The translations under genes were made by a program, and so were the position numbers. A stretch of DNA of 64,000 bases, taken from assembly GCF_004332295.1 (NCBI RefSeq), contig NZ_RXLP01000023.1, positions 62,001-126,000 on the forward strand, read 5' to 3'. This stretch comes from Alloscardovia theropitheci (GTDB lineage: Bacteria > Actinomycetota > Actinomycetes > Actinomycetales > Bifidobacteriaceae). Positions 1 through 64,000 of the stretch are shown here, piece after piece (position 1 is the first letter of the stretch; each line of letters starts with the position of its first letter). The notes beneath the pieces are model-generated. The model did no database searches and was not told where the DNA came from. It worked only from the letters and a program-made list of their open reading frames with translations.

Positions 1-798
1 AATTTGTGGTTCATTAAATAGCTGAATCGTTCCGACGATCGATAACAGCATCGCCAGTAATGCAGCACCTCGCACGCTTGGAAGTTTAATTTGCATGGCT
101 ACTTGGAACCCGTTTGCCCCATCGATTCGAGCTGCTTCATACAGATCATGAGGTATAGCCTGCAACGCAGCTAAGAAGATGAGCATATTGTAACCGGTGT
201 ATGTCCATGTCGTTATATTTGCCATGGAAAGAATAACAATATTGCTTCCATAAAAATTAGGATGAAGACCTAAAAGCTCTAGTCCCTTAACAATCGGAGA
301 AATTTGCCCGTTATACAGATAGAGCCAAATCAACGATGCCACTACGCCCGGGATAGCAAATGGTAAGAAATACCCCAGTCTAAAACCTGTAACATGCTTA
401 ACAATATAAGAATCGATGAGCATAGCGAGCGCGAGAGCTGAAATTATCATAACAGGTACTTGTATGGCTGTGTATGCCATAACTCGTGCTATTCCTGCCC
501 AGAATTTATCTGAGGTGATGGCGTAGATAAAATTATCGAATCCTACGAATTTATTGACGAGCTCACCTCCACCATATGCACCGCCGCCTTCTGTAACTTG
601 CCTGAAAAAGCTGGTATATATAGCCCAACCAATAGGTATTAAAAAGACGATTGCGAAAAGGAGTGAAAATGGGAGCATAAATGCCCAACCAGTTAAATTC
701 TGTCGTCTGGCTGATAAGTTCTTAGCCTTGGGCAACTGTTGTGTATTCAAATCACTCTGATGGGAATCAGGCTCATGAATTTTTCGTTGTAAGTTCAT
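1..798 (-). CDS. Sugar ABC transporter permease, MalF/UgpA type (3' end outside window)
   Basis: Inner-membrane permease subunit of a carbohydrate importer; it would pair with the lipoprotein encoded just upstream. Reading the minus strand from the ATG at 798 gives an uninterrupted frame to the window edge. A short polar N-terminus is followed by hydrophobic membrane segments. The cytoplasmic EAA loop that docks on the ATPase is clear (EAARIDGANGFQVAMQIKLP, matching the family pattern EAA-x3-DGA-x8-I-x-LP). A GAGGT ribosome site lies a few bases before the ATG. The C-terminal membrane segments, a second permease and any ATPase lie outside the window. The substrate cannot be read from the sequence. 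The family call is secure; the partial status is due only to the window boundary. Confidence 0.93.
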   Translation of the reverse strand, partial: MNLQRKIHEPDSHQSDLNTQQLPKAKNLSARRQNLTGWAFMLPFSLLFAIVFLIPIGWAIYTSFFRQVTEGGGAYGGGELVNKFVGFDNFIYAITSDKFWAGIARVMAYTAIQVPVMIISALALAMLIDSYIVKHVTGFRLGYFLPFAIPGVVASLIWLYLYNGQISPIVKGLELLGLHPNFYGSNIVILSMANITTWTYTGYNMLIFLAALQAIPHDLYEAARIDGANGFQVAMQIKLPSVRGAALLAMLLSIVGTIQLFNEPQI

Positions 799-849
799 GA
801 CATACCTCATCTTTGAAGTAAAGCGTGCACGATAACTGCAGAGTAACTG

Positions 850-893
850 TACTGAATTGTACTGTGTACTGTATTCATACTGTTGCTCTACTG
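850..893. repeat. Five TACTG direct repeats upstream of the permease gene
   Basis: TACTG occurs at 850, 860, 867, 878 and 889, so start-to-start spacing is 10, 7, 11 and 11 bases. The array lies in the untranslated leader of the permease gene, read as CAGTA on the coding strand. It may be a protein-binding array or chance low complexity. No function is known to me. Confidence 0.4.
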
Positions 894-1074
894 TGCACCT
901 CCACATGGCGTCAAGTAATAGTAAATAAAAGGTCCGTTATACATATAAAGAGCGGAATTATAACGGATTATTAAGTTATCTCTGTCTTTCCTATACAGCA
1001 GTAGTCAGTGAAGTTATGATTTACTTATCATCAGTTTATCTCCACTTATCTCATTAGCGGTTTTCCACTGTGTG

Positions 1075-1116
1075 CAAGAAGCCCATAGACCCTCATGCTT
1101 GCCTATGGGCTTCTTG
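1075..1116 (-). terminator. Strong hairpin between binding-protein and permease genes
   Basis: A perfect 14-base inverted repeat (CAAGAAGCCCATAG and its complement) encloses a 14-base loop, 65 bases after the binding-protein stop codon. There is no clear T-run, so it looks more like a partial terminator or RNA-stabilising hairpin than a full stop. Such hairpins are common after binding-protein genes, where they keep that protein in excess over the permeases. That role is inferred here. Confidence 0.65.
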
Positions 1117-1180
1117 ATTAGTAACTACGCGCCATATAAGCGATAAATACTTCGATATTACTGCTAATTAATACGTTGAA

Positions 1181-2494
1181 TTATTCAGCTACATCCAGCT
1201 TCAAATTCTTGAGCGTATCAATAGAAGTGGTTTGTGCAACTGAGAAGATATCAGCAACCTTTCCAGAGCCATCTGCTGCCTTTGCAGCCGTTTCTTTCAT
1301 TGCAGCTCCCACTGCCGAATAGCCTGGGATGAAGCTGAAATCGCCCATATTGTTATTAGCCTTGACTAGCTCAGCCATAACATCTTGTCCACCATAGAAC
1401 TTAGACCAAGACTCTGGAGTCTTAGCGGTTTCCGTTGTTGCAGAAACAATCAAACCTTGTGATGTCAAATCCTCTACCTGAGTATTAAACCAGTCAAGGA
1501 ACTTCATTGCTTCAGCCTTGTGCTTCGTACCCTTCAAAGCTGCTACACCAGAACCACCATCAGGACCGGTCTTTCCGTTGTTACCAAACCAGTCACCGAG
1601 CTGAGCGACTTTCCATGTGCTTTCACCGCCACCAGCAGAGTCCATGATAAGAGGAGCTTCCCATGCTGCACCAATAGTACCAATGAGGCTACCATCCTTC
1701 AATGCTGCATCAAAGCTTGGCTCCCAGCGTGGATTAACAAAAGCACTCTTAGCATCAATCATCTGCTGATATACATCTGCTACAGCCTTAGAACCATCGG
1801 TATTCGTATCAACTACCCACTTATCATCCTTGACTGTATACCAAGGCTTTGAGGCAGCTGCTAGACCAGTGAGCATATTACCTGCTTCATCTGCTTGGAA
1901 GCTCATAATATACTTTCCTGCAGCTGCTGCTTTTTGTGCGCTCTCGAGAAGTTCAGCCTGAGTCTGCGGAACTTCGATACCTAATTCTTTAAATGCTGCC
2001 TCATTGTAGTAATACACCAATGGTCCACCATCTTGAGGCAAACCATAAGTCTTTCCACCAATTTGCATGAGACCAAAAGCACTGCTTGAGAAGTGGCTCT
2101 TGTAAGCGTCTGCCTCGGAAGTCACATCTTCTAGAATTCCCTTTGTATATGCTTCTGGAAGTTCTGCGTAACCAAGCTGTGCCAAATCTGGAGCGGTACC
2201 AGCTTTGACATCTGCCTCAAGCTTCTTCATCATATTTGATGCTTCACCCTTGAACCTGGTTGCGGTGACATGAATATTTGGATTGGCATCATTCCACTTC
2301 TTAACGATGGTATCAACCAACGTCATGCCTTCCTTATCTGGCAATCGATGGAGATAAGTAATTTCAACCTTCTCTCCTGATTTCGAGCTGTCGGAGCTTG
2401 CGCTTGATCCGCCTGCGCCACAGCCTGCCAATGCGAGAGCCATCGCTGCGAGCGATGCTACTCCTGTTACTAGGTGCTTACCCCGTGTGTTCAT
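1181..2494 (-). CDS. Sugar ABC transporter substrate-binding lipoprotein (family 1, MalE-like)
   Basis: Extracellular solute-binding protein of a carbohydrate ABC importer, anchored to the membrane by lipid. From the ATG at 2494 it starts with a basic stretch and a hydrophobic segment ending in the lipobox LAGC, followed by a Ser/Gly-rich linker and a family 1 binding fold (for example PDLAQLGYAELPEAY and YNEAAFKELGIEVPQT). The frame is open further upstream to 2533, but the ATG at 2494 has a GGGAGGG ribosome site and puts the signal peptide at the N-terminus. The permease gene follows after a hairpin. The beta-helix gene is divergent. The ligand is unknown; the neighbouring beta-helix protein suggests an oligosaccharide, which is inference. 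Confidence 0.94.
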   Translation of the reverse strand: MNTRGKHLVTGVASLAAMALALAGCGAGGSSASSDSSKSGEKVEITYLHRLPDKEGMTLVDTIVKKWNDANPNIHVTATRFKGEASNMMKKLEADVKAGTAPDLAQLGYAELPEAYTKGILEDVTSEADAYKSHFSSSAFGLMQIGGKTYGLPQDGGPLVYYYNEAAFKELGIEVPQTQAELLESAQKAAAAGKYIMSFQADEAGNMLTGLAAASKPWYTVKDDKWVVDTNTDGSKAVADVYQQMIDAKSAFVNPRWEPSFDAALKDGSLIGTIGAAWEAPLIMDSAGGGESTWKVAQLGDWFGNNGKTGPDGGSGVAALKGTKHKAEAMKFLDWFNTQVEDLTSQGLIVSATTETAKTPESWSKFYGGQDVMAELVKANNNMGDFSFIPGYSAVGAAMKETAAKAADGSGKVADIFSVAQTTSIDTLKNLKLDVAE

Positions 2495-2543
2495 TTTTCC
2501 CTCCCTTGGGATGTAGTCGCTTCCTCGCGACAATGTACTTATG

Positions 2544-2570
2544 ATTATACACGAAAATATAATTTGTCAA
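2544..2570 (-). promoter_or_regulatory. Promoter of the binding-protein gene
   Basis: On the minus strand TTGACA (2565-2570) and TATAAT (2544-2549) both match the housekeeping sigma-factor consensus exactly. They are separated by only 15 bases, slightly shorter than ideal, about 50 bases before the start codon. Confidence 0.65.
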
Positions 2571-2649
2571 CAACACAAACAATTTACGTCATGTCGCGTT
2601 TCTTATTCTTTTGCGATATACTAGTTTTCAATGAAAAATAAGCGTTGTA

Positions 2650-2688
2650 AGGTTTTCGTTTTTAATTTACCTCATAAACAAAAACCGA
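2650..2688. promoter_or_regulatory. Imperfect inverted repeat, possible ROK operator
   Basis: GGTTTTCGTTTTT at 2651 is mirrored by ACAAAAACC ending at 2686, with a few mismatches, in the divergent region between the binding-protein and beta-helix genes. The ROK regulator encoded after the beta-helix gene is the natural candidate ligand. This is inference from position only. I see no other feature between 2571 and 2799. Confidence 0.3.
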
Positions 2689-2799
2689 AGACACACTACT
2701 GAAGCAAACCAAGCCAGACACTCGAGCAAGACGCTTGAGATAAAACAACCACGATAAAGTAATTAGGACGACACAATTATTAGGATGAGAGCTAGGACA

Positions 2800-4272
2800 A
2801 TGACGACCTACTACATTTCTTCATACAACGGCGACGACGCTAACGACGGACTATCGCCAGCTACACCATGGCAAACCCTCACTCACCTTACGTCTTATAT
2901 GGATAACCTATCATCGACTAATACCGAATCGTCAATCCATCACATACGTTTAGAACGCGGTAGCAACTTTCTTGGACAGAGTTTTCATATATACCATGGC
3001 GGAACACCAGCAGATCCCTTGACTATCGATTCATATGGAGATGAGAATTTACCGTTGCCGCATATTGATGCACAAGGCAGCGGCATATGGCATGAAGATT
3101 ATCACGCACCTATAGGAGGAAGCATCAATCATCCTCACCGATGGGAGGGATCAGTATCTACTACTCTACTTCTTTTCGATGCCAGCTACGTTGAAGTTCG
3201 CAATCTTGATATTTCAAATACTCGTAGTGATACCTCTTTAGGCTTTAATGACATTGCCGCCATTGATAGAACCGGCATAGCCATAATCGCGCAAGATAAA
3301 GGAACTGTAAATCACGTCGTTCTTGAAGGACTCCACATCCATGATGTAGAAGGCAATGTATACGACAAGCATATGGCTAATGGCGGTATCTATGCTATAG
3401 CTCATTTCCCCACTCATTCGTCGGAAATAGAGCAGAAAATCGCACGGTTTAACAATATTCATATTCGACGCAATATTGTTCAACGCACACGTCGTTGGGG
3501 AATCGCTGTGGGGTATACCGCATACCTCAATTTCATTGATCAAGGCAAGCGCGATGAATCTGGACAGTGGCTTAATCGCTTTAACTACGGCGATGGGACG
3601 ATTAGCGACGACACCATTACTCGATATGGTTCCACGAACGTAGTGATAGAAGACAACCTTGTCGAAGACTGCGGTGGCGATGCGATTACTACAATGTACT
3701 GTTATCAGCCAATTATTCGTCATAATATATCTCGGCGCGCAGCTCGAGACATCAGTGATGATATATACACAGCTACGGATTATGACAAAGTCGCAGCTGC
3801 CATATGGCCTTGGCGATGCAAGAATGCGTTATTTGAATACAATGAAGCGTATGACACAATGAACGCTGACAATGGTAATGGTGACGGTCAGGCATGGGAT
3901 GCTGATTTCGGCGACGGAACCATTTATCGCTATAATTTTTCATCTGGAAATTCAGGTGGCACAGTCATGTTTTGCAATGAAAAAGCGGTAAATTCGCAGT
4001 TCTATTGCAACACCGCTTATCTGGATCATATGGGCGCAATTGATATCCCACGAAACCCCGACGCACATATTCATCATAATGTGTTTATACTAGCTAAGGA
4101 CTGTGAGCCGCTTCGCTCTGAACGAGCGGATGGCACAGCTCTTATCGAATCTAATATTTTCCTGAACAATACACGTGCACCTTTTGACTACTGCTGGCAC
4201 CCACAAGGTTCTCACGTAATCTGGCGCAGTAACCGATATATAGGTTTCACGAATAATCCCGAAGAGGACTGA
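2800..4272 (+). CDS. Right-handed parallel beta-helix protein, putative glycan-active enzyme
   Basis: About 490 residues resembling beta-helix (pectate-lyase-like) proteins. The N-terminus has the family's opening strand and turn (YYISSYNGDDANDG...PWQTL), then many short strand-turn repeats such as NVVIEDNLVEDCGGDAI, and a late segment with GQAWDADFGDGTIYRYNFS. The usual substrate of such folds is a polysaccharide, cleaved by lyase or hydrolase chemistry. No signal peptide or anchor is visible, so it should act in the cytoplasm on an imported oligosaccharide, which fits the divergent ABC importer. An upstream in-frame ATG at 2785 is possible; I prefer 2800 because it directly precedes the conserved opening strand, although its AGGA site is close. 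The ROK gene follows one base after its stop. Exact activity is unknown. Confidence 0.78.
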   Translation: MTTYYISSYNGDDANDGLSPATPWQTLTHLTSYMDNLSSTNTESSIHHIRLERGSNFLGQSFHIYHGGTPADPLTIDSYGDENLPLPHIDAQGSGIWHEDYHAPIGGSINHPHRWEGSVSTTLLLFDASYVEVRNLDISNTRSDTSLGFNDIAAIDRTGIAIIAQDKGTVNHVVLEGLHIHDVEGNVYDKHMANGGIYAIAHFPTHSSEIEQKIARFNNIHIRRNIVQRTRRWGIAVGYTAYLNFIDQGKRDESGQWLNRFNYGDGTISDDTITRYGSTNVVIEDNLVEDCGGDAITTMYCYQPIIRHNISRRAARDISDDIYTATDYDKVAAAIWPWRCKNALFEYNEAYDTMNADNGNGDGQAWDADFGDGTIYRYNFSSGNSGGTVMFCNEKAVNSQFYCNTAYLDHMGAIDIPRNPDAHIHHNVFILAKDCEPLRSERADGTALIESNIFLNNTRAPFDYCWHPQGSHVIWRSNRYIGFTNNPEED

Positions 4273-4273
4273 T

Positions 4274-5503
4274 ATGTCGAACTCACAGAAGAACACAACC
4301 ACACATAACATGCATCATAGTGTGAAAGCTGATACTTCTTCATTATTTAATGAAGAAAGCGCAGGTTTTGCTACGCCTTTTGGTACAAACAGCATTAAGG
4401 CAGATCCAACGGATGTTCGTATCAATAATCGTATAGCAGTATTCGATTTGCTTTTTCCACGTCAAAGCCTCTCGCGTGCTCAAGTAAGCCGTCGAGTTGG
4501 ACTATCACGAGCCTCCGTCTCCGATGTCGTTGCCTCAATGATTGATGAGCATATACTAACCGAAAGCGATCATAACGTTGAAGCTGTGCCTGGCAAACGT
4601 GGCAAACGTGGAACTTTACTTGAAATCGATACCGATTACTGGAATATCGTAGCGCTTGATTTGTCTCAGGAATTTCTTATCCAAGCGATTGTCACTAATC
4701 TTTCAGGACAAATTCTTTCGCGTATTGAGGTTTCTGTTTCTCAGCCGTCTGATATCACTCTCGATATCGTTAAGAACATCTGCGAGAGGATAATTAGCCA
4801 AGCTCCTGGTCATGTGATTGGAATTGGTATCGCGGTTCCGGGAATTGTGGACGAACAAGGAACTGTTATCGACTCAAGAAATCTTAATTGGTCCAATGTC
4901 CCACTCGCACAGTTTATAAAGCAAGAGTTCGATATGACATGCATAGTTGAAAATGATGCGAATTGTGCATTATTAGCTGAGCGTTTCTTTGGTAGCGGCG
5001 ACGCGAATCTTATCGTCATCCAAATTTCTGTGGGCGTAGGAGCAGCGGTCATGATTAATGGAACTCTCGTTTCAGGAACAAATAATGCCGCCGGAGAAAT
5101 CGGACACTGTGTCATCGATACTGACGGCCAATTATGCATATGCGGTAAACGTGGCTGCGTCGAAACGACACTGAGTGTTCCTGCTTTGCATAAACAATTC
5201 GCCCAACTCGAACCTCAGAATTTTGACGGTCGGTTGGAAATCATTACTCGTGCAGGCAAAAAATTAGGTCAAGTACTCTCAATGCCTATCAGTTTGCTTG
5301 ATATCAATGAAATCGCTATTTATGGTCCTGCAGATATCGTCAACGAGACATTGCTTCAATCCGTGTCCGAGGTTATCAACGAGCAGACAAAATCTGCTGT
5401 CCAACCACGACATGTGCAAGTTAAACGTTGCGATTTTGGCGAGAATATTGTTATGCTTGGCGCAACAATCAGCGTCTTGCAGCATGTATTACGCACGCTG
5501 TAA
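4274..5503 (+). CDS. ROK-family transcriptional regulator
   Basis: A sugar-responsive repressor, 409 residues. After about 50 variable residues comes a winged helix-turn-helix (SRAQVSRRVGLSRASVSDVV), then a ROK sugar-kinase-like domain with GIAVPGIVDEQG and the ENDANCALLAERFFG segment. The zinc-binding signature (CICGKRGCVE) is intact, with three cysteines. Start is one base past the beta-helix stop codon with GAGG ahead, so the two genes are translationally close and surely co-transcribed. By family knowledge it probably controls the adjacent importer and beta-helix genes in response to a sugar or sugar phosphate; the effector is not known. A terminator follows. Confidence 0.92.
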   Translation: MSNSQKNTTTHNMHHSVKADTSSLFNEESAGFATPFGTNSIKADPTDVRINNRIAVFDLLFPRQSLSRAQVSRRVGLSRASVSDVVASMIDEHILTESDHNVEAVPGKRGKRGTLLEIDTDYWNIVALDLSQEFLIQAIVTNLSGQILSRIEVSVSQPSDITLDIVKNICERIISQAPGHVIGIGIAVPGIVDEQGTVIDSRNLNWSNVPLAQFIKQEFDMTCIVENDANCALLAERFFGSGDANLIVIQISVGVGAAVMINGTLVSGTNNAAGEIGHCVIDTDGQLCICGKRGCVETTLSVPALHKQFAQLEPQNFDGRLEIITRAGKKLGQVLSMPISLLDINEIAIYGPADIVNETLLQSVSEVINEQTKSAVQPRHVQVKRCDFGENIVMLGATISVLQHVLRTL

Positions 5504-5528
5504 GATTTTTGTATTCATCAATTAATGT

Positions 5529-5571
5529 GTGAGTCTTAAGTTTTCAATGGCGAAATTAAGACTCACTTTTT
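5529..5571 (+). terminator. Rho-independent terminator after the ROK gene
   Basis: Perfect 11-base stem (GTGAGTCTTAA and its complement) with a 16-base loop, followed directly by five T residues. Confidence 0.88.
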
Positions 5572-5673
5572 AATTTATACAAATTTCTTCATTTATTTCA
5601 TATAAAGCTAGGCATGTTGCCTTTTTGTATGTACCTATACTAGTTTTACGTTCAATTAATCAATGGAGAAGAA

Positions 5674-6999
5674 ATGAACAACCAACCGTCACAATCATTA
5701 CTTAAACAATTCCATAGCACGAGCCGTCTTATGACTGCAATTTTTATCTGTGCTCTTATTAGCTTCCTCTTATGCATTTTCGGCGTTGTTGCCCCATTCG
5801 CAATTATAATGGGCTTCGTTACGCTTGCTCTGTGCGGAATCCAAGCAATTATAAATGAATATCGTAAAGCGACTGGTAAGCCGATGCCTGAATACATTAC
5901 TGTAGCTCATATGCGTTTAGGAGTAGGCAAGCTTGCTATAGTTACTTTTGTTATAGTATGCATTGCATTCGCGAATTCTGCCTTTGCTTATTCAAACCAT
6001 TCAGATCCCTCAAAGCCGCAGAATACATCTATAACAGCATCCGATAATAAAAAATCTAAGGAGGATGAAAAGCGCAAGCAGGAAGAAGAGCAAAAACGTC
6101 GGCTCGCAGCCGAAAAAGAAGCAGAAGAGCGAGCAGAAAAGACCAAGCAAGCTGTCGAACAAGCTACGCAAGAATCTGGCACAGCTCTCAACGTCCTATC
6201 GTCGCTGTCTATCAAAGGGCGTGCACCGAAAACCGGATATCACCGCAATAAATTTGGTCAGCCTTGGAGCGACATGGATAGAAATGGATGCGATACAAGA
6301 AATGACATCCTAAAACGTGATTTAAAAGACACCACTTTTGAAACAAACACAAATGATTGCAAGGTCCTCACTGGTACGCTATCAGATCCGTATACTGCAC
6401 GTACTATTTCGTTTAAACGTGGAACTGATACCAGTTCGGAAGTTCAGATTGATCATGTTGTGGCTTTGAGCGATGCTTGGCAGAAAGGCGCTCAACAGCT
6501 TGATGATCTCACACGCGAAATTTTTGCTAACGACCCATATAATTTACTCGCTGTATCTGGCTCAGCGAATATGCAAAAGTCGGATGGTGACACAGCCACG
6601 TGGCTCCCATCAAGCAAATCATATCGCTGCGAGTATGTTGCACGTCAAATTGGAGTTAAGGCGAAGTACAGTCTCTGGGTCACCCAAGCTGAGCATGATG
6701 CCATGGTAAAAGTTCTTTCTTCCTGCCCTACTCAGCTTATTCCAGCGGACGATGGCTTGAAGATAGCTGATATACAGCAACGTGTTGAAGCAGAAAAGAA
6801 TCCTCAGCCTCAACCTGAACCACAGCCAGCGCCTGCACCTGCTCCTGCTCCAGCACCAGCACCTGCGCCGCAACAAGATTACGTCTACTATCCTAATTGC
6901 GCTGCAGTACGTGCACAGGGCAAAGCACCTTTGCATCAAGGTGACCCTGGTTATTCGCTCAAGCTCGACCGCGACCGCGATGGTGTTGCGTGTGAATAA
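5674..6999 (+). CDS. Membrane-anchored DUF1524/HNH nuclease-like protein with Excalibur domain
   Basis: A 441-residue modular protein. Residues about 18-60 hold two hydrophobic segments and 85-105 a third. Residues 125-165 are a highly charged Lys/Glu coiled-coil-like stretch. Residues about 180-350 match the DUF1524 (GmrSD C-terminal/HNH) domain, with the metal-binding core IDHVVALSDAWQKG (Asp260, His261) and the downstream NDPYNLLAVSGSANMQKSD segment. A Pro-Ala tract (380-400) leads to a C-terminal Excalibur module, with YYPNCAAVRAQGKAP and the calcium-binding signature DRDRDGVACE. The domain set suggests a cell-surface nuclease acting on extracellular DNA, possibly for nutrient use; this is inference. 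A GGAG site precedes the ATG. Terminators flank it on both sides, so it is monocistronic. Confidence 0.88.
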   Translation: MNNQPSQSLLKQFHSTSRLMTAIFICALISFLLCIFGVVAPFAIIMGFVTLALCGIQAIINEYRKATGKPMPEYITVAHMRLGVGKLAIVTFVIVCIAFANSAFAYSNHSDPSKPQNTSITASDNKKSKEDEKRKQEEEQKRRLAAEKEAEERAEKTKQAVEQATQESGTALNVLSSLSIKGRAPKTGYHRNKFGQPWSDMDRNGCDTRNDILKRDLKDTTFETNTNDCKVLTGTLSDPYTARTISFKRGTDTSSEVQIDHVVALSDAWQKGAQQLDDLTREIFANDPYNLLAVSGSANMQKSDGDTATWLPSSKSYRCEYVARQIGVKAKYSLWVTQAEHDAMVKVLSSCPTQLIPADDGLKIADIQQRVEAEKNPQPQPEPQPAPAPAPAPAPAPAPQQDYVYYPNCAAVRAQGKAPLHQGDPGYSLKLDRDRDGVACE

Positions 7000-7047
7000 T
7001 TTTTCGTGTGAGGAATTATAACAGTTTCGTTCTCGACTACTATTAGC

Positions 7048-7097
7048 AAGTTTTAAGGCTGTACCGATGTCTTTATCGGTACAGCCTTAAAACTTTT
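7048..7097 (+). terminator. Rho-independent terminator after the DUF1524 gene
   Basis: A perfect 21-base inverted repeat (7048-7068 with 7075-7095) closes a 6-base loop. A run of four T spans the end of the right arm. Confidence 0.9.
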
Positions 7098-7201
7098 GCG
7101 CCCCATACGTTTAAATTGCTCATGCCGTTCGTTATGATAGACGTAGTCAATCATTCAGACAGCTATCTGCTGAATATGTGGCAATGAGAAAGAGAAGAAG
7201 A

Positions 7202-8233
7202 ATGAATAACGATCAAACTCCGTGGGAACAGCCAAATAACCCACAATCAAACTTTGAGTATAACCCCTCTGGTGATTATGCGACATCACCAAATCAGGAT
7301 ATAGGCCCTAATGGTGACCAACCTGCGGCACAAAACCAAGCACCGGAAAATATACCATTGGCGCCAATCCCTCAGCATGCACAATCATCCGGAACGCCTT
7401 ACTCTGTAGCGACAACACAGATGCCGTCTTCTATGCCTAGTACATCGCAAACGGCATCTGGTTACACTTCCCCGACCTCTAGCACATCATATCAGCAGAC
7501 ATCCGGTTCACAAGACAACAGCGGATATGTCTCCCCTAACGTGCCACCTTATTACAACAACGGATATCAGAACAACTACCAAAACGGATATCAGTACCAA
7601 GCTCAGCAAAAGTTGCCATTCTATAAGCAAGCATGGTTCTGGGTTATTACCATTATTATTGCCATTGCTTTGGTATTTTATGTCGTCTATCAAGCAAATG
7701 GTTTTAGTCCTTCATCAATATCTGATAGCAACAGTTCGCGAACGCAATCACAAAAATCGAGGCCACGAGATGATTCATCGTCCGATTCAGATGACGATGA
7801 TTCTAAAGATTCCGATGATAAGTCGAGCTCATCAGGCACTTACACCATCACTCTCCTCGCTGAATCAACAGTTGACACCAAGGCCGAATGGAATGCCAAT
7901 TTCGAAACTAAAACGACAGACTCCTTCACCGGTCGAAAGGCTATGGAAGCAACTGTTGATGACGTCTATTATGCTTCTATTCTTTTAACTGCCAACAGCA
8001 CTGATGATGATGCCCCACAGCTCTCTTGCAGCATTAGTATTAATGGAACAGAGGTAGCTCACGAGGAAGCTCATTACACGACACTTTGCTACATTTCATC
8101 AGATGTCATTAAAAAGTATGGCATTGAACGAGACAACAGTAGTGACAGCAAAAAGAATGATAGCAACGACACATCAACTGAGGATTCTTCAGACGACGAT
8201 AGTGAATCCATCGCTTTTATGAAAGTTGAATAA
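7202..8233 (+). CDS. Single-pass membrane protein with MmpS-like outer domain
   Basis: About 343 residues. The first 135 or so are low complexity, rich in Gln, Asn, Ser, Pro and Tyr, and cytoplasmic by topology. One membrane helix follows (around AWFWVITIIIAIALVFYVVY), then a Ser/Asp linker, then an outer domain with the pattern of small MmpS-type beta domains (an NANFETKTT strand, LLTANSTDDD, CSISINGTEV and a second Cys before the end). The tail is again Asp/Ser rich. I start it at 7202 because AGAAGAAG lies just before that ATG; an in-frame ATG at 7178 is also possible. Terminators lie on both sides. No catalytic motif is visible. A role in envelope or surface function is likely, but no specific one can be assigned. 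Confidence 0.75.
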   Translation: MNNDQTPWEQPNNPQSNFEYNPSGDYATSPNQDIGPNGDQPAAQNQAPENIPLAPIPQHAQSSGTPYSVATTQMPSSMPSTSQTASGYTSPTSSTSYQQTSGSQDNSGYVSPNVPPYYNNGYQNNYQNGYQYQAQQKLPFYKQAWFWVITIIIAIALVFYVVYQANGFSPSSISDSNSSRTQSQKSRPRDDSSSDSDDDDSKDSDDKSSSSGTYTITLLAESTVDTKAEWNANFETKTTDSFTGRKAMEATVDDVYYASILLTANSTDDDAPQLSCSISINGTEVAHEEAHYTTLCYISSDVIKKYGIERDNSSDSKKNDSNDTSTEDSSDDDSESIAFMKVE

Positions 8234-8250
8234 TTTAAGAAAAGAACGAT

Positions 8251-8287
8251 AAGGGCATATTCATTTCTTATGAATATGCCCTTCGTT
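8251..8287 (+). terminator. Terminator after the MmpS-like gene
   Basis: A perfect 13-base inverted repeat (AAGGGCATATTCA) with a 7-base loop, followed by CGTTTTA. Confidence 0.82.
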
Positions 8288-8422
8288 TTATACCCAATGC
8301 TCAGACGTGAAAATACCCTGCACATAGAATTTATGCTTATCTAAAAAAGTGATAAGCTCCTTAGAATAGTTTGCGTTCATTTGTATTTCATTCCACACAA
8401 CACAAAGCAGTTCAAGTATGAA

Positions 8423-8478
8423 AGAACCCCCTCGATTTTGAGCATCACATCAAGGTGGATAGGCTTCAGGGGGTTTCT
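8423..8478. other. Isolated large hairpin in a gene-free stretch
   Basis: Between the terminator at 8251 and the tmRNA terminator at 8678 there is no credible gene. The one structured part is AGAACCCCCT (8423-8432), which pairs with AGGGGGTTTCT (8468-8478) around a 35-base loop. That loop contains its own small inverted repeat (CAC...GTG). It could be a remnant terminator or the 3' end of a small RNA. I cannot assign a function. Confidence 0.4.
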
Positions 8479-8677
8479 GTTAATTACAGTTTGACGCATT
8501 AACACGACATTTAGTGCAGAGTACGTTTTCCAGCAGATATTAAATGATAGAAGCACTAACTGAGCAGAACTTAATTACTTTATATCTTAACTTTTCTTAA
8601 GCGCGATAGAACGATATCAGGCATATCGCTGCTAATCACCTTCCTGCTTAAACAAACTTATGCGGTTTTTGGGCATG

Positions 8678-8711
8678 AAAAAGGGTTTCAAACGAATTGC
8701 TTGAAACCCTT
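8678..8711 (-). terminator. tmRNA terminator
   Basis: On the minus strand the 11-base stem AAGGGTTTCAA / TTGAAACCCTT with a 9-base loop is followed by a run of T. It begins five bases after the mature tmRNA 3' end. Confidence 0.92.
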
Positions 8712-8715
8712 ATCG

Positions 8716-9113
8716 TGGAGTCGCCGGGAATTGAACCCGGGTCCGATGACCGTACCTCTAGCCTTCTACGTGTGTAGTTTGCTGGCCTTATGGCAATTTT
8801 TCTTCCTCAAACATCGTCGCAAACCACGGTTTGCAGGAATAGTTGCAGTTAAAGTCCCTGAAGTTTCCTGAAACTCAAAACCTCAGGCAAGTCTTTTAAA
8901 CGACGCTCAGCATCTCCCCAAAGACATGAGAGAGTGAACGGAGTTGAAAACTCAGCTGGTTAATCCTAGCGCGAAGCTTAGGCAGCGAGTGCAAACTCAG
9001 TGCGGTTAGATTTAGCACTTATTTTTTACAGGTGGCACGTTAACGAGCGGACCCCTGCGTTCTCGACACGCTTCTCTACAGCGAACAGATCACCGTCGAA
9101 ACCGATCGACCCC
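8716..9113 (-). ncRNA. ssrA: tmRNA (SsrA)
   Basis: Transfer-messenger RNA that rescues stalled ribosomes and tags unfinished proteins for degradation. The 5' end GGGGTCG (from 9113) pairs with the 3' CGACTCC to form the acceptor stem, and the T-arm GGGTTCAATTCCC is intact. The tag reading frame runs from GCT at 9016 to TAA at 8978 and encodes AKSNRTEFALAA, a bifidobacterial-type tag ending in the protease signal ALAA. The terminal CCA is not encoded (the base after the discriminator A begins CGA), so it must be added after transcription. TATAAC at 9121-9126 is a good -10 box, 7 bases upstream of the first base. The length of about 398 bases is normal. Confidence 0.97.
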
Positions 9114-9358
9114 GTATTTGGTTATAGAACCTCACGCGCGTAATGCGCACGTATATAGTATACACAAGTTCATCGCAAAAGAAACTCCGGTATGGAAGTT
9201 TGTGCACTGAGCGAAAGTTGATTTCGCGTTCAAAGAACGAAAAGCTAAGCCAACAATAATCAGCTCATTCCTTTAGCATTCCTTTAACTCCCCGTAATGC
9301 GCCCCTGTCGTATCCTAACGCGCCTTAGCCGCGCATGCGCATCATCTGCCTTAGCGGT

Positions 9359-10426
9359 TTATCGAATAATTGGTCTTGCTGGCGCAGAGACATCGATTAT
9401 CATTTGACTCGAGCCTTCAGCTTGGAGCTGCTGAATTATCTTTGCTACGATTTGCTGCTTCGAATCCATATTCGATGAGTTTCCCCATACGATTGTATAA
9501 CCTGAGCTCAGTACTGTCGTAATTGAATCCTGAGTATTTGCAGTTGTCGACACTACTTGTGAACGAGTGCCTGCATCAAGAGCTGCTAAGACCGCGATAC
9601 TTTGCAAAACAGTTTCATTGCGCAAACCGCTTTTTACTGTAGGCACGTTAATCACAGGAATCCCCGCCGATGCTTCATTAACCGTTGCTATCTGTTGAGC
9701 CTTGGCATCAACTGCTACATAATTTTTTTTATCTTGTGCATACAGCAATGCTGTAGGAGTTTCCTCAGTAATTGTCACATTAATCCCATGAGGGAACTGC
9801 TTACTCACTTCAGCCTTGCCTACGCCTGGGATGGAATCAATACTATTTTCAAGCTGAGATTCGGAGACGAGGATCAACGATTTTCCAATAGTATCGTTCG
9901 TATAACGTTGAATTTGCTCAACTTTCACCCATGTTTGCATACCCGTGATATGGATTTCCTGAGAATTAACCTTCAACCATGGTGAAAATATAAGCGCCCA
10001 TACCGCAAAAATCACCACACCAAGACTAAGTACTGCTATAGCTATGCGAAGAATCCAATACCGTCTGCTCGCTACTCGCTGCTCTTTTTTACGTTCATTA
10101 AAATCAACTACTTTTGACCTCGGGCGTGCCTGAAATTCCTTGTTAATATTGGCTTCGATTCCTTCAGAAGCAGGCTGTAGCCTCTCTGGATCAACAAAAT
10201 TATCTGCAAGACTTGAAGCACTCACTACACGTGGAGAACGATTATTCTGGTTCTGCTTAGCTTGAGAGCTTCTGGTCGAACGAGCATTCCATGGTTCAGA
10301 AGCCCGTGAATCCTCCTTGTGCGCACTTGTATGGGAAGAAACCGTGCGTGATGAGGTTGACGATGATGAGGCTGATGATGACGTAGATCGCGAAGAAACA
10401 GAACGTGCTCGTTTATCTTTCGACAT
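9359..10426 (-). CDS. ftsQ: Cell division protein FtsQ/DivIB
   Basis: Bitopic divisome protein that links the septal synthase complex. The 355 residues comprise a Ser/Arg-rich cytoplasmic tail of about 120, a single membrane helix (ILRIAIAVLSLGVVIFAVWA), then the POTRA domain (VNSQEIHITGMQTWVKVEQI and GKSLILV) and a beta domain with EETPTALLYA. It is the last gene of the dcw operon, 22 bases after murC. About 245 bases lie between it and the tmRNA start, and no clear terminator is visible there. The long Ser/Thr/Arg N-terminus is typical of actinobacterial FtsQ and may be phosphorylated; that is inference. Confidence 0.93.
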   Translation of the reverse strand: MSKDKRARSVSSRSTSSSASSSSTSSRTVSSHTSAHKEDSRASEPWNARSTRSSQAKQNQNNRSPRVVSASSLADNFVDPERLQPASEGIEANINKEFQARPRSKVVDFNERKKEQRVASRRYWILRIAIAVLSLGVVIFAVWALIFSPWLKVNSQEIHITGMQTWVKVEQIQRYTNDTIGKSLILVSESQLENSIDSIPGVGKAEVSKQFPHGINVTITEETPTALLYAQDKKNYVAVDAKAQQIATVNEASAGIPVINVPTVKSGLRNETVLQSIAVLAALDAGTRSQVVSTTANTQDSITTVLSSGYTIVWGNSSNMDSKQQIVAKIIQQLQAEGSSQMIIDVSAPARPIIR

Positions 10427-10448
10427 ATGCTATTAACTCCTAGAGCCG

Positions 10449-11954
10449 CTACGCTTTGCGAGCGCTGAGTTGTTCAACGATTACATCAGCCATATTCGTA
10501 ATAGAACCCGCTCCTACAGTGAAAATGACATCATGAGGTTGCGCAGTCTTAGAAAGATACTGCGCTGCTTCATTCATATCATCTATTGCGCGGATAGATA
10601 TCTCAATTCCAGTTTCTCGCGCTGCTTGAGGAATGGTATCAGCTGTTACATCTGGCCAATCCTTTTGGAATTCACGAGCTGGATAAATTCCAGTAACTAT
10701 AGCTTCATCCGCTAACGATAGAGCCTTAGCAAATTCCTGTGCAAAGTAATGTGTGCGGGAGAAAAGATGCGGCTGGAAGAGGACGCGAATACGCTCATCA
10801 GGATAGCGTACCCGAGCAGCCTCCATAAGTGCAGCAACTTCGGTTGGATGATGCGCATAATCATCAACCACAGTTACATCATCAACAATGCCCTTAATAT
10901 CAAAACGACGAGCTGCGCCACGAAAATCATCAAGAGCACGAGCTGCTTCATCAGGTTTAATCCCCACAAGTAATGTTGCTATCAGGGCCGCAGTAGCGTT
11001 GCGTACATTATGCATACCAGGGACACGAATATGTGCATGAATCATATCCGTTCCATATCGTTCAAGCCAACGGATAGAGAAGTCTTGTCCCCCATCAAAC
11101 GTACTGCGATTATCGGTCTGAATGTATACGACCTGAGCGAATTTCATGGTTAACTCAGGATTCGTAGTATAAACAATTGCTTGCTTTCGCTCTTCATCAT
11201 TTAAGGAACGAATGACACTCAATGCGCCTTCATCATCTGCACATGCAACCACATGTCCTGTAGCATTTTGAGCATGACGAACGAAAGCCTGTGTGAATGC
11301 CTGAGCATCCCCATAATGGTCAAGATGATCCGGCTCGACATTTGTAATAACAGCAATGTATGGATGGTATTTGATGAAGCTCCCGTCTGATTCATCTGCC
11401 TCAGCTACGAAAATCTCGCCTTTACCAGCATGACCTCCGTCTTTCAAGCCTTCTGGCGTATGAATCGACCCGCCAATAGCAAAACTTGGATCTCCTAGCT
11501 CTGCTTTTCCTGCGCTCGTACAAATCTGCGCAATCATTGCACTCGTAGTTGTCTTTCCATGTGCACCAGCAACGGTAATAGACTTCTTTTGGGCCATGAG
11601 AGCAGCAAGAATATCTGAACGATGCATAAGCAGGATTCCTTGCTCAACTGCATGCACGATTTCTGGATTATCAGGTTTAATTGCTGATGAGTATACAACG
11701 ATTGATGCACCATCAACGTTAGAGGCAGATTGACCTTCAAAAATGGTAGCACCAAGGCTCTCAAGCCTATCGGTTTTCGCATTGCGATGTGCATCTGAAC
11801 CAGTAACTGTAATTCCTTGTTCAAGAAGCATTTCAGCAAGCACACTCATTCCTGCGCCGCCGATGCCAATAAAATGCACGCGATGCCACGATGTAATGTC
11901 CACGCTGTCATAATCAATTGGCTGATATGTAGGGTCCAAAATAATCTGTTCCAT
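10449..11954 (-). CDS. murC: UDP-N-acetylmuramate--L-alanine ligase
   Basis: First ligase of the peptidoglycan stem peptide: it adds L-Ala to UDP-MurNAc using ATP in the cytoplasm. The 501 residues show the N-terminal nucleotide-sugar fold (HFIGIGGAGMSVLAEML), the ATP loop GAHGKTTTSAMIAQ, the NVEPDHLDHYGD segment with the conserved His, and the C-terminal domain with DDYAHHPTEVAAL. A GAGGAG site lies about a dozen bases before the ATG, a long spacing. It follows murG by 19 bases. It is full length for the family with no missing motif. Confidence 0.97.
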   Translation of the reverse strand: MEQIILDPTYQPIDYDSVDITSWHRVHFIGIGGAGMSVLAEMLLEQGITVTGSDAHRNAKTDRLESLGATIFEGQSASNVDGASIVVYSSAIKPDNPEIVHAVEQGILLMHRSDILAALMAQKKSITVAGAHGKTTTSAMIAQICTSAGKAELGDPSFAIGGSIHTPEGLKDGGHAGKGEIFVAEADESDGSFIKYHPYIAVITNVEPDHLDHYGDAQAFTQAFVRHAQNATGHVVACADDEGALSVIRSLNDEERKQAIVYTTNPELTMKFAQVVYIQTDNRSTFDGGQDFSIRWLERYGTDMIHAHIRVPGMHNVRNATAALIATLLVGIKPDEAARALDDFRGAARRFDIKGIVDDVTVVDDYAHHPTEVAALMEAARVRYPDERIRVLFQPHLFSRTHYFAQEFAKALSLADEAIVTGIYPAREFQKDWPDVTADTIPQAARETGIEISIRAIDDMNEAAQYLSKTAQPHDVIFTVGAGSITNMADVIVEQLSARKA

Positions 11955-11973
11955 TATTATTTATTTCTCCTCA

Positions 11974-13164
11974 TTACTTGCGCGCTTGACGTGCTTTTTC
12001 TAGAACAATGCGAGCCATGGTTTGAGCAGCATCACGTTTACCATAGTCCCACGCAATGGCACTCATTTCTTCAAGCCGTTGTGAGTTATTAATAAGTTCG
12101 ATGATATTCGAGTTAATCCACTCGGCATTGAATCGACTATCGTCAACAATTATGCCACCACCCAACTGGGCAACCGGTTGAGCATTGTACACTTGCTCAC
12201 CATTTCCTATAGGCAAAGGGACATACACAGCTGGCGTACCTAAAGCAGTCAATTCTGCTACCGTTCCTGCACCAGAACGACAAATAACCAAATCAGCTGC
12301 GGCCATCACAGCATCCATACCTTCCCAGTACTCACTGATATGGTATGAACCACGCTCAAAGCTGCCCAATTCAACAATCTCTTGCGGATCGATGAGCTGC
12401 TCAAGAGTATCCCGTACTGCTTGTGATTTGCCTTTTCCTGTTAGATGAATAATCTGAGCTGTCTTAATTAATTCAGCGGCTGCTTGCGATACAGCGGTGT
12501 TAAGGCTCAGAGCCCCCAAAGAACCGCCAGTTACAGCAATAATTGGTTTATCAGGATTAAGTCCAAGTTCAAGAGCTGCTTCCCGTTTCGCCTCACGTCG
12601 ATTAATTTCGAGACTGTCTGCACGATGAGCAATCGCACTGCGAAGTGGTAATCCTACTCGCTCCACTCGGGTGTTTCCATGAGCTTCAATACCGCAATTG
12701 TCGTACGTTAAACCAACAAAATCAGCCCATCTAGCCCCTAATTTATTTGCCATACCGGCACGAGCATTTTGCTCGTGGATGACTACTGGGAGCTTCATAG
12801 ATCTCGCTTGTACATATGCTGGAGCTGATGCATAACCTCCTACTCCAACGACGACGTCTGCTTGTCGTTTCGTCAGAATTTCTTTGACAGAGGAGAGCTG
12901 CTTCATGAATTTCGATGGGAAGAGGAACGTTTGCGCATTAATAGATCGAGGGAAAGGAACCTTCTCGATTGTGTCGAGTTCAAATCCTGCTTCTGGAACC
13001 AACCGTGCTTCAAGACCCACCACAGTTCCGATAATAGAAATCTGCGCGTTTGGTTCCACGTCTCGAATGTGCTGAGCGATGCTCAGTAACGGATTGACGT
13101 GTCCTGCTGTACCACCGCCAGCGAGAACGATATGAAGAGGTTCCGATTGATTCATATTTTCCAT
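11974..13164 (-). CDS. murG: UDP-GlcNAc:undecaprenyl-PP-MurNAc-pentapeptide GlcNAc transferase
   Basis: Peripheral membrane GT28 glycosyltransferase that converts lipid I to lipid II. It contains the N-terminal glycine-rich loop HIVLAGGGTAGHVNPLLS, HEQNARAGMANKLGAR, the donor-site GGSLGALSLN and the C-terminal CRSGAGTVAELTALGTPAVYVPLP. The 396-residue length is normal. The start could equally be the ATG at 13155, three codons in. About 116 bases separate it from ftsW, the largest gap inside the operon; I see no promoter or terminator in that gap. Confidence 0.96.
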   Translation of the reverse strand: MENMNQSEPLHIVLAGGGTAGHVNPLLSIAQHIRDVEPNAQISIIGTVVGLEARLVPEAGFELDTIEKVPFPRSINAQTFLFPSKFMKQLSSVKEILTKRQADVVVGVGGYASAPAYVQARSMKLPVVIHEQNARAGMANKLGARWADFVGLTYDNCGIEAHGNTRVERVGLPLRSAIAHRADSLEINRREAKREAALELGLNPDKPIIAVTGGSLGALSLNTAVSQAAAELIKTAQIIHLTGKGKSQAVRDTLEQLIDPQEIVELGSFERGSYHISEYWEGMDAVMAAADLVICRSGAGTVAELTALGTPAVYVPLPIGNGEQVYNAQPVAQLGGGIIVDDSRFNAEWINSNIIELINNSQRLEEMSAIAWDYGKRDAAQTMARIVLEKARQARK

Positions 13165-13280
13165 TATGTCGCTACCATTCTACCGAGTGAATATTTTCAT
13201 GTACCCGTGTTGCATCATCTGCAAGCAATCACTTCAAAGCTAAACGTTATCTCGAAGTATGCCGTATTCATATGTCACGT

Positions 13281-14642
13281 CTACCGACGGATACGGCTAG
13301 ACCTCACGTCTTCTTGTTCTCGCGCAAAACGTATACACACCCCTGCACCAGCAAGACACATAACCAGCGCAGATCCACCCGCAGAAATAAACGGTAGCGG
13401 AAGGCCCATAACTGGAAGAATACCAAGCACAACCGCAATGTTAATAAAAGATTGCGCAGCAAACCATGATCCAATGCACATAAGAACCATTTGCATATAA
13501 ATATTTTGGTGACGTAGAGATAAATTAATTATCGACCAAGCCATGATAACGATGAAGAGAATAACAACTAACGCACCCAAGAAGCCGAGTTCTTCGCCGA
13601 TAATAGCGAAAATATAATCATTATCTTGAGCTGGAAGATATGACTTCTCACGAGAATTTCCCAGTCCCACACCAGTAAGACCCCCAGTAGCCAATGCATA
13701 GTCACCATGCAAGGACTGGAAACAGATACCTGCTGATTGAGAAGCCTCTCGAGTAGAACATCCACCATAAGTAGCTTGGATACGCGCCCAACGGTTTGAG
13801 CTTCCGCGAACCATGATAAGGAAGATAATCGCTATGCCCGGAATCCCCACTCCAAAAATGTACTTAAGAGGGAAACCAGAAATAAGTAAAGATACGCCAA
13901 TAATAATGCCCACAACTATTGCGGTTCCAAGATCCTTACCTAGTCCAACTAATCCAACAGCAACAGCAAAACCGAAAATTGTAGACAAATAAGGTCTCAC
14001 GTCAAATTTTTCTGTACGCTTCTTATCTGCTTCTTTTTTGGCAAGAAGCAGTGCGTGCGGAAGCCACAGGCACAAAGCAAATTTCAAGATCTCTGCTGGC
14101 TGAAAACGCAATGGTCCAAGAATAAGCCAACCGGTATTACCACCTGCACTCGAACCAAGCGGAGTCAAGGTAAGTGCCTGTAGAACCAGCGCGAAGAACA
14201 TCACGATAGTGCTCAATCGGCGTATCCAGCTTGCCTTGAGGAATTGAGCTCCTACAAGGAGCACTGCACCCATTACAGCAAAACTGCCTTGTCTAAGAAG
14301 GTTTGACCATACCGATTGATTCGTTCCAGCGAGTTTGGCAGTCGAACTTGAAAAGACCATAACCAAACCAAAAATCGTCAAAACGACTACACTAATAACA
14401 AGTCCCCAATAGCTAGCAACCGGATTGAAGATAATTCTCCAGCCAGTGTAATCCGCTCGTTGATTGCTCTCATTATGCTCTAAACGTGAGCCAGCGGTTA
14501 AGAACGATATGCTGCGATCTACCCAAGAACTCGTTCCTTTCTTAGACGATGCGCTCCTCGATGGAGACTTTGTGTTGCTCATTGGTTTCTCAAATCCACG
14601 AGTACGTTGCTGTGTATTTCTTGATTGCTGTCTACTCGACAT
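13281..14642 (-). CDS. ftsW: SEDS-family septal peptidoglycan polymerase FtsW
   Basis: Multi-pass membrane glycosyltransferase that polymerises lipid II at the septum with FtsI. The 453 residues begin with a basic, Ser-rich cytoplasmic tail of about 75, then roughly ten membrane segments. Family motifs include FSSSTAKLAG, FQPAEILKFALCLWLP, GKDLGTAIVVG, GDYALATGGLTGVGLGNSREK, YLPAQDNDYIFAIIGEELGFLG and the final GLPLPFISAGGSALV. The 5' end overlaps the murD stop by 11 bases, which implies coupled translation. Confidence 0.96.
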   Translation of the reverse strand: MSSRQQSRNTQQRTRGFEKPMSNTKSPSRSASSKKGTSSWVDRSISFLTAGSRLEHNESNQRADYTGWRIIFNPVASYWGLVISVVVLTIFGLVMVFSSSTAKLAGTNQSVWSNLLRQGSFAVMGAVLLVGAQFLKASWIRRLSTIVMFFALVLQALTLTPLGSSAGGNTGWLILGPLRFQPAEILKFALCLWLPHALLLAKKEADKKRTEKFDVRPYLSTIFGFAVAVGLVGLGKDLGTAIVVGIIIGVSLLISGFPLKYIFGVGIPGIAIIFLIMVRGSSNRWARIQATYGGCSTREASQSAGICFQSLHGDYALATGGLTGVGLGNSREKSYLPAQDNDYIFAIIGEELGFLGALVVILFIVIMAWSIINLSLRHQNIYMQMVLMCIGSWFAAQSFINIAVVLGILPVMGLPLPFISAGGSALVMCLAGAGVCIRFAREQEDVRSSRIRR

Positions 14643-16086
14643 GTGTATTTACCCATTCTTGAGCATACTGAGCAAATTGATTTCCTCGGTCTGCATATGA
14701 AACGAATTGATCCATAGATGCACACGCTGGAGCCATTAAAACGACATTTCCAGCTTGCGCTAGACGAGCACACGCTTCTACTGCTTGCTTCATAATAGGC
14801 TTAGTTTCAGCAGTTTCTGGGTCGATGAGCACAACAGGAATCTCAGGTGCATAATCTTTTAATGCATCAATCATAGGCTGCTGATCAACACCGATAATGA
14901 CTGCAGCTCTGATCTTAGATTTCTGAGTCTTGATAAGATCACTAAATTCAGAACCCTTTGCCAAACCACCAGCAATCCACACAACAGATTTATCAGCAAA
15001 ACTACTGAGTGAGGCTGCAGCAGCATGAGAATTTGTTGCTTTCGAATCATCGACAAACCGTACACTACCATTGCTGGTATGCCAAGTTGCTACAGTTTCA
15101 ATACGATGTCCACTAGGAGCAAATTCTTGCAAAGCACTGATTGCCACATGAGTATCTATCCCTGCTCCCAAGCTCAACGATAAGGCGCATAATGCATCCG
15201 CAAGAAGATGAGGATAAATTGTCCCGTCAGGTTCTGTTAGATGCGTAAACGATGTAATCGGAGCTAAGCGTTCTTGTAACGTTGGTAATTCGCTCCGGTT
15301 AACTATCCAACCGTTATCGACCCCAATCTCACCAACAGCAGGATTGCGTAAAGTGAATCCGATAAACACCGGCTTATTCACTTCCTCAGCTTCCCCAGCT
15401 TCCTCGGACTCGACTTTCTCCTTGGCTTTCATTGCTAAACGCGTAACGCGCTCATCATCCGCATTGTATACGACAGCTTTTTTCGCCCGGTTATACACTT
15501 TCGCTTTATCTGCCGCATAATTATCGAATCCACCATGCCAATCAAGATGGTCATCGGCAAGATTTGTTATTGCAGCACAGTCAAGCTCAAGCGAATTCGT
15601 GTAATGCATTTGGAATGAGCTCAATTCAACAGTTAACGTATCAAGAGCTGTATCAATTCCTGCTTGAGAAATAGGATTGCCAATGTTTCCAACGGCCTGG
15701 CTGTGACGTCCAGCAGCTTGCATAATGGAATTTGTCATCTCAGTGGTAGTCGTTTTACCGTTCGTACCGGTAATCCCTATCCATACTTGAGATCTCGTCA
15801 ATTCGTTTTCATTATGTAATTTCCAAGCGAGTTCGACATCACTGATCACAGGTACCCCAGCTTGAGTAGCTTTCAGAATAAAGCCAGTGGTCGGTTTAAA
15901 ACCAGGCGATGTAATTACCGCTTGAATATCCGCATAATTAAACGACTCATTGGAAATCTCGTCAATTCGATAATCTGCTGGCTTATTATCATCAGCAGTC
16001 AGCACACGCTCGCCTCGAGATTCCAATACGTTTTTGGCGCTATTTCCAGAAACACCAAGCCCAACGATGAGATATGCTTTCTCCAT
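14632..16086 (-). CDS. murD: UDP-N-acetylmuramoylalanine--D-glutamate ligase
   Basis: Second stem-peptide ligase; it adds D-Glu in the cytoplasm. The 484 residues show the N-terminal LIVGLGVSGNSAKNVLESRG, the ATP loop GITGTNGKTTTTEM, NLADDHLDWHGGFDNYAADK with the catalytic-site His, and the C-terminal VDDSKATNSHAAAASL and APACASMDQF. An acidic insertion around VESEEAGEAEEVNKP in the central domain is unusual but is not at a catalytic motif. A stretch of three short tandem repeats separates it from mraY. Confidence 0.96.
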   Translation of the reverse strand: MEKAYLIVGLGVSGNSAKNVLESRGERVLTADDNKPADYRIDEISNESFNYADIQAVITSPGFKPTTGFILKATQAGVPVISDVELAWKLHNENELTRSQVWIGITGTNGKTTTTEMTNSIMQAAGRHSQAVGNIGNPISQAGIDTALDTLTVELSSFQMHYTNSLELDCAAITNLADDHLDWHGGFDNYAADKAKVYNRAKKAVVYNADDERVTRLAMKAKEKVESEEAGEAEEVNKPVFIGFTLRNPAVGEIGVDNGWIVNRSELPTLQERLAPITSFTHLTEPDGTIYPHLLADALCALSLSLGAGIDTHVAISALQEFAPSGHRIETVATWHTSNGSVRFVDDSKATNSHAAAASLSSFADKSVVWIAGGLAKGSEFSDLIKTQKSKIRAAVIIGVDQQPMIDALKDYAPEIPVVLIDPETAETKPIMKQAVEACARLAQAGNVVLMAPACASMDQFVSYADRGNQFAQYAQEWVNTHVE

Positions 16087-16100
16087 TTTATTCCTCGAAT

Positions 16101-16140
16101 GCTTTTATATATGTGCTTTTATATATGTGCTTTTATATGT
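16101..16140. repeat. 14-base tandem repeat between mraY and murD
   Basis: Two exact copies of GCTTTTATATATGT followed by a 12-base shortened copy, in the intercistronic gap of the dcw operon. Its copy number could vary by slippage. No stem or promoter is apparent. Confidence 0.7.
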
Positions 16141-16164
16141 GTGACGGTAATACGATTGTATATA

Positions 16165-17259
16165 TTAAATTCCAGATCGAATGACCCAATCTAGGTAGAA
16201 AATAACTAATGCGATAATGACACACACCATTTCTATCATCCAGAAACGGACAACTACTTTATTTTCTGACCACCCTTTAAGCTCATAATGATGATGAATT
16301 GGTGCCATTTTGAATACTCTTTTATGGAATACTTTGAAGGAAAATATTTGGATAACATCTGATACAGTTTCCCAGACGAAAAGTGCCCCAAGCATGACGG
16401 CTAAGACTTCTGTATGCGTTGCAATAGAAAGAGCTGCAAATAATCCACCTAATGCAAGCGAACCAGTATCTCCCATAAAAATAGTTGCTGGGTTGGAATT
16501 AAACCACAAGAATCCAAAGCATGCTGCCACAGCGCACAGGGCGATAATAGTCAAATCTTGAGGATCCTGGACAGTATAACTGTATGAGTTTGGAAGAGGA
16601 ACGCGATGATATGTCTGCCACATGCCGATGATGGCGAACCCTAAGAAAGCAACCATCGAACTTCCAGATGCAAGACCGTCTAGTCCGTCGGTGAGATTGA
16701 TTGCATTAGTCCATGCAGCAATAAGAAGATTTACCCAAATAATGAAGAGAATTGCAGAAAGTATTGTACCCAAATTCTCAAAACTAATAAATGGCTTTTC
16801 GATAAAAGTAATACCCGAATGAGCAGATACTTGCCCATCTGGCGTTTGGATAGTCAAAGAGAGAATGGCGTAAATTGTAGCAACTGCGATCTGACCGATG
16901 AGCTTTGCGTGGATAGTTAAGCCTTCATTTTGCTTTTTAGCTACCTTTGCGAAATCATCAATAAAGCCAAGCAAACCCATAGAAAGCATAACAAAGAGCA
17001 CAAGAATTGCATTCACAGATGGTGCTTTACCAAGAGCAATTGCACGGTACAATGCAGACGCAAGCCAACCAAAGACGATAGCGATATTTATAACAATCCC
17101 GCCCATAGTCGGTGTCCCGCGCTTAACCATATGCGACTGAGGACCGTCTTGGCGAATGTACTGACCATAATGCAAATCAGTAATAATATTGGTCACAATT
17201 GGTGTACCAATAAAGGTAATCACCAAAGATACCGCTAGACCGATAAGTACCGCAATCAT
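16165..17259 (-). CDS. mraY: Phospho-N-acetylmuramoyl-pentapeptide transferase
   Basis: Integral membrane enzyme that makes lipid I from UDP-MurNAc-pentapeptide and undecaprenyl phosphate. The 364 residues hold about ten membrane helices and the family motifs: GTPTMGGIVINIA, LLGFIDDFAKV (paired Asp), NAINLTDGLDGLASG, FMGDTGSLALGG, and the His motif MAPIHHHYELKGWSE. It starts 18 bases after the murF stop; GGAGGAG stands about ten bases ahead of its ATG. Confidence 0.97.
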   Translation of the reverse strand: MIAVLIGLAVSLVITFIGTPIVTNIITDLHYGQYIRQDGPQSHMVKRGTPTMGGIVINIAIVFGWLASALYRAIALGKAPSVNAILVLFVMLSMGLLGFIDDFAKVAKKQNEGLTIHAKLIGQIAVATIYAILSLTIQTPDGQVSAHSGITFIEKPFISFENLGTILSAILFIIWVNLLIAAWTNAINLTDGLDGLASGSSMVAFLGFAIIGMWQTYHRVPLPNSYSYTVQDPQDLTIIALCAVAACFGFLWFNSNPATIFMGDTGSLALGGLFAALSIATHTEVLAVMLGALFVWETVSDVIQIFSFKVFHKRVFKMAPIHHHYELKGWSENKVVVRFWMIEMVCVIIALVIFYLDWVIRSGI

Positions 17260-17277
17260 AATGTGACGACTCCTCCG

Positions 17278-18855
17278 TTATTGCGCTGAATTGCCAAGCC
17301 ACCGTGAAGCTAACGCACTCAAACCAGATGCATGAGAGCCTTTAAGCAAAACCACCGTATTCTTCTCACTCGCTATCCTATCAACAATAGAATGTGCTTC
17401 ATCAATACTACTTACAAGATAAACATGTTCAGCACATTCAGTTGTATCCTGAGCATTCGTATCTTCGTTAGCATGAGCGCTCTCGCACTCCTTACCCTTT
17501 CGAACTCCGTCGGCAAGACACTGAGCTAAACGTGTCAAATTCTGATCATCGTGAGAACCTACTGCTATGACGATATCCGCGCACGAAGCGGCATATTCGC
17601 CGATTGTACGATGCGCTTCTTCTTCTGTTGGCCCGAGTTCAAGCATCGATCCCAGTACAGCTATACGCGTGAGGTCTTCAGTGTGAGATTCGAAAGATTT
17701 CAACGCATTCAAACCAGCACGCATGGAATCTGGATTTGCATTGAAAGAATCATCAATTACGGTAAAATGCGCTGCCTGAGTATCCACCGGCGCAATGTGC
17801 ATTCGATGAGGACTAATTGCTGTCATTTGTGACAAAACACTTGCTGCAATATGCTCTGGGATATCCAGACTATAGATAACACTTAAGACTGCCAAAGCGT
17901 TGTATACATTATGCTCGCCACTGATGCCCAAGCGTAATTCAAATTGAGAATTATCAGGCAAAGTCACGCTAAACATTGGACGGTTAAAGTCATCTACGCT
18001 CGTATCGGTTCCACGAGTAATTACTGAGGAAACCATTCCAGAAACTGCAGGCTTTGGCTGCTCCTGAGCATTTTTGCGACTAAACCAGATAATGCTGGAA
18101 GCTTTTGTCATGCTTGCCATAGAGCGAACGTTTTCGTCATCAGCATTAAGAATTGCTACTCCAGAACTGGACAGTGCGCGAACAATTTCTGATTTAGCAT
18201 CGCGAATGCCCTCCACGCTACCGAATCCTCCCAAATGTGCTACTCCCACCTTGAGAACGATGGAAATATCAGGAGGAGCAATTGTGGTCAAATAAGCTAT
18301 CTCACCCTGAGCAGAAGCGCCCATTTCCGCCACAAAGAAACGTGTCTTCTCATCAACCTGGAGAGCGGTTAGTGGCAAACCAATATCATTATTGAACGAT
18401 CCCTGAGGAGCAACTGTCGGAGCTAATCGCAATAAAACAGTGCTCAGCATGTCTTTTGTAGTCGTTTTCCCCACTGAGCCTGTAATCGCAATGATTGTAA
18501 ACTCATTCATGCCACGCGCAGCAAAAGCTTTGCGTTTTTCAATATTGAGTCGAGCAATATCCCCCAAGGCTTTAATAGTATCTTCTACAAGAAGCTGTGG
18601 CACACTTGCTCCATCGATAAGATGATCTACTACTGCCAGCGCTGTGTCACTGAGGTTCGACACAAAATCATGCCCATCGACATGCTCGCCCGCGATAGCT
18701 ACAAAAGCACTTGAATCATTCGATTGTCGAGAGTCGGTTGTTACTGAAGTGATAACAAAATCATCACTTTGAGGAATCTCATCAATGCGCTGGCTATCAA
18801 TATACAGTTGTCCAATTCCAGCGGTTATTAGTTCACTTACATGTGTTGAAATCAT
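17278..18855 (-). CDS. murF: UDP-MurNAc-tripeptide--D-Ala-D-Ala ligase
   Basis: Final cytoplasmic stem-peptide ligase, adding D-Ala-D-Ala. The 525 residues include the substrate domain with TTDSRQSNDSSAFVAIAGEH, the ATP loop ITGSVGKTTTKDML, NNDIGLPLTAL, GISGEHNVYNALAVLSV and the C-terminal DDSFNANPDSMRAGLN. All expected motifs are intact. Its ATG overlaps the stop of the MurE-like gene (ATGA), so the two are translationally coupled. A short insert around KECESAHANEDTNAQDTTEC near the C-terminus is not usual. Confidence 0.96.
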   Translation of the reverse strand: MISTHVSELITAGIGQLYIDSQRIDEIPQSDDFVITSVTTDSRQSNDSSAFVAIAGEHVDGHDFVSNLSDTALAVVDHLIDGASVPQLLVEDTIKALGDIARLNIEKRKAFAARGMNEFTIIAITGSVGKTTTKDMLSTVLLRLAPTVAPQGSFNNDIGLPLTALQVDEKTRFFVAEMGASAQGEIAYLTTIAPPDISIVLKVGVAHLGGFGSVEGIRDAKSEIVRALSSSGVAILNADDENVRSMASMTKASSIIWFSRKNAQEQPKPAVSGMVSSVITRGTDTSVDDFNRPMFSVTLPDNSQFELRLGISGEHNVYNALAVLSVIYSLDIPEHIAASVLSQMTAISPHRMHIAPVDTQAAHFTVIDDSFNANPDSMRAGLNALKSFESHTEDLTRIAVLGSMLELGPTEEEAHRTIGEYAASCADIVIAVGSHDDQNLTRLAQCLADGVRKGKECESAHANEDTNAQDTTECAEHVYLVSSIDEAHSIVDRIASEKNTVVLLKGSHASGLSALASRWLGNSAQ

Positions 18856-19940
18856 GACTTATCTGCTTTCATTTCGTAAGAAAGACGCAATGCGCTCTTA
18901 ACTGAATTACGTTTTACACCAGCGGCGAGTACCATCGCAACAGCTGTTGCTATATTCTCATATTGACGTTCGTTGATTTCACCGAGAACTTCACGTACTA
19001 ATTCGCGTGAATCATCAGTAGCTTCCACACACATAGTGTTATCACGAATTTCTGCACCGTATGGTTGTATGTTTTGCCTTGCCAAACGGCGCAAATCTTC
19101 CACTTCGTCATGCTTGGATTTGCGTGTCAAAAAAGTATGCTGAGGGCCAATTTGCGGCACATTATACGTTTCATTAACAGTATTAGTGTAAACGTCTACA
19201 TTAACCTTTGTCAGCGCAAGTGATTGAAGAACTTCATCATCGACATCGATAATGACGGAAGTCGCACCATCTTCTACCATCACATAGAGCATGCGTTGAA
19301 TATCTAGAGGTGATAGCGGAGTAGGCAAAGAAAGCTCACGCTCTAGGCTAATTCCTCCACGCCTATCAATAATTCCTAAAGGATTTCCTAAATAATGCAA
19401 TAAATCATACAGTTCAGTAATAACAGAACTGCGAACTCGTGGTGTAGCCTCAGTATCTGGGACAGTAATATCTGCGCTTATATTCGTGTCGCTATCCGAG
19501 TCATTATCAGACACACCATCAGCGTGATCGATTTCTTCAGTATCCCAGCTCAGACTATCGCCTTGTACTGCAAATACAGCTAATGATCGAGATGGCTCGC
19601 CTGCTAGGTCCGCAGCTATACGAGCACGTTCATCATTATGCATATCTGCAAAAAGAACTGGTATCTCCATATCTATCGGAGCAATTTGCGACTGGGCTTT
19701 GTCCTCAAGCATAAATACAACGGCATATGCCCCTCTACGTGCCGCTGCATGCACTATACGAGAATCGTACTCACTTGTAGAGCTTATATACAAAGCTCCG
19801 GGAGTAATATCCTCTAACGCATCGGCTACGGAGGTCAATGTAACAGCATCATGCTGTGTTCCCACAGTTTTGATGCCATAACGACGTCGAATATCACCAA
19901 TAGTGGTGTGCTCGGAAATGGTTTCACTAACACTTGACAT
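18852..19940 (-). CDS. MurE-like protein lacking catalytic motifs (probable pseudoenzyme)
   Basis: This gene sits where murE lies in most dcw operons, between ftsI and murF. Its 362 residues align by eye with MurE in order. The N-terminal domain has ITPGALYISSTSEYDSRIVHAAARRGAYAVV, like the MurE substrate domain. The ATP loop, GTNGKTT in active enzymes, reads GDSLSWD here (about 128-134), followed by an acidic insert (135-165). TTPDPL becomes LPTPLSPLDIQRML, EVSSHAL becomes DVDDEVL (232-238), and the Asn-Leu-x-Asp-His-Leu-Asp-Tyr-His motif becomes NTVNETYN. The C-terminal domain is truncated and has no DNPR motif; usual MurE is nearer 490 residues. It should not bind ATP or ligate an amino acid. 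The frame is intact and coupled to murF, so it is probably a maintained structural or regulatory protein. The true murE must lie elsewhere. Confidence 0.82.
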   Translation of the reverse strand: MSSVSETISEHTTIGDIRRRYGIKTVGTQHDAVTLTSVADALEDITPGALYISSTSEYDSRIVHAAARRGAYAVVFMLEDKAQSQIAPIDMEIPVLFADMHNDERARIAADLAGEPSRSLAVFAVQGDSLSWDTEEIDHADGVSDNDSDSDTNISADITVPDTEATPRVRSSVITELYDLLHYLGNPLGIIDRRGGISLERELSLPTPLSPLDIQRMLYVMVEDGATSVIIDVDDEVLQSLALTKVNVDVYTNTVNETYNVPQIGPQHTFLTRKSKHDEVEDLRRLARQNIQPYGAEIRDNTMCVEATDDSRELVREVLGEINERQYENIATAVAMVLAAGVKRNSVKSALRLSYEMKADKS

Positions 19941-19974
19941 ATCTATTACACATTATCACTTGCTCTACCACGAG

Positions 19975-21843
19975 TTACCAGGTGATAGGAATAGCGTCGG
20001 TTCGAGGAGCAGATTGTGGTATCTGATACTTCTGCATCAAGAATTTACCGATGTTTTGAACTACTGGACCTACTGAGGCACCACCATAATAGGCATCTGC
20101 ATTCTTCATGAAGACAGCAATAACATATTGAGGCTTATCAGCCGGCAAAGCGATGATATAGTCCCCTACGATACCTGTAAGTCGACCACCTTCACCAGCA
20201 ACTTCTGCAGTTCCAGATTTTCCAGCAATACGGTATCCAGGAACTGTTACGACGCGCGCATATTCCTCACCGATATTCTCCATCATATTCATCATGGTAG
20301 CTGCGGTTTCCTCAGAGATGACGCGCTTCGACTCATTTGCTGATGGCGTTGTATCTTTACCTTGGGCATTGGTTGATTTTTCAATTAATCGCTGTCCTAA
20401 ACGCACACCACCGTTAGCAATAGTGGCAATTACATTCGTCATTTGTAAAGCGTTAACCGTATACCCTTGTCCGAAAAGAACGGTTTCGCGTGTACGCGTA
20501 TCCCAATCGTTACCATTCGAAACGAGCAAACCGTTAGATTCACCCGGGAAATTAATGCCTGTCGGCTGCCCGATACCGAAATCAGTAATATATTGGTAGC
20601 GCTTTTCTGTCGAATAATTATAGGCAGTCATAATCGTTCCGGTGTTATAGGAATGATACAGAATACCTGCAAGCGTAAGATTCTCATCCCCATGTGGCAA
20701 TGCATCGTGATATGTCTGCCCACGATATTCAAGGCTATATGGCACCGTGAAGTGATCAGTAGCCTTGTGCAGCCCCTCTTGCAATACACCTGATGCTGTA
20801 ATGAGCTTTCCTGTCGAACCAGGATCAAATGTAGATTGCATTGCTGGCGAGCCTTTAGTCAATGCATCTTCTGAATTTGCCGCATACTGATCAGAATCAG
20901 AAATTGCAATAATACGCCCTGTCTTAATTTCTTGGACTACTCCGATACCCCAGTCGGCATGTTGATTTTCTACGCGAGCTTTGAGTTCTTTATTGAGATA
21001 CCACTGCACATCAGAATCAATCGTGAGTTTAACTGTGCCACCAGGAGTTGCCACAGACTGTACTTTTTCAGTTCCAGGAATCTTGGCAGTTCCATAAATT
21101 GGATTAGTCTGCTCGTAAGTTTCCACACCATTAATACCCTGTAGAGAAGCTTCTTCCATGGACTCAATACCGGTGACACCTTTACCTTCACCGTTTACGC
21201 CTCCAAGTATCGAGCCAATGAGCGTTGGATTAGAGTAGACACGTTCACTAATGAGCTCAGCACCTACTACACCAGATAGATGGAGTTTATCAATGCGACG
21301 TTTTACTTCTGGGGTGACGTTATTCGCAACGACAACATAGCGTGTATCGCCTGCTATTTTTGCACCGAGTTCTTGAACATTAAGTTGCAAAACAGGTGCC
21401 AAAATTCTTGCTACTGCAGAAGCACCTTTTCCTGGAACATCCTGACCTTTAAGGCTGTGGCAGACATCTTTGAGTTCTTCAGCTCGTTCTTCATACTGCG
21501 CATCTGTCATCGAACGTGTACGTTTTGGAGTACAGGACGTTGGAGTAAAATTCTTTGCCCCGACTTGGTCTACGTAAATCTTATATGCTTCAACACTTTG
21601 AGCAAGGATTTCACCATTTGTATCGACGATACTTCCACGCATTGCTTGGACTCGTGCTGTAATCGTTCGAGAATTTTCTGCTTCTTGCGCTACGCCTGCT
21701 GCATTAAAAATTTGCAAATAAGCAAGTCGATATACGCAAATTCCCAGCACAATTGCCCACACTACGATTATCGCTAATGTGCGACGTCGAATAGTGTGGG
21801 CATACGCTGAATCATATTTTTTTCGCGCAGGCGTTTGTAACAT
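19975..21843 (-). CDS. ftsI: Septal penicillin-binding protein, transpeptidase FtsI/PBP3
   Basis: Class B penicillin-binding protein that cross-links septal peptidoglycan with FtsW. From the ATG at 21843 it has a short basic tail, one membrane helix (LAIIVVWAIVLGICVYRLAY), the dimerisation domain with RGSIVDTNGEILAQS, and the transpeptidase domain. The active-site motifs are present: STGK with Ser343, SYN at about 398 and KSGTAEV at about 542. There are no PASTA repeats. The frame is open upstream to a TTG at 21867, but the ATG lies one base past the ftsL-like stop and is more likely. Length about 622. Confidence 0.95.
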   Translation of the reverse strand: MLQTPARKKYDSAYAHTIRRRTLAIIVVWAIVLGICVYRLAYLQIFNAAGVAQEAENSRTITARVQAMRGSIVDTNGEILAQSVEAYKIYVDQVGAKNFTPTSCTPKRTRSMTDAQYEERAEELKDVCHSLKGQDVPGKGASAVARILAPVLQLNVQELGAKIAGDTRYVVVANNVTPEVKRRIDKLHLSGVVGAELISERVYSNPTLIGSILGGVNGEGKGVTGIESMEEASLQGINGVETYEQTNPIYGTAKIPGTEKVQSVATPGGTVKLTIDSDVQWYLNKELKARVENQHADWGIGVVQEIKTGRIIAISDSDQYAANSEDALTKGSPAMQSTFDPGSTGKLITASGVLQEGLHKATDHFTVPYSLEYRGQTYHDALPHGDENLTLAGILYHSYNTGTIMTAYNYSTEKRYQYITDFGIGQPTGINFPGESNGLLVSNGNDWDTRTRETVLFGQGYTVNALQMTNVIATIANGGVRLGQRLIEKSTNAQGKDTTPSANESKRVISEETAATMMNMMENIGEEYARVVTVPGYRIAGKSGTAEVAGEGGRLTGIVGDYIIALPADKPQYVIAVFMKNADAYYGGASVGPVVQNIGKFLMQKYQIPQSAPRTDAIPITW

Positions 21844-21844
21844 A

Positions 21845-22327
21845 TTACTGAGCGTTCCCCATATCAATTGTCATACTGTCACTACCCTGTTGCATCCCCA
21901 TTTGGGTTGCTCGCTCTGGAAGTCCGGCTTCAAGATTATTAAGTTTTGCTCTATCTTGCTGGACATCTTGAGTTAGTTGGGCGACAGAATTTTGAGTCTG
22001 AGTAATGCTAAATGCATTTTCAGTCATTTGTGTACGTAGTACTAATGTAATACCTAAACTCGCAATGAGCAATGCTATGGACGATGACAGTACCAACGCC
22101 GATAAACGTCGATTGTCTGCAACATTTCGTACCTGAGCCATAACTGATGAGCGTTGACGATTATCGTGAACGCTCACACGCAATTGAGGGCGCGCTGAAC
22201 CTGTTGAATATGAGGTACGTCGATTTGGCCTTGTAGCTCGCATTGCAGAACTACTACGACGCATCATCGGACTGTATGATTGTGCGGATCGAGAGCTTCG
22301 TGCTTCACGTTCTTGAGCGGCGGCCAT
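21845..22327 (-). CDS. ftsL: FtsL-like bitopic division protein
   Basis: A 160-residue protein with the FtsL layout: a basic, Ser/Arg-rich cytoplasmic tail of about 80, one membrane helix (LSALVLSSSIALLIASLGITLVL), then a short outer coiled coil (QTQNSVAQLTQDVQQDRAKLNNLEAG) with heptad-like leucines. FtsL sequences are poorly conserved, so the assignment rests on topology and on its place between rsmH and ftsI. The start overlaps the end of rsmH by 23 bases. In other bacteria FtsL binds FtsB/DivIC and FtsQ and activates FtsWI. Confidence 0.8.
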   Translation of the reverse strand: MAAAQEREARSSRSAQSYSPMMRRSSSAMRATRPNRRTSYSTGSARPQLRVSVHDNRQRSSVMAQVRNVADNRRLSALVLSSSIALLIASLGITLVLRTQMTENAFSITQTQNSVAQLTQDVQQDRAKLNNLEAGLPERATQMGMQQGSDSMTIDMGNAQ

Positions 22328-23438
22328 GATTTCCCTTACTGTATGAATTGTTGCGTTTAGCGTTATTGTTTTTGTTTTTAAAATTTTTATGCGAATTATC
22401 GCTGCGTTTTACCCGCTGATGTTCCTCATCTCGAAATGCTGACTGTGGAACTTCGCGTGTCACTTGAACAGCTCTGAGTCTGACGGATGCAGAACGAGAA
22501 TTTCTCTTGATTTCTTCTTCATCTGCCATCATCGCTCCGCGGGTCAAATCCTTAAGATAAGGCTGAGCATCATCTGGAATTACCGGCAATCCTGGCGGCA
22601 CGTGAGCTACAAGACCTCGCGAGAAGAATTTTTTCACGCATTTGTCTTCTAATGAGTGATACGACTCGACGACTAGGCGTCCCCCACGAGGTAAAGATTT
22701 AAGAGCCTGCGGCAAAGTTTGTGCAAGTTTGGTTAATTCGCCGTTTACTTCAATTCGCATAGCTTGGAATACACGCTTCGCTGGATTGCCTGCTGGGCGC
22801 TTTGCCTTTGGCACGATTGAGTCAACTACATCCGTGAGTTGATAAGATGTGAGAATGAACTCGCCAGCTTCGCGTTTACGAATAATTTCGCGGGCAATTG
22901 GACCGCTAAATCGTTCTTCTCCAAATTCTTTGAAGATACGAACTAAATCGCCATATTCATACGTTCTTAAAATCTCAGCTGCGGTAAGACTTTGAGTTGT
23001 GTCCATACGCATATCAAGAGGAGCGTCATGAGAGTAGGAAAAGCCACGTTCTGTTTCATCAATTTGCAGACTTGACAGGCCTAAATCCATGAATACTGCA
23101 TCTACATGAGTGAACCCAGCATCACTTATAACCTGAGAAAACTCATCAAATGCAGCATGCGCTGGAATAAAACGATCTTCAAAGCCTTGTTCGCGAACTC
23201 GAGCAGTTGCCAAAGCAAGAGCTTCCTCATCACGATCAATGCCGATAACACGAACATTCGGAATCTCTTTCAGGAATCCACTTGTATGTCCCGCCAGTCC
23301 CAATGTGCAATCAACGATAACGGGGAATTCTCGCCCATCATCATGCGCAGATTTTTCGACATTACGGGTAACGAGTTCTACACATTCGTCAAATAAGACA
23401 GGCTTATGTATGGAGCTGATGCGTTCGAGATCTACCAT
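22305..23438 (-). CDS. rsmH: 16S rRNA (cytosine-N4) methyltransferase
   Basis: Methylates cytosine 1402 of 16S rRNA using S-adenosylmethionine. The 377 residues show HKPVLFDECVELV, VDCTLGLAGHTSGFL (cofactor loop), GIDRDEEALALA, DAVFMDLGLSSLQIDE, RGFSYSHDAPLDMRMD and ESYHSLEDKCVKKFF. The C-terminal tail (about 50 residues) is rich in Asn, Lys and Arg, longer than usual and probably disordered. It overlaps mraZ by 7 bases upstream and the ftsL-like gene downstream. Confidence 0.97.
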   Translation of the reverse strand: MVDLERISSIHKPVLFDECVELVTRNVEKSAHDDGREFPVIVDCTLGLAGHTSGFLKEIPNVRVIGIDRDEEALALATARVREQGFEDRFIPAHAAFDEFSQVISDAGFTHVDAVFMDLGLSSLQIDETERGFSYSHDAPLDMRMDTTQSLTAAEILRTYEYGDLVRIFKEFGEERFSGPIAREIIRKREAGEFILTSYQLTDVVDSIVPKAKRPAGNPAKRVFQAMRIEVNGELTKLAQTLPQALKSLPRGGRLVVESYHSLEDKCVKKFFSRGLVAHVPPGLPVIPDDAQPYLKDLTRGAMMADEEEIKRNSRSASVRLRAVQVTREVPQSAFRDEEHQRVKRSDNSHKNFKNKNNNAKRNNSYSKGNHGRRSRT

Positions 23439-23980
23439 GCGAAATCACCTACCGGTAAAACATCATCAGCCATATCGCTGTAATCATCTTCTTGGCTTGC
23501 CAAGTAAGATTCCCAATCTTCGCGATTCCACAACTCTGCACGAGTACCTACACCGATAAGTACTACATCATCACCTAAATGCGCATATGAGCGAAGCATG
23601 GTTGGAACCATTACACGCCCCTGCTTGTCAGGTTCAAGATCAACTGCACCAGACAGAAAGACACGAAGATAATTTCGAGCTGCCTTGTTGCTCAACGAAG
23701 TGCGTTGAATTTGCTGCGCAATTCTACGGAATTCATCATTCGGAAGAATATATACGCATCTCTCTTGCCCGCGCGCGAGAACACAGCCATTACCGAGCTG
23801 ATTGCGCATTTTTGCAGGAATAGCCACTCGACCTTTGGAATCAATCTTTGGAGTGTATGTACCCAACAACAAATCAGGAAGCGGAAGATTCTTATCGGCA
23901 GATGTAGATTCGCTAAGTGCAGAACCCGATAATGCGGAGCCATCGCTCAAACTCTCGCCAAAAGCATCATTTTCAGCCAT
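23432..23980 (-). CDS. mraZ: Transcriptional regulator MraZ
   Basis: First gene of the dcw operon and its DNA-binding regulator. Two SpoVT-AbrB-like repeats are visible, each with a basic turn: PKIDSKGRVAIPAKMR and LEPDKQGRVMVPTMLR. The 182 residues exceed the usual 143 or so, because about 35 Ser/Glu-rich residues precede the conserved LLGTYTPKIDSKGR. The ATG at 23980 has a GGGAGGG ribosome site, so I keep the extension, though an internal start is possible. MraZ boxes lie 60-100 bases upstream of the start, which supports autoregulation. Confidence 0.95.
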   Translation of the reverse strand: MAENDAFGESLSDGSALSGSALSESTSADKNLPLPDLLLGTYTPKIDSKGRVAIPAKMRNQLGNGCVLARGQERCVYILPNDEFRRIAQQIQRTSLSNKAARNYLRVFLSGAVDLEPDKQGRVMVPTMLRSYAHLGDDVVLIGVGTRAELWNREDWESYLASQEDDYSDMADDVLPVGDFAW

Positions 23981-24040
23981 CTTCCCTCCCCTCTTATCTC
24001 ATTGCGTTATCTCATTGTGGGCAAATAAAATTCAGACAAT

Positions 24041-24080
24041 CCCCACTTTACCCCATTTCTCTCCACTTTTCCCCACGAAA
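24041..24080 (-). promoter_or_regulatory. MraZ operator: four 10-base-spaced TGGGG boxes
   Basis: On the minus strand four direct repeats stand exactly 10 bases apart: GTGGGGAAAA, GTGGAGAGAA, ATGGGGTAAA and GTGGGGATTG. This matches the known MraZ-binding pattern of TGGG-N5 repeats upstream of mraZ. The second box is weaker (TGGAG). Just downstream is an 11-base direct repeat (CAATGAGATAA twice, within 23993-24018) close to the mraZ start. Confidence 0.85.
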
Positions 24081-24486
24081 CGGAAAAAATATTATTTTTT
24101 TCGTCATTTTTAAAAAAAAATTTGAATATTTTGGCTTTGTAAAGAAAATCGCAATCACGTTCATCGAGTGAGTTTCTCGGCATCTTCGTCACTAGATCAG
24201 ACGCTTCTAAAAATCGATACATAAAGATGAATAAAACTGAGATAGAGACACAGAATTGCGCGTAAATTTAAGGTCGCACTCATGATTGGATTCGCACTCG
24301 AGCTCATGGCTAAATCCATGTCACGCTCATGCTCAACTTCACACCCCAAATTCGCACGGAAATTCACACGCAAAGCACAAGCTCATTACGCGACACATTC
24401 TCAGAGCGAAAATGCTTCACAATGTAGAGAATAGAGAGTAAATTAGTAAGGCAGTTTTTTAAGAAATTGAAGAGGTAAGGAATCGA
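24081..24486. other. Divergent intergenic region, mraZ to helD
   Basis: About 400 bases between the MraZ boxes and the HelD start. The left part is a long A/T tract (24086-24125), and the rest carries recurring short GCAC/GCTCA strings without clear structure. It must hold the promoters of both divergent units, but I see no convincing -35/-10 pair. No gene or RNA is recognisable. Confidence 0.4.
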
Positions 24487-26772
24487 GTGTCCGATTATTC
24501 AGACCAGCTTCGCGAAGAACAATCTATGGTAGACACGGCGTACTCACGCCTTGACGATATTCGCACAATTACTCGCAAACGACTAGCAGAAGTTCGTGCT
24601 CGTGGTGCTCATGGATCACCTACGCAGAGATCAGAGCGTGACTCATTTGCCACCATGTATGAGGATCGACTTTATCAGTTGCGTTCTGTCGAAGATCGTT
24701 TGGTATTCGGACGTATTGATACTGACGATAATCAGCAACTTCATATCGGCCGTATCGGTTTACAAAGCGAAAATCACGAGGCAATTTTAGTGGATTGGCG
24801 CGCAGAGGCAGCCCGTCCGTTTTATGAGGCGACACCACGTCATCGTGGCAATATTTCTATGCGCCGTCATATTACCCTGAAATTTAGAGACGTTGTTTCT
24901 ATCGAAGATGAAGTACTTGATGTAGACTCCGATCATGTTACTGAGGCTTCCCAGTCAGGGACGTTGACTGGTGAAGGTGCTCTTCTTGCTTCGTTATCTT
25001 CTCGTCGCACGGGAAAAATGACTGATATCGTTGCCACGATTCAAGGCGAACAGGATAGTATTATTCGTAGTCCTCTTACTCGCCCTCTTGTCGTTCAAGG
25101 CGGACCAGGTACAGGTAAGACTGCTGTGGCATTGCACAGAGCTGCATACCTTTTGTATACTCATCGCTCTACCTTGCAGCATTCTGGAGTTTTAGTTGTA
25201 GGCCCATCCCCTGCGTTCTTGCATTATATCGACCAGGTCCTGCCATCATTAGGTGAAACAGGCGTCATTTCACGAACTTTGGGGAATATCGTTCCCGGCA
25301 TTCATGCTACAGCTATTGACGAGCCATTTGCCGCGCGCCTTAAAGGCGACACACGTATGGCGAAGGCTATAGCGAATGCTGTTTCTTCTCGCGTGCGCAT
25401 TCCTTCCGAACTTCCAGTTTTAAAAGTCAACGGAATTCGAGTTCCTATCACACGTGCAGATATTGAGCAAGCGCAAAGTAATGCTCGCCGCTCACACCAG
25501 CCTCATAATCTCGCACGAAATACTTTCGTCAAATCGATGATCTCGCTTCTTACTGTACGTTACAAAGAACAGTTAGACTACGATCCTGAATATTCCGAGG
25601 TCGAAAATGCTCGCACGACTCTCAATATGAGTGAAACTTTGCGCCGCACTCTTAATACCGCGTGGCTTCCTATGGATGCACAGTGGCTTATCAATGACAT
25701 GTTCAGTAAACCACATCGCATTAAGCAGTTTGCTCCATGGCTACGAGATACAGAGATTCAAGCTCTTACCCGCCCTTCTGGTTCCCCATTTACCGTGTCG
25801 GATGTGCCGCTTCTTGACGAAGCTTATGAATTGCTCGGCCCAGATCCACGTGAACAGCAACGCATTGCAGCTCGTGAAAATGGCGAATCTGCGGATGAGA
25901 GTTATGTCAACGACATGATGGAATCCATGGGATTAAAGGGTTCGGGAGTGAGTGCTCGAACAGTTCTGTCACATATGAATGATTCGAGCGATTTAACACT
26001 TTCAGAACGAGCTGGCTCCGATCGCGAATGGACATATGGGCATATCGTCGTCGACGAAGCCCAGGAATTAACAGCAATGGACTGGCGGATGTTAATTCGC
26101 CGCTGCCCTTCCCGTTCGTTCACTATCGTGGGAGACGTGGCTCAGACTTCTGCTTTGGGCGGTACTCATTCATGGAACGCCATGCTAGACCCAATTTTCG
26201 GAGTTGACGGATGGGATTTGAACGAACTGACGATTGATTACCGCAACCCTCAAGAAGTATCTGATATCGCAGGACAATTTGCTGCTTCCGAAGGGCTTTA
26301 TATCTCGACAGTTTCCGCAGTACGAAAATTAGAAGGAAGCGTAACTAAGAAAACGTTATCTCAAATAGATTCTTTAATTAGTTCAGCAGTATTCCACACT
26401 ATTGAATTAACCCAGCAGTTCGTTTCACAAGACGGATCTGGTCGAGTGGCAATTATTTGCGATAACGAAATTCGTGATGCCGTTGATAAGCAGTTGCGTT
26501 TGTCATTAAAGAATTCAACGGATATTAGCGAGCACGAGTTTGAACGTTTAACTTCTCAACCTGCATGGGATGCTCAGGTAGCCGTGTACTCTCCTCAAGA
26601 TGTTAAGGGATTGGAATTCGATGCAGTCGTCTTGTGTGAGCCTGGGTTGATAAGCGAAAACAGCGCTTCCCGACTTTCTGGAGCAGCAGATTTGTATGTC
26701 GCTATGACACGCCCTACACAAAAGTTGGTCATACTTCAGACAGAAGAAGATATTCAACGAATTTCTTTATAG
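24487..26772 (+). CDS. helD: HelD-type UvrD-like helicase, RNA polymerase-associated ATPase
   Basis: A 761-residue superfamily 1 ATPase of the HelD/HelR type, which in related bacteria binds RNA polymerase and strips it from nucleic acid; actinobacterial versions can protect from rifamycins. An N-terminal helical arm (EEQSMVDTAYSRLDDIRTITRKR) precedes the 1A domain, with Walker A GGPGTGKTA at about 205-213. Walker B appears as HIVVDEAQELTAMDWRML, followed by GDVAQTSALGG (motif III), TIDYRNPQEVSDIA (motif IV) and VKGLEFDAVVLCEP (motif V), then VAMTRPTQKLVIL (motif VI). It starts with GTG; AAGGA lies six bases before. It probably shares a transcript with serA, ten bases downstream. Confidence 0.88.
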   Translation: MSDYSDQLREEQSMVDTAYSRLDDIRTITRKRLAEVRARGAHGSPTQRSERDSFATMYEDRLYQLRSVEDRLVFGRIDTDDNQQLHIGRIGLQSENHEAILVDWRAEAARPFYEATPRHRGNISMRRHITLKFRDVVSIEDEVLDVDSDHVTEASQSGTLTGEGALLASLSSRRTGKMTDIVATIQGEQDSIIRSPLTRPLVVQGGPGTGKTAVALHRAAYLLYTHRSTLQHSGVLVVGPSPAFLHYIDQVLPSLGETGVISRTLGNIVPGIHATAIDEPFAARLKGDTRMAKAIANAVSSRVRIPSELPVLKVNGIRVPITRADIEQAQSNARRSHQPHNLARNTFVKSMISLLTVRYKEQLDYDPEYSEVENARTTLNMSETLRRTLNTAWLPMDAQWLINDMFSKPHRIKQFAPWLRDTEIQALTRPSGSPFTVSDVPLLDEAYELLGPDPREQQRIAARENGESADESYVNDMMESMGLKGSGVSARTVLSHMNDSSDLTLSERAGSDREWTYGHIVVDEAQELTAMDWRMLIRRCPSRSFTIVGDVAQTSALGGTHSWNAMLDPIFGVDGWDLNELTIDYRNPQEVSDIAGQFAASEGLYISTVSAVRKLEGSVTKKTLSQIDSLISSAVFHTIELTQQFVSQDGSGRVAIICDNEIRDAVDKQLRLSLKNSTDISEHEFERLTSQPAWDAQVAVYSPQDVKGLEFDAVVLCEPGLISENSASRLSGAADLYVAMTRPTQKLVILQTEEDIQRISL

Positions 26773-26781
26773 AATAATCGT

Positions 26782-28053
26782 ATGGTTAAGGCACTTCTTT
26801 TAGAGAATATTCATCCAACGGCTGCTGATTTTTTGCGCAGCAAGGGTTTTGATGTTGAGGTAGCTCAAGGCGCTCTTGACGAGAATGAGCTGATAGAAGC
26901 ATTAGACGGCGTTGATTTGCTTGGCGTGCGCTCCAAAACGAATGTCACTTCACGAGTTTTGGAATCCTGCCCACATGTGAGCGCTGTCGGCTGCTTTTCT
27001 ATCGGAACTAATCAAGTCGATTTAAATTTTGCTGCACAACATGGCATTGCTGTATTTAATGCACCGTACTCTAACACACGCTCTGTTATGGAATTGGTGA
27101 TTTCAGATATTATCGCCCTTATGCGTCGCGTTCCAGAACATACGTTATCCATTCGAGAACATACATGGGATAAGACAGCAAAGAAATCTCATGAAGTTCG
27201 CGGTAAGACCCTAGGCATTATCGGATATGGGAATATCGGATCTCAGGTGTCGATCATTGCTGAAGCCTTGGGTATGAATGTCGTTTTCTACGATATCGAA
27301 GAGAAACTTGCTTTGGGAAATGCTACTCGAATGAATTCCATGGAGGAACTATTACGCATTAGCGATGCCGTTACTCTTCATGTGGATGGTCGTAAATCGA
27401 ATACTGGGCTTTTCGGCGAGAAGTATTTCAGTATGATGAAGCAAGATGCCGTATTTATGAATCTTTCACGAGGATTTATTATTGATATCGATGCTCTTTA
27501 TAATCATCTGAAATCAGGCCATCTCAGCGGTGCAGCGGTGGACGTATTCCCTACCGAGCCAAAAACAATCGGTGACGAGTTCACTACCCCTCTGGCTCAA
27601 ATTCCTAACGTGATATTGACCCCTCATGTTGGCGGATCCACGCTTGAAGCGCAGAAAGCAATTGGCGAATTTGTTTCCCATAAAATGTTCGATTACCTAA
27701 CTGAGGGTAATACATCTCTTTCGGTGAATTTGCCAAATCTCAATGTTACAGGTCGTTCTGAGCGCAAACGCAGTCTCGAATCCGAGTTCAGCAATAGTGC
27801 AACTCATAATGCAGATACCCAGAAAGATACTGAGATAACACGAATCAGTCATCTTCACACTAATTTACCTGGCATATTAGCTCAGCTAAATAACGTCCTA
27901 TCCGCAAAAAATCTTAATATCGTGTCCCAAGCTTTGGCCACAGAGAATGATTTGGGTTATGTAGTTACGGATATTGCAGGTAGCTTGACGGAAGAAGATA
28001 TAGCTTCAGTGGAAAAAATCCCTGGAACTATCCGCGTTCACGTCATGCATTAA
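26782..28053 (+). CDS. serA: D-3-phosphoglycerate dehydrogenase
   Basis: First step of serine synthesis: it oxidises 3-phosphoglycerate with NAD. The 423 residues are close to the short, ACT-domain type rather than the longer actinobacterial form with an extra domain. Visible parts are the substrate domain GVRSKTNVTSRVLESCP, SIGTNQVDLNFAAQHGIAVFNAP, the NAD loop IIGYGNIGSQVSIIAEALGM, the catalytic segment LHVDGRKSNTGLF, NLSRGFIIDIDAL, TPHVGGSTLEAQ (catalytic His) and a C-terminal ACT domain (HTNLPGILAQLNNVLSAKNLNIV) for serine feedback. No strong ribosome site precedes the ATG. Confidence 0.95.
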   Translation: MVKALLLENIHPTAADFLRSKGFDVEVAQGALDENELIEALDGVDLLGVRSKTNVTSRVLESCPHVSAVGCFSIGTNQVDLNFAAQHGIAVFNAPYSNTRSVMELVISDIIALMRRVPEHTLSIREHTWDKTAKKSHEVRGKTLGIIGYGNIGSQVSIIAEALGMNVVFYDIEEKLALGNATRMNSMEELLRISDAVTLHVDGRKSNTGLFGEKYFSMMKQDAVFMNLSRGFIIDIDALYNHLKSGHLSGAAVDVFPTEPKTIGDEFTTPLAQIPNVILTPHVGGSTLEAQKAIGEFVSHKMFDYLTEGNTSLSVNLPNLNVTGRSERKRSLESEFSNSATHNADTQKDTEITRISHLHTNLPGILAQLNNVLSAKNLNIVSQALATENDLGYVVTDIAGSLTEEDIASVEKIPGTIRVHVMH

Positions 28054-28100
28054 ACGCTAGTATTATCCTATAGTATTAACTTTTAAGGTATCTACCTTAA

Positions 28101-28155
28101 AAGTTGGGGGGTTGGAAGAAATTTTATCGTTTATATTTCTTCCAACCCCAACTTT
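28101..28155. terminator. Bidirectional terminator between serA and nrdR
   Basis: A stem of about 21 base pairs (GTTGGAAGAAAT mirrored, plus AAGTTGGGG/CCCCAACTT with a two-G bulge) with a loop of about 11 bases lies between convergent genes. On the minus strand the arm ends in AACTTTT. Confidence 0.75.
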
Positions 28156-28240
28156 ACTTATATAGTTTTCAGCATATTTCAGTGATATTCATCGCATACA
28201 CTTACATATCACGCGAAACTCGACTCTTAACTAAGCATAC

Positions 28241-28693
28241 TTACTCAGCACGAGCATTACGAAGAGCCTCGATCGCGGTGGAGTAATCTTCAAGCGTATT
28301 AAAGTGTTGATATACCGATGCGAAGCGCATGTATGCTACTTCATCAAGTTGTCGTAATGGTTCCAAGATTGCAAGACCAACTTCTTCTGCCTTTACTTCC
28401 GCTACTCCCCTAGCTCGCAAATCACGTTCAACCTGAATACCTAGAAGCTTCAATGCTTCCTCTTCAATCGGACGTCCTTTACATGCTTTGCGCACACCCG
28501 AAATAACCTTTTCGCGATTAAACGGCTCCGAGCTACCATCACGCTTAACGACTACAAGCACCATCGATTCCTGTGTCGTAAAACGTTTAGTACAGACCGT
28601 GCATTCACGACGACGACGTATGGAGTAACCGTCATCGCTAACTCGGGTATCAATAACTTTCGTATCTGCGCTTTGGCAAAAAGGACAATGCAT
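28241..28693 (-). CDS. nrdR: Transcriptional repressor NrdR
   Basis: Represses ribonucleotide reductase genes in response to dATP/ATP. The 150 residues have the zinc ribbon ([17 protein letters not shown] ... [12 protein letters not shown], four Cys at 3, 6, 31 and 34) and the ATP-cone domain ([29 protein letters not shown]). The start is certain from the family's M-x-C-P-x-C opening, though AGGAGG stands only one base before the ATG, an unusually tight spacing. Gene order lexA, LysM protein, nrdR matches Mycobacterium (Rv2720, Rv2719c, Rv2718c). Confidence 0.97.
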
Positions 28694-28713
28694 GCCTCCT
28701 AGAATAACAGAAA

Positions 28714-29097
28714 TTAGGCTTCTGGTACAAGAAGTGTCTGCCCTGCGGTCAATTGATCAGAATCTAGATGATTAATTCGCTTGATTTGCGCGATAGTATC
28801 GTATACATCTGCGCCTGCTGGAGTAATGCGCGAAGCATAATCCCACAAGGTATCGTTTGGTTGTACGGTATAACTTACTGTCTCAACGACTTCTGATTGA
28901 GCAGTTGCTTGAGGAATGAAGATGAACGCCATCGTCGCCACTACTGCTACAACTAAGCTCCATACTACAAACTTCCCACGCTGATTGAGCTTCACACGCG
29001 ACTGAGAATTATGGCGGGAAAACGCCTGCTGACGCTTTCTGTTTTCCTCAACGTCATATTCAGCAGCATATGTACCGTTCACAGTTAAAGTTTCCAT
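28714..29097 (-). CDS. LysM membrane protein, probable SOS-induced division inhibitor (YneA/Rv2719c-like)
   Basis: A protein of about 127 residues with a cytoplasmic tail, one membrane helix ([20 protein letters not shown]) and a C-terminal LysM domain ([20 protein letters not shown] ... [14 protein letters not shown]), which binds peptidoglycan. It is divergent from lexA across four LexA boxes. The same arrangement is known for B. subtilis YneA and mycobacterial Rv2719c, which pause division during DNA damage. That role is inferred here from architecture and position. I place the start at 29097, where AAAGGG stands seven bases before the ATG; the ATG at 29133 lies inside a LexA box and is unlikely. 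Confidence 0.85.
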
Positions 29098-29110
29098 CTC
29101 AGTACCCTTT

Positions 29111-29193
29111 CGAACATTTGTTCTATCGAACATCTGTTCTAATCATCGCACATATGTTCGACTAAATCAACTCTTTTTTCGAACATCTGTTTG
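29111..29193. promoter_or_regulatory. Four LexA (SOS) boxes between lexA and the LysM gene
   Basis: Sites resembling the Gram-positive consensus CGAAC-N4-GTTCG: CGAACATTTGTTCT (29111-29124), CGAACATCTGTTCT (29127-29140), CGCACATATGTTCG (29147-29160) and CGAACATCTGTTTG (29180-29193). Each departs from the consensus by one or two bases. They should give LexA control of both divergent genes. Confidence 0.88.
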
Positions 29194-29245
29194 CTTTTAC
29201 TGAATTTTCACGATAGAGTTACTAGTAACACACGGAAGGATAGTC

Positions 29246-30055
29246 ATGGCCACAACCCCACTACACGAATTCACCAACGATTCTGAAGCTTCACAAGCCA
29301 AACGACTTGGTCTCACTTCCGTACGTCAGTATCAGGTTTACGAAGCTATTCGCGTACACATTGCTGAGCATGGCTTTGCTCCAACCCTTAGAGAAATCGG
29401 TGATTTAGTTGGGCTTAAAAGTCCTTCTTCTGTCAAGCATCAAATTCAAAGTCTTCAAGACCACGGTCTTCTTCGTGTAAATGCCGGTAAAGGCCGCGCG
29501 ATTGAATTGATTGAGATTGAGGAAAGCACAGAATTGGATGGTGTTTCCGACACAGATATCAGCGATAACGATTCCTCAGTAAACGTTTCACAATCACCTA
29601 CAACACCGCGTCACACAGCACAGATTTATCCTTTCCCTTCCGATCGCTTTGGCACAGATGATGTCAGTGAGTCTATTGCTCAATCACATGACATTCCACT
29701 TGTAGGCCGCATTGCAGCTGGTGTTCCTATTACGGCGGACCAGCATGTCGATGACGTTATGCGTCTCCCGCAAAGACTTACCGGTGAAGGCAATCTATTT
29801 ATGCTAGAAGTTCATGGTGATTCGATGATTGATGCTGCTATTTGTGATGGGGATTTCGTTGTCGTACGAGAGCAATCCACCGCTACTAACGGTGACATCG
29901 TTGCTGCTTTACTTGATGATGAGGCAACCGTTAAGACTTTCAGAAAAGACAATGGTCACGTTTGGCTTATGCCTCACAATCCTGCTTACTCTCCTATAGA
30001 TGGCACCTATGCCACCATAATGGGTAAAGTTGTAACCGTATTGCGTAAGATTTAA
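29246..30055 (+). CDS. lexA: SOS repressor LexA
   Basis: Represses DNA-damage genes until RecA triggers its self-cleavage. The N-terminal winged helix (about 22-85) includes HGFAPTLREIGDLVGLKSPSS. The cleavage site is Ala158-Gly159 (GRIAAGVP), and the Ser193 (HGDSMIDAAI) and Lys230 (DDEATVKTF) dyad is intact. The linker between the domains (about 92-145) is long, acidic and Ser-rich, making the protein 269 residues against roughly 200-240 in many relatives. GGAAGG precedes the ATG. Confidence 0.97.
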   Translation: MATTPLHEFTNDSEASQAKRLGLTSVRQYQVYEAIRVHIAEHGFAPTLREIGDLVGLKSPSSVKHQIQSLQDHGLLRVNAGKGRAIELIEIEESTELDGVSDTDISDNDSSVNVSQSPTTPRHTAQIYPFPSDRFGTDDVSESIAQSHDIPLVGRIAAGVPITADQHVDDVMRLPQRLTGEGNLFMLEVHGDSMIDAAICDGDFVVVREQSTATNGDIVAALLDDEATVKTFRKDNGHVWLMPHNPAYSPIDGTYATIMGKVVTVLRKI

Positions 30056-30142
30056 CTATATTTCAAGATTTCAGCACGCTTAAGCAAGCCGGGACACGCA
30101 CGTCATAAAAAGAAATTTCGAAAATAACTTCAAAATAATACT

Positions 30143-30173
30143 AAGGGGAAATGGATTATACCCATCTCCCCTT
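30143..30173. terminator. Terminator between convergent lexA and ldh
   Basis: A 12-base stem with one mismatch (AAGGGGAAATGG / CCATCTCCCCTT) and a short loop lies between two genes that face each other. No long T-run is seen on either side. Confidence 0.6.
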
Positions 30174-30202
30174 AAATTCTAAGAAATTAAGTAATAATTT
30201 AT

Positions 30203-31228
<1,026 letters not shown>

Positions 31229-31315
31229 TCATAATCATTCGAAACGTCTCCTTTAGTCTAGTAAGAGCTCTCTACGAATACACTGCTTCTTCTTTAAAAA
31301 CGTTGTTCGAAACGC

Positions 31316-31358
31316 AAAAAGGTGCGTTTAATGTGAGAAATTACACATTAAACGCACC
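31316..31358 (-). terminator. Terminator after the alpha/beta hydrolase gene
   Basis: A perfect 15-base stem (GGTGCGTTTAATGTG and complement) with an 8-base loop; on the minus strand it is followed by five T. Confidence 0.92.
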
Positions 31359-31393
31359 GCTATCCATGCCATCAAATGGCACAGGATTTTAAT

Positions 31394-32386
31394 TTATTTG
31401 CGCAAATTACGAGCAAAGAAATCATCGATTTTATCAAATGGAATATAATTATTATCCCCGCCATCATACAAATCTGTGTGAGTTGCACCTTCGACAATGA
31501 TAAGTTCCTTATTTTTTGCTTCTTCACTGCCCTGCTCGAAAGCATCTACTAGCTTTTGATAGGTTTCTTCGCCCATATAACGGCTATGAGCCTTCTCGCC
31601 ATGGACTATGAGCACAGCATTTCGCAAATCCTGTGGATGAGTCAAAATCTGAGTATTAGCCCAGCCCGTCTGTGATTGAAGAACCCATCCTTCGTTCGAA
31701 TTGACTGAGCGCTTATGATATCCACGTTTGGTCTTGTAATAAGCACTGTACTGCTGAACGAATTCAGGAAGATCAGCTGGCGCAGGATACTCTACACACC
31801 CACCTGCTTTTGCAAGTACTGCCTTACCATATTCCTCGGTACGCTGTTGTGCAATGGATTTTTTCATATCATAACGATCATCATCAGTTCCTTGATCAAA
31901 GTATCCACGTGCGCCAATGCGTGCCATATCGTACATGGTTACCGCAGCGGTTGCCTTAATACGTGGATCCATAGCTGCTGCATTAAGGGCAATACCTCCC
32001 CAGCCACAAATTCCGATAAGTCCAATTTCTTCGGCATCAACATATGACAGATTGCTTAAATAATCTACCGCTGCTTGATAGTCTTCAGTATTTATATCAA
32101 GTGAGAACACATCACGAGCCTCACCACCAGACTCACCCGTAAAGGAAGGATCGAATGCCAACGCAACATAGCCCTTTTCTGCCATAGTCTGCGCATACAA
32201 GCCACTTGATTGCTCTTTAACAGCACCAAAAGGACCTGCTACTGCAAGCGCAGGAAGCTTACCCTCGATATTCTTTGGGGTATATAGGTCAGCAACAAGC
32301 TTAATTCCAAAATGATTAGTAAATGTCACTTTTTCATGATTAACAGATTCACTTCTTTCAAAGACTTTGTCCCATTCGTTTACCAT
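31394..32386 (-). CDS. Alpha/beta hydrolase, dienelactone-hydrolase-like
   Basis: A cytoplasmic 330-residue alpha/beta hydrolase. The nucleophile elbow reads GICGWGG, so the nucleophile would be Cys, as in dienelactone hydrolases, instead of the usual Ser. PFGAVKEQSSGLYAQTMAEKGYVALAFDPSFTGESGG matches the oxyanion and strand region of this family (related to the YcjY/Bvg-type hydrolases), and VEGATHTDLYD carries the catalytic His. A GGAAAGGA site precedes the ATG. The gene is divergent from a LysR regulator, which probably controls it. The substrate is unknown; detoxification of small esters or lactones is a guess. Confidence 0.82.
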   Translation of the reverse strand: MVNEWDKVFERSESVNHEKVTFTNHFGIKLVADLYTPKNIEGKLPALAVAGPFGAVKEQSSGLYAQTMAEKGYVALAFDPSFTGESGGEARDVFSLDINTEDYQAAVDYLSNLSYVDAEEIGLIGICGWGGIALNAAAMDPRIKATAAVTMYDMARIGARGYFDQGTDDDRYDMKKSIAQQRTEEYGKAVLAKAGGCVEYPAPADLPEFVQQYSAYYKTKRGYHKRSVNSNEGWVLQSQTGWANTQILTHPQDLRNAVLIVHGEKAHSRYMGEETYQKLVDAFEQGSEEAKNKELIIVEGATHTDLYDGGDNNYIPFDKIDDFFARNLRK

Positions 32387-32435
32387 ATTTTTCCTTTCCG
32401 TATTTTCTAAATAGAATACTATACGAAGTTTTTTA

Positions 32436-32468
32436 CGATAACAAATATTTATTTATTATCGTTGTTAT
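32436..32468. promoter_or_regulatory. Inverted repeats in the hydrolase/LysR divergent region
   Basis: CGATAA (32436) is mirrored by TTATCG (32456-32461), and ATAACAA (32438) by TTGTTAT (32462-32468). The AT-rich dyad suits a LysR-type regulator site; the ligand is inferred from position. Confidence 0.45.
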
Positions 32469-32523
32469 AATATTTAGTTATTACTTCAGAGGAATAATCA
32501 ACGACTCGAACATAGGTAAAGTT

Positions 32524-33399
32524 ATGAATATCAATAGTTTGCGAAATTTTATGGAAGTTGCTCAGGAGAAAAATATTACTGCAGCTTCTGAAATTATCGG
32601 GATTTCCCAACCGGCTCTGTCAAACCAGATAAAACAATTAGAAGCAGAACTCGGTCAAAAACTTCTTATCCGTCACGCACGTAGCATCTCGCTTACCCCC
32701 GAAGGCTTGCTCTTTCAGGAAAGAGCTGCTGACATCTTGTCACTAGTTGATAAGACCACTCATGAATTTCGCAATTTGCAAAGTGACGCCAATCCTGAAT
32801 TACGCTTGGGCTGTGCTGAGTCCGCTCAAATGTCTTATATTTCCGATTCGTTAGCCAAGTTACGCGGCTCCTATCCTCATTTTCAATTTCATATAACGAG
32901 CGGCGATTCTAAAGCAGTGCTTGATTTAGTCGATCGAGGTCTTATCGACTGTGCAGTTGTCGTCGATACGCCTGAACTTAATAAATATAATTCGTTACAA
33001 TTACCAGGTGCAGACCGTTGGGTAGCGATAATGAAAGATGATGACCCTTTAGCACGCAAAGCTTCTATTAGTATCAATGATTTGATAGATCGGAATGTGA
33101 TAGCTTCTGCTCAGTCAATTAAAGTCGACATTCCTCGATGGGCAGGAGCAGACGCATCACGTCTGAATTTTGTTGGAACAAGTAATCTTATGTATAACGC
33201 CGCTCGCTGTGTCGAATCCGGACTTGGAATTTTACTCGCTTTTGAGCATTTAGTGGGAAATGGGATAAAGCATAAACTATGCAGTCGTCCTCTTAATCCT
33301 CCCCTTTCCAATTCTATGCACGTTGTGTGGCGAAAGAATTCAACGACCACGGAAATTTTTAATAGTTTTCTGACGATTTTGCAATCGCTTCATGCTTAA
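32524..33399 (+). CDS. LysR-family transcriptional regulator
   Basis: A 291-residue regulator with an N-terminal winged helix (MNINSLRNFMEVAQEKNITAA ... SQPALSNQIKQLEAELGQKL) and a periplasmic-binding-like effector domain (LRLGCAESAQMSYISDSLAKL onward). It is the size usual for the family. Its divergent position suggests it regulates the adjacent hydrolase gene and itself. The effector is not known. Confidence 0.94.
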   Translation: MNINSLRNFMEVAQEKNITAASEIIGISQPALSNQIKQLEAELGQKLLIRHARSISLTPEGLLFQERAADILSLVDKTTHEFRNLQSDANPELRLGCAESAQMSYISDSLAKLRGSYPHFQFHITSGDSKAVLDLVDRGLIDCAVVVDTPELNKYNSLQLPGADRWVAIMKDDDPLARKASISINDLIDRNVIASAQSIKVDIPRWAGADASRLNFVGTSNLMYNAARCVESGLGILLAFEHLVGNGIKHKLCSRPLNPPLSNSMHVVWRKNSTTTEIFNSFLTILQSLHA

Positions 33400-33418
33400 A
33401 TCTCACGTATAAATATGA

Positions 33419-33458
33419 CGAATGGAGGAATATAACCACATGTCAATTCCTCCGTTCG
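33419..33458. terminator. Hairpin between convergent lysR and hflX
   Basis: A 13-base stem with one mismatch (CGAATGGAGGAAT / ATTCCTCCGTTCG) and a 14-base loop. There is no T-run; its place between facing genes suggests a shared terminator. Confidence 0.55.
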
Positions 33459-33513
33459 CACTTGCGTATCTTCAGTTTCTTACACACTAAGCGTAAGCAC
33501 TAAGCATTAGGCA

Positions 33514-35229
33514 CTAGGCGCTAATCCAAGCCTCATCTTCTGTACTGGCACTGACGCTCAAAAGCGCAGCGGCAAGAGCACTATCAACTTCGCACACGAT
33601 GAAGACGCCATCTTCGCGATAATCAATTGATTCAATCGTTCCAAACTCTCGCGCTTGAGAAATCAAATTTCCGTTAACATAAGGCACGAGGGCTTCAACT
33701 CTCACTTCTGGCTTCGGAAGGAGAGATTGAACATACGAATTGAGCTCATCAATCCCCTCACCCGTTGCAGCAGAAACGAAATACGCATCCGGCGCGAGAT
33801 TTTTCAAACGTTCAAGCTTCGTGTCGTCAATTTGATCGATTTTATTGAAAACGATAACTGTAGGCATTCCAGCGATAGAATCGATATCTTCTAAAACTTC
33901 ATTCACTGCATCAATTTGAGAGAATGGATCTGGATGAGATGCATCGACGACATGAACAATCACATGAGATTCAGCTACTTCTTCAAGAGTTGATTTGAAT
34001 GCTTCAACTAACTGAGTTGGCAGTTTTCGCACAAAACCGACAGTATCGACGTATGTAAAGCTACGTCCTTGAGCAGTCTTGGTGCCTCGAACTGCCGTAT
34101 CCAAAGTCGCAAAAAGCGCATTTTCTACAAGCTCAGCTGAACCCGTTAAGCGATTAATAAGCGAGGATTTCCCTGCATTCGTATAACCAACAACTGCAAC
34201 CGTTGGCAATCCTTGACGGCGACGCGAACCACGTTTCACTTCACGAGACGGAGCCATCTGCTCAATCTGTTTACGAAGCTTCGCCATGCGAGTACGGATA
34301 ACACGGCGATCCATCTCGATTTTTGTTTCACCAGGACCACGCGAACCGATACCACCAGCTTGACCAGCCGCCTGTCCACCTGCCTGACGCGAAAGGCTTC
34401 CACCCCAACCACGAAGACGCGGAAGCATGTATTCCATCTGTGCAAGCTCGACCTGAGCCTTACCTTCGCGACTTGTAGCATGCTGAGCAAAAATATCCAA
34501 AATCACAGCAGTACGATCAACGACGTGAACTTTCGTCACATCTTCAAGCGCACGCCTCTGGCTTGGAGGCAAATCAGCGTCCACCACGATAGTATCCGAT
34601 TCAGTAGCTGCAACGATTCCAGCTACTTCATTTGCCTTACCCGAGCCGATAAATGTCGCCTTATCCGGACGAAGACGATGCTGGAGAACACCATCCATAA
34701 CCTCAGCACCAGCGGTACGAGCAAGCGCGGCAAGCTCTCGAAGTGACTCTTCTGCTTGCTGAAGAGTGGTCTCTCGACTTGACCACACGCCAACAAGAAC
34801 TACACGCTCAAGACGAACCTTACGGTACTCAACCTCGGTAATATCTTGAAGCTCGCCAAGACCTTCAACATGACGGAGTTTATTTCGTCCTTCTCGCTCT
34901 TCCCACTCCTGCTCTCCTGCAAGACCTTGAACGCCCTGAGCAGCCGCTTGCCCCACGCGCTCATCCAGAAGAACATCGGAATGCGAGTCAAGAAAAGAAA
35001 GTTCAGAATCGTTACGCTCTGAATGTTCTGAACGGGCTACTTGTCCTGAATTTTCTGGTCTTTCTGAATGCTCTGCTCGTTCCAAACATTCAGTTTCTTT
35101 ACTCTTAGAATTCTTAGACGAAGTATTCCACGCCGTATTTCGAGCTGCTGCCGCTTGCCCGTGAATCGTCGAAAGATTATGCGCTCTACGCTGCGAGTGC
35201 TTTTGTTGTGAATGCTTTTGTGAACCCAT
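33514..35229 (-). CDS. hflX: Ribosome-associated GTPase HflX
   Basis: A GTPase that splits stalled or stressed ribosomes. The HflX N-domain (ERVVLVGVWSSRETTLQQAEESLRELAALA ... FIGSGKANEVAG ... DADLPPSQRRALEDV) precedes the glycine-rich helical linker (GSRGPGETKIEMDRR). The G domain follows, with G1 GYTNAGKSSL, G3 DTVGFVRKLP and G4 NKID. At 571 residues it is about 130 longer than many homologues, because of an N-terminal low-complexity tail rich in Ser, Glu and Arg that repeats EHSER-like units. AAAGGTGAT precedes the ATG. Confidence 0.96.
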   Translation of the reverse strand: MGSQKHSQQKHSQRRAHNLSTIHGQAAAARNTAWNTSSKNSKSKETECLERAEHSERPENSGQVARSEHSERNDSELSFLDSHSDVLLDERVGQAAAQGVQGLAGEQEWEEREGRNKLRHVEGLGELQDITEVEYRKVRLERVVLVGVWSSRETTLQQAEESLRELAALARTAGAEVMDGVLQHRLRPDKATFIGSGKANEVAGIVAATESDTIVVDADLPPSQRRALEDVTKVHVVDRTAVILDIFAQHATSREGKAQVELAQMEYMLPRLRGWGGSLSRQAGGQAAGQAGGIGSRGPGETKIEMDRRVIRTRMAKLRKQIEQMAPSREVKRGSRRRQGLPTVAVVGYTNAGKSSLINRLTGSAELVENALFATLDTAVRGTKTAQGRSFTYVDTVGFVRKLPTQLVEAFKSTLEEVAESHVIVHVVDASHPDPFSQIDAVNEVLEDIDSIAGMPTVIVFNKIDQIDDTKLERLKNLAPDAYFVSAATGEGIDELNSYVQSLLPKPEVRVEALVPYVNGNLISQAREFGTIESIDYREDGVFIVCEVDSALAAALLSVSASTEDEAWISA

Positions 35230-35383
35230 ATCACCTTTTCTGTACGCTATTTTTATAAACTATTACGTCAATGTTTTCAGTATACTAGGCGTACTGCTAG
35301 TATGCACTCAGTTCGGATGATTTGTTTGCTTGAGGCGGATATGAAGAGCTGGGATTTCCTTATTCGCATGTCTATATATATCG

Positions 35384-35505
35384 CTTGGGTAAAACTGACC
35401 GTTCATTACAGGCTGCGAACATAAAAATCTCTTGGGTATAACTGACCGTTTTTGACCCTAAAATCGACCAAAATTAGGTAAAAAATGACCGATTTTACCC
35501 AAGAG
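35384..35505. repeat. Dispersed palindromic repeat, copy 1 (TGGGTA...TACCCA type)
   Basis: CTTGGGTAAAACTGACC (35384-35400), CTTGGGTATAACTGACC (35431-35447) and an inverted end TGACCGATTTTACCCAAGAG (35486-35505). CTCTTGGGTA (35429-35438) and TACCCAAGAG (35496-35505) form a perfect 10-base inverted repeat enclosing 57 bases. The same motifs recur at 57571, 59924-60110, 61605-61762 and 63083. It lies in the 430-base gene-free stretch between hflX and the toxin-antitoxin pair. Confidence 0.75.
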
Positions 35506-35588
35506 TTATATTTTTCCCGAGCCTCAACTTAAACCAGCTGAACATCTTTAGGCACGTTCGAATTAACCTATAAAATAGGGCATGAATG

Positions 35589-35617
35589 CTGACAAATAAC
35601 ACCATTCGGTGTACAAT
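35589..35617 (+). promoter_or_regulatory. Toxin-antitoxin promoter with operator in the spacer
   Basis: CTGACA (35589-35594) and TACAAT (35612-35617) each match five of six consensus bases and are 17 bases apart. ACACC-ATTC-GGTGT (35599-35612) is a perfect dyad in the spacer, where a DinJ-type antitoxin would block the polymerase. Confidence 0.7.
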
Positions 35618-35659
35618 ATTACATCATATATAACTTTTATTTCACGATTTGGAGTCATC

Positions 35660-35923
35660 ATGGCACTAGCAAAGAACGATATGCGTATGTCTATTCGCAC
35701 AAATTCAAAGTTATACAAGCAAGCTGCAGATATTCTTGCTGAATACGGTCTAGACGTTCCCACTACTTTTAATATGCTCCTTCATCAAATTATCAATGTT
35801 CAGGGGTTCCCATTTGAACTACAGCGTTCTCCTTATGACAAAAAGATTACCGAAGCACTACAAGAAGGTTTGATTGATGCGGGTGATACCGATGATTTTG
35901 AAAATATGATGCGAAATGTCTAA
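35660..35923 (+). CDS. dinJ: RelB/DinJ-family antitoxin
   Basis: An 87-residue antitoxin of the ribbon-helix-helix RelB/DinJ type. DMRMSIRTNSKLYKQAADILAEYGLDVPTTFNMLLHQI is the DNA-binding and dimerising part; the acidic C-terminus (EGLIDAGDTDDFENMM) would wrap the toxin. The start at 35660 has GGAG six bases ahead. The end overlaps the toxin gene by 8 bases, the common arrangement for these modules. It should repress its own promoter through the dyad upstream. Confidence 0.92.
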   Translation: MALAKNDMRMSIRTNSKLYKQAADILAEYGLDVPTTFNMLLHQIINVQGFPFELQRSPYDKKITEALQEGLIDAGDTDDFENMMRNV

Positions 35924-36191
35924 ACAAGTCTTCTACACACCCGCATACTTACGCGACGTTAAACGATATAAAGCAAAGCATTATGATTTAGATCGACTCT
36001 TCGCTATCATACGTTTAATCCGCGAAGGCGCAACAAGTAGTGATTTAGCACAGTACAAAGATCACATATTAGAAGGCCAATACAAGGGTGTACATGATCT
36101 TCATGTTTATCCAGACATAATTCTTTTATATCAAGTTACGAACGAACAAATTAATTTCATACGATTAGCAACGCATGACGAGCTTTTCTAA
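35916..36191 (+). CDS. yafQ: YafQ-family mRNA interferase toxin
   Basis: A 91-residue ribosome-dependent endoribonuclease of the RelE/ParE superfamily. The C-terminal half follows E. coli YafQ closely: YKDHILEGQYKGVHDLHVYP and the final RLATHDELF. The His residues expected in the active site are present (YKDH, DLHV and ATHDELF); the Trp after PD in E. coli is Ile here. It is coupled to the antitoxin by an 8-base overlap. The toxin appears intact. Confidence 0.93.
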   Translation: MSKQVFYTPAYLRDVKRYKAKHYDLDRLFAIIRLIREGATSSDLAQYKDHILEGQYKGVHDLHVYPDIILLYQVTNEQINFIRLATHDELF

Positions 36192-36199
36192 TCAATTGA

Positions 36200-36228
36200 G
36201 GCTTTCACTGTTTTAAACGGTGAAAGCC
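36200..36228 (+). terminator. Hairpin after the toxin-antitoxin pair
   Basis: A 9-base stem GGCTTTCAC/GTGAAAGCC with an 11-base loop; no T-run follows. A second small palindrome (GGTCTATTAGACC, near 36277) lies just before the convergent transporter gene. Confidence 0.5.
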
Positions 36229-36312
36229 CCAAAACTATATTTACTATTCACAATTAACTGGTCTGGAATTATCAGGTCTATTAGACCAGCCGGGTCATAG
36301 CCTATCCCTTAA

Positions 36313-37737
36313 CTACTCCTGTACCTTCTTCTGTGTGAAGAGATAAACGAGCAATGCCACGATGATGACCGCCGCTGCTCCAAGGTAGATTCCGGAAGCA
36401 TTGGCTGCAGCTCCACTCATGCCTGTGAGCTTGAAGCCTGCAAACGCATTCGTGCTGCTGATAGTACCCATAATTGCGATACCAATGGATGCAGTGGTAT
36501 TGATCGCCAAATCATTCATACCTACACCACGACCGGATTCCTCTGCTGGAAGCGTTCCGAGTACGAGGGAAACGATTGGCGAGTAGAGCAAGCCTGCACC
36601 GGCATAGAATACACATGCAGCGAAGGTCATTGCCCAAACGCCATGATTAATCAGTAATCCACCGAGAATGAAGCCGAGCGCCATCAAAGTACCCGAAGTC
36701 ATCAATGCAACATTTCGACCGATCTTATCGACAATCCAGCCTGAAGTTGTTCCAACTACTGCAGCAATAATGAAGCCCCATACGATGAAGTGGGATGCTT
36801 CGTTCGTGCTGATCTTATAGATATTGGTTGCTACGTAATTGAACATTGGTGAGAAGTAATAGTTCGGGAAGAAGAACAAGAGGACATACAAAGTTCCGAT
36901 GAGCCACTTTGTATTCTTGAAGAATTCTGGAGTGACGAATGGATCTTTTGCTACGTGAATGTAGAATGCGAAACCTACAAACAAAGCAATTGCTACAATC
37001 ATCATCCACCAAGCATTGTATGAGAAGAACAATGCAAGGAATGCTGCACCGAGACCGAAGATGGTGAAGCCAAGAGCATCAATCTTTTCGCCAGAACGAG
37101 AAGCATCTGGAAGATTCTTGAGTAAAATTGGGAGCAAAAGAATTGTTACTGTAGGAATAAGGAAGAGGTATGCCCAGTGAATTGAGCTAAACAAACCGGC
37201 AGCAAATACACCGATTGCTGCGGAAAGCTGGTAAGCAGCAGTGAAGAGACCAAAGAAGATGACCTTCAATGAATTCTTCAAATACTTCGTAGCTACAACC
37301 AAGAATGCAGAACCTGCTACCTGCTCACCCGCTGTTTGCAGTACACGAGCGATGATAACGATCCAAATGTTTGGAGTAAAGAAGTACCCTGCCACAAATC
37401 CGAATACCGAACCGATGAAAAGCGTGATAATTCCAACCGTTACAAGCTTCTTCAAAGATACGAAGTCGCCCAAAGAACCGTATACGAAGCATACGATACC
37501 AAGAACGATACCTGGAATTGCAGTGATCAATGATGCTTGACCTGCAGCTCCGACATCCTTACCCACTTGCAAAAATACGAGATTGAATCCTTGCAGGCAC
37601 AATGTACCCAAAACGAAGGTAACAAGCAATGGGATCAATGCCCGTACTGCCTTGTCACTAGTCATTCCCGCAGCCAATGCAGCTGGGGATTCTGGCTCTG
37701 CTGCTGCACGTGATGCAGCGGAATTTTCATTAGCCAT
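36313..37737 (-). CDS. MFS transporter, DHA2-like; candidate nucleoside carrier
   Basis: A multi-pass membrane transporter of about 474 residues with an estimated 14 hydrophobic segments. It carries the MFS loop patterns GSLGDFVSLKKLV (after segment 2), RVLQTAGEQVAGSAF and GWIVDKIGRNVAL in the second half. The start at 37737 has GAGGAA ahead; an in-frame start at 37779 is less likely. It follows a nucleoside hydrolase gene by 85 bases and probably shares its promoter and LacI-type operator, which makes nucleosides a reasonable substrate guess. Sequence alone does not show the substrate. Confidence 0.85.
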   Translation of the reverse strand: MANENSAASRAAAEPESPAALAAGMTSDKAVRALIPLLVTFVLGTLCLQGFNLVFLQVGKDVGAAGQASLITAIPGIVLGIVCFVYGSLGDFVSLKKLVTVGIITLFIGSVFGFVAGYFFTPNIWIVIIARVLQTAGEQVAGSAFLVVATKYLKNSLKVIFFGLFTAAYQLSAAIGVFAAGLFSSIHWAYLFLIPTVTILLLPILLKNLPDASRSGEKIDALGFTIFGLGAAFLALFFSYNAWWMMIVAIALFVGFAFYIHVAKDPFVTPEFFKNTKWLIGTLYVLLFFFPNYYFSPMFNYVATNIYKISTNEASHFIVWGFIIAAVVGTTSGWIVDKIGRNVALMTSGTLMALGFILGGLLINHGVWAMTFAACVFYAGAGLLYSPIVSLVLGTLPAEESGRGVGMNDLAINTTASIGIAIMGTISSTNAFAGFKLTGMSGAAANASGIYLGAAAVIIVALLVYLFTQKKVQE

Positions 37738-37822
37738 ATATTTCCTCTTTTGTCTTTCTTTCTTCACTAAGTTTGTCAAATCGTCTTGAAGCTAGGTTCA
37801 AGACAAACATAAAGAAATCAAC

Positions 37823-38779
37823 TTAGTTACGAGCAACGAGATTGCCAATACGTTCAATAAGTTCATTCACGAAGCGATCGACGTCAACAGCAATTGCTGC
37901 CTTCATCGTCTTGTGAGGATCAGTAATACGTTGTTCATCGCCAATAGTACGTCCGCGTGTAGGACCTTCGACATCTACCTTCATGTTGAGATCAAGCAAT
38001 GTAACAAGAGTTGGATCAATAGCCACAGCTACTGCAAGCGGGTCATGCAAACCGCATCCGCCCAAATGAGGAGCAGTCGTCTCATATGCTTTGATGTAGA
38101 AGTCCACCATATCAGCGAAGAATTCGCCAGACTTTGTACCGGTTTCGCGCCACTTCTGGGTGTCCTTATACGTAAGAAGCGTCTGAAGAGTAACATCCAA
38201 ACCAATCATGGTTACAGGAGCGCCTGAACGGAAGAGGAAGTCAGCAGCTTCTGGATCTTGGGAAATATTTGCTTCAGTCCATGCATTCACATTGCCTGGA
38301 ACGGTAAGGGCCCCACCCATGATGACGATATTGCCGATGAGGTTTACAATTTCTGGATCCTTCTTAATTGCTGCGGCAATATTGGTATCAGGACCAGTTG
38401 GCACATATACCAGATCCTTGCCATACTTATGTACTGCTTCGATAATGAAGTCAACAGCACTCTGCTCTTCTACAGGGCGAGGGGAATCAGGAATTTCAAC
38501 ATCGCCGATACCGTTTTTACCATGAATAAATGCAGAAATTGGGAGTACTTCGAAACTATCTTTGGTCGAAGCATGCTCGATTCCACGGAATACTGGAACT
38601 TCAGGATGACCAAGGATATCGGTAATAGCAAGAGAGTTACGCACGCCCTGATCTACGAGAACGTTTCCATATGTACCGGTAATACCAATAAGCTCTACTT
38701 CTGGGCTCGCGAGCGCGTAAGCAATAGCCATTGCATCATCTACGCCTGTATCGAGATCGAGAATCATCTTCTTTGACAT
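37823..38779 (-). CDS. Inosine-uridine preferring nucleoside hydrolase family protein
   Basis: Splits the N-glycosidic bond of nucleosides to ribose and a base for salvage. The 318 residues begin with the calcium-binding signature DLDTGVDDAMAIAYAL (the DxDxGxDD motif), followed by VPVFRGIEHAST, GPDTNIAAAIKKDPEI, IVIMGGALTVPGNVNAWTEANI (the family's N-x-x-x-E-x-N/F-N region) and CGLHDPLAVAVAIDP, which holds the active-site His-Asp. GGAGG stands ten bases before the ATG at 38779. It forms an operon with the MFS transporter. Confidence 0.94.
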   Translation of the reverse strand: MSKKMILDLDTGVDDAMAIAYALASPEVELIGITGTYGNVLVDQGVRNSLAITDILGHPEVPVFRGIEHASTKDSFEVLPISAFIHGKNGIGDVEIPDSPRPVEEQSAVDFIIEAVHKYGKDLVYVPTGPDTNIAAAIKKDPEIVNLIGNIVIMGGALTVPGNVNAWTEANISQDPEAADFLFRSGAPVTMIGLDVTLQTLLTYKDTQKWRETGTKSGEFFADMVDFYIKAYETTAPHLGGCGLHDPLAVAVAIDPTLVTLLDLNMKVDVEGPTRGRTIGDEQRITDPHKTMKAAIAVDVDRFVNELIERIGNLVARN

Positions 38780-38853
38780 GGTGGAGAACCTCCGTTGGTT
38801 AATACGCGACAACAATTAAGTTGCCATCGCTTTGCTGCTTGTGCTGCTTTTCG

Positions 38854-38909
38854 CTGGCTGAGCGCTTACTCCGAACTCTGGCTCGAAAGTTGGTTAAGCG
38901 CTTAACCAA
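38854..38909 (-). promoter_or_regulatory. LacI-type operator pair upstream of the nucleoside operon
   Basis: 38890-38909 is a perfect 20-base palindrome with a central CG step (TTGGTTAAGC and its complement), the classic LacI-family form. A weaker copy (CTGGCTGAGCGCTTACTCCG, 38854-38873) is centred 36 bases away, and a half-site TTGGTTAA lies near 38815. No LacI regulator is encoded in the window. Confidence 0.8.
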
Positions 38910-39106
38910 CATCTAAATGACAACGATAGCACGATTATCCTAATTGCGCAAAATCGGAACACGAGGATATGAATTCAGCCCATTTTATCGGTTTATAAAC
39001 CTTGAAAAGTATTATTCAACTGATAACAAAGAATGTGTATTGCTTTGTTACGATTAGTTGCTAGATCGCCAATACCCAGATAAACAGATACCCAAATATC
39101 GAATAC
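38910..39106. other. Intergenic region upstream of the nucleoside operon
   Basis: It contains a perfect inverted repeat, TAACAAAG (39024-39031) with CTTTGTTA (39043-39050), which could end the DUF6630-like gene's transcript. It also has ATACCCAGAT and ATACCCAAAT near 39070-39096, which may be a decayed copy of the TACCCA repeat. No gene is visible. Confidence 0.4.
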
Positions 39107-40102
39107 TCACTCTTCCTCTCTCATCCCCTCCACAAACGATTCAACCGTTTCAAATTCAAAGAACTGCATCGAGTCCTCAGCTAATTCGTTCCCCGCATCA
39201 ATCAGCTCAGATAGTTTTTCTGTTGGATATATGAGAAAGACGACATAATCAGCCATGACATCCATATTCACGAGTCGGTAGCCCTGTGATTGAAGTTGCC
39301 GATCCAATTCGATAGCCCAGTCAGACATTTCCTGAGATGAATCAAAAGTTTCACTGTGCAACTCGATACTACGAGCATCAGTGCTTGCCCGACGATTTAT
39401 CATGCTCTTTGCCGTATCAATGAAATCGTCAAGAGCGTCGTCCTCACTGAAGATCCCAACCTCGTCTACTTCACTGAGCTCATCGACGAGCGCATACCAT
39501 GCAATCGTATTTTCGGTTGAAGTTTCATATACGTCGGAATCGGACAAGCTGTCTTTGTGTTGTAAGAAATATTTACGCGGATTTGCAAAGCACCCGTGTA
39601 ACCGTGCTAATACGCGCTGATCATATGTAAGCATTGAAGCGATACGTTTGAAAATTTCCGTCTGAATTCTCGGACGATTATCCCATTCAATATCCCAATC
39701 CTCAATAAGCGGCATACGAGCGTAATCAGTACGCGAATTATTAAGGAAATCTTGAACCATTTCCGCCGTTTCTTCCAACTCAAGCCCATCAATGCTCACA
39801 CCAAGCGAATGCTTTCCAGTGCCTTCATCGGCGACTTCCACTACGCATATATAGTGAGTCAGAGATGGATTATACTCACTGAGCTTATTGTCTAACTTAA
39901 TGGTCATGTCACTGCAAACACGATAATATTCATCTGTGTCCAACGGTCTCTCAGTTTTAACAGAGAAGGACGTTATGCGCCCTTTATCTATATCGCGCAG
40001 ACACTGTCTGATGTCAAACCATGTGAAGTCCTCAGTACTCAGGTCGTCAATCGTGAGCGTGCATCCACGATATTTCTTGCTCAGAAAACTCAAAAGACCC
40101 AT
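39107..40102 (-). CDS. DUF6630-like protein of unknown function
   Basis: An acidic, soluble protein of about 331 residues. The C-terminal half resembles DUF6630: TIAWYALVDELSEVDEVGIFS, DDFIDTAKSMI and the closing EMSDWAIELDRQLQSQGYRLVNMDVMADYVVFLI. The first half (SKKYRGCTLTIDDLSTEDFTWFDI onward) is not something I recognise. I start it at 40102 because GAGGAGG stands five bases before that ATG, giving MGLLSFLSKKY; the frame is open to 40216 without a good ribosome site. No membrane segment or catalytic motif is visible. It stands alone, divergent from the acetyltransferase gene. Confidence 0.7.
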   Translation of the reverse strand: MGLLSFLSKKYRGCTLTIDDLSTEDFTWFDIRQCLRDIDKGRITSFSVKTERPLDTDEYYRVCSDMTIKLDNKLSEYNPSLTHYICVVEVADEGTGKHSLGVSIDGLELEETAEMVQDFLNNSRTDYARMPLIEDWDIEWDNRPRIQTEIFKRIASMLTYDQRVLARLHGCFANPRKYFLQHKDSLSDSDVYETSTENTIAWYALVDELSEVDEVGIFSEDDALDDFIDTAKSMINRRASTDARSIELHSETFDSSQEMSDWAIELDRQLQSQGYRLVNMDVMADYVVFLIYPTEKLSELIDAGNELAEDSMQFFEFETVESFVEGMREEE

Positions 40103-40434
40103 ATCATCCTCCTCAATGATTGCTCGCATAGTTATTAGGTCAACCGCCTGACCATTCATATACGTTACATACACCGTTTTTGACTCTTTCAATGAATCGA
40201 CATTCGGCTTTTGCAACTATCTAGCAAATCACTGTTATACGTTATTGTACTCCTGTTACGCTTGATGTTCTTTAACTCAAAAATTTTTGGACGGCGTATT
40301 TTTTGCACGTCGTATCGCACACGCCAACTAGATCCAGTAATCGTACTCTATTACTACATCATAATGTTGCGCTCTATCGCCTCACCATCTCACTGCATCC
40401 TATCGCTACACTCTTCACATGCTAAAATTCATGT
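40103..40434. other. Divergent intergenic region, DUF6630-like to acetyltransferase
   Basis: No gene or hairpin is recognised. TAAAAT at 40423-40428 lies six bases before the acetyltransferase ATG and may be the -10 box of a leaderless transcript. Confidence 0.4.
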
Positions 40435-40884
40435 ATGCACATTCAAGAGATTGAAGACCGCGATTCGGCTTTAATAAACATTCTTGTCGATATCTGGGAG
40501 CAATCTACACGCGCTACCCATACTTTCGTCCCAGAGCCTGAAATTCTTCGCATTAAGCAGTATATTCCTGAAGCTTTACGTGACGTTCCTGAGCTTATTA
40601 TCGCTCAAGACGAATTAGGAAATCCTCTTGGCTTTATGGGTATTGATGGCACTCATCTTGAGATGCTTTTTATCGATCCACAAAATCGTGGACGAGGAAT
40701 TGGCAAACAGCTTTTAGAATACGGTATTAAAGCTCACGGTGTTCATGATCTTACTGTCAATGAGCAAAATCCGCAAGCAGTTGGTTTCTATGAGCACCTA
40801 GGTTTTGTCACTTATAAGCGTAGCGATGTAGACGAGTATGGAGACCCCTTCCCTATCCTTTATATGCGTTTAGAGCATGAGTAA
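40435..40884 (+). CDS. yjaB: GNAT-family N-acetyltransferase, YjaB-like
   Basis: A 149-residue acetyl-CoA-dependent acetyltransferase. It follows E. coli YjaB closely: LVDIWEQSTRATHTFVPE, LGFMGIDGTHLEMLFIDPQNRGRGIGKQLLEYG (acetyl-CoA loop RGRGIG) and TVNEQNPQAVGFYEHLGFVTYKRSDVDEYGDPFPIL. The substrate of YjaB is not established. No ribosome site is visible before the ATG; a TAAAAT box six bases upstream suggests a leaderless mRNA. Confidence 0.92.
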   Translation: MHIQEIEDRDSALINILVDIWEQSTRATHTFVPEPEILRIKQYIPEALRDVPELIIAQDELGNPLGFMGIDGTHLEMLFIDPQNRGRGIGKQLLEYGIKAHGVHDLTVNEQNPQAVGFYEHLGFVTYKRSDVDEYGDPFPILYMRLEHE

Positions 40885-41141
40885 TTTTCTACAAAATTGT
40901 ATAAACAGTAAGCTCGCTAAAACTGTAATTACTTCATCTCTTTGTCCCCGAAACTCATCAAATGCAGCGCGAATACTGCCGTACGAATATTTCTCATTGT
41001 GCCTACCGCGAGACTATGCCACAATACCCATCAAATTCTGAACACTTATGTAAAATAAATACAGCACAAAGCATTGTATAGATAGCATTGCTAATGCACT
41101 AAAACTATTCGTTTCATATCGGTGAACTTTGAGGGATACAC

Positions 41142-41921
41142 GTGTCACGGAAAACTAACGCTCCTATGGCTCAATCGAAAGGGCTCGATGCTCATAACGA
41201 GCAGTACTTTACAGCGCAACCATCAACTGATGATGAACGCCGCGAGCTCAGTGTAACTATTCGCGGTAATGATTACACCGTTACTGTGTCTAATAGTGTT
41301 TTCTCAACTCATCGGTTAGATCTTGGCACGAAAGTCCTTCTAGATAGAGTTCCTTCACCTGAGGATTTGCCAGACGGCGCTCAAATTCTTGATATCGGTT
41401 GCGGCTGGGGGCCAATTTCTCTCGCTGCTGCATCAGAAGCCCCTCATAATGCTACTGTTTGGGCTCTTGATGTCAACGAGCGAGCTGTTGAACTTACACA
41501 AGAAAATGCACGCCGTGCACAGTTAGAATCCGTTCATGCTGGCACTACAGAAAGTCTCACTAACGAATTCGGACAGCGCTGGACGCACGCCCAGTTCGAT
41601 CTCATCTGGTCAAATCCGCCTATTCGCATAGGAAAAGAAGCATTACACGAACTTCTCATGACATATCTTCTTCGTCTTAAGCCAAACGGAGGCACAGCAT
41701 ATCTTGTCGTGCAAAAGCATTTAGGCGCAGACCCGCTCATCTCATGGCTTGATGAACATTTGAACGATGCTTCAGCAGACTTAGAGCATGCGAGCTCTCA
41801 GGACGCAGCATCAGAATCATCGGAACCATCAGAATATCCAGAACAACCAGAACAATCTTTCACGGTATCAAAGTACGCTTCAGCTAAGGGATACCGCATT
41901 ATTGAGGTAATTCGACATTAA
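41142..41921 (+). CDS. Class I methyltransferase, RsmC/RlmG-like
   Basis: A 259-residue SAM-dependent methyltransferase of the small-domain (MTS) type. The cofactor motif is ILDIGCGWGPISLAAA, and the catalytic motif WSNPPIRIG (Asn-Pro-Pro-Ile) indicates base N-methylation, as in the rRNA guanine methyltransferases RsmC and RlmG. VFSTHRLDLGTKVLLD is also typical. The C-terminus carries a short Ser/Glu/Pro insert (DAASESSEPSEYPEQPEQS). It starts with GTG, with GAGGG six bases before. Its stop overlaps the start of hrpA (TAATG). Confidence 0.9.
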   Translation: MSRKTNAPMAQSKGLDAHNEQYFTAQPSTDDERRELSVTIRGNDYTVTVSNSVFSTHRLDLGTKVLLDRVPSPEDLPDGAQILDIGCGWGPISLAAASEAPHNATVWALDVNERAVELTQENARRAQLESVHAGTTESLTNEFGQRWTHAQFDLIWSNPPIRIGKEALHELLMTYLLRLKPNGGTAYLVVQKHLGADPLISWLDEHLNDASADLEHASSQDAASESSEPSEYPEQPEQSFTVSKYASAKGYRIIEVIRH

Positions 41922-44900
41922 TGACACAAGAACAATCATCTACTTACCATACTCACAACACTTCAGACACCGCATCAGCTACTTCGGCCCGCACGTCTAC
42001 TTCTGCTAGCACCACTACTTCGCGAGCGCTTCATTTCTCATATCCTGAGTCGCTCCCGGTAAGCCAAGCACGCTCTGAGATTATTGATGCCATTAAGAGC
42101 TCACAGGTGATTATCGTTTCCGGTCAAACCGGTTCTGGTAAAACGACTCAGATCCCTAAGATGCTCCTGGAAATGAACCGTGGCTCACACGGGAAGAAAA
42201 TTATCGTTACACAGCCTCGTCGTATCGCGGCGCGAAGCGTAGCTGAACGTATCGCTGAAGAAACGCATTCCAAGCTTGGCGACACTATGGGTTACCGAGT
42301 TCGCTTCACCGATGAAAGTTCAAGCAAAACTCGTCTTGTCATCGCAACAGATGGTATCTTACTCGCTCATATTCAGCGTGACCCTCTCCTTTCGGCATAT
42401 GACACGATTATGATTGATGAAGCTCACGAGCGAAGCCTGAACATTGATTTTCTTTTAGGGTATTTGACGACGATTTTGCCGAAGCGCAAAGATTTAAAAC
42501 TCATCATCACGTCAGCGACTATTGATTCTCAAAAATTCCAGGAACATTATTCTCGAGTTACGAAGAAAACTGTTCCTGTTATCGAAGTCAGTGGACGCAC
42601 TTTCCCTGTCCAAGTACTGTATGAACCAGTGGGAGCCGCTCCTGCTCTCGTGCGAAATCTCAGTAGTTTCCCTTCGCTCAACGCTTCCATTTCGATGGAT
42701 GACGATTCAAGTAATTCCGGCGACGATTCAAACGATTTTGATGACGATATGGCAGTATCGACGGCTGTTGCCCGTGCGTGTGCTGAGCTCAGCATTCATT
42801 CCACGCACACGAGTGGTCCGCGCGATATCCTTGTTTTTGCAGCCGGCGAGCGCGATATCCGCGAGTATGAGCATGCTATTTCTAAGGCATTCGGTGCACG
42901 CGCTTCAGATAGGAAGCGTCCTGATGCTATAGAAATAGTTCCTCTTTACGCTCGTTTAAGCGCTAAAGATCAGCATAAGATTTTTGAGCCTCACACCCAT
43001 CAGCGCATTATTATCGCTACAAATGTGGCAGAAACATCGTTGACAGTTCCAGGTATTCGTTATGTGGTCGACCCTGGTTTTGCACGCATTTCGCGATATT
43101 CGAAGACAGCTAAAGTTCAGAGACTTCCTATTGAGGAAATTTCTCAAGCAAGCGCAAATCAGCGTTCTGGACGTTGCGGACGTATCGCTGATGGTATCGC
43201 AATTCGTTTGTATTCGTCAGAAAATTTCGAGTCGCGTCCGCAATTTACCGATCCGGAAATTCTGCGTACATCCTTAGGATCCGTCGTATTGCAAATGCTT
43301 GCTGTCGGCGTAGCTCACACGGCAAGCGATGTCACGAATTTCGGGTTTATCGATCCGCCAGATACAAGAGCGGTAAGCGATGGTTTTAATGAGCTTCTTG
43401 AGCTTCGCGCTATTAAGAGAGTAAAGAATAAACACTCGAAATCTCGAACTAAGCCTGAAGCGCACGTAGCCGAATCGTCTACTCCGAAGTCTGACGTAGT
43501 CCTGACTAAAATTGGCCGTCAGCTCTCACGCATTCCAATTGATGTGCGTTTGGCTCGTATGATTGTAGAAGCTAGCCATACAACGCCGAATAATCTTGCA
43601 TCAGTTGTGGCTATTGTCGCATTTTTGAGTTTGCAAGATCCGCGTGAACGCCCAGAAGATGTGCGCGACGAGGCAGACCGCATTCATAAACGTTTCGCAT
43701 GTAAAGATTCTGATTTTTTGAGCGCGCTCAATTTATGGGTACATTTCTATGAGCGGGACAATCGTTTATCGAATTCTCGGTTTAGGAAATTATGCCAATC
43801 AGAATTTGTTAATTTCCTTCGTATGCGTCAATGGCGTGATTTGTATCAGCAGCTCGTTACGATGTGCGCTGATATGAAGTGGGAAGTTGGGACGGTTACA
43901 CCAATTAAGCGCCCTTCGCCTGACATCGTCGATCTTCCTCAAGCACAGCAAGCATCAGGGGCTCTTGCGTGTGTATGGGATGGTGAGAGTATTCACCGTT
44001 CTATGCTTGCAGGGCTCTTATCTTCTATGGGTATGCAGGTAATTCGCGAACCGAAAGCTTCTCAATTTGCTGGTCTTAAAGGTGCTGCTCGTGTACGTGC
44101 TATGAAGCGCGCGGAGAAATTATCTAAAAACGATTATCAGGGTGCTCGCGGTACACGTTTCTCCCTCTTCCCTGGCTCTGATGTGGCTTCTACTACCCCA
44201 TCGTGGGTTATGACAAGTGAACTCGTAGAGACGTCTCGTTTATGGGCTCGTATGAGTGCCGCAATTGACCCGAAATGGGCGTATGAGCTAGCTAAAGATT
44301 TAACCCGTACATCCTACGGTGCGCCACACTGGTCAAGTTCTGCAGGAAGTGCTGTCGCGAGCTCTACAATTCATTTATACGGCTTACCGATTATCTCAGA
44401 TCGACAAGTGCAATGGGGGCGCATTAATCCTGAAGAAGCACGCGAATTACTTATCCGTCAAGGGCTGATTGAGGGCGATATTACTCGCCGATTTAGCTAC
44501 GATGATTTCGTAGCTAAGAATCATGCTGTGCTTGAGCAAGCTGATGAAGAAACTCATCGCACGCGTCAGATTAGTGATGCCGTCAGCGATGAAGATCTCT
44601 ATGACTTCTATGATCGTGTCTTACCGCAGTCGGCTACATCCGTGGCAGAGCTTGCAAAATGGTGGAAGCACGAGCATGGCAATCAGCCTGATTTGCTTAA
44701 TTTTGATCCGTCTAAGGTCGAACGTCTTGATAATTCTGAATCAGCAGATTTGAGCGATTATCCAGACCGCTGGTTCGTGCGCGGAACTGATGCTACCGAG
44801 TTTTCCTTCAAACTCAGTTATATTTATGATCCTCATGCCGACAATGACGGTGTAACAGTACACATCCCGCTCTCCGCGCTCCTTCGTGTTCAGCCGCGTG

Positions 44901-46156
44901 ATTTTACTTGGACTGTTCCTGGACTGCTCAATGATTTAATCGTCAATACTATTAAGTCTCTTCCAAAAGCTTTGCGCGTACAATTCGTCCCAGCTCCTAA
45001 TACTGCTGTGCGCATCCGCCAATGGCTCAATGAACGCTATCCGTATCTGCCAGGCTCCAAGGAAACAATGGATAATGCTTCTCATGGCAACGAAATCCCT
45101 GATTTTACGCACGCATTTACTCAAGCAGCAATCAGTGTAACGAATGCTCAACTTCATCCAGAAGATTTCGGTCCAGAACAATTGACGCGCTTACCAAACT
45201 TCGTTCGACTTAATTTTGCCGTCGAAACCGATCCTGTACGTGGTCCGCGCGGTCGCATGAAACGTAAACCGCAGATTTTGGCTATTTCGAAAGATTTAGC
45301 CGAGCTTCAACGTCACTTCAGTGACCAAGCTCAGCGCTCCGCTCGAAAGACTATCTCTCATCAAGCGGATGCTGCTCATAAAGCAGGCAAAGAAGTTAAA
45401 CGCGCAGATTTGCTCCATAATGCTGGCGCTACAGACGAGCTTCGTCAAAATATGCTCTGGAAGAGCGTACTGGAGTCTGTGAAACTTCCAAATGAGCGCA
45501 TCCGTTCGCGCTGGCTTGGAAATGAGGCTCTTATTCTTGCCACAGCGCCTTACAGCAGTATTGATGCCACAATTGACGATATGCAGTTGGCTGCGGTCAA
45601 ACGCTTACTTCCTCATATAGACACGATTAGTTCAGATAAGCAATTAGCCGATGAAATTGCTGGAATTATGAATGTATTCGAGGATACTGTCTACGCAGTC
45701 GCTCATGATGTCATAGCGATTTTGCAGTCGTACGGTGAAGTCTCTCACGCAGTGAGCGGCAAGGCTGATTTGCCACTACTGTCTGTACTTCAATCTGTAC
45801 GAACGCATGCACAAGCTCTTGTTCACGAAGGGTTTATAGCCGAAACACCATCAGAGTATCTTCCGCGTATCAAACGTTACTTAATGGCGGATATCATGCG
45901 CATCGAAAAGGCAAAGCAAAATCGTGATCGCGATGTGCAATGGGCTTGGCAAGCTGACGAGGCTTTAGCACTTGTCCATGAAGCTCAGGCTCGTGCCGAT
46001 AAAGCTCCTGCCGGTCCTGTCCATGATGATGCTGTACAAGTCGCTGAGCAATTGCGATGGATGTATGAAGAATTCCTCGTCTCCTTATGGGCTCAGGAAT
46101 ATGGAACTGCTTACCCGATTAGTATGAAGAGGCTCAGGAAAGCTGCAGAAAAATAG
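41921..46156 (+). CDS. hrpA: ATP-dependent RNA helicase HrpA
   Basis: A 1411-residue DEAH-box RNA helicase. A Ser/Thr-rich N-terminus leads to motif I GQTGSGKTTQIP, Ia TQPRRIAARSVAERIAEE, motif II DEAHERSLN, motif III SATID, motif V TNVAETSLTVPGIRYVVDPG and motif VI QRSGRCGR. The helicase-associated and OB-like regions follow, then the long DUF3418 C-terminal domain typical of HrpA (RWFVRGTDATEFSFKL and VTVHIPLSALLRVQP). A Ser/Asp insert (DDDSSNSGDDSNDFDDD) sits between the two RecA-like domains. It forms an operon with the methyltransferase, suggesting a shared role in RNA or ribosome metabolism. Confidence 0.96.
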   Translation: MTQEQSSTYHTHNTSDTASATSARTSTSASTTTSRALHFSYPESLPVSQARSEIIDAIKSSQVIIVSGQTGSGKTTQIPKMLLEMNRGSHGKKIIVTQPRRIAARSVAERIAEETHSKLGDTMGYRVRFTDESSSKTRLVIATDGILLAHIQRDPLLSAYDTIMIDEAHERSLNIDFLLGYLTTILPKRKDLKLIITSATIDSQKFQEHYSRVTKKTVPVIEVSGRTFPVQVLYEPVGAAPALVRNLSSFPSLNASISMDDDSSNSGDDSNDFDDDMAVSTAVARACAELSIHSTHTSGPRDILVFAAGERDIREYEHAISKAFGARASDRKRPDAIEIVPLYARLSAKDQHKIFEPHTHQRIIIATNVAETSLTVPGIRYVVDPGFARISRYSKTAKVQRLPIEEISQASANQRSGRCGRIADGIAIRLYSSENFESRPQFTDPEILRTSLGSVVLQMLAVGVAHTASDVTNFGFIDPPDTRAVSDGFNELLELRAIKRVKNKHSKSRTKPEAHVAESSTPKSDVVLTKIGRQLSRIPIDVRLARMIVEASHTTPNNLASVVAIVAFLSLQDPRERPEDVRDEADRIHKRFACKDSDFLSALNLWVHFYERDNRLSNSRFRKLCQSEFVNFLRMRQWRDLYQQLVTMCADMKWEVGTVTPIKRPSPDIVDLPQAQQASGALACVWDGESIHRSMLAGLLSSMGMQVIREPKASQFAGLKGAARVRAMKRAEKLSKNDYQGARGTRFSLFPGSDVASTTPSWVMTSELVETSRLWARMSAAIDPKWAYELAKDLTRTSYGAPHWSSSAGSAVASSTIHLYGLPIISDRQVQWGRINPEEARELLIRQGLIEGDITRRFSYDDFVAKNHAVLEQADEETHRTRQISDAVSDEDLYDFYDRVLPQSATSVAELAKWWKHEHGNQPDLLNFDPSKVERLDNSESADLSDYPDRWFVRGTDATEFSFKLSYIYDPHADNDGVTVHIPLSALLRVQPRDFTWTVPGLLNDLIVNTIKSLPKALRVQFVPAPNTAVRIRQWLNERYPYLPGSKETMDNASHGNEIPDFTHAFTQAAISVTNAQLHPEDFGPEQLTRLPNFVRLNFAVETDPVRGPRGRMKRKPQILAISKDLAELQRHFSDQAQRSARKTISHQADAAHKAGKEVKRADLLHNAGATDELRQNMLWKSVLESVKLPNERIRSRWLGNEALILATAPYSSIDATIDDMQLAAVKRLLPHIDTISSDKQLADEIAGIMNVFEDTVYAVAHDVIAILQSYGEVSHAVSGKADLPLLSVLQSVRTHAQALVHEGFIAETPSEYLPRIKRYLMADIMRIEKAKQNRDRDVQWAWQADEALALVHEAQARADKAPAGPVHDDAVQVAEQLRWMYEEFLVSLWAQEYGTAYPISMKRLRKAAEK

Positions 46157-46188
46157 TTTGAGAAGCTACTCTCGCAGAACCATAATGA

Positions 46189-46230
46189 ATGTGGTGATAC
46201 ACGGTTAGAAATATCCGCGTATCACCACAT
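46189..46230. terminator. Hairpin after hrpA
   Basis: A 12-base stem ATGTGGTGATAC/GTATCACCACAT with an 18-base loop, between hrpA and the convergent small membrane gene. No T-run is seen. Confidence 0.6.
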
Positions 46231-46260
46231 CGCATCTTCATGTACTTTCGTGATGTATCC

Positions 46261-46461
46261 TCACGCATACATCAACACTAAGCTCACCGCTATGAAGAGG
46301 AATTGTACTGCCACATATATGCAAGCATATATTTTTTTGGCTTCTTCATTCCACTTATGCGTAAAAACTGTAAATACGAGCCATGGAATAATAAGCGCTA
46401 TGTTAAGCAAAGCGTAATAAACAACGGGAACCATTGATGTTGGTGTAATCATGGGAATCAT
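46261..46461 (-). CDS. Small two-helix membrane protein
   Basis: A 66-residue protein with two strong hydrophobic segments (YYALLNIALIIPWLVFTVF and IYVAVQFLFIAVSLVLMYA) separated by a charged turn (THKWNEEAKKI). A purine-rich ribosome site (AGAGGGGGAG) lies at the start; translation could begin at the first or the fourth codon (both Met). A perfect 18-base palindrome lies about 50 bases upstream. I do not recognise the family. Its topology, ribosome site and separate position between hairpins support a real gene, but no function can be given. Confidence 0.55.
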   Translation of the reverse strand: MIPMITPTSMVPVVYYALLNIALIIPWLVFTVFTHKWNEEAKKIYACIYVAVQFLFIAVSLVLMYA

Positions 46462-46507
46462 CTCCCCCTCTTTCTACAAGAAGTAGTATCTATACGTCAT
46501 TGCATAG

Positions 46508-46525
46508 TTATCTACTTGTAGATAA
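46508..46525. promoter_or_regulatory. Perfect palindrome upstream of the small membrane gene
   Basis: TTATCTAC-TT-GTAGATAA, with 8-base arms. TCTACAAG upstream (about 46472) also pairs with CTTGTAGA, so the region can fold in two ways. It is a candidate operator for a dimeric regulator. Confidence 0.5.
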
Positions 46526-46566
46526 GTTTACCACTCTCATAAGTTAGCGCAAGCATCGGTTACAAC

Positions 46567-46606
46567 GTTTTGTGGACTAGCTCAATACCTAGCTAGCCCA
46601 CAAAAC
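46567..46606 (-). terminator. Hairpin after glnA
   Basis: A 16-base stem with one mismatch (GTTTTGTGGACTAGCT / AGCTAGCCCACAAAAC) and an 8-base loop, 23 bases beyond the glnA stop codon. Confidence 0.7.
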
Positions 46607-46628
46607 GAGAAAAATTATTGATGTACGA

Positions 46629-47966
46629 TTACAGTCTTGGCAGGTACTTTTCAAGCTCGTATGGAGTTACCTGCATACGGTACTCTTCCCATTCCTTACG
46701 TTTATTACGCAAGAAGTACTCGAAGACATGCTCACCGAGCACGGAAGGCACAAAATCGGACTTCTCCATAACCTTCAAAGCAGTATCAAGAGAGTCTGGA
46801 AGTGGCTGGATTCCCATAGCCTGACGCTCGATATCAGTAAGCTCCCACACGTCATCGCTAGTAGGTTCACCAAGTTCCATTCCCTGCTTAATACCATCAA
46901 GGCCAGCTGCAAGTAAGACAGAGTATGCCAAGTACGGATTTGCTACAGGATCAAGACCTCTGAACTCCATACGAGCAGAATTTCCTTTACCCGGCTTGTA
47001 TTGAGGGATACGAAGCAAAGCAGAACGATTATTGTGTCCCCAGCAGATAAAGCTTGGAGCTTCTGCCCCGCCCCACAAGCGCTTATATGAATTGACGTAT
47101 TGATTCGTCACAGCAGTAATTTCTGCCGCATGATACAAGATACCCGCTGCAAACTGTCGAGCTGTCTGACTCATGTTGAATTCTTGACCTGCTTCATAGA
47201 ATGCGTTTCCATCGCCTTCAAACAGACTCAAATGTGTGTGCATTCCAGAACCAGGTTCAGTAGCAAGTGGTTTTGGCATGAAGCTCGCATGGATCCCGCG
47301 TTCAAGGGAAACTTCCTTAACTACTGTACGGAAAGTCATGATATTGTCGGCAATTGCCAACGCATCAGCATAACGCAAATCAATTTCGTTTTGCCCAGGT
47401 CCTGCTTCGTGATGAGAATACTCCACGGAAATTCCCATTTGCTCAAGCATATTAACCGTTGCACGGCGGAAATCCATGCCCGAGCTGCGCGCAACATGAT
47501 CAAAATAACCACCCTGATCAATTGGCACAGGAGGCTTCGAATAATCATCTTGTGGTTCAAAGAGATAGAATTCAATTTCAGGATGAACGTAGAAAGTAAA
47601 GCCCATTTCCTTCGCCTGCATAAGTGTGCGCTTTAACACATAGCGAGGATCACCCAGCGATGGCTGACCTTCTGGAGTAAGCACATCACAGAACATGCGT
47701 GCTGTGCCCTGAGGCCCACCTCTCCATGGCAAAATCTGGAATGTCGTTGGATCTGGACGCACAATCATGTCATCCTCAGATATACGTGTCAGACCTTCAA
47801 TTGCAGAACCGTCAAAACCAATTCCCTCTTCAAAAGCATCTTCGAGTTCTGCTGGAGCGATAGCTACGGATTTCAACTGTCCCAAAACATCCGTAAACCA
47901 CAAACGTATAAACCGTATATCTCGCTCTTCTACAGTGCGCAATGCGAATTCTTGTTGCTTATTCAT
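46629..47966 (-). CDS. glnA: Glutamine synthetase, GlnA2-like
   Basis: Makes glutamine from glutamate, ammonia and ATP. The 445 residues match the short actinobacterial GlnA2 type: TVEERDIRFIRLWFTDVLGQLKSVAIA, EEGIGFDGSAIEGL, the metal-site VHPEIEFYLFEP and EYSHHEAGPGQNEIDLRYADAL, and the ATP/glutamate site HASFMPKPLATEPGSGMHTHLSLF. The adenylylation-site tyrosine motif (Asn-Leu-Tyr-Asp-Leu-Pro) of the longer GlnA1 type is absent, so control by adenylylation is not expected. No strong ribosome site is seen. A hairpin follows. Confidence 0.95.
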   Translation of the reverse strand: MNKQQEFALRTVEERDIRFIRLWFTDVLGQLKSVAIAPAELEDAFEEGIGFDGSAIEGLTRISEDDMIVRPDPTTFQILPWRGGPQGTARMFCDVLTPEGQPSLGDPRYVLKRTLMQAKEMGFTFYVHPEIEFYLFEPQDDYSKPPVPIDQGGYFDHVARSSGMDFRRATVNMLEQMGISVEYSHHEAGPGQNEIDLRYADALAIADNIMTFRTVVKEVSLERGIHASFMPKPLATEPGSGMHTHLSLFEGDGNAFYEAGQEFNMSQTARQFAAGILYHAAEITAVTNQYVNSYKRLWGGAEAPSFICWGHNNRSALLRIPQYKPGKGNSARMEFRGLDPVANPYLAYSVLLAAGLDGIKQGMELGEPTSDDVWELTDIERQAMGIQPLPDSLDTALKVMEKSDFVPSVLGEHVFEYFLRNKRKEWEEYRMQVTPYELEKYLPRL

Positions 47967-48028
47967 GGTTATATTCTTACAGTCAATTGTTTCGACTTGT
48001 GTTAATTCGTGTTTTCTAGAGTAGAGAT

Positions 48029-48577
48029 TTAAAAAGGTTTAAACGGGCTCAACGGATTACTTGGATTAAGCATAGATGTTCCAACTTCTACAGCCGTTTT
48101 GGCTACGCTCTGCTTATATTTCATTTCATCATAGCTTTCCACAAAATTTTGTACATCGTTGGCTAAGCTTGCATCCGTTTCCATAGCCTTTTCAATCCCC
48201 GCATTGACAGTATCTCGTAATTGTTCGAAAGCGTTAGAAACATCAGCGGCCTGTTTGAGTTGAGGCGTTTGGCTTTTAGTCCTTGTAAGAATATACGTTC
48301 CCATTGGAATGTCATTATTCACCCAATCAGCCTTAGAACCATCCTTCATCGGAGCCTCTGAGCCGCGATACAAGACTGTATAATGATGCTCGTCAGTCTT
48401 GACCAGATACATTTTAAGGCCAGTCTCTTTATCATCAACTACTTTTTCGAGGTTACCTAATTTAACATTCTGCTGACCATATGTAAAAGCTTTATGATTT
48501 GCAGCATCATCTATTGAGTAATTCTCATATTCCGCCCGCGCAATATCGACACGTGTCTGTTCAGAGTAGTTACTCAT
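48029..48577 (-). CDS. Lipase-like N-terminal domain protein, unknown function
   Basis: About 182 residues from the ATG at 48577, which has GGAGG six bases before. The first 115 (TRVDIARAEYENYSIDDAA ... KMYLVKTDEHHYTVLYRGSEAP ... ADWVNNDIPMGTYILTRTK, TPQLKQAADVSNAFEQL) resemble the opening of Gram-positive lipase-like proteins, in which a Y-R-G-S-E segment and D-W-x-N-D precede the catalytic domain. No Gly-x-Ser-x-Gly motif follows: after TPQLK it runs into a helical stretch and a Pro/Asn-rich tail. It could be a truncated lipase or a distinct small family. The start overlaps the previous gene by 8 bases, so it is the last gene of a four-gene operon. Confidence 0.55.
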   Translation of the reverse strand: MSNYSEQTRVDIARAEYENYSIDDAANHKAFTYGQQNVKLGNLEKVVDDKETGLKMYLVKTDEHHYTVLYRGSEAPMKDGSKADWVNNDIPMGTYILTRTKSQTPQLKQAADVSNAFEQLRDTVNAGIEKAMETDASLANDVQNFVESYDEMKYKQSVAKTAVEVGTSMLNPSNPLSPFKPF

Positions 48578-49013
48578 CTTCAGCCTCCGGTGGCTGAATA
48601 GCCCCAAGCTCAAGATACATATTGTATGCATCGGCTGACAAGCCCGTAATCCTCACTTCTAGCTTTTGATCAGGATTATCCTTCTCAAAGATAAGATGAA
48701 TCAACAGATTAGGGTCATTATTAAGAATCATATGCGCCATAATCCCACCCATAGGATTACGCTCAATCGTGTCTGGATCAATATCATACGACTTAATCCT
48801 TCCCTTATCAGTAAAGGCATACTTATCATCAGACTTGAGCATTTCTGTAATAAGTCGTTGCCCTTCAGGCCCCATCACGACTTCATTCATATAAGCCTGT
48901 TCACGCATCGGTGCAGTTGCCACCATTGCTATACCCCCTAAAACAAAAACAACCACAACACCACATAAAATAAGCTTTAGATGGTGCTTAGCAAAGCTTA
49001 ATAGTTTCTTCAT
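48570..49013 (-). CDS. Single-pass membrane protein, tandem paralogue B
   Basis: 147 residues with a basic N-terminus, one membrane helix (LILCGVVVVFVLGGIAMVATA) and an outer domain with DKYAFTDKGRIKSYDIDP and NPMGGIMAHMILNNDP. The upstream neighbour (49137-49568) is a close paralogue offset by exactly 555 bases, and 76 bases of the two genes are identical. I do not recognise the family. The short outer domain and duplication would fit a lipase-binding or immunity partner of the next gene, but nothing in the sequence proves it. It overlaps the lipase-like gene by 8 bases. Confidence 0.65.
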   Translation of the reverse strand: MKKLLSFAKHHLKLILCGVVVVFVLGGIAMVATAPMREQAYMNEVVMGPEGQRLITEMLKSDDKYAFTDKGRIKSYDIDPDTIERNPMGGIMAHMILNNDPNLLIHLIFEKDNPDQKLEVRITGLSADAYNMYLELGAIQPPEAEDE

Positions 49014-49339
49014 ACCTATAAATTCCTCAACGAACCATATTGAAATCCGCTATTTCGCCATCCTGGTTTCGTAACTGCTATATGTTATTTACCTTGATAT
49101 CACGCATTTTTGACACGCTATAAGTTGCTCATCATATCATTGCGATTTTCCATATGCATCAAGTTCTTCATATAGTTGATCTGCTTCTCCTGACAGGCTC
49201 ATAATTCGAACCGTTAATTTTTGCTCCGGATTATCTTTCTCAAAAATAATATGAAGTTCTAACTTAGGGTCATTATTAAGAATCATATGCGCCATAATCC
49301 CACCCATAGGATTACGCTCAATCGTGTCTGGATCAATAT
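48709..49339. repeat. Identical 76-base blocks in tandem paralogues
   Basis: Bases 48709-48784 and 49264-49339 are identical, an offset of 555 bases that equals the distance between the two gene starts. The identity covers the conserved middle of the outer domain, while flanking bases have diverged. That points to a recent duplication or to gene conversion of the middle. Confidence 0.85.
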
Positions 49340-49568
49340 TATACGACTTAATCCTCCCCTTATCAGTAAAAGCATACTTATCGTTACGCTTAAGCATCTC
49401 CTCTACAAGATGCGTTCCTTCGGACCCCATTACGACTTCATTCATATAAGCCTGTTCACGCATCGGCGCAGTCACCACCATAGCTATACCACCTAAAACA
49501 ATAACAACCACAACACCACATAAAATAAGCTTTAGATGCCTTCTGAGAAAACCTAATGTCCTTCTCAT
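49137..49568 (-). CDS. Single-pass membrane protein, tandem paralogue A
   Basis: 143 residues, paralogous to the next gene over nearly its whole length: a basic start, membrane helix LILCGVVVVIVLGGIAMVVTA, then APMREQAYMNEVVMGSEGTHL, the shared NDKYAFTDKGRIKSYNIDP and NPMGGIMAHMILNNDP. The C-termini differ (EADQLYEELDAYGKSQ here, IQPPEAEDE in the other). It starts five bases after the 88-residue gene's stop. A 123-base gap separates the two paralogues; I see no clear promoter or terminator in it. Function unknown. Confidence 0.65.
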   Translation of the reverse strand: MRRTLGFLRRHLKLILCGVVVVIVLGGIAMVVTAPMREQAYMNEVVMGSEGTHLVEEMLKRNDKYAFTDKGRIKSYNIDPDTIERNPMGGIMAHMILNNDPKLELHIIFEKDNPEQKLTVRIMSLSGEADQLYEELDAYGKSQ

Positions 49569-49573
49569 ATCAT

Positions 49574-49840
49574 TTATTTCCCTATAGAATCATATTTTTG
49601 TGCATACGTATTTATACATTCTCGAATAGCCTGCGAAGATTCTCCTTGTATAGCCGAATCCATTGCATCACGGTCAGAATCTATCTTTTTCTTTACCTCT
49701 TCAGCGTACTGCTTTGCACGATCTTTATAATTTTTTATAGCGGAAATATATATCGATTGAATACCAGCCGTATAGACTTCCGTGAGAAAACTCTTCTGTT
49801 GTTCCACAAGTTCCGGTGGATAACCATGATAATCGACCAT
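49574..49840 (-). CDS. Small helical protein, first gene of the lipase-like cluster
   Basis: 88 residues, mostly charged helix: VEQQKSFLTEVYTAGIQSIYISAIKNYKDRAKQYAEEVKKKIDSDRDAMDSAI. No signal peptide or membrane segment is present, and one Cys. GAGAAA stands just before the ATG, a weak site. It begins the four-gene run after a perfect 15-base inverted repeat. The length and all-helical look recall small secretion-partner proteins of lipase-type effectors, but there is no WXG motif, and I cannot name a family. Confidence 0.55.
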   Translation of the reverse strand: MVDYHGYPPELVEQQKSFLTEVYTAGIQSIYISAIKNYKDRAKQYAEEVKKKIDSDRDAMDSAIQGESSQAIRECINTYAQKYDSIGK

Positions 49841-49858
49841 TTTCTCACGACTTTCTCG

Positions 49859-49895
49859 GTATTTTCTTTTGTACTTATACTACAAAAGAAAATAC
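49859..49895 (-). promoter_or_regulatory. Perfect 15-base inverted repeat before the four-gene cluster
   Basis: GTATTTTCTTTTGTA (49859-49873) and its exact complement (49881-49895) flank a 7-base spacer. It lies 19 bases before the start of the 88-residue gene and after the end of the 235-residue-type gene. It has no T-run, so it is either a terminator-like hairpin or an operator. Confidence 0.6.
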
Positions 49896-49917
49896 TTCAT
49901 CGCAAACGTAAATATCG

Positions 49918-50622
49918 TTATTCGTCGCTCTCTCCAGGATTCGTCATCAAAGAGCGAATAAACTTTAATGCTTCTTGAGTTGTTGTGAAGCTATTCGACT
50001 CTACAGTTGTATATCCTGCTATATCTAAATCGGGAACAGTTTGCAAACCAATCATCAAGTCCTCGACTGTTCCATCAAGGCTTGCAAACAGTATTGGTGG
50101 AGTAATCTCTTCCTGAGTTTTACCGTTCACCCATAAATTCGCGCTAATTTTATCGGCGCGATTAACGCAAGAAATAACCGACATGCCAAACACTAGATCT
50201 GACATATCATGTGCGGCTTCTTCAGGAGCCTGTCCGCTAACATCACGCAGAATTGCACAAGCACCTGATGAGAAACCAACAGCTAAAGCATCGATGTCTA
50301 GTACTTTACACAATGCTGCGAGGAAACGTGCATCACGCACCTCAGTAATAAGTAGTGCAATTTTTGCTTTATCCCCGATTATTCCAGCTAGTTCTTCATC
50401 AAAATGTGGGTCGATAGAAAAATCAGAAGGATCAAGCGGATTGTTCGACTGCGAAGAATCATTCGCATACTTATCGACTAAATTGTCATCCAGTTGTGAA
50501 CCGAAATCATCCCCAAACTGCTTTTCTAAATCAGCAAAAGCAGCGTTAACCTGATCATCGCTTAAATCCTCGCTCGAATTATCCGAGTTAAGCGAATCCT
50601 TGTTCACATCATCACGTGCCAT
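49918..50622 (-). CDS. Conserved-looking soluble protein downstream of dnaE, unknown function
   Basis: About 234 residues. The first 80 are acidic and Ser/Asn-rich (disordered look), and the rest is a compact alpha/beta-type domain (AKIALLITEVRDARFLAALCKVLDIDALAVGFSSG, SDLVFGMSVISCVNRADKI, GLQTVPDLDIAGYTTVESN). No catalytic signature is recognised. Two Met codons are adjacent; I use the second (50622), which places AAGGAG six bases ahead. It follows dnaE by about 100 bases and may share its transcript. I cannot assign a function. Confidence 0.65.
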   Translation of the reverse strand: MARDDVNKDSLNSDNSSEDLSDDQVNAAFADLEKQFGDDFGSQLDDNLVDKYANDSSQSNNPLDPSDFSIDPHFDEELAGIIGDKAKIALLITEVRDARFLAALCKVLDIDALAVGFSSGACAILRDVSGQAPEEAAHDMSDLVFGMSVISCVNRADKISANLWVNGKTQEEITPPILFASLDGTVEDLMIGLQTVPDLDIAGYTTVESNSFTTTQEALKFIRSLMTNPGESDE

Positions 50623-50724
50623 CATAAGCTCCTTGCTGATTTCAGTCTACTTTGATCATTCCAGATCTTCGTAGTTTTGCATCGTGCACATATTAATATG
50701 CTACGAATCAATGTTATACGTCTG

Positions 50725-53700
50725 TTAATTACCGATACAGTGCGGTCCAAATACCGCTTTTATATCTCCATACAATGATGCATCTTTAAGTACACGGAAA
50801 TTGTCACCCATTGTAATGACCGAGCATGATCCGTCACCGCGTACAACTGTAAGTCTGACCTCACTATATCCCGGATGCATATGAATAATATTGGCTAGCT
50901 CTTGCATATTTCGCGTAATAAGCGCCTGCTCCGGAAGCGTAAGAGAAAGTACTGAATTATCGACATCTTCAATTTTTGGTACTTCCAATTCATTTGCACG
51001 TATCGAAACTGCCTCGTCACGAGCCTCAGCAAAACCGCGCACACGTACAATCGTATCCAAGTTAAGCTGGCCAGCACTTGCTTCATACGCTTTGCCGAAA
51101 AAGAGACACTGTACAGATGCTTCCATGTCTTCGACAGTAATAATCGCCCAAGGATTTCCCTTCTTGGAAATTTTTCGTTCCACGCTTGTAATCAGACCTG
51201 CTATAGTAACCTGCATACGTGGTTCAAGGGTCGATGCACGGTTTAATAGCTGAGCTATCGATGTATCGCGAAGTCCCGCTAGGACACTTTCCATACCCGA
51301 TAACGGATGATCCGAGACATACAAGCCAAGCATTTCACGTTCAAAGTTCAGTTTTGTCGACTTGTCCCATTCATCGATATCTGGAACGGAAATTTCCACA
51401 GAATTGATATCATCATCACCATCCATGTCAGCAAAGAGATCAAACTGCCCTTCTGCTTCTTTTCGCTTAATTGGCGCGGCAATATCAATAGCCTCTTCAT
51501 GAATAGTTACAAGAGCGCGACGGTTTCCATCCGTATTATCAAATGCTCCACCCTTAATAAGAGACTCAACCATCCTCTTATTCAGTGCATTCAACGGTAC
51601 ACGGTTAATGAAGTCGAGGAAGTTAACAAATTTTCCTTTTTCGCCTTCTCGTTCCTTGATAATATCGTTCACACGATCAGCGCCTACGTTTCTAATAGCT
51701 GCCAGACCGAAACGAACGACATCTCCTACTGCAGAGAACTGAAGCTGAGACTCATTAATATCAGGCGGAAGCACCTGAATACCCATACGACGAGCTTCAC
51801 CCAGATAGAGAGCAGTTTTATTCTTATCGTTCTTCGCATTCTCAAGCAAAGCTGCCATAAATTCGGTAGGATAATGTGTCTTCAAATACGCGGTCCAGTA
51901 GGATACCAAGCCGTAAGCCGCGGAGTGTGCCTTATTAAACGCATACCCTGCAAACGGAACGAAAATATCCCATACAGCTTGAGCAGCTTCACGAGAATAA
52001 CCATGCTGAGCCATACCTTCAAAGAATGGCACCTGCTCTTTTGCTAGTACTTCTGGCTTTTTCTTACCCATTGCACGGCGCAAAACATCTGCTCGTCCTA
52101 GCGAGTAACCAGCAAGAATTCGCGCAGCGGACTGCACCTGCTCTTGATATACAATCAAACCATAAGTCTCATCAAGAACTTCTGCCAATGGTTCTGCTAC
52201 TTCTGGATGAATTGGCACGATTTCTTGTAAGCCATTCTTTCGCTTCGCATAATTATTGTGCGAATCCACATCCATAGGACCTGGACGGTACAGTGCAATC
52301 AATGCCGAAATATCGTTAAAGTTATCCGGCTTCAACGACTTAAGAAGATTTCGCATGCCATCCGAATCAAGCTGGAAAACGCCAAGCGTATCACCGCGAG
52401 ACAATAATTCGTAGGTAGCTTTATCATCAATTGGAACCTCCTCGATATTAAAGCTTGGCTTTCCATTATTTTCAATATTCGTAATGGTATCGCGGATAAC
52501 CGTTAAGTTAGACAGCCCCAAGAAATCCATCTTTACAAGACCGAGGGTTTCACACGTATGGTATTCGAATGTGGTTGTAACAGTTCCATCAGTTCGCTTA
52601 AGCAATGGAGACGTATCAGTAATAGGATTCGATGCCATAATCGTCGCACATGCGTGGACACCCGTCTGGCGGATCAGACCTTCGATACCCATCGCTTGCT
52701 TCGTGATTTTTTGAACATCTTGATTTGAATCATACAAATCACGGAATTCTTTTGCTTCATCATAGCGCTTAGCATCTTTATTAAAGATGTCACGGACAGT
52801 AATATCCTTACCGCCTACAGCAGGAGGCAATGCTTTAGTCATCTGCTCACCCATGGAGAAATCGTAATCCATGATTCGGGCAGAATCCTTCAATGCCTGC
52901 TTCGTTTTAATCGTTCCATATGTCACGCATTGAGCGACTTTATCATGACCGTACTTATCTGCTACATATTCAAGGACCTTCATACGTCCTTCAGGATCGA
53001 AATCGACATCGATATCAGGAAGGGAGACACGTTCCGGATTGAGGAATCGCTCGAAAATAAGACCATGCTTAAGCGGATCGAGCTCAGTAATACCCATCGC
53101 GTACGCCACCATGGAACCAGCTGCTGAACCACGACCAGGTCCAACCATGATACCGTGCTCTTTTGCCCAGTTAATATAATCTGCTACGACAAGGAAGTAA
53201 CCGCAGAACTGCATTTGGCAGATGACACCGCATTCGTAATCGGCTTGACGTGCAACTTCATCAGGAACATTACCGTTGTAGCGACGCATTAACCCATCTT
53301 GAACGTGTTTCAAAAACAGCGAGGTCTCATCCCAACCTTCAGGGCAATCAAACTCTGGCATAAATGCGCCATCTTGATGATCATCGAAAATAACATTGCA
53401 GCGCTCAGCAATTTCCACGGTATTACGGCATGCTTCTGGGATGTCCTTGAACAAATCATACATTTGCTGCGCGGATTTGATGTAATAGCCAGATCCATCA
53501 AACTTGAATCGATTTGGATCTGTTAGACGTGCTCCGGAATTGATACACAGCAACGCATCTTGAGCTCCTGCATCGGACTCTTTAGCATAATGAGAATCAT
53601 TCGTAACAACAAGAGGCGCATTAATTTTCTTAGCGATATCTAGCAGCTCTTTTCGAACTCGCGTCTCAATAGGCAAACCATGATCCATGAGCTCAACGTA

Positions 53701-54276
53701 ATAATTCTCTTTGCCAAAGATATCCTGGAATTCGCCTGCTGCTCGCAATGCTTCATCATACTGGCCTAAACGAAGACGCGTTTGAATCTCTCCGGAAGGA
53801 CAACCAGACGTAGCAATCACACCTTTTGAATAGGAATTAAGCACCTCCCTATCCATACGTGGGGATTTGCCGAACAGGCCTTCTAGATTTGCTACTGATG
53901 ACGCTTTAAGAAGATTCGTCAGTCCTTGATCATTTTCCGCTAACAATGTCAAATGGGTATACGAGCCATTTGCAGAAACATCATCACTCTTTTGGTCTTC
54001 GGATGTACGCCAATGAACACGAGTATTGTCGAAGCGAGATGTTCCCGGTGTTAGATACGCCTCAATGCCGATAATTGGCTTAATTCCAGAGCTTACTGCC
54101 GTAGACCATAACTCATAAGCACCATGCATATTTCCATGATCGGTAATACCAACTGCAGTCTGTCCTTGCTCTTTCACTGTATCAACGAGTGCTTGAATCG
54201 GTGCAGCACCGTCAAGCATCGAATAATGAGTGTGCACATGCAAGTGGACAAAGTCAGAAGGTTTTACATCAGCCAT
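50725..54276 (-). CDS. dnaE: DNA polymerase III alpha subunit
   Basis: The main replicative polymerase, 1183 residues. The N-terminal PHP domain (HLHVHTHYSMLDGAAP and GITDHGNMHGAYELW) is followed by the polymerase core. The latter has the catalytic-Asp segment LPDIDVDFDPEGRMKVLEY, GPGRGSAAGSMVAYAMGI and FNKAHSAAYGLVSYWTAYLKTHYP. A helix-hairpin-helix region and an OB domain (MQVTIAGLITSVERKISKKGN) close the protein. It is the DnaE1 type, without the extra C-terminal ImuB-like partner features. It starts 32 bases after the pseudouridine synthase gene, within the divIVA-lspA-rluD-dnaE run. Confidence 0.97.
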   Translation of the reverse strand: MADVKPSDFVHLHVHTHYSMLDGAAPIQALVDTVKEQGQTAVGITDHGNMHGAYELWSTAVSSGIKPIIGIEAYLTPGTSRFDNTRVHWRTSEDQKSDDVSANGSYTHLTLLAENDQGLTNLLKASSVANLEGLFGKSPRMDREVLNSYSKGVIATSGCPSGEIQTRLRLGQYDEALRAAGEFQDIFGKENYYVELMDHGLPIETRVRKELLDIAKKINAPLVVTNDSHYAKESDAGAQDALLCINSGARLTDPNRFKFDGSGYYIKSAQQMYDLFKDIPEACRNTVEIAERCNVIFDDHQDGAFMPEFDCPEGWDETSLFLKHVQDGLMRRYNGNVPDEVARQADYECGVICQMQFCGYFLVVADYINWAKEHGIMVGPGRGSAAGSMVAYAMGITELDPLKHGLIFERFLNPERVSLPDIDVDFDPEGRMKVLEYVADKYGHDKVAQCVTYGTIKTKQALKDSARIMDYDFSMGEQMTKALPPAVGGKDITVRDIFNKDAKRYDEAKEFRDLYDSNQDVQKITKQAMGIEGLIRQTGVHACATIMASNPITDTSPLLKRTDGTVTTTFEYHTCETLGLVKMDFLGLSNLTVIRDTITNIENNGKPSFNIEEVPIDDKATYELLSRGDTLGVFQLDSDGMRNLLKSLKPDNFNDISALIALYRPGPMDVDSHNNYAKRKNGLQEIVPIHPEVAEPLAEVLDETYGLIVYQEQVQSAARILAGYSLGRADVLRRAMGKKKPEVLAKEQVPFFEGMAQHGYSREAAQAVWDIFVPFAGYAFNKAHSAAYGLVSYWTAYLKTHYPTEFMAALLENAKNDKNKTALYLGEARRMGIQVLPPDINESQLQFSAVGDVVRFGLAAIRNVGADRVNDIIKEREGEKGKFVNFLDFINRVPLNALNKRMVESLIKGGAFDNTDGNRRALVTIHEEAIDIAAPIKRKEAEGQFDLFADMDGDDDINSVEISVPDIDEWDKSTKLNFEREMLGLYVSDHPLSGMESVLAGLRDTSIAQLLNRASTLEPRMQVTIAGLITSVERKISKKGNPWAIITVEDMEASVQCLFFGKAYEASAGQLNLDTIVRVRGFAEARDEAVSIRANELEVPKIEDVDNSVLSLTLPEQALITRNMQELANIIHMHPGYSEVRLTVVRGDGSCSVITMGDNFRVLKDASLYGDIKAVFGPHCIGN

Positions 54277-54308
54277 GCATTCTAATTTAGTGATTGCTCA
54301 GGATGATT

Positions 54309-55250
54309 TTATGCATTTAATCTAGCAGCGTGACGGTTCTCTAAGGTTTCCAAAGCGTGGCGTAAATCACGTGGCGTGTTGGACTCGACAACCGTCCACA
54401 CTTTTGTCCGAGGATGCTTAAATTCAAGTTTCATAGCATGTAACCACTGACGATCAAGACCTGTAATTTCTGATAATTTAGGATTAGCGCCATACATTGG
54501 GTCACCTATAAGAGGATGGCCGATTGATGAGAAGTGCACACGAATCTGATGAGTTCGTCCCGTTTCCAAATTGACTTTTACGTATGTCGCTTCACCGAAA
54601 CGTTCCAGAACATCCCAGTGTGTAATTGCTTCCTTGCCAGCCGGAGTCACTGTGAAGCGAAAATCGGATACTTTATCACGACCGATTGGCGCTTCAATTG
54701 TCGCTCGGTCTTGTTCAAGATTCCCCTGAACAACGGCATGATAAGTTTTTACTACCTCATGCTCGGAAAACTGACGTCGCATTTCCTTGTATGCTAGCTC
54801 GGACTTACACACAAGCATAAGACCACTCGTACCAACATCAAGTCGACTTACAATGCCTTGGCGTCCCGTAGCACCATAATCCGTAATATGAACACCGCGA
54901 GCAAGAAGAGAACCTAAAACCGTAGGACCAGTCCATCCAACAGATGCGTGAGCAGCAACTCCCACAGGCTTATCAACAACAACGATATCCTCATCTTCAT
55001 ACACGATAGCCATATCGTTATCAATTGGTTCAGGAGCTTCTTCATGTTCGACTAAATCAAACTCAATCATGTCGAAATGATTCAGCTTTGCAGCCTTGTC
55101 AGTTTTACCTGATGAACGGCCAACAATTCGCACTTGATCTGTATCTATGAGATTGCTCGCAGCAGAACGGGAAATCCCCATCATCTTGGAAATTGCCACA
55201 TCTAAACGCTTGCCCACTAAAGCATCTGGAGCTGGGACAATTCCTTGCAT
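54309..55250 (-). CDS. rluD: RluD-type 23S rRNA pseudouridine synthase
   Basis: Isomerises uridines to pseudouridine in 23S rRNA. The 313 residues have an N-terminal S4 RNA-binding domain (KRLDVAISKMMGISRSAASNLI) and the RluA/RluD catalytic domain: VVDKPVGVAAHASVG and IVSRLDVGTSGLMLVCKSE, which contains the catalytic Asp, then TGRTHQIRVHFSSIGHPLIGDPMYG. The ATG overlaps the lspA stop (TAATG), so translation is coupled. The lspA-rluD pairing is common in Gram-positives. Confidence 0.94.
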   Translation of the reverse strand: MQGIVPAPDALVGKRLDVAISKMMGISRSAASNLIDTDQVRIVGRSSGKTDKAAKLNHFDMIEFDLVEHEEAPEPIDNDMAIVYEDEDIVVVDKPVGVAAHASVGWTGPTVLGSLLARGVHITDYGATGRQGIVSRLDVGTSGLMLVCKSELAYKEMRRQFSEHEVVKTYHAVVQGNLEQDRATIEAPIGRDKVSDFRFTVTPAGKEAITHWDVLERFGEATYVKVNLETGRTHQIRVHFSSIGHPLIGDPMYGANPKLSEITGLDRQWLHAMKLEFKHPRTKVWTVVESNTPRDLRHALETLENRHAARLNA

Positions 55251-55987
55251 TAAGCGGGTTCCTCCTCATGGTTTGGTAACGACTGATGAGATTCTTGTTT
55301 GATATCTGTTGTGATATCGTCTGATGCGGATTTTACGGAACCGGTATCCGTTTTAATTTCAATGTCTGATGATGCAGATTCTGCCAAATCAGTATCCACT
55401 TTTTGGGTGGGAATTGCAGTCTCTCCTGTTTCCGCGCTACTATAACTGCCTGCTTCTGTATGAGCATCATTTCCAAAAAGAATTCGATCAACGGTTGCAA
55501 TCCCTGATCGCACTCCCATCATAGAAACTATGATAAAGCACGCGACTCCAACGCCTAATAAAACGTCAGCTACGTTACCCACAAACGGTCCGTAATTGAT
55601 AAAATCTACTACTTCCCCATCAAGAAAAGTGCGAGCATAGATAACCCGGTCTACGATGTTTCCGAGCGCTCCTGACAAAGTAACGCCAAGAGTTAAAGCC
55701 CATAAAACACTCTTCGTTTTAACAGCTGCCCATGCGATTATCGCACTAACGATAATCGCAACGATGCTAACCGCCGGGGTGAAACGACCGCCCGCGCCTA
55801 GTGTAGCACCGGGATTGCGAACTAAAGTTAGGTGGAGCAATCCACCAAAAATTGGGACATAGCTATCGGCATCTAAATTTTGTAACGCTACAATTTTAGA
55901 CCATTGATCAAGAGCAATTCCCAATAAAGCCGTAGAAATAAAGACGGCCACAGATAGGTGTGACCGTCTTTGTGAGGTATTAACCAC
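55250..55987 (-). CDS. lspA: Lipoprotein signal peptidase II
   Basis: Membrane aspartic protease that removes signal peptides of lipoproteins such as the binding protein at 1181. It has four membrane helices and the family motifs LTLVRNPGATLGAG, GNIVDRVIYA (first catalytic Asp) and INYGPFVGNVADVLLGVG (second). I start it at the GTG at 55987, a few bases after the divIVA stop; the frame is open upstream but overlaps divIVA. About 80 C-terminal residues after the last helix are Asp/Glu/Ser-rich and extra to the family. Length about 245. Confidence 0.92.
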   Translation of the reverse strand: MVNTSQRRSHLSVAVFISTALLGIALDQWSKIVALQNLDADSYVPIFGGLLHLTLVRNPGATLGAGGRFTPAVSIVAIIVSAIIAWAAVKTKSVLWALTLGVTLSGALGNIVDRVIYARTFLDGEVVDFINYGPFVGNVADVLLGVGVACFIIVSMMGVRSGIATVDRILFGNDAHTEAGSYSSAETGETAIPTQKVDTDLAESASSDIEIKTDTGSVKSASDDITTDIKQESHQSLPNHEEEPA

Positions 55988-55988
55988 T

Positions 55989-57299
55989 TTAGTTATTTCC
56001 CTCTGCAGTCTCAGCAGGCTTCTCGTAATTGTCAGAAGCGCTAATCTGAGCAGAAAGGTTTCCAAGGAACTCAGTCAAGCGAGAACGATAATCAGATTCG
56101 AACTGCTTAAGGCTTTCGATGTTACCTTCGATGACCTTGGAATCAGCATAAAGCTTATCCTTAACCTGACGAGAGTAATTATCAGCATCAGTACGAGTCT
56201 GAGCAGAGTAATCTTCAGCAGCCTTCTTGACCTGAGTCTCATAAGCGTCTGCATCAGAACGAACCTTTGCGGAATAATCGTCTGCTTCGTTACGCGTTAC
56301 AGAAGAATAGTTATCTGCATCATTACGGGTCTTTGCGGAGTATGCATCAGCATTTGTACGGGTGGTCGAATCGTACTCATTAGCTTCAGCAATGAGCTTG
56401 CTACGAGTCTGCTCACCTTCAGCAACGAGTTCAGCATTCTGTGCCTTACCCTTGTCAACATACTGATCATGGAGCTGCATAGCGAGTGCAAGCATAGCTG
56501 TTGCACGCTCAGGCTCTGAAGATGCATCAGAACCAGCAGAAGAAATCTTCTGCAAGCTACCAGTCTCAGAGCTTGGCTCAAGAGAAGCAACCTGCTGGCG
56601 AAGGCTTTCTTCACGTTCACGAGAGTCACGCAAATCAGCATTAAGTTTTTCAATTTGTGACTGCAAAGCAACAAGCTGCTGATCCTTTTCTTCAGCAGAA
56701 CCTGCGCTAGCTTCTACGCGAGCATTTGCCTGCTCTAACGCGGAAGTTGCTTCGTTCAAACGAGACTGAGCCTCGTTCAACTGAGTACGCAAGTCTTCAC
56801 GAGTGCTCAAATACTCGTCACGTTCACGCTTAACAGCTTCAAGCTGGTCGTTAAGCGCCTTCTCAGAATCTCCGCCTTCAGCAGCTTGCGCTGTAAGCTG
56901 ATCAATTTGCTCATTAAGCTGATCAACCTGTGTCTTGAGCTGAGTATTCTGAGCAGTCAATGTTTCAACCTGCTCACGCGCAGCATCAGCTGCACGGCTC
57001 TGCTCAGCTGCTGCACTGTCGCTAGCTTCAGTTGCTTGGGAAACACGAGTTTCAGCTTCCTGAACTTGTTCACGCAACTTATTGTTTTCTTCAGTTAATT
57101 CAGCAATCTTATTGTTCAATGGCGCTACATCGGTACCCAAAGATGCAGTTGCACTTGTAACTGCCTGAGAACCTAAATTCTCAACGGTGGCTACAACCTC
57201 ATCAAGGAAGTCATCCACAGCATCGATATCATAACCTTCCTTAAAGCGAACTGTAGGGAAAGTATGCCTCTGAATATCTTGTGGTGTTAGAAGGGGCAT
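55989..57299 (-). CDS. divIVA: DivIVA/Wag31-family polar scaffold protein
   Basis: Coiled-coil scaffold at cell poles and septa that directs wall growth. The N-terminal lipid-binding domain is conserved (LLTPQDIQRHTFPTVRFKEGYDIDAVDDFLDEV), followed by a long coiled coil rich in Glu, Gln and Ala. Residues about 313-378 hold six tandem 11-residue repeats of the form T-R-x-D-A-D-x-Y-S-x-x. At about 436 residues it is longer than many homologues. The ATG at 57299 has GAGGTGA eight bases before. It heads an operon with lspA, rluD and dnaE. Confidence 0.95.
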   Translation of the reverse strand: MPLLTPQDIQRHTFPTVRFKEGYDIDAVDDFLDEVVATVENLGSQAVTSATASLGTDVAPLNNKIAELTEENNKLREQVQEAETRVSQATEASDSAAAEQSRAADAAREQVETLTAQNTQLKTQVDQLNEQIDQLTAQAAEGGDSEKALNDQLEAVKRERDEYLSTREDLRTQLNEAQSRLNEATSALEQANARVEASAGSAEEKDQQLVALQSQIEKLNADLRDSREREESLRQQVASLEPSSETGSLQKISSAGSDASSEPERATAMLALAMQLHDQYVDKGKAQNAELVAEGEQTRSKLIAEANEYDSTTRTNADAYSAKTRNDADNYSSVTRNEADDYSAKVRSDADAYETQVKKAAEDYSAQTRTDADNYSRQVKDKLYADSKVIEGNIESLKQFESDYRSRLTEFLGNLSAQISASDNYEKPAETAEGNN

Positions 57300-57420
57300 G
57301 GAGCTCTTCACCTCACTTTTGACTCTTTTTGAGCCACTTGTTTACGTTTCGTCTATATTTTAGCACGGTAGCTGTATGGACGCGGTGTATACCGTTTTAT
57401 TGGATATAAATACGCGAATC

Positions 57421-57460
57421 TTAACAGTTCTTAACAGTTCTTAACAGTTCTTAACAGCTC
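57421..57460. repeat. 10-base tandem repeat upstream of divIVA
   Basis: Four units of TTAACAGTTC (the fourth is TTAACAGCTC), followed by a partial TTAATAG. The spacing is one per helical turn, 120 bases before the divIVA start. It lies in a 360-base gene-free stretch (57300-57662). Confidence 0.8.
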
Positions 57461-57570
57461 TTAATAGCGTGCAGGCGGTTTGAGAATGAATATAGACGTA
57501 ATACAATTATCCCGAACAGTTACGGTCATACAGTTCCATGTATGCGTGAACTAAACAATCACCAATAAAG

Positions 57571-57589
57571 CTCTTGGGTACTTCTGACC
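57571..57589 (+). repeat. Dispersed palindromic repeat, half copy 2
   Basis: CTCTTGGGTACTTCTGACC, matching one arm of the 35384 and 59924 copies. It is followed by GCGGTC, so GACCGCGGTC forms a local palindrome. Confidence 0.65.
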
Positions 57590-57618
57590 GCGGTCTTTTT
57601 TGCACAAAAATTTTATAC

Positions 57619-57652
57619 AAAAAGGTGACTGCAGAATCCACTACAGTCACCT
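57619..57652 (-). terminator. Terminator of the ftsZ-sepF-yggT operon
   Basis: A 9-base stem AGGTGACTG/CAGTCACCT with a 12-base loop; on the minus strand it is followed by five T, about ten bases after the yggT stop. Confidence 0.85.
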
Positions 57653-57662
57653 CGTTTGTTTC

Positions 57663-57956
57663 TCACATAACAATGCGAATCAAAAGTCCTAACACCAGCC
57701 ACAGCACAATAAAGCTCAAGTCAAAGTATATTCTGCCAATCGGAACTGGGCGAATATATTTGCGCAAAAAGTTGAGCGGCGGGTCAGTAAGAACATAAAC
57801 AGCATTAATTAATGTATATACGATTCCTCGAGGCTGCCAACGAGTCAAAAACGCTACCCAATCAAGAATAAGGCGAATAAACAAAATCGACATATACGCG
57901 TTAAGAACCCATAGCAGAATAAGGCGTACGATCGCTAATACTACAAAGAAAGTCAT
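57663..57956 (-). CDS. YggT-family membrane protein
   Basis: About 97 residues with two hydrophobic regions and the family's signature arrangement: YMSILFIRLILDWV, then VYVLTDPPLNFLRKYIRPVPIGRIYFDLSFIVLWLVL. YggT proteins sit next to sepF and ftsZ in many Gram-positives. Their molecular job is unclear; a role in osmotic or division-site membrane function has been suggested. I use the ATG at 57956, since the frame opens with TTG two codons earlier. It lies 11 bases after sepF. Confidence 0.9.
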   Translation of the reverse strand: MTFFVVLAIVRLILLWVLNAYMSILFIRLILDWVAFLTRWQPRGIVYTLINAVYVLTDPPLNFLRKYIRPVPIGRIYFDLSFIVLWLVLGLLIRIVM

Positions 57957-57967
57957 AGCCAATAAGT

Positions 57968-58450
57968 TTACTCGAACAGACCAGAAGTTGGATTAGTTTC
58001 ACTTTGCTCAGGGCGAATCGAAACCGCAGCAGGGCTGAGTAGCCAAACTCGTGGTGTAACACGTTCAACAGAACCACGCACACCGAATACAACTCCAGTA
58101 GCGAAATCGACAATGCGCTGTGCATCTCGATCAGCAACACCAGTTAAATTCAAAACGACTGGAGTGCCATCGCGTAACGCACGACCCACGCTCTCAACCT
58201 CGTTGTAATTACGAGGGTGAATTGTCGTGATTCTATTCATCGCGGACTTTGGAAACGCTGTACTATTTGAAGCGGAATTTCCTCGGCCAGCGGCTGCCAA
58301 TCGTGAAGATTGAACACTCAATGAATCATCGCGATCAAAGTCTGTTTCATTTGTATCAGCAGACTCTGCAACATCCATTGATTCGTCTTCAGCCTCTTCT
58401 GGATCAGCTAAGCCAAAGAAGCTAAGTCCACGATTAAATACACTTGGCAT
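57968..58450 (-). CDS. sepF: Cell division protein SepF
   Basis: Membrane anchor and bundling protein of the FtsZ ring. The 160 residues start with a short amphipathic helix (FNRGLSFFGLAD), then an acidic linker, then the conserved domain: ITTIHPRNYNEVESVGRALRDGTPVVLNLTGVADRDAQRIVDFATGVVFGVRGSVERVTPRVWLLSP. AGGAGAG precedes the ATG. Expressed from the same operon as ftsZ, 22 bases after it. Confidence 0.96.
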   Translation of the reverse strand: MPSVFNRGLSFFGLADPEEAEDESMDVAESADTNETDFDRDDSLSVQSSRLAAAGRGNSASNSTAFPKSAMNRITTIHPRNYNEVESVGRALRDGTPVVLNLTGVADRDAQRIVDFATGVVFGVRGSVERVTPRVWLLSPAAVSIRPEQSETNPTSGLFE

Positions 58451-58472
58451 CGTTATCTCTCCTATATGCTAT

Positions 58473-59726
58473 TTAGCGCAGGAATTCAGGTACTTCGAAG
58501 TCATCGAATGACTCAGGCTCAGGATCTGCCCCTGCAGAGACAGTAGGTATTGCAGATGAAACAGGTGTCTCAGGAACTGATGGAGTGTTCATAGCCTGAG
58601 TTGATTGTGAATCAACATTAGCATTCTGAGATTGTTTTGATTGAGCATTAGACGAAACTGTAGCAGCTGCAGAATCTTGTGTCTGTGCAGTAGAATTCTG
58701 TTGAGCTTCATGAGTAGGAACTGCAATCAAATCACTTGTTTCCATTGCTTCTGCCTGAGATCCATCATCATGCAAACCAAAACCAGTAGCGATAACGGTT
58801 ACAGACAAATCATCACCCATAGAATCATCGAGCGACACGCCGAAGATAATATTCGCCTCAGAGCTGCACATTTCGTGAATTAGATCCATAGCAGATGAAA
58901 TCTCGAACATACCAAGGTCTGAAGGACCAGCAATATTAACCAAAACCGCATGAGCACCATCGATACTGCCTTCAAGCATTGGAGAGCTCATTGCAATCTC
59001 AGCTGCTTGAACAGCACGATCTTCACCACGAGCAGTTCCAATACCAAAGAGTGCAGTACCTGCATCCTTCAATACAGCAGTTACATCGGAGAAATCTACG
59101 TGAATATATGCATCAGCATTCAGGGTTTCGGTTATACCCTTAACACCCGAGAGCAAGGCTTGGTCAGCATTATGGAAGGCATCCACCATCGAGATATTTC
59201 GATCTGACAAATCCAACAAACGGTCATTGGAGATGACAATAAGAGCATCAACTTCCTTGCGCAAATTATCAATACCGTAATCTGCTGATGCACTACGACG
59301 CTTTCCTTCAAAAGAGAATGGGCGTGATACCACCGCAACAGTCAATGCGCCCTGCTGACGAGCTGCGCGAGCGACAATTGGACTGGCACCCGTACCTGTA
59401 CCGCCACCTTCGCCAGCTGTGATAAATACAAGATCAGAACCCTTTAAGGCTTGCTCTATATCGGATTGGTGATCTTGAGCTGCCTTCGCTCCACGCTCAG
59501 GGTCAGCACCTGCACCTAATCCTCGGCTGCTACTGTCAGACAAAGAAATCTTGACGTTAGCGTCACTACGTGCCAAGTCCTTATCATCGGTATTAATTGC
59601 AACAAACTCAACGTTTGTGAGGCCATCACCAATCATGCGGTTTACAGCATTTCCGCCTGCTCCACCAACGCCAACTACCTTAATTACGGTGCTATCATCC
59701 AATACCTGGTTCTGAATGCCGGTCAT
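58473..59726 (-). CDS. ftsZ: Cell division GTPase FtsZ
   Basis: Forms the tubulin-like ring that organises division. From the ATG at 59726 (AGGAG ahead) it is 417 residues. GTP-binding motifs are VVGVGGAGGNAVNRMI, NTDDKDL and the signature GGGTGTG at 107-113. The T7 loop reads AYIHVDFSDV (207-215): both Asp residues (211, 214) are present, but the Asn normally two residues before the first Asp is His209. The C-terminal linker (about 330-400) is rich in Gln, Ser and Ala. The tail DDFEVPEFLR is the conserved SepF/FtsA-binding peptide. Confidence 0.97.
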   Translation of the reverse strand: MTGIQNQVLDDSTVIKVVGVGGAGGNAVNRMIGDGLTNVEFVAINTDDKDLARSDANVKISLSDSSSRGLGAGADPERGAKAAQDHQSDIEQALKGSDLVFITAGEGGGTGTGASPIVARAARQQGALTVAVVSRPFSFEGKRRSASADYGIDNLRKEVDALIVISNDRLLDLSDRNISMVDAFHNADQALLSGVKGITETLNADAYIHVDFSDVTAVLKDAGTALFGIGTARGEDRAVQAAEIAMSSPMLEGSIDGAHAVLVNIAGPSDLGMFEISSAMDLIHEMCSSEANIIFGVSLDDSMGDDLSVTVIATGFGLHDDGSQAEAMETSDLIAVPTHEAQQNSTAQTQDSAAATVSSNAQSKQSQNANVDSQSTQAMNTPSVPETPVSSAIPTVSAGADPEPESFDDFEVPEFLR

Positions 59727-59923
59727 CGTGCTCCTATCGCTGCTTACGTATACACACAACTTTAATACAATTCATACCCAAGTTTCACACGTGTAATTAA
59801 AAAATAGGAAAATTTCTAAAAATTTTTTTGCAGATTCGGTCATAACTTTGAAAATGCCGAAGTTTTTCTGATGCTGATTGCTGATTGCAAGGGCGGATTT
59901 GCAAAGAATGCTTGCAATGTGAT

Positions 59924-60110
59924 CTTTTGGGTAAAAAGACCAATATGGCGAAAACTGCATACTCTCAATATTTCTGGGTATTTTGGCTATAAAAAATGAC
60001 TCTTTGGTACTTTCGGTCATATTTTTCACCTTTTAGGTGTTTTAAACCATTTATTTGACCGATTTCACCAAAATAGTCCTTAATACCCAAGAAGACGAAA
60101 ATACCCAGAA
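59924..60110. repeat. Dispersed palindromic repeat, copy 3 (long hairpin)
   Basis: CTTTTGGGTAAAAAGACC (59924-59941) is followed by an imperfect palindrome of 139 bases. TTCTGGGTATTTT (59972-59984) pairs exactly with AAAATACCCAGAA (60098-60110). Inside it TTTGGTACTTTCGGTCA pairs with TGACCGATTTCACCAAA with a few mismatches, and CACC/GGTG closes the centre near 60033. Short reading frames across it are by-products of the repeat. The rest of 59727-60242 has no gene. Confidence 0.8.
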
Positions 60111-60242
60111 GTACCCTTCCATATCAGTTATTCACATTCGTTCACATTATTTTTTGAATGAGGCGTTTTCGTTGTTTTTCGACGAAAATACGATTATGGA
60201 CTATGACTCATCATCACTACTTTTCGGCCAAAGCTTCGATTA

Positions 60243-61259
60243 GTGCGACGTCGAGCCGTTCGAAAATGCTCTAAAGGAACGTTGATACAACCTATTCCTG
60301 GCTATTTCGCGTCTCCTCAGCGCTGGCAATCGGCTTCAATAAAGCAGCGTGCAATCGCCACGATACGTGCCGTCGCGCAGAACCACGCTCACTGGCCGCT
60401 TTCAAGCATTTCTGCAGCAGCAGTATTAGGTGCTATGTGCAACAATGCTGACCTATACCGGTTCATCCATTTTTCTGTAGATATTCATACATCAACTCAA
60501 AATCGAAAACGTTTACCGGTCAGATTTCACTATATTAAGACTGGCAGGTCACCGAAAATTCGCTTTCTTCTTTCGGACGAGAAGTCAACATCGACTCGAA
60601 ATACTTATATCCCGATTAGTGAAACTTTAGGGATGATTAATGGCTTTATCGTTACCTCTCCTCTGCAAACGATTTTCGACTGTATGCGAATGCTACCGTT
60701 TGAGGATGCTCTTATCATCTGCGATAAATTAGCAAAACGTTACAACATAACATATAACCAAATAGTTCAGTTCACAGTAAAACGCTCAGGCTGCTGGAAG
60801 GTACGTTATGCCGCTTTCAAACAACGTTTTATCGATCCACAATCAGAAAATGGGGGCGAATCGTTCTGCCGAGCAAGAATGTTACGTTCTGGTTTTACAC
60901 AACCTGAACTACAAGTGGAGCTGCCAAATCCACTGTTCAAAATTAAACGACCGAATCGTTATGATATTCAAAATTCAAAGACAATCCGTCCCGATTTCCT
61001 GTGGAAAATATCCGATGAGAATGCTACTTTCAAATATATTGCTGCCGAGTTAGACGGAAAAGAGAAATATTCAAAACCATCGTTAATCGTCAACAGCCAC
61101 TCTACATCAACGCAAGGCGTGATTCTCAAAGAGAAAGATCGTGAAACAGCATTGAATCTAGCGGGCTACAAAGTCATACGTTTTCAATTCTTTGAAGCAG
61201 CTCAAAGCGACGGGGCTGCGATGTCTGAGAAACTATTGCTTGCTGGAGTTCCTAGGTGA
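60243..61259 (+). CDS. AbiEi-like antitoxin-domain/DUF559 endonuclease-like orphan
   Basis: A 338-residue protein of a type common in Actinobacteria: an AbiEi-antitoxin-like N-terminal part (LIQPIPGYFASPQRWQSASIK, HAHWPLSSISAAAVLGA, TSPLQTIFDCMRMLPFEDALIICD) and a C-terminal Vsr/DUF559-like nuclease fold. The latter has GGESFCRARMLRSGFTQPELQVEL, TIRPDFLW, KYIAAELDGKEKYSK and ETALNLAGYKVIRFQFFE. The Asp of RPDF and the Glu of AELDGKEKY are the expected metal ligands. It begins with GTG right after a repeat; the usual first helix of the domain appears short, so the N-terminus may be cut. No toxin partner is adjacent. It is flanked on both sides by palindromic repeats. The function is probably defence-related; this is inference. 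Confidence 0.78.
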   Translation: MRRRAVRKCSKGTLIQPIPGYFASPQRWQSASIKQRAIATIRAVAQNHAHWPLSSISAAAVLGAMCNNADLYRFIHFSVDIHTSTQNRKRLPVRFHYIKTGRSPKIRFLLSDEKSTSTRNTYIPISETLGMINGFIVTSPLQTIFDCMRMLPFEDALIICDKLAKRYNITYNQIVQFTVKRSGCWKVRYAAFKQRFIDPQSENGGESFCRARMLRSGFTQPELQVELPNPLFKIKRPNRYDIQNSKTIRPDFLWKISDENATFKYIAAELDGKEKYSKPSLIVNSHSTSTQGVILKEKDRETALNLAGYKVIRFQFFEAAQSDGAAMSEKLLLAGVPR

Positions 61260-61604
61260 GCGAGAATGAGCAAAAAATTCGTATGGGTTGTCTGGCGAAA
61301 TCGTTGGGCGACGACACTCTACATAGATTGGAATAGCGTATAAACAGGTACAATCCTCACTTATTTTCTTACGAATAGTAATCCACAGCTCGCAGGGACC
61401 AAAAAGTGATTACTCTCAGTCTGTAAATTTTAAAGTAAATAGGTCATGGGTAGACGTTAAATTCTTGCGATATTACGCTCACCCTAACTATTTTCATGTT
61501 CTGCTATCAAAATTACTCTTAATTTCAGGAAGGTTTGAAGTAGCTTCAAGGTTCCCCTCAAATAGGCCTCATTTAGTCAGCTTCGATAATCAGTCGTTAT
61601 TATG
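61260..61604. other. Gene-free stretch between the AbiEi-like gene and the repeat
   Basis: About 345 bases with no credible gene, RNA or hairpin. Stops interrupt all frames. It may be decayed sequence. Confidence 0.4.
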
Positions 61605-61762
61605 ATTTTTGGGTAAAACTGACCTAATATTTTTGTAGGATGTAGTGCTACATTTTGCAGAAAGCTTCTTTTGGGTAGAAAAGACCATTTGAGGACTTGT
61701 TTTGGGCAGAAAGAACCAAATAATTGACCACTTCCACCCAGAAAGACAATTCTACCCAAAAA
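61605..61762. repeat. Dispersed palindromic repeat, copy 4
   Basis: Direct units ATTTTTGGGTAAAACTGACC (61605-61624), CTTTTGGGTAGAAAAGACC near 61670 and GTTTTGGGCAGAAAGAACC near 61699. Inverted ends are TTGACCACTTCCACCCAGA and TTCTACCCAAAAA, the last pairing with the first unit. The unit structure matches the 35384 and 59924 copies. It ends just before the dusB stop codon. Confidence 0.75.
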
Positions 61763-61771
61763 CACGCCTAT

Positions 61772-62932
61772 TTAATACGATGCATCCATCGGATCATCTT
61801 CAAACATGTCAGCGCGTTCCTGTGGGGTTAGTTCACGAGATTCGAGCCAGTTATATGGCAGATGCACCTTTTTGGCAAAACGCACACGACCACGCGGCTT
61901 GTCAGCAATTGCCATAGGGAATTCAATATTCCTATCAAATTTTGCAACTTCTGCCTCTACGTCTGAAATACTCTCGCACTTCATAAACGCGGCACGTGTT
62001 CCTCCACCTACCGGGAATCCCTTGAGATACCAAGCCACATGTTTTCGCAAATCATGGACAGCCATCATTTCGTCACCATCATAAAAATCAGTCAGAAGTT
62101 TAACATGACGAATTATGATATCCCCAACTTCACCAAGTTTTGGGTTAATTCGGTCGCTGCTACCAGAAAAAGCATTGGCGATATCACCAAAAAGCCATGG
62201 GCGCCCTTGGCATCCTCGCCCAATTGCAACACCTGCGCAACCTGTCTCTTTCACCATTTCTACGGCATCTTCTGCGGACCATATATCACCATTACCAATG
62301 ACTGGGATATCAAGCTCGTCCACAAGTTGCGCGATTTTATCCCACTCAGCATGCCCGCCATAATATTGGGCAGTTGTTCGCCCGTGGAGAGTTACAAATT
62401 TGCACCCTTCATCTTGGGCGATAAGCGCTGAATCATGGAAAGTCGTATGGTTGTCATCGATTCCGACGCGGATTTTGGCTGTTACCGGTATTCCTGCTGG
62501 TTGGGCAACTTTGACCACATTGCGCAAAACTTCGCGGAATAAATCATTTTTCCAAGGAAGCGCAGAGCCGCCACCTTTGCGTGTCACTTTTGGAACAGGG
62601 CACCCAAAATTTAAATCGATATGGTCAGCCATGTCTTCATCTACAACAATTTGCGCAGCTTGACGGACAATTGACGGATTAACACCATACAATTGTAAAG
62701 AACGATATTTTTCTGACGAATCAAAACGGCACAATCGCTCAGCTTTTGGATTTCGAGCCACAAGAGCTCGCGCAGTAATCATTTCCGCAACATACAAGCC
62801 ATCTGGACCATATTCTCGACATAAAACGCGAAATGGCCAATTCGTAACACCAGCCATCGGAGAAAGAATTACTGGTGTATGAACTATATGATTACCCATA
62901 TCGAGGCTTTGAAGTTGCACGGAAGAATTCAT
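61772..62932 (-). CDS. dusB: tRNA-dihydrouridine synthase
   Basis: FMN enzyme that reduces uridines in tRNA D-loops. The 386 residues include VILSPMAGVTNWPFRVLCREYG, DLNFGCPVPKVTRKGGGSALP (catalytic Cys in GCPVPK), VTAKIRVGIDD, VTLHGRTTAQYYGGHAEWD, IPVIGNGDIWSAEDAVEM and GCAGVAIGRGCQGRPWLFGDI. I use the ATG at 62932; a GTG two codons earlier (62938) is equally open. No clear ribosome site is present. A C-terminal helical domain follows the barrel. Its stop lies ten bases after a palindromic repeat. Confidence 0.95.
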   Translation of the reverse strand: MNSSVQLQSLDMGNHIVHTPVILSPMAGVTNWPFRVLCREYGPDGLYVAEMITARALVARNPKAERLCRFDSSEKYRSLQLYGVNPSIVRQAAQIVVDEDMADHIDLNFGCPVPKVTRKGGGSALPWKNDLFREVLRNVVKVAQPAGIPVTAKIRVGIDDNHTTFHDSALIAQDEGCKFVTLHGRTTAQYYGGHAEWDKIAQLVDELDIPVIGNGDIWSAEDAVEMVKETGCAGVAIGRGCQGRPWLFGDIANAFSGSSDRINPKLGEVGDIIIRHVKLLTDFYDGDEMMAVHDLRKHVAWYLKGFPVGGGTRAAFMKCESISDVEAEVAKFDRNIEFPMAIADKPRGRVRFAKKVHLPYNWLESRELTPQERADMFEDDPMDASY

Positions 62933-62980
62933 AAGCACTTAGTTTAGCGTATACACTACTGAAATTGAAGGCATCGTTAA

Positions 62981-63016
62981 GAATATAAAGAATATAAAGA
63001 ATATAAAGAATATAAA
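62981..63016. repeat. 9-base tandem repeat upstream of dusB
   Basis: Four exact copies of GAATATAAA, 50-85 bases before the dusB start. Slippage could change its length in steps of nine. Reading frames through it would repeat a Tyr-Ile-Leu-like unit, which I judge not to be coding. Confidence 0.85.
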
Positions 63017-63082
63017 TTGACGCGTCACAATTGCCAAATCCAACTATAAATAAAGTTTTGCGCAAAATGAGCAGCCCCACTC

Positions 63083-63105
63083 CCAGTTTTACCCAAAACT
63101 TATAT
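63083..63105 (-). repeat. Dispersed palindromic repeat, half copy 5
   Basis: On the minus strand AAGTTTTGGGTAAAACTGGG, matching one arm of the element, with CTGGG replacing CTGACC. It stands alone between the dusB start and the glyS terminator. Confidence 0.6.
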
Positions 63106-63110
63106 ACACA

Positions 63111-63146
63111 AATGGTGCCATAGCGACGTTGCACTATGGCACCATT
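63111..63146 (-). terminator. Hairpin after glyS
   Basis: A perfect 13-base stem AATGGTGCCATAG with a 10-base loop, 150 bases beyond the glyS stop codon. No T-run. The stretch between it and glyS (63147-63295) holds nothing recognised. Confidence 0.65.
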
Positions 63147-63295
63147 TACCAAAATTAGGGAAGCAAACCATACGATAGCATGCTTTCAAGCCCCTATATG
63201 CTCTTTATTCGGTTACGAGTTCAAAACTCCCATCCGACGAGACACTGACGATTGATTTCTTATGTTTCCGCAGTTTTTGAAACTTTCGCAGATTC

Positions 63296-64000
63296 CTAAG
63301 CCTCTTGAGGCCCCTGAGGATATCGCTTCATGGAATTTCCAACACGTTCTGCGACATAATCAGCGACCTTATCCAAAGCGACTCGCTCCTGATTCATCGT
63401 ATCGCGATCACGGATAGTTACTGCATGATCATCAATCGTGTCGAAATCTACGGTAATGCACAAAGGAGTTCCGATTTCGTCCTCGCGACGATAGCGACGA
63501 CCAATTGCACCTGACTCATCGTAGTCGATATTCCAATCATGCATTCGAAGTTCGGCTGCCAAATCTTGGGAGATTCCCTGAAGTTCAGGCTTCTTAGACA
63601 GAGGAAGAACTGCTGCCTTCACAGGAGCCAGGCGTGGGTCAAGACGCAAAACAGTACGAGTATCAACGCCGCCCTTAGTATTTGGAGCTTCATCAACGTC
63701 GTATGCATCGACAAGGAATGCCATCAAAGAACGGGTTAAACCTGCGGCTGGTTCGATAACATATGGAATATAACGTTCACCAGTTGCCTGATCGAAATAG
63801 CTCAAATCCTTACCGGAATGCTGTGAATGTGCAGACAAGTCATAATCTGTACGATTTGCGATACCTTCTAGTTCGCCCCAATCAGAACCCTGGAAACCGA
63901 ATTTATATTCGATATCTACTGTGCGCTTCGAGTAATGAGAGAGTTTCTCCTTTGGATGCTCGAACAAACGCAAGTTGGATTCGTCAATTCCTAAATCCGT
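63296..64000 (-). CDS. glyS: Glycyl-tRNA synthetase, single-chain type (5' end outside window)
   Basis: Charges tRNA-Gly. The visible part is the C-terminal 230 or so residues of the dimeric, single-chain enzyme: [61 protein letters not shown], and the anticodon-binding domain with [20 protein letters not shown] and [18 protein letters not shown]. The frame is open to the window edge. No start is given because it lies beyond 64000. The gene is intact as far as seen. Confidence 0.96.

Follow-up and report, generated by a model that had tools for sequence, protein, structure and literature searches.

What does a gene in the murE position of a dcw cluster do once the catalytic motifs of MurE have been lost from it? 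This question is raised by a 64,000-nucleotide stretch of the genome of Alloscardovia theropitheci (Bifidobacteriaceae), hereafter the window, in which the genes are ordered mraZ-mraW-ftsL-ftsI-[pMurE]-murF-mraY-murD-ftsW-murG. The gene that we named pMurE is an open reading frame of 362 codons with an ATG start, located at 18852-19940 on the minus strand. A first-pass annotation of the sequence had described it as a relative of MurE with an intact frame overlapping murF by ATGA, and both the frame and the overlap (murF at 17278-18855) were confirmed. Literature searches for a pseudo-MurE or for a Bifidobacterium dcw murE returned no description. The relevant features of the window are:

18852..19940, minus strand: pMurE, a motif-dead two-domain MurE descendant (open reading frame; matches to MurE by profile, PDB and fold; orthologues at the same position)
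19584..19907, minus strand: N-terminal domain of the UDP-MurNAc-binding type, residues about 12-119 (AlphaFold model; joint alignment with intact dcw MurE)
18858..19583, minus strand: what is left of the central ATPase domain, residues about 120-361 (AlphaFold model; alignment)
19548..19565, minus strand: former place of the P-loop (GTNGKTT in MurE), now QGDSLS (alignment with intact MurE)
19431..19553, minus strand: acidic insert, residues about 130-170 (not in relatives; pLDDT about 50)
19380..19400, minus strand: invariant LHxLGNP signature, residues 181-187 (106/106 sequences)
19227..19247, minus strand: former place of EVSSHAL, now DVDDEVL, residues 232-238 (alignment with intact MurE)
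17278..18855, minus strand: murF, with intact P-loop, overlapping pMurE by ATGA (open reading frame; domain search)
19975..21867, minus strand: ftsI (penicillin-binding protein), the upstream neighbour of pMurE (open reading frame; locus comparison)
16165..17259, minus strand: mraY, candidate functional partner via rate covariation (open reading frame; rate covariation)

pMurE descends from MurE and keeps two of its domains

The MurE ancestry of pMurE is beyond chance. The protein matches the NCBIfam murE model TIGR01085 (E=2e-5) at 23.6 bits, far below the curated cut-off of 257 bits that marks MurE ligases, and its match among PDB sequences is MurE of M. tuberculosis (2wtz, E=7e-5). A Pfam search of pMurE found no true family; a TBC1D23_C match below the cut-off (E=9e-4), covering the N-terminal end and the acidic insert, was judged spurious. 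The AlphaFold model of the window protein, built on 44 orthologues (pLDDT 85, pTM 0.82), contains the N-terminal and central domain folds of MurE, and its best PDB matches in Foldseek were chains of M. tuberculosis MurE along with PAP11, a MurE-like plant protein. An orthologue from a compact genome, with about 29% identity, was modelled as well and gave an identical two-domain fold and identical PDB matches. The kinship with MurE that the first-pass annotation had recognised is thus supported by profile, PDB sequence and fold alike, and the dcw position between ftsI and murF is that of an orthologue by descent.

The long branch of pMurE prevented its exact placement in a tree, and descent was therefore read from gene position and profile scores. 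With a pMurE profile, dcw MurE proteins from sister families reached 60-103 bits, whereas the second MurE of Bifidobacteriaceae (MurE2, see below) did not exceed 24 bits and MurF and MurD of the same family scored about 0. These scores indicate that the resident dcw MurE is the ancestor of pMurE, with MurE2 as its replacement.

Catalytic motifs are lost and new invariant residues gained

In an alignment of 44 pMurE orthologues with 13 intact dcw MurE proteins, the window protein has GDSLSW in place of GTNGKT and DVDDEVL in place of EVSSHAL, while DHLDYH is gone. Among the 44 orthologues, the P-loop GTNGKTT, EVSSHA, DHLxxH together with the carbamoylated-lysine segment, and the DNPR-type site are replaced in practically all; the same is true for the N-terminal GxxxHG loop, even though the N-terminal fold is retained. 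The invariant K and T of the P-loop are kept in 0-7% of these sequences. Not one of 106 distinct pMurE sequences has an active-site motif in place, given that a single GxxxxGK[ST] match and a single DDPR match lie away from the motif positions and were attributed to chance. The first-pass annotation had reported the loss of the ATP loop, EVSSHAL and DHLDYH correctly, and the profile alignment and structure prediction that it proposed as a check both agree with it: the MurE fold is kept and the catalytic motifs are lost. Its "short" C-terminal domain needs correction, as the C-terminal ligase domain is entirely absent from the window protein and all of its relatives, which stop at the end of the central domain. 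The sequences thus predict that pMurE has no ligase activity.

pMurE and MurE have the structural residues P47, G48, G70, P94, P116, G127, L181, and G185 in common, whereas T34, T36, Y72, F123, H182, N186, and P187, and nearly so R201 and S198, are invariant in pMurE only. The string LHxLGNP is found in 106/106 distinct pMurE sequences. Judged from fold topology, the former ATP site is on one face of the central sheet and the LHxLGNP and EDG turns are probably on the other.

An acidic insert filling the ATP site had also been claimed. The insert exists (about 40 residues at the former P-loop), but it occurs in the window species only and is predicted to be disordered (pLDDT about 50). We rejected it as part of the mechanism because the other orthologues all lack it and yet have lost the P-loop. 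Other inserts are found elsewhere in the protein: in genus g5 (L051-L053), a long low-complexity insert separates the last strand from the C-terminal helices and brings pMurE to 389-413 amino acids, and in some proteins of genus g15 (L047, L044/L035) inserts of low complexity follow the PGxLY motif of the N-terminal domain.

pMurE is found throughout the family and is under purifying selection

The loss of MurE motifs is family-wide and not local to the strain of the window. pMurE was detected in 139 of 151 Bifidobacteriaceae genomes, and in all 130 of those that are near-complete (≥90% complete, ≤5% contaminated); the 12 genomes without it are incomplete assemblies, most of them from five genera. 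In every locus whose gene order was read, pMurE directly precedes murF and follows ftsI, or mraW in clusters that have lost ftsI. In a survey of the order (198 genomes), matches outside the family were much weaker; 15 sister-family loci were read, and in each a full-length MurE occupies the place between ftsI and murF. In a survey of the phylum (297 genomes), the genome of the window alone gave a match at E<1e-20, and the 80 relatives with names in the genome collection all belong to Bifidobacteriaceae.

Termite-associated-type genera have ftsI, mraY, and murF but no pMurE, so its role is not universal. These genera (g3, g4, and g9) also lack the Lactobacillales-type MurE2. As a side observation, they (L089-L095, L098) have no murE between ftsI and murF; their MurE, of a third kind, is encoded elsewhere or on the opposite strand and is nearer to the DAP-type MurE of Bacillus and Listeria (87/85 support).

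The compact genus g12 (L105, L106, L107; 0.6-0.9 Mb) has a cluster without mraZ, ftsL, ftsI, and ftsW, in which mraW-pMurE-murF-mraY-murD-murG are kept. In most of these genomes, searches revealed a single SEDS protein along with two transpeptidases, with the SEDS gene adjoining one of the transpeptidase genes, a pattern expected of RodA/PbpA. This suggests that g12 divides without the usual FtsW/FtsI pair.

No fusion of pMurE with MurF was present in the loci examined; two genomes have open frames of 657 and 976 amino acids that look like fusions, but these frames run from stop to stop in GC-rich DNA. Neither the ATGA overlap nor the pMurE-murF spacing is conserved across Bifidobacteriaceae, and translational coupling was rejected on this ground as the reason for retention of pMurE.

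Given that an initial comparison of all pairs (578 pairs; dN/dS of 0.56 for pMurE) was saturated, it was discarded and replaced by Nei-Gojobori estimates from 22 independent pairs of closely related sequences with unsaturated synonymous change. The median dN/dS was 0.10 for pMurE, as compared to 0.15 for murF, 0.10 for murD, 0.11 for ftsI, 0.115 for mraW, and 0.036 for mraY, and the pMurE frame was intact in 81 of 81 cases. Together, these values exclude random decay and bear out the purifying selection for which a survey of orthologues had been proposed. Conservation as tight as that of its enzyme neighbours makes a non-catalytic job for pMurE very probable.

A motif-intact MurE is encoded outside the dcw cluster

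If pMurE does not ligate, another protein should do so, and the first-pass annotation had placed the true MurE elsewhere in the genome. This expectation was correct. Of the six Mur-ligase central domains in the genome of the window species, five belong to MurC, MurD, MurF, MurT, and FolC, and the sixth to one intact MurE. MurE2 is encoded at G000:C4:26077-27555, on the same contig but beyond the window, at a distance of about 53 kb from pMurE, and displays the motifs GITGTKGKST and EVSSQAY. It is present in 53 of 54 sampled pMurE-bearing genomes (51/51 good ones). With catalytic residues lost, the fold kept, purifying selection acting and a separate active-type MurE in the same genome, pMurE is, with high confidence, a MurE-derived pseudoenzyme retained across Bifidobacteriaceae, much as initially proposed.

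MurE2 is closer to the L-lysine ligase of Enterococcus faecalis (37.8%) than to actinobacterial MurE. In our tree, Bifidobacteriaceae MurE2 is sister to the Lys-MurE of Lactobacillales (100/99 support) and apart from the dcw MurE of other families (supports 100/99 and 100/100). MurE2 thus looks to have been acquired from a Lactobacillales-like source, with donor and direction of transfer provisional, given that the rooting relied on only two Lactobacillales sequences. Bifidobacteria have Lys/Orn peptidoglycan, which fits a Lys/Orn-type MurE2.

Several Bifidobacterium genomes carry tandem or multiple copies of MurE2 (G142:C1:302854-306098 (L069/L263), G144:C1:232715-235856, G110, G135, G007, G062, and G050), which are possibly enzymes differing in amino-acid preference.

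Rate covariation weakly points to the membrane steps

Relative evolutionary rates of seven genes were compared on a fixed tree in an 81-taxon, a 51-taxon and a terminal-branch analysis. In this order, rho between pMurE and FtsI was 0.36, 0.56, and 0.42; for MraY it was 0.25, 0.47, and 0.47; for MurF 0.11, 0.35, and 0.38; and for MurD 0.15, 0.27, and 0.16. The rates of pMurE and MurE2 do not covary (-0.22 in the 51-taxon and -0.07 in the terminal-branch analysis). These values are correlative and come from few genes and correlated branches, and the adjacency of ftsI and pMurE, or shared recombination, may contribute to them. Given that g12 keeps pMurE after loss of ftsI and the divisome ftsW, FtsI is not the sole partner. 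The covariation weakly points to the membrane steps, where MraY would be a candidate compatible with g12.

Discussion

The simplest history, whose order of events we infer, is the import of a new MurE with the resident copy kept as a pseudoenzyme. In an ancestor of the main Bifidobacteriaceae lineage, a Lys/Orn-type MurE2 would have arrived from a Lactobacillales-like donor and relieved the resident dcw MurE of catalysis. The resident protein, a vertical descendant of the actinobacterial dcw-cluster MurE, would then have become non-catalytic through loss of its P-loop, of the sites for the amino acid and the UDP-sugar, and of the entire C-terminal ligase domain. Its body may have been retained as an adaptor, or as a factor that helps to assemble the machinery of peptidoglycan synthesis. 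Produced in step with the dcw operon, pMurE would act at or near proteins of the membrane steps (MraY, FtsI or other class B PBPs). A precedent comes from M. tuberculosis, in which Mur ligases bound FtsZ, FtsW, FtsQ, Wag31, and SepF (PMC3605390); such contacts provide a reason why the body of a ligase could outlive its chemistry. We consider the chances for and against an adaptor or assembly role near MraY and FtsI to be evenly balanced. The wider proposal of a family-wide, MurE-derived envelope component, in which the imported enzyme catalyses and the old body joins precursor synthesis to the membrane steps, is more tentative and falls slightly short of an even chance.

Among the alternatives, the one closest to the first-pass annotation assigns pMurE to MurF (or MurD), which it would serve as a dedicated partner or allosteric subunit, for instance by holding the tripeptide precursor. 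pMurE lies directly upstream of murF in all loci examined, with a 4-base overlap in the window species, the two genes stay together in the reduced g12 clusters, and natural MurE-MurF fusions exist (Bordetella, PMC6420597; structure 8f5d). The rates of pMurE and MurF covary positively in the 51-taxon and terminal-branch analyses (0.35 and 0.38, but 0.11 in the largest), whereas covariation with FtsI and MraY is stronger, so that neither MurF nor MurD is favoured over these two or established as the partner. Given also that the loci examined hold no pMurE-MurF fusion, that the ATGA overlap is not conserved in the family, and that the Mur ligases of M. tuberculosis did not bind one another (PMC3605390), we regard this arrangement as unlikely. 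The newly invariant T34, T36, Y72, F123, H182, N186, P187, S198, and R201 include residues of potential ligand-binding types, and pMurE might instead be a ligand-binding sensor or new catalyst acting through H182, N186, P187, R201, E223, and D224. The residues of the UDP and nucleotide sites are lost, however, and the LHxLGNP and EDG turns follow helices and would face away from the former ATP site, an arrangement more in keeping with a binding face than with an active site; a sensor or catalyst is thus distinctly unlikely.

pMurE could also be a regulatory subunit that adapts the foreign MurE2 to the host pathway. Each pMurE genus checked has MurE2, and the termite-type genera examined have neither, but a single ancestral event could explain this co-occurrence; since the two genes are unlinked and their rates do not covary, we judge such a subunit improbable. 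The reading of pMurE as a pseudogene, or as a spacer that serves nothing but murF translation, is highly improbable. The long branch, the loss of all catalytic residues and the tight murF spacing in the window species would be expected in this case; the low dN/dS of the independent pairs, the lack of broken frames (0/81), the new invariant residues, the retention in 0.6-0.9 Mb genomes and the variable murF spacing would not. Finally, the retained two-domain fold could be taken to mean that pMurE still ligates an amino acid by an altered mechanism, but the P-loop, the carbamoylated-lysine segment and the C-terminal amino-acid-binding domain are missing from every orthologue, and the probability of such an activity is close to negligible.

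Mur ligases have long been suspected to act beyond catalysis, in complexes with MraY, MurG and the division machinery, which would explain the gene order of the dcw cluster. Such a structural role is hard to test, because removal of a ligase deprives the cell of precursor and kills it. The Bifidobacteriaceae appear to offer a natural experiment, in which catalysis has been outsourced and the old ligase body kept family-deep, even in genomes of 0.6-0.9 Mb. If the adaptor reading is true, this experiment has set apart what a Mur ligase does structurally from what it catalyses. Perturbing pMurE would then reveal the structural role by itself. A practical warning also applies to annotation: pipelines may label the dcw copy murE and miss the working enzyme encoded elsewhere.

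Similar to the dcw MurE of other actinobacteria (M. tuberculosis 2wtz and 2xja), pMurE occupies the ftsI-murE-murF slot and has the N-terminal and central folds with their structural residues; it differs in lacking the P-loop, EVSSHA, DHLxxH, the carbamoyl-lysine segment and the C-terminal domain, and in having gained LHxLGNP. Its length of 287-361 amino acids (362 in the window species, more in g5 owing to the insert) compares with about 500 for MurE. MurE2 and the Lys-type MurE of Lactobacillales represent the catalytic counterpart, in that MurE2 is the intact-motif MurE of the same cells, but the profile scores argue against MurE2 as the ancestor of pMurE. Fusions of MurE and MurF (Bordetella; 8f5d) also hold the bodies of the two proteins together, and interaction of the Bordetella fusion with MurG has been reported (PMC6420597); in these fusions both halves are active enzymes, whereas pMurE is a separate protein and dead by sequence. 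A further parallel is PAP11, a subunit of the plastid RNA polymerase (8r6s, 8xzv, 8w9z) and the top fold match of both pMurE models, which is likewise a MurE homologue with a structural role in a complex. PAP11 keeps three domains and binds partly via its C-terminal domain (PMC12681378), while pMurE lacks this domain and belongs to another lineage and another complex.
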